A stretch of 21,698 nt of DNA from a virus. How positions within the stretch are numbered: the stretch's first letter is position 1; each line of letters starts with the position of its first letter. A program made the translations under genes and the position numbers. The DNA is taken from positions 1 to 21,698 of IMG/VR virus record IMGVR_UViG_3300027742_000037. The stretch is one strand, 5' to 3'. This document shows, piece by piece, positions 1-21,698 of this stretch. The notes below the pieces were generated by a model. That model ran no database searches. It saw only the letters and a program-made list of their open reading frames with translations, and had not been told where the DNA came from.

Positions 1-2
1 TG

Positions 3-47
3 GGAACTTATGATCCCAAACAAGAGCCGAAAGGCAAGGAACAATAA
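3..47 (+). CDS. C-terminal end of an upstream gene (partial)
   Basis: Frame 3 is open from the window edge and ends in TAA just before the next ATG. It would give the hydrophilic tail GTYDPKQEPKGKEQ. Tight spacing matches the rest of the operon. Frame 1 is also open across this stretch up to base 72, so the choice of frame is an inference from spacing only. No function can be read from 14 residues. Confidence 0.35.
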   Translation, partial: GTYDPKQEPKGKEQ

Positions 48-49
48 CT

Positions 50-418
50 ATGGCAGCAACAATTTCAGATGAAGTATTCGATGCAGCATTAAACTATTTG
101 GAAACGAATGGAACACAAGTAGACATCTGCTCGGCAAGTCCTACGAACTGGGCAGGCTTGGCAGCCGTTACCCTGGGTAACGAGACGGCTTGTACTTATA
201 CAGGGCCAGATGATGGGACGTCAGGAAGAAAAACCGTTCTTAACGCGATTACGGATGGTGATGTAACGGCTACCGATACAGCAACTCACTTTTGTATCAG
301 TAATGGCACATCCATAGTTTTTGTCATCCAAGAATTAAATGCTTCTCAGGGTGTGACAAGTGGTAACAAGTTCACGCTCACTGCGGTGACCGTTCAGTTA
401 TCTGATCCAACAGCCTAG
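50..418 (+). CDS. small phage virion protein, decoration/fibre-associated type
   Basis: This 122-residue protein starts at an ATG with AAGGA at 36-40 upstream. It begins MAATISDEVFDAALNYLE, has a Cys (DICSASPT) near residue 27, a GRKTVLNAI strand in the middle and a Thr/Ser-rich beta C-terminal half ending in a VTSGNKFTLTAVTV strand. From memory this pattern (ISD..DAALNY.., ICS..PT, SGRK, VTSGN) recurs in small proteins of many metagenomic siphoviruses, next to fibre or decoration genes; I cannot run a search to confirm it. No signal peptide or membrane segment is seen. It is the first gene of a run of surface-type genes, so I infer a virion surface or fibre-associated role. The exact location in the particle is unknown. 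Confidence 0.6.
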   Translation: MAATISDEVFDAALNYLETNGTQVDICSASPTNWAGLAAVTLGNETACTYTGPDDGTSGRKTVLNAITDGDVTATDTATHFCISNGTSIVFVIQELNASQGVTSGNKFTLTAVTVQLSDPTA

Positions 419-451
419 TTTAACGCAGGCTAAAGGTCTGCGAGGAAAACT

Positions 452-745
452 ATGGCCATTCAGGTACTCTCGAGGTTTAAGTTTTCAACGCTCGTAGCGA
501 CAGCATTCTACGACGACGAGAAACTACTTATCACCAGGGTTGAGGTTGATAATTCTGGTGATAATGCGGTTTCTATTACGGTACAAAAATATAATCCACC
601 AGCAAAGACATTCTCACAAATCTTTCAACCCCATACCAATGTAGGCTATGACGTACCAGCAGGATTTAAGTTGATTATCGAAGAAGATGAGTTCGGCGAA
701 CCTGAGCTATTAACACCTCTAACAATCACAATAGGAGGTGTGTAA
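452..745 (+). CDS. small beta-rich phage protein of unknown function
   Basis: This 97-residue protein starts after a GAGGAAAA site at 440-447. Its stop TAA shares a base with the ATG of the next gene, so the two are probably translationally coupled. The sequence alternates hydrophobic and polar residues, as in a small beta sandwich (LLITRVEVDNSGDNAVSITV, then VPAGFKLIIEE), and has no Cys, catalytic motif or membrane segment. It may be a small subunit or attachment protein for the large fibre that follows, since it sits directly upstream and is coupled to it. I do not recognise the family. Confidence 0.5.
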   Translation: MAIQVLSRFKFSTLVATAFYDDEKLLITRVEVDNSGDNAVSITVQKYNPPAKTFSQIFQPHTNVGYDVPAGFKLIIEEDEFGEPELLTPLTITIGGV

Positions 746-3700
746 TGGCAGTAGCAATAAAAGCATCTAGGTTAATAAAAGAAGAGTCTACCGTTACCAC
801 TTTTGATGTACTGCTTGATGGCGACTTTATAGCGCAAGGACAAACGTCGAGAAATTGGTACGGCATTAGTGTCAATTCTGATAATGGAGATGTGTGGGCG
901 TGTGAATACCAAGGTGATATTTACAAAAAGACCACTGGTGACTTCATTGCGCAGGAGCAAACGTCAAGAAATTGGTACAGCATAAGTGTTAATTCTAGCA
1001 ATGGGGATGTATGGGCGTGTGTATCCAGTGATGATATTTATAAAAAGACCACAGGTGATTTCGTAGCACAAGGACAAACATCAAGGAATTGGCGAGGCAT
1101 TAGTGTTAATTCTGATAATGGAGATGTGTGGGCGTGCGAATATGGTGGTGACATCTACAAAAAGACTACTGGAGATTTTATTGCGCAGAGTCAGACAGTA
1201 AGAGATTGGGTAAGCATCAGTGTCAATTCTGATAATGGAGATGTGTGGGCGTGCGAATATGGTGGTGACATCTACAAAAGTGCGTATGGGGGACAAGCAG
1301 GAAATTTAGCATTGGCACTTATCGCTAAAGATGATGATGTCACGATGTCATCAAGTAGTGGTATGACTCATGTTGTAGATATTGCAGGTGTAGACCATTC
1401 TTCTCATGCCTTTTGGAAGAAATTAACTTCGACTGATATTACCAACGGCTATCTAAGATTTACGGGGGATAGTGAGCTATACATCGGGAAAATGTATTAT
1501 ATTACGGGGCACGATGCTACTACCCCGATTGATATAGCGGATGCTACCGGCGCAACTGGAACAACCGCTGCGCCTTATGCACCCTCTATTACTATAGAAA
1601 CTGGTAGTCAAGCTTTTGCCATGACGGGTATGGATGATTCGGATATACCCTATTCCTTAACAACATCTGGATGGACAGTAAGCTTAAACGATGCGATAGA
1701 CGTTCCTGGCGGTGCGGGTATTGTTATCGGAACAAGAGACGCTACTACTTCGGGGGCAACAGGACAGGTAGATTTTACAACCAATGCCTCAGATGGTTGG
1801 GCTGCTTTCCAAATAGCGATTGCTGCTGGGTCAACTACCGATGAATTAACTTCTAAAAATGTTGCTAGTGCTTCCTCTGTTAATAAGCCAACAGTTGTTT
1901 CACCACCTGTCGATGAATTAACTTCTAAAAATGTTGCTAGTGCTTCCTCTGTTAGCAAACCAACAATAGCTCAAATCCATAATCTTACTTCTCAGAATGC
2001 GCTTAGTGCCTCTTTAGTTAGCAAGCCAACAATTGCTCAAACTCATGGTCTAACATCCCAAAATATAGCCAGCGCAGCTTCGGTCACTAAGCCGACACTC
2101 GCGGAAGTTTCAATACTTGTTAGTAAAAACGTCGAGAGTGCCTCTTCTGTAAACAAACCAGTACTAGCCCAAACCCATATATTAACAAGCCAGGATATTG
2201 AGAGCGCAAGTTCAGTTAATAGCCCTACCATTAATCAGACTTGTATACTTATTTCACAAAATATTGAGAGCGCAAGCTCAGTTAGCAAACCGACATTATC
2301 GGAAGTTCATAACTTAGTAAGTCAGTCTATTGAAAGCGCAAGTTCAGTTGAAAAATCAACGCTTGTAGTAATTCATGTATTGGCGGGGCAGAATGTAACA
2401 AGTGCCTCGTCGGTAGAAAAATCTACTATTGGTCAAATACACGAACTCACATCGCTGGATATAGCTTCCGCATCCTCAGTAGAAAAACCAACACTTTCAG
2501 AAATCTATAATCTAACAGGACAGGATATTGCAAGTGCTTCTTCAGTAAGTAAGCCAACACTAGCTCAAATCCATGTACTGGCAGGGAAAGATATTGAGGG
2601 AGCAAGTTTAGTTGGAAAGCCTACCATTGGTCAGACGCATATATTTACTTCACAAGATGTTGAAAGTGCAAGTTCGGTCAGTAAGCCAACACTAGAATCG
2701 AATGTTAATAACTTAGTAAGCAAAAATGTTGAGAGTGCATCCTCCGTAAGTAAACCTATTATTGCTCAAACTCACATATTAACAGGACAGGATGTAGAAA
2801 GTGCAAGTGCTGTAAGTAAACCAGCACTAGCTCAAACTCATATACTTGTTTCACAAAACGTTGAGGTGGCGAGTTCGGTTAGCGAACCAATACTGGCTGA
2901 GATTCACATTCTAATTGGACAAGATGTCGAAAGCGCAAGTTCAGTCAGTCAGTCAAATATTAGTCAGACTCACATATTTACTTCACAAGATGTTGAAAGC
3001 GCAACTTCTGTAAGCAAATCGGGCATTGCTCAAATCTACGTATTAACAGGACAGAATATTGAAAATGCAAGCTCGGTTACTCAATCGAGTATTGCTCAAA
3101 CTCATATATTTGTTTCACAAAACATTGAGATCACAAGTTCTGTAAGTCAACCAGATATTGGTCAAACCCATGCGCTTGTTTCACAAAATATTGAAAGTGC
3201 TAGTTCGGTCAGTAAGCCAACGGTACAATCAATTGCTGGTCTTGACAATCTAGTTAGCAAAAACATTGAAAGCGCAAGCTCTGTCAGTAAACCTGTTATT
3301 GCCCAGACCAATATACTCATAGGGCAAAACATTGAGAGTGCAAGTTCTGTAAGCAAATCAAGCGTTGGTCAAGTTCATATACTTACTTCGCAAAACATCG
3401 AGAGTTCGAGCTCAGTTAGCAAATCGACGTTATCGGGAATTCATAGCTTAATAAGTAAGCCTATTGAAAGTATTTCCTTAGTAAATAAGCCAACGATTGC
3501 TCAAACTCACATCCTAACAGGTAAAGATATTGAGAGTGCTGGCTCAGTAGAAAAATCAAGCATTAATCAGACTTGTATACTTGTTTCGCAAAACATTGAT
3601 AGCGCGAGCTCAGTCAGTAAACCAACGGTACAGTCGATTGCTAATGTCGATAATTTAGTAGGTAAAGATGTCTCAAGTGCAAGCGCTGTCAGTCAGCCAG

Positions 3701-4053
3701 TTATTACTCAGACTCATGTATTGGCGGGGCAAGATGTCGAAAGCGCAAGTTCTGTAAGCAAATCAAGTATTAGTCTAACTTATATACTTGTTTCAAAGAA
3801 TATTGAAAGCGCAAGTTCTGTTAGTCAATCGGATATTAGCCAGACTCATATATTTACTTCACAGAATATTGAGAGTATGAGTTCGGTCAGTCAATCACAT
3901 ATTAATCAAACTCATGCTTTAGTTACACAAGATATTTTCTCAATCTCGGTGGTCAGCAAGCCATATATAGACTTTGGAGAAGGTGGCGAGATAGTAAGGC
4001 AGAGTATTGCTAGAATAAACTATGATAGTTTGGCAGTAAGGAGAATGAATTAA
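745..4053 (+). CDS. giant repeat-built fibre / surface protein
   Basis: A 1102-residue protein with a very strong ribosome site (AGGAGG at 733-738). Residues 26 to about 180 are four 39-residue units of the type GDFIAQGQTSRNWYGISVNS followed by NGDVWAC and GDIYKK, which look like blades of a small beta-propeller or beta-solenoid. Residues about 190-365 are a beta-rich Ser/Thr/Gly region resembling a jelly-roll adhesin domain. Residues about 368-1075 are about 32 copies of a 22-residue unit with consensus LTSQNIESASSVSKP plus TIAQTHI. The last 25 residues (ending INYDSLAVRRMN) differ and could be an anchor. There is no signal peptide. Similar short Leu/Ser/Pro repeats occur in phage tail-fibre and decoration proteins. 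I infer an elongated virion fibre or host-contact protein; whether it sits on head or tail is not shown. Confidence 0.6.
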   Translation: MAVAIKASRLIKEESTVTTFDVLLDGDFIAQGQTSRNWYGISVNSDNGDVWACEYQGDIYKKTTGDFIAQEQTSRNWYSISVNSSNGDVWACVSSDDIYKKTTGDFVAQGQTSRNWRGISVNSDNGDVWACEYGGDIYKKTTGDFIAQSQTVRDWVSISVNSDNGDVWACEYGGDIYKSAYGGQAGNLALALIAKDDDVTMSSSSGMTHVVDIAGVDHSSHAFWKKLTSTDITNGYLRFTGDSELYIGKMYYITGHDATTPIDIADATGATGTTAAPYAPSITIETGSQAFAMTGMDDSDIPYSLTTSGWTVSLNDAIDVPGGAGIVIGTRDATTSGATGQVDFTTNASDGWAAFQIAIAAGSTTDELTSKNVASASSVNKPTVVSPPVDELTSKNVASASSVSKPTIAQIHNLTSQNALSASLVSKPTIAQTHGLTSQNIASAASVTKPTLAEVSILVSKNVESASSVNKPVLAQTHILTSQDIESASSVNSPTINQTCILISQNIESASSVSKPTLSEVHNLVSQSIESASSVEKSTLVVIHVLAGQNVTSASSVEKSTIGQIHELTSLDIASASSVEKPTLSEIYNLTGQDIASASSVSKPTLAQIHVLAGKDIEGASLVGKPTIGQTHIFTSQDVESASSVSKPTLESNVNNLVSKNVESASSVSKPIIAQTHILTGQDVESASAVSKPALAQTHILVSQNVEVASSVSEPILAEIHILIGQDVESASSVSQSNISQTHIFTSQDVESATSVSKSGIAQIYVLTGQNIENASSVTQSSIAQTHIFVSQNIEITSSVSQPDIGQTHALVSQNIESASSVSKPTVQSIAGLDNLVSKNIESASSVSKPVIAQTNILIGQNIESASSVSKSSVGQVHILTSQNIESSSSVSKSTLSGIHSLISKPIESISLVNKPTIAQTHILTGKDIESAGSVEKSSINQTCILVSQNIDSASSVSKPTVQSIANVDNLVGKDVSSASAVSQPVITQTHVLAGQDVESASSVSKSSISLTYILVSKNIESASSVSQSDISQTHIFTSQNIESMSSVSQSHINQTHALVTQDIFSISVVSKPYIDFGEGGEIVRQSIARINYDSLAVRRMN
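820..1281 (+). repeat. four 117-bp tandem repeats (39-residue propeller-like units)
   Basis: Four in-frame tandem units of 117 bp. Each encodes GDFIAQ-QTSRNW, then ISVNS, NGDVWAC and GDIYKK blocks. Units three and four are nearly identical at the DNA level around 1104-1160 and 1221-1277, including the stretch AATGGAGATGTGTGGGCGTG. That points to recent duplication. The last unit loses the KKTT linker. Confidence 0.85.
1846..3969 (+). repeat. about 32 tandem 66-bp repeats (22-residue units)
   Basis: An uninterrupted in-frame array of about 32 units of 22 residues. The core is L-T/V-S-Q/K-N/D-I/V-E-S-A-S-S-V-S-K-P. A few units are longer by 1-3 residues, as in the VQSIAGLDN (unit 21) and VQSIANVDN (unit 27) spacers. 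Most units differ at synonymous sites, so the array is old. The first two units share about 43 identical bases 72 bp apart (1839-1882 and 1911-1954), a recent duplication at the array's start. Confidence 0.9.
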
Positions 4054-4883
4054 TGAGCTACACATATATAGCGTTTTATCAATTGAGAGATGCCAACGGC
4101 AGGTTTACGAACTTTACGCAAACACCTAGCGTCACTGCTCTCGATATTAATGGGAACAATATACCGAGTCCGGCTATTGTAAATTTGGCTGTTGGTCTAT
4201 ATAAATTATCTGTTACGCAGAATGATTTAGAAGATGTCATTTTTCGACTCATCCCTCATATCGACGATCAGGCGAATTACAGGGATGGTCATGTAATAAA
4301 TGAAAAGAATATTCATGTTCTGAACAACGCGGATGGGAAGATTGATACGATTGACACAAATGTTGATGACATTGAAACGATACTTGGTACACCTACCAAT
4401 TTCATGGCGGATGTCAGTGCCCTTGCTGTTGAAGCAACAGTTGAAGGATTGAGGACAATAATTCGCCAATATAGTTCCATTGTCTCAAGAAACATATCCT
4501 GTAATCAAATTGAGCTTCGAAGATCATCTAATTTTGAATGGGAGGTATTTGGGGTTGGCGACCTTAGTGGACGCTCATCTCTGTATTTCACAGTCAAATA
4601 TATGAAAGAGAAAGATTCCGCTTTAGATTCACAGAGTGTAATACAGATCGAGGAATCCGCCGGTCTTTTATATATTAATAAAGCAGCGGTTTCTATACCG
4701 GCAAACGGCTCAATTACTGTTACAGATGAACTTGCTGGAACAATGACAATAGAATTGACGGCAGAAGAAACAAATAAACTATCTCCAAACGAAACTTATC
4801 TTTACGATATTAAGTGCGATAACAATGTATTAGCTGAAGGAAAATTTTATGTCCTTTCTTCAATTACAAGGACTGTCGCGTGA
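4053..4883 (+). CDS. BppU-like baseplate/fibre adaptor protein
   Basis: The 276-residue product starts at an ATG overlapping the previous TAA (TAATG). Residues 1-80 are a beta domain (SYTYIAFYQLRDANGRFTNF onwards). Residues about 85-145 look helical with a heptad-like pattern (VLNNADGKIDTIDTNVDDIE). From about 150 on there is an immunoglobulin-like domain of the kind in the N-terminus of Lactococcus phage BppU: a polar entry strand (IELRRSSNFEWEVF), a central VKYMKEKDS hairpin, the LTAEETNKLSPNETYLYDIK block and a final EGKFYVLSSITRTV strand. BppU-type domains link receptor-binding proteins to the tail tip or other virion parts. Translational coupling to the giant fibre suggests it is its partner or adaptor. 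Family assignment is by pattern recognition only. Confidence 0.5.
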   Translation: MSYTYIAFYQLRDANGRFTNFTQTPSVTALDINGNNIPSPAIVNLAVGLYKLSVTQNDLEDVIFRLIPHIDDQANYRDGHVINEKNIHVLNNADGKIDTIDTNVDDIETILGTPTNFMADVSALAVEATVEGLRTIIRQYSSIVSRNISCNQIELRRSSNFEWEVFGVGDLSGRSSLYFTVKYMKEKDSALDSQSVIQIEESAGLLYINKAAVSIPANGSITVTDELAGTMTIELTAEETNKLSPNETYLYDIKCDNNVLAEGKFYVLSSITRTVA

Positions 4884-5029
4884 TAATCAAATTCATTTAC
4901 TTATTGGAAAAAGAATCAGAAGAGGTCTGGCGTCATTTCTGTAAGATTAGAAACGCCAGAAATAGTAAAGAATTATTCGATGGACTCAAAGGAGTTGCAC
5001 ATGTTATAGATCGTATCTTGACAAGATAA
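4880..5029 (+). CDS. small 49-residue ORF with GTG start, unknown function
   Basis: A GTG at 4880 overlaps the TGA of the previous gene (GTGA), with AAGGA at 4867-4871 seven bases before it. The ORF runs to TAA at 5027-5029 and encodes a basic helical protein, beginning MIIKFIYLLEKESEEVW and ending HVIDRILTR. It contains HFCKIRNARNSKELFDGL. The overlap-type start and fair ribosome site favour a real gene, but 49 codons are not strong evidence. The -35 box of the promoter at 5018 lies inside its last codons. I do not recognise it. Confidence 0.45.
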   Translation: MIIKFIYLLEKESEEVWRHFCKIRNARNSKELFDGLKGVAHVIDRILTR

Positions 5030-5046
5030 AATTGTTGTGCTATACT
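5018..5046 (+). promoter_or_regulatory. strong sigma-70 type promoter for the head genes
   Basis: TTGACA (5018-5023) is an exact -35 consensus. TATACT (5041-5046) follows after exactly 17 bases, and TG at 5038-5039 adds an extended -10 (TGCTATACT). The predicted start of transcription is near 5053. It lies in the only sizeable gap between the fibre block and the head genes, in the right direction. This is the best promoter match I found in the window. Confidence 0.75.
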
Positions 5047-5097
5047 ATACATTGATTGTATAAGGCTGCTGTATGCCGCCAGAACTTTTGAGCTGTC

Positions 5098-5126
5098 ATA
5101 GCCCGCTCCTGGGAGCGGGTTATTTC
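5098..5126 (+). terminator. intrinsic terminator hairpin before the protease/scaffold gene
   Basis: CCCGCTC (5102-5108) pairs with GAGCGGG (5113-5119) around a CTGG loop. The stem extends outward through ATAG / TTAT (5098-5101 with 5120-5123, one G-U) to about 11 bp. A T-rich stretch (TTATTTCATT) follows the GC core. It lies about 50 bases after the predicted start of the 5018 promoter and only 15-20 bases before the next gene's ATG, so it would act on transcripts entering the head genes. Confidence 0.6.
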
Positions 5127-5140
5127 ATTAGGAGAAGGAT

Positions 5141-6487
5141 ATGCCATATTCTAGTAACAAAGAATTACCAGAAGCAGTGCAAAAATTACCGTCTCATGCA
5201 CAGGATATTTTCAGAAACGCATTCAATAACGCCCTCAAGGAATATGACAATGATGAAGAGCGTGCGTTCAAGGTTGCATGGGCGGCTGTAAAAACAAAGT
5301 ACGAGAAGAAAGAAGATAAGTGGATTTCTAAGGAAAGGGAAGTTCTTATTTTGCCAATATCATTTGCAGAAATAGAAAAGAAGGAGCGTGATGAAAAGCG
5401 TTCTGTCGAAATGGAAGAAATTACCAGCCTATTTTGTGAAATGGTGATTAACATTATTAGCAGAAAAGATATTGAAGACAAAGTTGGCGAAGTCAATCGT
5501 TTGGTTGGCGAATTTACTAATAGATTGACTGATATTCAGGAAATTCAACAGCGAAAGCAATTAAAGGAAAATGGAGAAAACGTTGAATTATCTGAACGCG
5601 CCTATTTAACAGAAATTCAAGAAGCCGATGCAGGCCCGCTTCATGCCATTGTAAGAATTATCCGACCAGGATGGGGAAACAAGCGTCACAACCATTACTA
5701 TCCAAAAGATGTTTTGAAGCGCGATTCCCACAAATTTATTGGCGCAAAGATGTACGAAACAGATCATCGTGATCAAGAAAAATCTACCCGAACTTGGGTT
5801 TCTACCATTGAAGATATTGTCGGTTATGACAGTGGCGCTCCTCTTGCAAAAGTTGCCATTCATAATAAGGATTTTGCTGAAAGGCTTAAAAATCTTGACA
5901 AACTTGGCATATTAGAAAAAATGGAATGTTCCATTTATGCCAGCGGAGTGGCGAAGAAGGGATTTAAGTTAGGTGGAAGGAAAGGAAAGCAAGTTGAAGC
6001 AATTACTGGCGTTTCCAGCGTTGACTGGGTAACAAGGGCTGGCGCTGGTGGTGCTGCTGTTAGTTTATTGGAAAGTAATGAGGAGAATTCTATGGAAAAC
6101 GAATTAGAGTTACAAGAAGAAGGTTTGGAAAAGCAAAAGCCTGAAGAAGAACAAACCGAAGAAGAAATTGTGGAAGAGGTAAAAATTCAGGAGCAAGAGC
6201 CTGAAGAGCCTAAATTATTGGAGGTTAGTGATATTCGTGATATTCTAGCGGAAACTGACCTGCCAAAATATGCCCAAACCCGTCTGGCTTATTCTGGACG
6301 CTTCGCCGATAAAGACGAAGTAAAGGAAGCCGCGGAAGCCGAGATTGAATATATCAAACGGGTGACACATTCTGGAAAGCCTTTTGGCATGAGTAAAATT
6401 ACGCCAGAGAAAAAGGTTGATAGTTTCGCAGAAGCAGAAAAAATGAAAAACCAAAAAGTCCGCGAGTTTATGGGATACAAGAAATAA
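5141..6487 (+). CDS. ChaB-domain / prohead protease / scaffold fusion
   Basis: A 448-residue protein with a good ribosome site (AGGAGAAGG at 5130-5138). Residues 1-62 are a ChaB-type domain: MPYSSNKELPEAVQKLPSHA, FNNALKEY, AFKVAWAAVKTKYEK. Residues about 63-145 are charged and probably helical. Residues about 150-312 match the phage maturation-protease pattern: KFIGAKMYETDH (H209), IVGYDSGAPLAKVAI, then MECSIYASG (S264) and SSVDWVTRAGAGGAAVSLLES. I infer S264 and H209 as the Ser/His pair, with D295 a possible third residue. Residues 313-360 are Glu-rich and disordered-looking; the rest is helical, as in phage scaffolds. It should act inside the prohead, removing scaffold and priming maturation. 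It lies directly before the decoration and capsid genes. The ChaB fusion is unusual. Confidence 0.7.
   Translation: MPYSSNKELPEAVQKLPSHAQDIFRNAFNNALKEYDNDEERAFKVAWAAVKTKYEKKEDKWISKEREVLILPISFAEIEKKERDEKRSVEMEEITSLFCEMVINIISRKDIEDKVGEVNRLVGEFTNRLTDIQEIQQRKQLKENGENVELSERAYLTEIQEADAGPLHAIVRIIRPGWGNKRHNHYYPKDVLKRDSHKFIGAKMYETDHRDQEKSTRTWVSTIEDIVGYDSGAPLAKVAIHNKDFAERLKNLDKLGILEKMECSIYASGVAKKGFKLGGRKGKQVEAITGVSSVDWVTRAGAGGAAVSLLESNEENSMENELELQEEGLEKQKPEEEQTEEEIVEEVKIQEQEPEEPKLLEVSDIRDILAETDLPKYAQTRLAYSGRFADKDEVKEAAEAEIEYIKRVTHSGKPFGMSKITPEKKVDSFAEAEKMKNQKVREFMGYKK
6081..6094 (+). promoter_or_regulatory. internal ribosome binding site and start for scaffold
   Basis: AGGAG (6081-6085) is followed six bases later by ATG (6092-6094), in frame with the protease gene at codon 318. 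The start falls exactly at the junction between the protease domain (ending LLESNEENS) and the acidic scaffold-like part. This is where phages such as lambda place the internal start of the scaffold (Nu3 inside C). Confidence 0.55.
6092..6487 (+). CDS. nested scaffold protein from internal start
   Basis: Internal initiation at M318 would give a 131-residue protein identical to the end of the protease gene. It starts with about 40 strongly acidic residues (MENELELQEEG, EEEQTEEEIVEE), followed by a helical region with DIRDILAETDLPKYAQTRL, an EAAEAEIEYIKRV helix and a basic tail ending REFMGYKK. Scaffold proteins are typically small, helical and charged, and are made in excess over the protease. 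Nested genes solve that ratio problem in several phages. Its existence is inferred from the ribosome site and domain boundary. Confidence 0.5.
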   Translation: MENELELQEEGLEKQKPEEEQTEEEIVEEVKIQEQEPEEPKLLEVSDIRDILAETDLPKYAQTRLAYSGRFADKDEVKEAAEAEIEYIKRVTHSGKPFGMSKITPEKKVDSFAEAEKMKNQKVREFMGYKK

Positions 6488-6499
6488 GGAGTATAAAAA

Positions 6500-6985
6500 A
6501 TGACTGAAGCTATTCGAAATGATTATGAGGTTTCTTCAGAAGGTGCTGTTCGGCATTGGGATATCCCCTACGACGACCTTGAAGACACCACCCCAACAGC
6601 TTCTCTGCCTGCGGCATTAACATCTCGTACAGATGGTACTCAACTAACAGGAACTATCCTTGTTGTTGACTCCGACGACGAGTTTGCTGTCATCGACTTC
6701 ACACACTCAATGGTGTATGAGCACGATGTCCGCAATGTGTTAACTTATTCAGCAGCCGCGGAAGCAACTTTTGGGGCGATTGATATTGGTGATCCGATCT
6801 ATTATGATCGAAGCGCGACTATGCCAGCTAACGCAAAGCTATCAACGTCGCCGCTTGATTCAGCTGATGCTGCAAATCCATTGTTCGGTTTCCGTGTTCC
6901 CGCAATCGACACCGATGTTACAGCTGCTGGCGGAGAAACCGCAAGCACACAAAGTGTTGCAGTATTGCAAATTGTAGGAAACTAA
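6500..6985 (+). CDS. head decoration protein (DUF2190-like)
   Basis: A 161-residue protein just before the major capsid gene, the usual place for a decoration or capsid-fibre protein. AAGGAG lies at 6486-6491, eight bases before the ATG. The sequence is beta-rich with a GTILVVDSDDEFAVIDF strand pair and the block IGDPIYYDRSATM (residues 96-108), then NPLFGFRVPA and a closing SVAVLQIVGN strand. The order ...GDPIYYD... then ...NPLFGFRV... resembles DUF2190-type decoration proteins, where it is the core of a small beta barrel. It would bind the outer surface of the expanded head. Family assignment is from pattern memory. Confidence 0.6.
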   Translation: MTEAIRNDYEVSSEGAVRHWDIPYDDLEDTTPTASLPAALTSRTDGTQLTGTILVVDSDDEFAVIDFTHSMVYEHDVRNVLTYSAAAEATFGAIDIGDPIYYDRSATMPANAKLSTSPLDSADAANPLFGFRVPAIDTDVTAAGGETASTQSVAVLQIVGN

Positions 6986-6995
6986 GGAGATAAAA

Positions 6996-8093
6996 ATGAA
7001 ATCACTCTATGAACTACTCTCTGGATTGATGGAAGCCGATTACAAGGCTGAACAAATTAATGGTGAGGAATTAGACACTCGCATTGATGCGCTTGGGAAA
7101 ATGTATAGCCCTTCGCTCAAAAGCGCTTCACCAGTCCAATTCAAAGAGGTATTGACAACTGCTCATTTCACTGATTATTTCTCTGATGCGCTTTCTCGTA
7201 TGTTCTACGAAGATTATCGCATTCGGGAAATGTCATGGAAAGAGTATACCTATCCTGATAGTGCACCCTCATTCCGAAATGTTGATCGTCTGCGCTTGAG
7301 CCGACCTGGAACGCTTTACAAACGGCGCGAAAAGGGTGAAGCAAAGGCAACCAGCGTTGACGATTCACAGGTGTCTTACGGGGTGGAAGAATACGCCCGC
7401 CAATTCGATGTTAGCTGGCGCGTTATTCTTGAAGATGACCTTGGCAAAATCAAAGAAGTTCCCCGCGCGATGGCTCGTGCTGCAATCGAGTTTGAAAACG
7501 GCTTTGTGACTGCGTTGTTTGACAACGCTACCACACAGGCTGCTTTAGTTGCTCTGGGCGCACAATACGCTGGCACAGGTGCGTTGACGCATGAAAACCT
7601 TGCACTCGGTATTACCTATATGAATACCCGCACCGACCCAGCCGGTTATCCGCTCTCTGTCGGTGGGATTTATCTAGTTGTACCGCCCGACTTGGCAATG
7701 CAATCTGAAGTTATTCTTGGCTCTACGCTGATGAGTGGCTCTGCTGCAAATGATGTCAATGTTATTCCAAAGTTCCTGCGCGGATACATTGTCAATGACC
7801 AAATTACCACAACGGCTACTGATAAACCGTGGTATTTGTTTGCTGACCCCGCCGCAATCCCAACCGTTCCTGTTGTTCGTTTACAGGGTTACGAAATGCC
7901 ATTTGTTTATATGCGCGCAAGCAATATTGACATGGTGATGGGCAGTGCGCCACCCGCTATGCTGATGGGCTCTTACGAGACTGGTGATATTGAATACACT
8001 GTCGAAGACTTTATCGGTGGGTGGGATGATGATACCTATGTTGGTGTTGTTGACTATCGCGGTATTTACTACTCAGATGGTAGTAGCGAATAA
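6996..8093 (+). CDS. major capsid protein (HK97 fold)
   Basis: A 365-residue protein with AAGGAG seven bases before the ATG. A short helical N-terminus (residues 1-40) replaces a long delta domain, consistent with a separate scaffold. The body has the features of HK97-fold capsid proteins of the Mu gpT-like sort: an entry region with RIREMSWKEYTYPDSAPSF, an extended loop (GTLYKRREKGEAKA), a spine helix (EVPRAMARAAIEFENGFVTA), an A-domain with GIYLVVPPDLAMQSEVIL and NVIPKFLRGYIVND, and a late strand set ending DYRGIYYSDG. Its place after protease and decoration genes agrees. It forms the icosahedral shell. Lysines in the E-loop region exist, but no HK97-type crosslink can be claimed. Confidence 0.85.
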   Translation: MKSLYELLSGLMEADYKAEQINGEELDTRIDALGKMYSPSLKSASPVQFKEVLTTAHFTDYFSDALSRMFYEDYRIREMSWKEYTYPDSAPSFRNVDRLRLSRPGTLYKRREKGEAKATSVDDSQVSYGVEEYARQFDVSWRVILEDDLGKIKEVPRAMARAAIEFENGFVTALFDNATTQAALVALGAQYAGTGALTHENLALGITYMNTRTDPAGYPLSVGGIYLVVPPDLAMQSEVILGSTLMSGSAANDVNVIPKFLRGYIVNDQITTTATDKPWYLFADPAAIPTVPVVRLQGYEMPFVYMRASNIDMVMGSAPPAMLMGSYETGDIEYTVEDFIGGWDDDTYVGVVDYRGIYYSDGSSE

Positions 8094-8113
8094 TATAAAA
8101 TGGGAGCATAAAA

Positions 8114-8362
8114 ATGGCTAGAAAAAAAGAAGATTCATCGAAAATTCAGTATGGCTCAGAAGAGCATGTATCGGCTATCAAGAATGCCTATGGTATCAGA
8201 CCGGAGATCGCCGGAAAGGTTGTCAAAGAGTTTGAGGATGGCACGAAGGACTGGGATGTTGGTTATTACGAAAAATGCAAACGCATGATGTCATTAATCA
8301 ACAACCCAGAGCCGAAACCTGTTTCCCCACGAAAAGGCTGGAAACGCGATAGAAGTTATTAA
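8114..8362 (+). CDS. 82-residue basic protein of unknown function
   Basis: GGGAG at 8102-8106 precedes the ATG by seven bases. The protein is highly charged, starting MARKKEDSSKIQYGSEEHV and ending RKGWKRDRSY, with a central motif PEIAGKVVKEFEDGTKDWDVGYYEKC. It has no membrane segment. It lies between the capsid gene and the beta-helix gene and shares their strand and spacing, so it is likely a minor head or assembly protein. I do not recognise the family. Confidence 0.55.
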   Translation: MARKKEDSSKIQYGSEEHVSAIKNAYGIRPEIAGKVVKEFEDGTKDWDVGYYEKCKRMMSLINNPEPKPVSPRKGWKRDRSY

Positions 8363-8373
8363 GGAGTTTGATT

Positions 8374-9246
8374 ATGGATATATATATCCCCAACTTGGTT
8401 TTGCGACCATTTTATCCTCCCATGCACGGTGTGCCTGGGAGTTCGCAGCGCAAGGGTATCAGGATGCAAAGTGGCGCAACCGCTTTCTATGTAGACCCTG
8501 GTAACGCGAGTGCTGATGACAACAATAAAGGCTGGGATGCTGAATATCCCTTAGCAACCATTCAACAAGCTGTCGATAACGCTTCTGCTGAAGATTATAT
8601 CTTTATTTCCCCAGGTTCGTATGACGAAACCGTTAACGTAGATAAATCATTGACGATTGTAGGGCTTAGTGGAAGCTCTGCCGTAATCATCAATCCGCTT
8701 ACGGCTGGTGCAGAAGGTATGTTGGTTGCAGCTAACGATGTCGTTTTAATAAACCTTGTGATTTTTGGAGAAAGCACATCGACTTATGCCTTGGCTGTTG
8801 CTGACACATATTCTCGGTTTTCAGCGTTCAATTGTGAATTTGCTGGGCCGACAGGCAATGTTGTTCAAGTTACTGGCAATATTAATGTCTGGTTTAGGGA
8901 ATGTTCGTTTTCCGGCGGTGGTGATGGATTAGAGATTATTGATGGCGCCGCCATTACACCCGATGCCATCATGATTCAAGATTGTTTTTTCTCGGATTTG
9001 ACCGCTGCCCATATCGAAGGTGCTGCGACAGCAGCGACAAGGGTTATTGTTAAAGATTGTATATTTGATGGAAGTACAGTCCCGACAAAATTCATCAATC
9101 TTGATGGTACTGGCACTACTGGGATTGTTACTGATTGCTCATTTGGTTATGCGACTAACGCTACTTTGGTTCAAGATGTTGCGACTGGTGTTTTTTGGGT
9201 CGCTAATGAATCTGAAGCCGGTATAAGTGCGGCACGTCCAGCATAA
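8374..9246 (+). CDS. right-handed beta-helix virion protein
   Basis: I choose ATG 8374 because AAGGAG (8361-8366) is seven bases away; an in-frame TTG at 8368 would be only one base from it. The 290-residue protein has FYVDPGNASADDNNKGWDAE and YPLATIQQAVDNA near residues 30-65, the DUF1565-like opening of parallel beta-helix proteins. It then has repeating rungs such as DYIFISPGSYDETVNV, KSLTIVGLSGSSAVIIN, NVWFRECSFSG, AIMIQDCFFSD, RVIVKDCIFDG and GIVTDCSFGY, with the stacked xxDCxFxx turn typical of this fold. No catalytic polysaccharide-lyase residues stand out. Sitting between capsid and connector genes, it may be a head spike, a head fibre or a glycan-binding protein. Confidence 0.65.
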   Translation: MDIYIPNLVLRPFYPPMHGVPGSSQRKGIRMQSGATAFYVDPGNASADDNNKGWDAEYPLATIQQAVDNASAEDYIFISPGSYDETVNVDKSLTIVGLSGSSAVIINPLTAGAEGMLVAANDVVLINLVIFGESTSTYALAVADTYSRFSAFNCEFAGPTGNVVQVTGNINVWFRECSFSGGGDGLEIIDGAAITPDAIMIQDCFFSDLTAAHIEGAATAATRVIVKDCIFDGSTVPTKFINLDGTGTTGIVTDCSFGYATNATLVQDVATGVFWVANESEAGISAARPA

Positions 9247-9265
9247 TCATTAAAGGAACTAAAAA

Positions 9266-9709
9266 ATGGCTTGCTCTGGTCGATATGCTACGGCTGCTGA
9301 ATACTTTGCTTTCTTTTGTGGGTCTGACGGAGATTGTTATGACCCTGAAGAAGAAAGCATTGTCAATGAATTTTTAGAAAAGGCTGCTGCCGATGTTCAT
9401 GCTGCCGTAGCTTCGGCTGGTGCTTGTGATTGTACGCTGGCTGGATGGGCTGAAACTTATCTTAAGAAACTTAACATTCTTGATGCTGCTGTTTTACAAG
9501 GCTGCCCATGTTCCAACCCTTACGACGCCGCCCAAAAACGCTTGATAGCTGATGATCTACGAAGAAACTTTGATATGATTATGGGGGGGCAAATTGAACT
9601 TTGCGAAGGTTATACTGGCTCTAGCCAGCCCGCCTTTGGCACTGCCGAGCAAACACTTACAGAGTGGTCTACCGAAGCTATTGTCCGCAATGAAATGATG
9701 AGGAATTGA
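9266..9709 (+). CDS. head-tail adaptor / connector protein (probable)
   Basis: A 147-residue, mostly helical protein at the first neck position after the head genes. It opens GRYATAAEYFAFFCGSDGDC, continues EEESIVNEFLEKAAADVHAAV, and has CDCTLAGWAETYLKKLNILD and DAAQKRLIADDLRRNFDMI. This is the layout of head-tail adaptors (SPP1 gp15 / HK97 gp6 type): an acid-rich first loop, a helix that binds the portal, then a helix bundle. It is unusually rich in Cys (seven, including CDC and CPC), which is rare for this group. The TGA stop overlaps the next gene's natural ATG (TGATG). The role is inferred from position and helical pattern. Confidence 0.55.
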   Translation: MACSGRYATAAEYFAFFCGSDGDCYDPEEESIVNEFLEKAAADVHAAVASAGACDCTLAGWAETYLKKLNILDAAVLQGCPCSNPYDAAQKRLIADDLRRNFDMIMGGQIELCEGYTGSSQPAFGTAEQTLTEWSTEAIVRNEMMRN

Positions 9710-9747
9710 TGGGTTGAGGCAGCTCTAAGCGAACAAAGTCGTATGCG

Positions 9748-9951
9748 GTGCATCACGACCCCTATTTTGTTGGCGAGAAGGGCTTTGTAGAAATAAAATA
9801 TATTGGCTGGATATTGCCCTTCGAGATTTATGGCGAAAAGCAGCATTACAGTTTTGATGAAAACAATAGAGTAAAAATTGTTGACAAAAGAGACGCTGAA
9901 ATATTAATGGATATGATAGTAGATGGAGTAAAGATTTTTGATCAGAGTTAA
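9748..9951 (+). CDS. small neck protein (head-tail stopper position), start unclear
   Basis: The frame is open from 9718 to TAA at 9949-9951. The only start codon after the upstream stop is GTG at 9748, giving 67 residues (MHHDPYFVGEKGFVEIKYIG, then YSFDENNRVKIVD and AEILMDMIVDGV), but it has no Shine-Dalgarno site. The natural start is ATG 9709, overlapping the previous TGA and 4-8 bases after AGGA. It reads ATG GGT TGA and then stays open, and would give MG-stop-GSSKRTKSYAV before the GTG-start protein. A small protein between adaptor and gp10-like gene is normally the head-tail stopper. Either the GTG is used, the TGA is read through, or the gene carries a TGG to TGA mutation. Confidence 0.5.
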   Translation: MHHDPYFVGEKGFVEIKYIGWILPFEIYGEKQHYSFDENNRVKIVDKRDAEILMDMIVDGVKIFDQS

Positions 9952-10480
9952 AGCGAGGTTACCAATGCCACCAAAAATCCAGCAAAAGGTTTTGAATGCC
10001 TTTGAAAATGCTGGCAAAAAACTTGCTGGTAGAGTTCATAATACATATGGTGAGCTAACTGGTAATTGGAAAATGGATGGTCAAAGACCAATAGACACCC
10101 CTGTTATCTTTGTTGAAAGGGTATCAAGAAAGCCTGGTAGAATACTTGTGGAAGTTAAAACGGATAGCTTAAAGTATCGCTATGTTGATCTTGGAACTGA
10201 ACCTCACCCTATCTCGCCAAGACCAAGTAATAAATCTGGTATGCTTGTATTTGGCTCAACATTTAAGGCAAGAACGAAGCCAGGCGTCTTGAGAACTGGT
10301 GATGGCGGGAAAAGTGGAATGACGGTGTTTACACCATACGTTAAACATCCTGGCATCAAAGAGCCAAGAAATTTTGAGGCGACAATTGATAAAGAACAAA
10401 TACCCTTGATAAAAGAAGATTTAAGGGAAACGTTCAAAATATTAACACCATTATTATTTAAGGTGGAAAAATATGGATAA
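9938..10480 (+). CDS. HK97 gp10-like neck / tail completion protein
   Basis: The ORF can start at TTG 9938 (180 residues, overlapping the previous stop) or at ATG 9965 (171 residues). The latter has GAGG six bases before it; the former keeps an N-terminal strand (IRVKARL) usual in this family. Next is a long helix (KIQQKVLNAFENAGKKLAGRV), then beta strands VIFVERVSRKPGRILVEVKT and YRYVDLGTEPHPI. The tyrosine/aspartate-glycine-T-E/H-P signature before a disordered loop is characteristic of HK97 gp10-type proteins, as is the later HPGIKEPRNFEATI block (residues about 141-154). These proteins sit at the head-tail joint. The following gene starts inside its last eight bases. Confidence 0.65.
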   Translation: MIRVKARLPMPPKIQQKVLNAFENAGKKLAGRVHNTYGELTGNWKMDGQRPIDTPVIFVERVSRKPGRILVEVKTDSLKYRYVDLGTEPHPISPRPSNKSGMLVFGSTFKARTKPGVLRTGDGGKSGMTVFTPYVKHPGIKEPRNFEATIDKEQIPLIKEDLRETFKILTPLLFKVEKYG

Positions 10481-10871
10481 AGAAGAAGCAGTAGAAGAAG
10501 TTAAGGTACAAAAGAAAAAACAGTTCAAGCCTGTCAATATTATTAAATCCCGTGGGAAAAGCGCTATTGTTGAATGGGTTGAAGAAGGTAAGGTATTTAG
10601 AAAGATCGTCCCCATTAGAAATATCAAAAACGGAAGCGTGGAAGAAAAAACATTAGATAAATGTCCAGATTACGGTGTCCCATGGAGCAAGGAAGTTGTT
10701 CTGAGCGCAAGCTCAGAGGATATCGAAAGATCGCTTCATAATGCTGGTATTTGGACTGCTGAAGATGCTCTTAAGAACTCAAGGGCGATTATCGGCGCAT
10801 TGAACGCCGCGTACAAATCAGATTTAGCTAGCATAATTCATGCAGCTAAAAAGTATATAAATAAGGAGTAA
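10473..10871 (+). CDS. 132-residue protein at tail-terminator position
   Basis: It overlaps the previous gene by eight bases, with AAGGTGG (10459-10465) before the ATG. After a Glu/Lys N-terminus (MDKEEAVEEVKVQKKKQ), it has a beta region (IIKSRGKSAIVEWVEEGKVF, RKIVPI) and a helical C-terminal half with DYGVPWSKEV and NAGIWTAEDALKNSRAIIGAL. This two-part pattern with a GVPW motif is one I have seen in siphovirus hypothetical proteins just before the tube gene, but I cannot name the family. Position suggests a tail terminator or a neck protein. Confidence 0.5.
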   Translation: MDKEEAVEEVKVQKKKQFKPVNIIKSRGKSAIVEWVEEGKVFRKIVPIRNIKNGSVEEKTLDKCPDYGVPWSKEVVLSASSEDIERSLHNAGIWTAEDALKNSRAIIGALNAAYKSDLASIIHAAKKYINKE

Positions 10872-10876
10872 ATATT

Positions 10877-12331
10877 ATGTCAGATAAAGTATATTCATCC
10901 CGTCGTGGAGCGGTATTTGTTCAAAAAACAGGGCCGAATTCAAAGGCTGAAGTTCTTCGCTGTTTGGACGCAGACGCCATTACATCGCCAAAACGGGACA
11001 AAGAGCTTATTAAATGTTGGAACGCCTATGGCGAAGGTTGGAATGATGTTGGAAAAACTTATTCCCCGCCTGGGCCTGCAACTGTCACTTTAACACAATT
11101 AACAGAAGCATCAATGAGTGAGCTGGAAAAGTTATATTGCCCAGTCACCCTTTTGTTTGCTCAGGTCAAAAGTGGTAAAGTGACTCAAATTAACAACGCC
11201 GAGCGCGTTATTATTATGAAGAATGCCGAGCCTACTGAAGATAGCTATGATGGCGTTGTTCATCATTCAGACGATAATGTGTCAACACACGCGATGCCGT
11301 TCTCTGGTGATTCTGAGATCACGGTAGTTGGTTATCCCGACATCCAACGACAAACCACGGCATTGACGGAAGCGCTCAACGATATTCATGGTAACATTTC
11401 GGCAGATTGCGCCGACAGAGTCGAGCCTGGCGATAAACTTATTGCCGTTCCTGATGCGGCTACCGGTCTTACAGCTAGTGTATATTACTCAGATGATGCT
11501 GGCGTGACATGGACTGCTTCAGCCGCCGATCCATTTATCGCCGATGAACATATCGTGGCTTGCCAATGGTTTATGAAAGACAACGAAACTGAACGATGGC
11601 TTGTTGGAGAAACAGCCCCAGCCGCCGGTCAGGGTGATGTTGCATACTCAGATGATTTTGGGGCGACATGGACTACCGTTACTATCGGTGGTGCTGCTGC
11701 TGGACATGGCGCGACTCTCGGTGGATGTTTACATGTTGTCGATGCTGAAGAAATTTGGCTGGCTTCTGCTGCTGGTTATATCTATAAATCGGAAGATGGC
11801 GGCGAAAGCTGGACTGCTAAAGAACAGGGTGGCATTACCACAAACGATTATACTCACATCCATTTCTATAATAGTGACACGGGTGTTGCTGTAGCTTCGG
11901 CTGGTGTTGTTGCCTTAACAGAAGATGGCGGAGATACATGGGTCGCCGGAACGGTTGTGACTGATACGCCTGATCTTCTTGCTTGCTGGATGCCAGAAGA
12001 AGATACGATTTGGGTTGGTGACGACTCCGGTGATCTTTGGTATTCACATGACTTCGGCGTTACCTGGACAGAGCGCACAGGATTGTTCGGAACACCTGTC
12101 GCAATCAATGACGTTGAATTCTTTGATGAACAGGTTGGCTTTATTGCGGTTGATAATGTAACCCCCGTTGGGTCAATTCACCAGTCTATTCTTGGTGGAT
12201 ACTCATGGCGAGCGCTCACTACACCTGCAAACTCTGGGATTAATGCAATTCATGTTGTCAATGCTAACCTTGCATTTATGGTTGGTGAAGCTAATGGCGG
12301 TACTGCCTTTATCGGCAAATTGTCCGCATAA
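10877..12331 (+). CDS. major tail (tube) protein fused to a six-bladed Asp-box propeller
   Basis: The 484-residue protein lies between neck and chaperone genes, where siphoviruses encode the tube protein. AAGGAG is nine bases before the ATG. Residues 1-185 form the putative tube domain (MSDKVYSSRRGAVFVQK, ATVTLTQLTEASMSELEKLY, ERVIIMKNAEP). Residues about 186-484 contain six Asp-box (BNR/Ycf48-like) motifs of the S-x-D-x-G-x-x-W type, starting at residues 205, 258, 305, 348, 390 and 437 (SDDAGVTW, SDDFGATW, SEDGGESW, TEDGGDTW, SHDFGVTW, SILGGYSW), 42-53 apart. That suits a six-bladed beta-propeller. The sixth is degenerate. Sialidase catalytic residues are not apparent. I infer a tube decorated by propellers, with tube identity resting on position. 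Confidence 0.6.
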   Translation: MSDKVYSSRRGAVFVQKTGPNSKAEVLRCLDADAITSPKRDKELIKCWNAYGEGWNDVGKTYSPPGPATVTLTQLTEASMSELEKLYCPVTLLFAQVKSGKVTQINNAERVIIMKNAEPTEDSYDGVVHHSDDNVSTHAMPFSGDSEITVVGYPDIQRQTTALTEALNDIHGNISADCADRVEPGDKLIAVPDAATGLTASVYYSDDAGVTWTASAADPFIADEHIVACQWFMKDNETERWLVGETAPAAGQGDVAYSDDFGATWTTVTIGGAAAGHGATLGGCLHVVDAEEIWLASAAGYIYKSEDGGESWTAKEQGGITTNDYTHIHFYNSDTGVAVASAGVVALTEDGGDTWVAGTVVTDTPDLLACWMPEEDTIWVGDDSGDLWYSHDFGVTWTERTGLFGTPVAINDVEFFDEQVGFIAVDNVTPVGSIHQSILGGYSWRALTTPANSGINAIHVVNANLAFMVGEANGGTAFIGKLSA

Positions 12332-12343
12332 AATAAAATATTA

Positions 12344-12426
12344 GGGAGCGATTTACTTCTGGATACTTGCGGGGCGCGCGTAATGACCGCTCCCCATTAC
12401 GCCCCCCGCTAGTAGATTATGGGAGC
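12344..12426 (+). promoter_or_regulatory. GC-rich hairpin/pseudoknot able to mask the chaperone ribosome site
   Basis: The 99-base gap before the chaperone gene holds a long hairpin. GCGGGGCGCGCGTAATG (12369-12385) pairs with CATTACGCCCCCCGC (12395-12409), about 15 bp with two single-base bulges, and a 9-base loop (12386-12394, ACCGCTCCC). The loop's CGCTCCC can pair with GGGAGCG at 12344-12350, or GCTCCC (12389-12394) with GGGAGC at 12421-12426, which is the chaperone's ribosome site. No T-run follows, so it is not an intrinsic terminator. The element is much richer in G+C than its surroundings. A switching role is inferred. Confidence 0.5.
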
Positions 12427-12430
12427 TGAG

Positions 12431-13054
12431 ATGGAAAAGAAGACAGGAACATTCGTTACTCTTAACGGTGAAGAATTTACCGTTATCGGTTTTACGCGCA
12501 TGCTGGCTGTGCGCGTAGAGGAGTCTGTAAAAACAAACTGGGAGTTGGTAGAAGGAAGACCACTGCCAAAACGCCCAACCTATTCTATTGATGGCGATGA
12601 TGTCTTTGGCGGCGAAAAAGTTGTTTATTATCATACCGAAGACACTCTTGAAACAGAAGATGAGAAAAAGGCTTGGGTTGCTTATAAGATCGCCGAAGAA
12701 GAACTAAATTCGCGCACTTGGAAACAAATGGTTTATGAAGCCATGAACTGCGTTGAAGTTCCGATGAAACGCCTTAAAGAATACGCAAAGCAACACAAAA
12801 ATGAGACTGGACTTAGCTTGCCGAATCCAGAAGTATACACGGCACGCGTGAAGCGTATTTTTGTGGAACATATTGTATTGTGTGATGATACAGATGAAAT
12901 GATGCGCTTGTTAACAGAATCAATGCGGATTGCTGGCGTGATTTCAGATGTTGAGGCAGGTAAAGCTCTGGAATCCTTTCGAGATCAAGAGACTGAACAG
13001 AGCAGCGAATCCGCCGAACGACCAGATACCCCTGAGCCAGATAGTAATCCCTGA
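12431..13054 (+). CDS. tail assembly chaperone (gpG-like)
   Basis: I choose ATG 12431 (GGGAG at 12421-12425, five bases away) over the in-frame ATG at 12419. The 207-residue protein begins MEKKTGTFVTLNGEEFTVIG, has a helical body (EKKAWVAYKIAEEELNSRTW, then KRLKEYAKQHKNETG, VKRIFVEHIVLCDDTDEMMR) and a disordered acidic C-terminus ending TPEPDSNP. Gene position directly before the tape measure and an overlapping downstream frame are the mark of siphovirus tail chaperones (lambda G/GT). It would bind the tape measure during tail assembly. It is not part of the finished virion. The C-terminal tail ends at the CCC_TGA frameshift site. Confidence 0.7.
   Translation: MEKKTGTFVTLNGEEFTVIGFTRMLAVRVEESVKTNWELVEGRPLPKRPTYSIDGDDVFGGEKVVYYHTEDTLETEDEKKAWVAYKIAEEELNSRTWKQMVYEAMNCVEVPMKRLKEYAKQHKNETGLSLPNPEVYTARVKRIFVEHIVLCDDTDEMMRLLTESMRIAGVISDVEAGKALESFRDQETEQSSESAERPDTPEPDSNP
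13049..13054 (+). other. programmed +1 frameshift site CCC_TGA
   Basis: The chaperone frame ends AAT CCC TGA. A +1 slip of the proline tRNA from CCC to CCT lets the ribosome leave the stop and continue as GAT (Asp) in the next frame, which stays open to 13259. CCC followed by a stop or U is a known +1 site type; Listeria phage PSA uses proline-codon +1 shifting. A stem AGAGGG (13116-13121) / CCCTCT (13128-13133) lies 60 bases on, probably too far to act as stimulator. Confidence 0.6.
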
Positions 13055-13259
13055 TGCTTATGGCTCTGATTGGGACACAAGCGAATTGTTTACACAGGTT
13101 GATGCTATCCTAGATAGAGGGTGGAAACCCTCTGACTTTGGTATTTGTCATCCATATCAAGACGGCGCGGTAATGTATGCTCACGCGTTGGCTTCCGCCA
13201 AGATCAGAAGTTATGAAAATTATCTGAGTCAACAAAGGATGAAAAATGCCAGAAAATGA
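13053..13259 (+). CDS. chaperone frameshift extension (gpT-like domain)
   Basis: The +1 frame gives 68 residues (DAYGSDWDTSELFTQVDAIL, then RGWKPSDFGICHPYQDGAVM and IRSYENYLSQQRMKNARK). It has no start codon with a ribosome site of its own: the nearest upstream ATG (12948) has none and would read through chaperone sequence in the wrong frame. As a fusion, the full-length product is 275 residues. The 3' end overlaps the tape measure start by 14 bases. In lambda the T extension binds the tail tube subunit. The same is inferred here. Confidence 0.6.
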   Translation, partial: DAYGSDWDTSELFTQVDAILDRGWKPSDFGICHPYQDGAVMYAHALASAKIRSYENYLSQQRMKNARK

Positions 13260-16200
13260 AGAGCGCATAGGTTTCGAAGCCTATTTTGAAACCCAAGAAT
13301 TTGAAGATGGAATTAAGCGCTGGGAAAGTGGATTAGCAAGCGCTAATAAGTCAGGCGATAGTTTTGTTGACAAAATAATAAATATGAGAAAGAGCCTAGA
13401 TCAAATAGGCGGTACTCTACTCGGTGGTATTGCTGGCACTGCGGTAGGTGGGCCTTTTGGTGGAGCTATTGGTACTGCTGTCGGTACTATCGCCGGAAAA
13501 TTAGCCCACGCTTTTGACCCAGTATCAATTGCTCTTAAGGGAGTTAGCCTACTTCTAAAAGGCGTAAAGGGTGCTTTCCAACTAGTTGGCGCTGTTGCTC
13601 AAACGGCTTTCAAATTAGTTGGTGTTGCTATTAAAGGCGTGATGATTGGTGTCACAGCCTTAACCGCTTTAGTAACAGGTGGTCTTGTTGCTGGATTCTT
13701 GTTATTCAGAAGAACGGCACAACAAGCCTTTACTGCGCTCACAAGTAAACTAAAGGAGCTTCTGCAAACTGCTGTTGAATTCCAGCAAATTGAAGTTGGT
13801 ATTCATGCTTTGGTAAGAAGTGCCTTAGTTGGCGCCGGTACTTTTGAAACCGCTTCAGATGCAATCGGAGCGGCTATTCCTATTGCGAATGAACTAAAAG
13901 AGGCGCTTGAACAACTATCTCTAAAATCACCATTCCCGACAGAATATGTTTACCAGATATTTAGAATTAATGCTGCTTTTGGCATAGCATTAGATACATC
14001 TTATAAATTAACTGAAGCCATGTTAGAGATTGGGGCTGCGACTGGTTTTAGCTCAACTGTTCTTGAAAGAATATCCCGTAACTTTGCCCAGGTTGCTAGA
14101 AATGAGAAGATATTAGAAAGAGATATAACGGAACTTTCTAACGCTGGACTAAGTATGCACAGAATCCTTGATGAAGAATTAAATATGTCTGTTGATGAAT
14201 TCAATGAAGGCATTAAAAAGGGAACTGTCTCAATGGACGATCTTTATGATGCCCTACTGCGGTTTACGCAAAAAAACTACGAGGGTTCATTTGAGGCTCT
14301 TGGCATGACTGTTGTGGGGTTACAAGCAAGATTTCAAAATCTGGGCGCTGTCATTGTAAGAGACTTTGTAACGCCGATTGTTCGTATGGCTGCACCGGCG
14401 CTTAATACTCTTATGGACGCTTTGGCCATGGTTACTACGACAGACGTATTCGTTATGTTTGGTCAAACCGTTGCTAATATGGCTCAACGGGTTGTAGGCG
14501 ATATAGACTGGACAACCGAATCCATTGCACAGAAGATTATGGATTTATTATTATGGGTTGCTCATGCTGCAAGAGACTTTTTCAAATGGGGTTATGAAAC
14601 ATTTATTGCCTGGGGTGTGGGCGCACTAAAAGGGGCTGCGACAGCTATTTCTGCTGTTGCGAATTTCATAAGCCGAGCATTAACAAGATTATTCTCAACA
14701 CATTCCCCGCCAGAGATATTACCAATGATTGACGTTTGGGGCGCAGAGACAATTGAAGCATGGTTAGAAGGAATGACGCGCGCTGACTTCAGTATTCTTA
14801 ATGATATCGTAGACCAGGTTGAATCTGTTCTGAAAGCACTAGATTTTGAAAACTTGGATATTGGCAGTATCTTGCAAACGATGGTTAGGGATGTTTCGCT
14901 TGGTGGGCTAGAAAATATATTTGCTAGTATAACAGACCAGCTTGGGCCGTTCGCTGATGCGCTTCAGGAATTAGTCGATCTCAGTAATGAGCTATCTGAT
15001 GAAAATAAAATATTGGCAGATATTATGAAACGTGTTAAAGACGCTATGGCTGATGTGGCAAGAGAAGAAGAAGTTCTTGTTGGCATAACAAAGCGATACG
15101 ACGCTGCGCTCAAAGATGTTACTGCTCAGGAAGAAATACTTGAAGGAATACTTGACCGTAAAAAGACAGCGATGAAAGACGTTACTGCCCAGGAAAAGAT
15201 TCTTGAATCTATCTTAGATAGGCGGAAAGATGCCCTGAAGGATGTTAATACCCAAGAAGATATTCTTGATGGAATATTAGACCGTAAAAAGATAGCAATG
15301 AAAGACGTTATTTCCCAAGAGAAAATCTTAGAAGCGATTTTAGACCGTAAAAAGATAGCAATGAAAGACGTTAATGCCCAAGAAGATATTCTTGATGGCA
15401 TATTAGATCGTAAAAAAGACGCGATGAAAGACGTTATTGCTCAAGAGAATATCTTAGAAGCGATTTTAGACCGCAAGAAGATAGCGATGAAAGATGTTAT
15501 TGCTCAAGAGAAAATCTTAGAAGCGATAACAGATAGAATGAGTGATGCTCAAAAAGCATTGAACAAGCAAGAAAAAATACTAGAGGATAGAACATGGGCA
15601 GTTAAAATAGCGCAAGAAGCGCTTGAAGATGCCATGGATTTCTATGACGATGCTGATGATTCTGTACAAAGACTCGTTAGAGAATATAATGCTCTTCTCC
15701 GCGCTGGCGCTGGCGATGATGTTTTGGATGCCAAGTTAGCTGAAATAAAAGCTATGCAGCTTCAACGCCAAGAAGCGGCTAAATTAATAGATGATACTGA
15801 AGATCAGGTAGATGTTGCCGAAGATGCGAAATTCGCCCAAGAGCAAATTATTAGAGGCTATAAAGACGCTGTCGATGTTATCAAAGAAGAAGCAGATGCG
15901 CAACAAGAAATTATTGATGGATATCAAGATATTGTAGACAGAATTGAAGAAGAGGCGGATGCACAACGAGAAGTCATTGATGGCTATCAAGACATCGTTG
16001 ACGCCATTGAAGAAGAGGCAGACGCACAGCGAGAAATCATTGACGGCTATCAAGACATCGTTGACGGAATCGAAGACGAAGCTGATGCACAACGGGAAGT
16101 CATTGATGGATATCAGGATATTGTTGATGGCATCGAAGAAGAGGCGGATGCGCAACGGGAAGTGATAGATGGCTATCAGGATATTGTTGATTCTATCAAT

Positions 16201-18006
16201 GATGAGATAGACGTTCAACAAGAAGTGATAGACGGATACCGAGACATCGTAAACGCCATTGAAGAAGAAGCTGATGCTCAACGCGATATTATTGATAACT
16301 ATCAAGATATTGCCAATGGCATTCAGGATGAAATAGATGCCCAGCAAGAAGTGATAGACGGTTATCAAGAAATCGTTGATGGAATCGAAAATGAAGCAGA
16401 CGCCCAGAGAGATGCTATTGACGCAATGGAAGATCAAATATCTGCTCAAGAAGACCTGATTGATCTTATGCTAAAGCTCACGGGTTATACGGAGGACGAA
16501 ACTACTTCGTTGGGCGATCTAAATGATGAACTTAGCGATGCGGAAGATAATCTTCGGGATATTTTTGATATAGACTGGGAAGCTATTGACACTTCTGCGC
16601 TTGACAGTTCTTTAGGGGATATCGGGGTTGCATTAGGGGAAGTTGAAACCGAGTGGGGTACACTTGTAACAGCTGCCGAAGATGCTTGGGCTGATTTGAC
16701 AGGTGAAAATGGGCCGTTTTCTAATGCTTGGGAAGATATAAAGGCGTTATTTAATTGGAACGATCAGTCGTCTTGGGATGAATTCGTTGGAGAGATGACA
16801 CCAACAGTTGAGCATTCAATGAAATATATTTTATTCCAAAATATAAAAGATTTAATTATAGAGTTCGCCACGAACTTTTTTACAGATCAAGAAATCTTAA
16901 ATTCAATTAAGGACGTAGGTAAAAACATCATAGGGAATATATTGGATGGTGTTGAAGAAAAGAGCGAAGCAGAAGATGGTCGTTTTAAGAATATGATAGT
17001 TGATTTCTTTATCGGAAAAACAAGAAAGGCATTGGGGATAGAGGGAAATACTTCTAAAAAGGCTAATAATGAAATAGGAAAACCTATTGCTGATGGAATT
17101 ATAGGCGGAATAGGGGACAAGTTAGGCGATGCTGGGTATAAGCAATCATTAATAGGATTTGGCGATTGGATATTTGATGTTATCAAGGGATGGCTTGGCA
17201 TAAGTTCTCCCTCACAAAGGGCACACGATGAAATAGGGGTAGAAATAACCAATGGTATTATAAACGGAATCAAGGAAAAATTCACAAATCTTACAACAAC
17301 AGCCGGAGAACTTTGGACTACTTTCAAAGAAGGGCTTGGTGATTTTTGGACTAAGGCTTACGATATCGGGAAGGCTATTCTTCAGGGTATGATACATGGC
17401 ATTAATGCAAAGTTTAGTGACCTTAGAGCAAAAGCTGGAGAAATATGGGGAACTATCAAAAGTGGCTTAGGAACTGTTTGGAATAGTGCATATAGCGTCG
17501 GCAAAGATATAATTGGTGGTATAATGGCTGGTATATCGTCAATGCCAAACTTACTTGGTTGGGCTTCGAGAATAGCAGGAAGTATTATTCAAGCAATAAA
17601 AAATGCCCTTAATATCAGTTCTCCATCTGAAGAAGCAGAAGAGGAAATTGGCGCTCCCGTTGCGGAAGGTATTTTTGAGGGTATTGATAAGGGCATTAAA
17701 AACTCCAAGGTTGAATTTATGATGGAATCTCCATCAAAATTGATGGAAGAACAAGTTGGTGTTCCATTAATGCAGGGTGTTCTTCAAGGATTTAATACTA
17801 TGAAGGGCGCTATTTCAGAAGGAATGACCAGTATGCTAAATTATACACCAACGCCGACACAATCATATACGCCTTCTTCAATTTCAAATAATAGCATTGT
17901 AAATAATATGTACATGGGAAATAATACAGTAAGAAGTGATATAGATATAGCAATTATCGAAAATGCCGTTAAACGCGCTATCCATAATGCTTCTTTTGGG
18001 ATATAG
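13246..18006 (+). CDS. tape measure protein
   Basis: A 1586-residue protein after the chaperone pair, start ATG 13246 with AAAGGA upstream. Residues about 50-165 are hydrophobic and Gly/Ala-rich (GGTLLGGIAGTAVGGPFGG; GVMIGVTALTALVTGGLVAG), able to insert in membranes. Residues about 165-400 are a TMP core domain (NEKILERDITELSNAGLSM, MSVDEFNEGIKKGTVSMDDL). Two arrays of 21-residue repeats follow, at residues 604-792 and 862-1071. The C-terminal part has four copies of the SPS/IG module typical of tape measures (SPPEILP, SSPSQRAHDEIG, SSPSEEAEEEIG, ESPSKLMEEQVG), each followed by a G-I/L-x-x-G pattern. At 0.15 nm per residue the tail would be about 240 nm. It sets tail length and probably exits during DNA injection. 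Confidence 0.85.
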   Translation: MPENEERIGFEAYFETQEFEDGIKRWESGLASANKSGDSFVDKIINMRKSLDQIGGTLLGGIAGTAVGGPFGGAIGTAVGTIAGKLAHAFDPVSIALKGVSLLLKGVKGAFQLVGAVAQTAFKLVGVAIKGVMIGVTALTALVTGGLVAGFLLFRRTAQQAFTALTSKLKELLQTAVEFQQIEVGIHALVRSALVGAGTFETASDAIGAAIPIANELKEALEQLSLKSPFPTEYVYQIFRINAAFGIALDTSYKLTEAMLEIGAATGFSSTVLERISRNFAQVARNEKILERDITELSNAGLSMHRILDEELNMSVDEFNEGIKKGTVSMDDLYDALLRFTQKNYEGSFEALGMTVVGLQARFQNLGAVIVRDFVTPIVRMAAPALNTLMDALAMVTTTDVFVMFGQTVANMAQRVVGDIDWTTESIAQKIMDLLLWVAHAARDFFKWGYETFIAWGVGALKGAATAISAVANFISRALTRLFSTHSPPEILPMIDVWGAETIEAWLEGMTRADFSILNDIVDQVESVLKALDFENLDIGSILQTMVRDVSLGGLENIFASITDQLGPFADALQELVDLSNELSDENKILADIMKRVKDAMADVAREEEVLVGITKRYDAALKDVTAQEEILEGILDRKKTAMKDVTAQEKILESILDRRKDALKDVNTQEDILDGILDRKKIAMKDVISQEKILEAILDRKKIAMKDVNAQEDILDGILDRKKDAMKDVIAQENILEAILDRKKIAMKDVIAQEKILEAITDRMSDAQKALNKQEKILEDRTWAVKIAQEALEDAMDFYDDADDSVQRLVREYNALLRAGAGDDVLDAKLAEIKAMQLQRQEAAKLIDDTEDQVDVAEDAKFAQEQIIRGYKDAVDVIKEEADAQQEIIDGYQDIVDRIEEEADAQREVIDGYQDIVDAIEEEADAQREIIDGYQDIVDGIEDEADAQREVIDGYQDIVDGIEEEADAQREVIDGYQDIVDSINDEIDVQQEVIDGYRDIVNAIEEEADAQRDIIDNYQDIANGIQDEIDAQQEVIDGYQEIVDGIENEADAQRDAIDAMEDQISAQEDLIDLMLKLTGYTEDETTSLGDLNDELSDAEDNLRDIFDIDWEAIDTSALDSSLGDIGVALGEVETEWGTLVTAAEDAWADLTGENGPFSNAWEDIKALFNWNDQSSWDEFVGEMTPTVEHSMKYILFQNIKDLIIEFATNFFTDQEILNSIKDVGKNIIGNILDGVEEKSEAEDGRFKNMIVDFFIGKTRKALGIEGNTSKKANNEIGKPIADGIIGGIGDKLGDAGYKQSLIGFGDWIFDVIKGWLGISSPSQRAHDEIGVEITNGIINGIKEKFTNLTTTAGELWTTFKEGLGDFWTKAYDIGKAILQGMIHGINAKFSDLRAKAGEIWGTIKSGLGTVWNSAYSVGKDIIGGIMAGISSMPNLLGWASRIAGSIIQAIKNALNISSPSEEAEEEIGAPVAEGIFEGIDKGIKNSKVEFMMESPSKLMEEQVGVPLMQGVLQGFNTMKGAISEGMTSMLNYTPTPTQSYTPSSISNNSIVNNMYMGNNTVRSDIDIAIIENAVKRAIHNASFGI
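15055..15621 (+). repeat. nine 63-bp repeats in tape measure (array A)
   Basis: Nine in-frame units of 21 residues, consensus V-x-A-Q-E-K-I-L-E-A-I-L-D-R-K-K-I-A-M-K-D. Units alternate between QEKILEAILDRKK and QEDILDGILDRKK, so the duplicated block was probably 126 bp in places. Identical runs such as AGATAGCAATGAAAGACGTT recur at 15290 and 15353. The first and last units have drifted. Twenty-one is three heptads, as expected for a long coiled coil. Confidence 0.85.
15829..16458 (+). repeat. ten 63-bp repeats in tape measure (array B)
   Basis: Ten in-frame units of 21 residues, consensus ADAQREVIDGYQDIVDGIEEE. They are strongly acidic, differing from array A but of the same period. Synonymous changes between units show age, while central units (from 15960 to 16190) are close to identical. 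Units 7 and 9 carry IDVQQEV or IDAQQEV. The spacing suits a helical rod. Confidence 0.85.
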
Positions 18007-18013
18007 GAGTGAA

Positions 18014-20494
18014 ATGGCGACACCCATTCTTGTAATAACAGATGGAACAATCAGAATAAATCTTCTTACGAAGAACGGCTCTGGTATTAATTGTTGTGAA
18101 TATACGCCAGCAAGACCAACGTTCAAGGGGGATGGCGTTTGGTCTGATTCTTCTTTATCAAATGGGCGACAATTGCAAATGGCAAAGTTGGGAAATATCA
18201 TTGATATTTTCACATTAGTTATAAGTAGTAGTGAGCAAGACGAGATCATTGAGGATGCCAGAAATTTAACCTCATTGCTTGAAAAAGCTGTCAAATATTG
18301 GATTACGGAATGGCAAAATGAGCCAGTCTGGATAGAGAGACGCGGCTCGAATGAAACAGAAACATCTTATTCTATAATCCATGGCTATAAATGGGAAAAC
18401 GATGACAACCCATTTTCCCCACCATTTTATACACCATCAAAGCCAATGTCTATGAATGGTATAGACTTAGCTATTGAACATGGATTTTGGATGTCAAACG
18501 AACCAGGAGAAGCGGATAGCGTTGAAATATCAAATCGCATGTATGGTTTGACAAAACTAACTGTAAATCCAACAGCATCAGCGGATGATTGTTATATTGA
18601 TAAATTTATTTCTAGTATAAATCTTGCTGTAGAAGATATGTATGTTATAAATTCAAGAGCAGAAATAGGTATACGGTTTAGAAACCTTACCATACCTGCT
18701 GGCGCAATAATAACAAGCGCATATCTTAAAATGACAAGCTCAAATCATGTTAGGGTAACAGATTATCAAGCAAGAGAAATAGATATTTATGGCGAACTAA
18801 ATGCTACACCAAACATTTTTTCAACATATGGAGATTTTATTTCCAGAGGGCTTACAACCAACTATGAAATATGGCTTGCCCCACCAAACCAATTTGGCGC
18901 GGTAAACTCTACTGGAAATATTTCTAGTGTTATTCAGGAAATGGTAGATTTGCCAGCATGGGCGTCTGGAAATGATCTTGTTTTATTTTTAGTTCCAGGG
19001 GAGAATGTTTATAGAGTTTATGCAAGTTTTGATGATACTGGTTCAGCGCCAGAACTAGTTATTTATTATTCCTCTGGAGAATCTGGTGTAGATTCTACAT
19101 CTGATGACATTGTTTACGTCGGGAATAAAGATAGTTCAAATATATTATCCGCAATCTATAGATATGATGCTGATCCCGTTGGGTGGTCTGCCGATTTGTT
19201 ATCTACAGCATTGCCATATAAGCTATTCCCAGACCCATCCGCCGTTGGGGATATGTGTTATTTTGGATGTAAAGATGCACCTATTTATTCACTTGTATTC
19301 GATATTACTTCTTCCCATACTGGGAATGATATCACATGGGAATATTGGAATGGTGGTGGTTGGTCTTCTCTATCAACATCAACAGACAATGTAAGCGATT
19401 ATATCGAATTTAGAATTAATGATACTGGTGTTATTATATTTCATCCTAGAAATAATTTCGCGAAGACTACTGTAAATGGACTAAATGCCTATTGGGTTAG
19501 AGCAAGAATGGACGCAATTAGCGTTAATGCAACTCAGCAAAATAGGCATGTTTATACTGTTACAAGTTCAGATATTGAGATAGCAAGCACTGCAACATCT
19601 GGGGATATTCCGTCGATTGCGAAAATAAATATAGCCACAGCGGATTCCAGTAGAGGTGGTGCAGAAAAATTATTATTAGGATTACGATCTGATTCTCGTG
19701 GCGAATTTTTTAGGCAACATATTAATACGAATGGATTAAACAATGAATATATTTCTATAACAAGTGATGTAAGCACTGCTGCACAAACTAATAGTGATAG
19801 TGCAACTGGTAATATTATTCAAACAACATTCACTGGGCCTGATACTATGGAAAGAAGGTTTTATGTTGATATTAATCCGCCAATTGCTCAAGAATATTAC
19901 GGGAAATATAGAGCATTTGTTAGAGCTATTGAGACAACCACTCTTCCAATATTGGCTGAGGGAGAAATAATATCGTATTTATCCATATCCCTTGGCTCTT
20001 CGTATAACTCAAAACGTGCTTATAATATTGATATTGGTAATAACTGGCACTATTTTGATTATGGGATAATCGAATTGCCGCCATCTATTATTCCAGAAAT
20101 ATATTATGGGGCAATAAAAATAAGTTTATATGCAAACAATGAAAACACTGGTGCTATAGACCTTGATTGGGTAGACTTAATACTTTTACCTGTTGACGAG
20201 TATTCAATGGAAATAAGACAGGACTCGGATGCCATTACAACTACAAGGAGTATAACAACAGCAGATAGTATCTCTTTAATCGGGAAATCCAATGTGTTTT
20301 GTACATTAAGGGATGAAGATACTTATTATGTTACGGATATTCCAATGGTTATATCAAGCGCGCCATTTCAAATACAGGCTAGAGCGAATCAAAGACTTTA
20401 TTTCTTTGTTCCAGAAACTTCAAAACATGAATGGGTGGGTAGAATCCAAATATGGCAGAATGATCGTTATCTAACATTCAGAGGAACTGAATAG
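18014..20494 (+). CDS. distal tail protein with adhesin-like domains
   Basis: I choose ATG 18014 (TAGGAG at 18004-18009); an upstream in-frame start would overlap the tape measure and lacks a site. The 826-residue protein sits where siphoviruses encode Dit. Residues 1-170 match a Dit-like head (TKNGSGINCCEYTPARPTFK, SLLEKAVKYWITEW, EPVWIERRGSNETETSYSII, NPFSPPFYTPSKPM). Residues about 185-360 are a DNRLRE-like beta domain (RFRNLTIPAGAIITSAYLKM, EMVDLPAWASGNDLVLFL). Around 440-500 is a WEYWNGGGWSSLS / YWVRARM domain. A further jelly-roll (to about 730) and a final small beta domain end at RGTE. These beta modules resemble carbohydrate-binding parts, so host surface contact is inferred. It uses ATA codons much more than the head genes. 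Confidence 0.6.
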   Translation: MATPILVITDGTIRINLLTKNGSGINCCEYTPARPTFKGDGVWSDSSLSNGRQLQMAKLGNIIDIFTLVISSSEQDEIIEDARNLTSLLEKAVKYWITEWQNEPVWIERRGSNETETSYSIIHGYKWENDDNPFSPPFYTPSKPMSMNGIDLAIEHGFWMSNEPGEADSVEISNRMYGLTKLTVNPTASADDCYIDKFISSINLAVEDMYVINSRAEIGIRFRNLTIPAGAIITSAYLKMTSSNHVRVTDYQAREIDIYGELNATPNIFSTYGDFISRGLTTNYEIWLAPPNQFGAVNSTGNISSVIQEMVDLPAWASGNDLVLFLVPGENVYRVYASFDDTGSAPELVIYYSSGESGVDSTSDDIVYVGNKDSSNILSAIYRYDADPVGWSADLLSTALPYKLFPDPSAVGDMCYFGCKDAPIYSLVFDITSSHTGNDITWEYWNGGGWSSLSTSTDNVSDYIEFRINDTGVIIFHPRNNFAKTTVNGLNAYWVRARMDAISVNATQQNRHVYTVTSSDIEIASTATSGDIPSIAKINIATADSSRGGAEKLLLGLRSDSRGEFFRQHINTNGLNNEYISITSDVSTAAQTNSDSATGNIIQTTFTGPDTMERRFYVDINPPIAQEYYGKYRAFVRAIETTTLPILAEGEIISYLSISLGSSYNSKRAYNIDIGNNWHYFDYGIIELPPSIIPEIYYGAIKISLYANNENTGAIDLDWVDLILLPVDEYSMEIRQDSDAITTTRSITTADSISLIGKSNVFCTLRDEDTYYVTDIPMVISSAPFQIQARANQRLYFFVPETSKHEWVGRIQIWQNDRYLTFRGTE

Positions 20495-20503
20495 GAGAAT
20501 AAA

Positions 20504-20608
20504 ATGGCACTTTATAACAAATTTGATAGTTTTGTAGAAGCAATTTGTGAAGAAAAGCATGACTTTTCGTCAGACACAATAACTGTGGCGCTTCATTATT
20601 TACATTAA
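20504..20608 (+). pseudogene. N-terminal remnant of a small phage structural gene
   Basis: A 34-codon ORF with AGGAGA (20493-20498) before ATG. It reads MALYNKFDSFVEAICEEKHD and then FSSDTITVAL before ending HYLH-stop. The start resembles a family of about 120-150-residue phage structural proteins of the form M-x-x-x-NKF-x-x-F-V-E-x-x-x-x-G-x-H-(D/N)-x-x-x-D-x-x-x-V-x-L-T-N-T-A-P, which normally continue past VALTN. Here the family match stops at VAL and a new gene's ribosome site follows at once. I infer a deletion that removed the rest. It may alternatively be a short real peptide. Confidence 0.5.
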
Positions 20609-20626
20609 CATAATTAGGAGAATGAT

Positions 20627-21679
20627 ATGGCAGATAATTTTGATTTCGATGAAGGAGTTGATAGCACAGGCGCAGCCGATGATTGCGCTGGTGTTAAATA
20701 CCAAATAATAAAAGTTGCCGATGGCACGGCGGATAGCACAACAGTTATAAAAGCTGGTGGTGGTGTTGAAGCTGATGCACTTAGAGTAACGATTGCAAAT
20801 AATAGTACAGGTGTATTAAGTGTTGATGATGGCGGCGGTGCGCTGACTGTGGACGGCACGGTTGCAGTAACAAACGCAGGACTGACAGAACTTGCAACAG
20901 CGATTGACACACAGGTTCAGGTTGATGTTGTGGCAGCTCTACCAGCAGGCACAAATAATATTGGTGATGTGGATATAGCATCCGCTTTACCAGCAGGCAC
21001 TAATGCGATTGGTAAGTTAGCAGCCAACTCAGGTGTAGACATCGGAGATGTTGATATATTATCAATAGCAGCAGGGGATAACAATATTGGCAATGTAGAC
21101 GTTGTAACTTTGCCGCCTCTAGAAGCAGGGAATAACAATATTGGAAATGTAGATATTGTTGGTGGAACGATCACTACAATTACTAATGATGTCGGTCTTG
21201 ACGCAGGTGAAAATCATATCGGGGAAGTCGGGATGCCGGACACGGTCATTACGATAACACCCACCTTAGACACCTCAGCGTATGCCGACGGAGACGTTCT
21301 TTTCACTACAGAAGCGATTGCAAACGCAGTTCGTAATGATGGCGAAAGTTGCATCCTGCAAAGTATTCAAGTTTTGGATAAGGCTGACCAAGGGATTGAT
21401 TTTGAACTGGTATTTTTTGACGCTGACAAGGATTTGGGGACAGCCAATGCGGCTATTACCATTTCAGACGCTGATGCAGCATCAATAATCGGACATTATG
21501 CTTTCAGCAATGACTACATTGACCTTATAAATTCACAGATACGATGTGATGAGGGCATTGGGCTGGTATTGAAAGCAGGGGCGGCCACGACTTCACTATA
21601 CGTTGGCGGTATCAGCAAGGGAGCTGGTACTTATGCGGCTAGCGATATCGTGATTAAATTGGGATTACTTAGAAATTAA
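20627..21679 (+). CDS. repeat-containing fibre-like virion protein
   Basis: A 350-residue protein with TAGGAGA (20615-20621) before the ATG. The N-terminus (MADNFDFDEGVDSTGAADDC, then AGVKYQIIKVADGTADSTTV) has the D-GVDSTG/ADD-GVKYQ-IK pattern seen in many metagenomic phage fibre or decoration proteins. Residues about 105-205 contain five imperfect units around AG(T/D/N)NNIG(D/N)VDI, giving a low-complexity beta-solenoid-like stretch. The C-terminal third is a globular beta domain (SCILQSIQVLDKADQGIDFE, GIGLVLKAGAATTSLYVGG). No catalytic residues are evident. It is expected on the virion surface, near the tail tip given its place after the distal tail gene. Confidence 0.5.
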   Translation: MADNFDFDEGVDSTGAADDCAGVKYQIIKVADGTADSTTVIKAGGGVEADALRVTIANNSTGVLSVDDGGGALTVDGTVAVTNAGLTELATAIDTQVQVDVVAALPAGTNNIGDVDIASALPAGTNAIGKLAANSGVDIGDVDILSIAAGDNNIGNVDVVTLPPLEAGNNNIGNVDIVGGTITTITNDVGLDAGENHIGEVGMPDTVITITPTLDTSAYADGDVLFTTEAIANAVRNDGESCILQSIQVLDKADQGIDFELVFFDADKDLGTANAAITISDADAASIIGHYAFSNDYIDLINSQIRCDEGIGLVLKAGAATTSLYVGGISKGAGTYAASDIVIKLGLLRN

Positions 21680-21691
21680 CGGAGGCAGAAA

Positions 21692-21698
21692 ATGGATG
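21692..21698 (+). CDS. start of next gene (partial)
   Basis: ATG at 21692 follows GGAGG (21681-21685) by six bases, and the window ends two codons in (M-D). This is the usual spacing in this operon. Nothing can be said about the product. Confidence 0.5.

Follow-up and report, generated by a model that had tools for sequence, protein, structure and literature searches.

The stretch of DNA analyzed here (the window, 21,698 bases) is the uncultured phage record IMGVR_UViG_3300027742_000037 from IMG/VR. In the gap between its genes for a tail tube protein and a tail assembly chaperone, a hairpin is located between two copies of the motif GGGAGC, both of which are complementary to a hexamer in the hairpin loop. 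The copies are designated U (upstream) and D (downstream, the Shine-Dalgarno sequence, SD, of the chaperone gene), and the loop hexamer is designated L. A further copy, M, precedes a small gene behind the major capsid gene. The features are compiled in Table 1.

Table 1. Positions of the hairpin element, its partner motifs, and the flanking genes in the window
Feature	Position	Strand	Remarks and basis
Tail tube protein gene, 5' of the element	10877..12331	+	484 aa; Pfam BNR/PSII_BNR repeats; precedes the chaperone and tape measure genes; relatives with 73% to below 30% identity
U, upstream copy GGGAGC(G)	12344..12350	+	12 nt past the tube stop codon; potential partner of the hairpin loop; U:L kept in L002 and L132; own-versus-swapped z 5.6
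Hairpin, 5' strand, two single-base bulges	12369..12385	+	Fold; alignment of relatives
Apical loop ACCGCTCCC	12386..12394	+	9 nt; L = GCTCCC at 12389-12394, directly abutting the 3' strand
Hairpin, 3' strand	12395..12409	+	Fold; alignment of relatives
D, GGGAGC, chaperone SD	12421..12426	+	Complementary to L; just before ATG 12431
G-type tail assembly chaperone gene	12431..13054	+	ATG 12431; between tube and tape measure genes
T-type extension ORF, +1 frame	12948..13259	+	Likely GT product via frameshift at CCC_TGA 13049-13054
M, GGGAGC, SD of a small gene (8114-8362) after the major capsid gene	8102..8107	+	Complementary to L

The tube protein consists of an N-terminal domain and BNR/beta-propeller repeats, the latter matched by Pfam. 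This BNR/sortilin-like beta-propeller is kept across dozens of related phages and is an unusual decoration of a tail tube. Repeats were also seen elsewhere in the window: in the 1102-aa product of the ORF at 745-4053, several propeller-like repeats are followed by a large number of near-repeats (SQNIESASSVSKP-like), and the product resembles a repetitive fibre-like protein. Two arrays of short, imperfect repeat units (AILDRKKIAMKDV.. and EEADAQREVIDGYQDIVD..) lie within the tape measure gene at 15100-16500.

Sequence searches for a family of the chaperone gene gave no match. G/GT tail assembly chaperones are encoded between the tube and tape measure genes, with a second ORF that overlaps the first in another frame. 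The gene downstream of the element has such an ORF in this interval, and the tape measure gene follows next. Around its stop codon, the +1 frame is open for 37 codons before and 68 codons after, and the overlapping ORF stays open past the stop in the window and in most relatives' loci. The context of the stop reads CCC_TGA in the window and TCC_TGA in the two close relatives L002 and L132. This stop together with the ORF reaching to 13259 is likely to constitute a +1 programmed frameshift yielding a GT product. An alternative in-frame ATG at 12419 overlaps the chaperone SD and is absent from L002.

A preliminary description of the window had proposed the hairpin and its two competing partners. 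Its hairpin at 12369-12409 was reproduced with 15 pairs (6 + 1 + 8) and two single-base bulges, both on the 5' strand, and the coordinates and letters of GGGAGC at 12344-12349 (7 bp with G12350), of the loop motif GCTCCC, and of GGGAGC at 12421-12426 were exact. The element had further been called the most GC-rich part of the window, which holds for stretches of 41 nt (0.756) and fails for stretches of 30 nt, where 20831-20860 ranks first. Each record contains the hairpin in a single copy.

Taken alone, the sequence of the window provides modest, suggestive evidence for the element. The z-score of the fold was -1.8, with equal stability reached in 10 of 200 shuffles. A perfect 6-nt match between the loop and the last 22 nt of the gap occurred in 42 of 2000 dinucleotide shuffles, and a loop matching both the SD region and the upstream site in three of 2000 dinucleotide-shuffled gaps. 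It is the comparative evidence from relatives that places the element far beyond chance.

The closest relatives were L002, whose tube protein is 73% identical to that of the window, and L132, whose capsid protein is 81% identical. Both contain U, hairpin, L, and D in the same order with different linker lengths, and the spacing from D to the ATG is similar. As MAFFT misplaces D across the variable linker, pair counts were restricted to the stem and U:L, and L:D was assessed by swapping (see below). All 21 pairs form in each of the three aligned sequences (window, L002, and L132), and seven of the 15 stem pairs are altered on both sides yet kept; slid controls on the same alignment gave 44-57% pairing. 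The covariation in relatives that the preliminary description had called for was thus found, strongly in its favor: the hairpin, the loop, the SD, and the upstream copy are all found again and vary in concert.

Searches with the tube protein led to a wider family of dozens of phages. A discovery set of 40 tube-to-chaperone gaps, each of at least 60 nt and with start codons picked by hand, was subjected to a swap test in which the loop of each main hairpin was compared in turn with the 22 nt preceding the chaperone start codon in the same phage and in every other phage. The mean Watson-Crick run was 6.65 for own and 4.60 for swapped combinations (sd 0.16; maximum of 20,000 permutations 5.25; z 13), and the duplex energy of own loop:SD pairs gave a z of -9.9. 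An independent validation set of 22 new gaps with automatically assigned starts behaved alike (6.09 own vs 4.69 swapped; z 6.0). As a control for specificity, 127 other intergenic gaps of the same loci were used, 123 of them with a hairpin. Runs of at least 7 were found in 66% of the tube-chaperone gaps and in 1.6% of these 123 hairpin-bearing gaps; the element is specific to the tube-chaperone gap.

The D motifs comprised 40 distinct kinds among 43 loci, as exemplified by the D/L pairs GGATCAG/CTGATCC, GGATGCG/CGCATCC, GAGGGCAAAC/GTTTGCCCTC, and GGGGACAA/TTGTCCCC. Because they differ almost everywhere, the match between loop and SD reflects covariation and not a shared purine-rich SD. Pairing between loop and D extended over 7.5 nt on average, of which the match to the 16S anti-SD accounts for only 4.0. 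Six of the 40 gaps of at least 60 nt were misfits, mostly those with the most distant tubes, and many distant relatives have short tube-chaperone gaps without the element. Four loci encode two tandem tube-type propeller proteins (L030 5985-8937, L040 1-2611, L078 14023-17086, and L079 14319-17340), and the hairpin element, where present, follows the second one only.

Across the loci, the stem is about 20 bp long. In 25 of 34 loci no nucleotide separates L from the 3' strand, and 0-7 nt are found on the 5' side of L. As far as sequence can tell, this is the arrangement of an H-type pseudoknot or a kissing loop: the loop is complementary to a downstream single strand, and L is adjacent to the 3' strand of the stem. 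A rough A-form steric estimate allows D:L pairing alongside an intact core stem in 17 of 34 loci; in the remaining ones it requires 1-6 basal pairs to open, which still leaves 14 bp or more. The linker between stem and D is missing altogether in seven loci, where D:L pairing depends on partial melting of the stem base.

U occurs in about half of the loci (~17 of 34 by inspection; an automatic rule gave 22, some of them doubtful) and begins -1 to 19 nt past the tube stop codon. When own and swapped combinations were compared for U, z was 5.6, and U:L is within reach with the full stem in 18 of 22 loci (A-form estimate). In the 17 loci with U, the mean difference between U:L and D:L was -0.1 kcal/mol (sd 2.6), that is, the two are nearly isoenergetic. 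The two mutually exclusive pairings proposed in the preliminary description are therefore present and of about equal strength, as a bistable switch requires, exclusively in loci with U. Since only about half of the loci possess U, the pairing of loop and SD represents the conserved core and the two-state switch an elaboration.

The hairpin, L, D, and U exist and co-vary, and the structure of the element is well supported. The regulatory effect and its trigger we infer. In our best reading, to which we assign a probability of roughly 0.68, the element is a cis-acting translational pseudoknot switch that would limit chaperone synthesis, with U as competitor. The long, stable hairpin would display L, the antisense of the chaperone SD, at the 3' side of its loop, and L and D would pair as an H-type pseudoknot that masks the chaperone ribosome-binding site. 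Synthesis of the chaperone, of which little is required, would consequently stay far below that of the adjoining upstream tube protein, which is required in large amounts. In the window and about half of the phages, U, the second SD copy by the tube stop codon, would compete for L. Paired with L, it would leave the chaperone SD free; covered by a terminating ribosome, it would release L to shut the SD. Heavy translation of the tube gene would hold the chaperone down because terminating ribosomes cover U. On this account the pseudoknot would form in the cell and repress initiation, ribosome occupancy would be the trigger, and the tube-to-chaperone ratio would be the purpose; the element probably limits the amount of chaperone made relative to tube protein.

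Counted against the switch are the loci without a linker, the missing or doubtful U in about half of the loci, the six misfits, and the short gaps devoid of the element. A purely local switch also does not explain the motif shared by the SD of the post-capsid gene, located about 4 kb upstream of the element. In most phages with a recognizable capsid gene, the SD of the small gene directly behind it carries the motif targeted by L. Across the phages with a recognizable capsid gene, to which this test applies, L matched the post-capsid SD of the same phage with a mean of 5.75 vs 4.31 for permuted combinations (p 2e-5, n = 16). After enlargement to n = 20 the values were 5.65 and 4.44, and none of 50,000 permutations was as high. 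The validation subset gave a p of 0.08 and is too small (n = 4). An extended motif common to the post-capsid SD, the chaperone SD, and the hairpin loop of one and the same phage was found in the window (8102-8107), L002, L006, L016, L019, L046, L064, L066, L082, L132, and L168. In L007 and L008, where an HNH gene has been inserted behind the capsid gene, the gene thereby displaced retains the SD GGGGGAC, which is perfectly complementary to the loop GTCCCCC and matches it better than the local D does. The SDs of other genes matched the loop weakly (z 2.5).

Mainly because of this post-capsid match, we keep a reading in which the hairpin loop acts in trans or at long range as an antisense module on the chaperone and post-capsid SDs and represses both once the tube gene has been transcribed, the hairpin perhaps being released as a small RNA. 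The match within the same phage in both samples, the perfect match retained by the displaced gene of L007 and L008, the weak match of other SDs, and the seven no-linker loci, in which local pairing is awkward, speak for it. It is weakened by the limitation of the match to phages with a recognized capsid and the small validation subset, by the reuse of one SD motif at many genes in some phages (L082), and by the separate small RNA, which is a postulate only; we regard it as rather doubtful. A broader proposal, which we put forward tentatively, is a dual-target riboregulator: the loop would co-evolve with two SDs ~4 kb apart and limit the genes after capsid and tube, the SD copy at the tube stop would report ribosome traffic, and a second group of phages would have evolved the same design after the capsid gene. 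If true, the dual-target loop would coordinately limit translation of the genes behind those for capsid and tube, the most abundant proteins of the virion.

The second group comprises L095, L099, L103, L106, L109, L110, L112, L115, L120, L122, L124, L125, and L127. In these phages a similar hairpin directly follows the major capsid gene (e.g., L127 11110-11183). Its loop contains the near-invariant ..GCTCCTTT.., complementary to the AAGGAGG of the next gene, and in several members (L115, L120, L122, and L124) an AAAAGGA-type copy is also located at the stop codon of the capsid gene. RNAalifold predicted 16 pairs, 11 of which are changed on both sides. Possibly, the same design evolved twice.

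Returning to the tube-chaperone element, the tube protein, the chaperone, or another phage protein might bind the hairpin or pseudoknot as an operator and repress translation, similar to gp32 on T4 gene 32. A phage pseudoknot precedent exists (PMC3014915), the stem is long and stable, and the position would suit autoregulation. Complementarity to D, on the other hand, requires no protein, and no conserved recognition sequence is visible since stem and loop sequences diverge almost completely and complementarity alone is kept. A protein operator seems unlikely to us.

A GC-rich hairpin after a presumably highly expressed gene could also simply stabilize the tube mRNA at its 3' end or attenuate transcription there, with an incidental match between loop and SD. 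The locus-specific match was found in two independent sets and is missing from the other hairpin-bearing gaps of the same loci, the SD directly follows, and no U-tract is found after the stem, which makes this explanation very improbable. An intrinsic terminator was ruled out, as the hairpin is followed by TAGTAGATTATGGGAGC with no U-tract directly after it. Covariation likewise rules out a chance structure or a mobile palindrome (REP/MITE-like or IS200/IS605 end) with GGGAGC as flanking direct repeats, and the single copy per record and the same syntenic place in dozens of phages, with divergent sequence and kept structure, speak against the latter. A known Rfam family or riboswitch was rejected as well, as no covariance model matched the window, L002, L115, or L127 at the gathering score.

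Searches for close relatives by the chaperone or tape measure protein found none, and an exact pattern scan for the element returned no matches. Annotated phages, searched at the DNA and protein level with the tube or the chaperone as query, gave no hit, so that no cultured host is known. In Methanoculleus virus Blf4, the nearest cultured relative by capsid, the presumed tube and chaperone genes adjoin without a gap (positions 13004/13007), and the element is absent. L132 (PWMI01000043.1), a phage contig near the window, was binned in a metagenome-assembled genome of a Diapherotrites archaeon, which may reflect a binning error or else hint at the host.

The element was described neither in Rfam nor in the literature searched, which comprised open-licence papers only and does not prove novelty; RNA control of chaperone against tube protein was likewise not described in these papers. 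One operon yields hundreds of tube subunits and little chaperone, which is explained mainly by frameshifting in the chaperone gene. A widespread covarying RNA element between the tube and chaperone genes would control dosage at a second level. Loop and SD have been rewired together in about 45 natural variants, which offer a ready set for compensatory-mutation tests.

Among known systems, T4 gene 32 resembles the element in having a phage mRNA pseudoknot upstream of the start codon, where it controls translation in the autoregulation by gp32, and a 2010 review of T4 considered it possibly the sole viral example in translational autoregulation (PMC3014915). That pseudoknot is located 67 nt upstream and nucleates protein binding (PMC3014915). 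The loop of the present element, in contrast, itself complements the SD, and the element is located between two structural genes with no known protein. The timP mRNA of the timPR type I toxin system likewise adopts exclusive conformations through alternative pairings, one of them a pseudoknot, that set the access of the 30S subunit, but it is a bacterial toxin leader with an antitoxin sRNA and its pseudoknot activates (PMC11228461). The present element is intercistronic, belongs to phages, carries a copy of the SD behind the stop codon of the preceding gene, and presumably represses.

In SD-occluding riboswitches of the preQ1-I type, the SD forms one strand of a pseudoknot and the ligand pocket is conserved. 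The element would share the SD as pseudoknot strand and differs in lacking conserved primary sequence and an Rfam match. In G/GT (lambda-like) tail chaperones, frameshifting sets the ratio of G to GT. The presumed target gene belongs to this class and is likewise overlapped by a shifted-frame ORF; unlike the frameshift, the element would set chaperone against tube protein.
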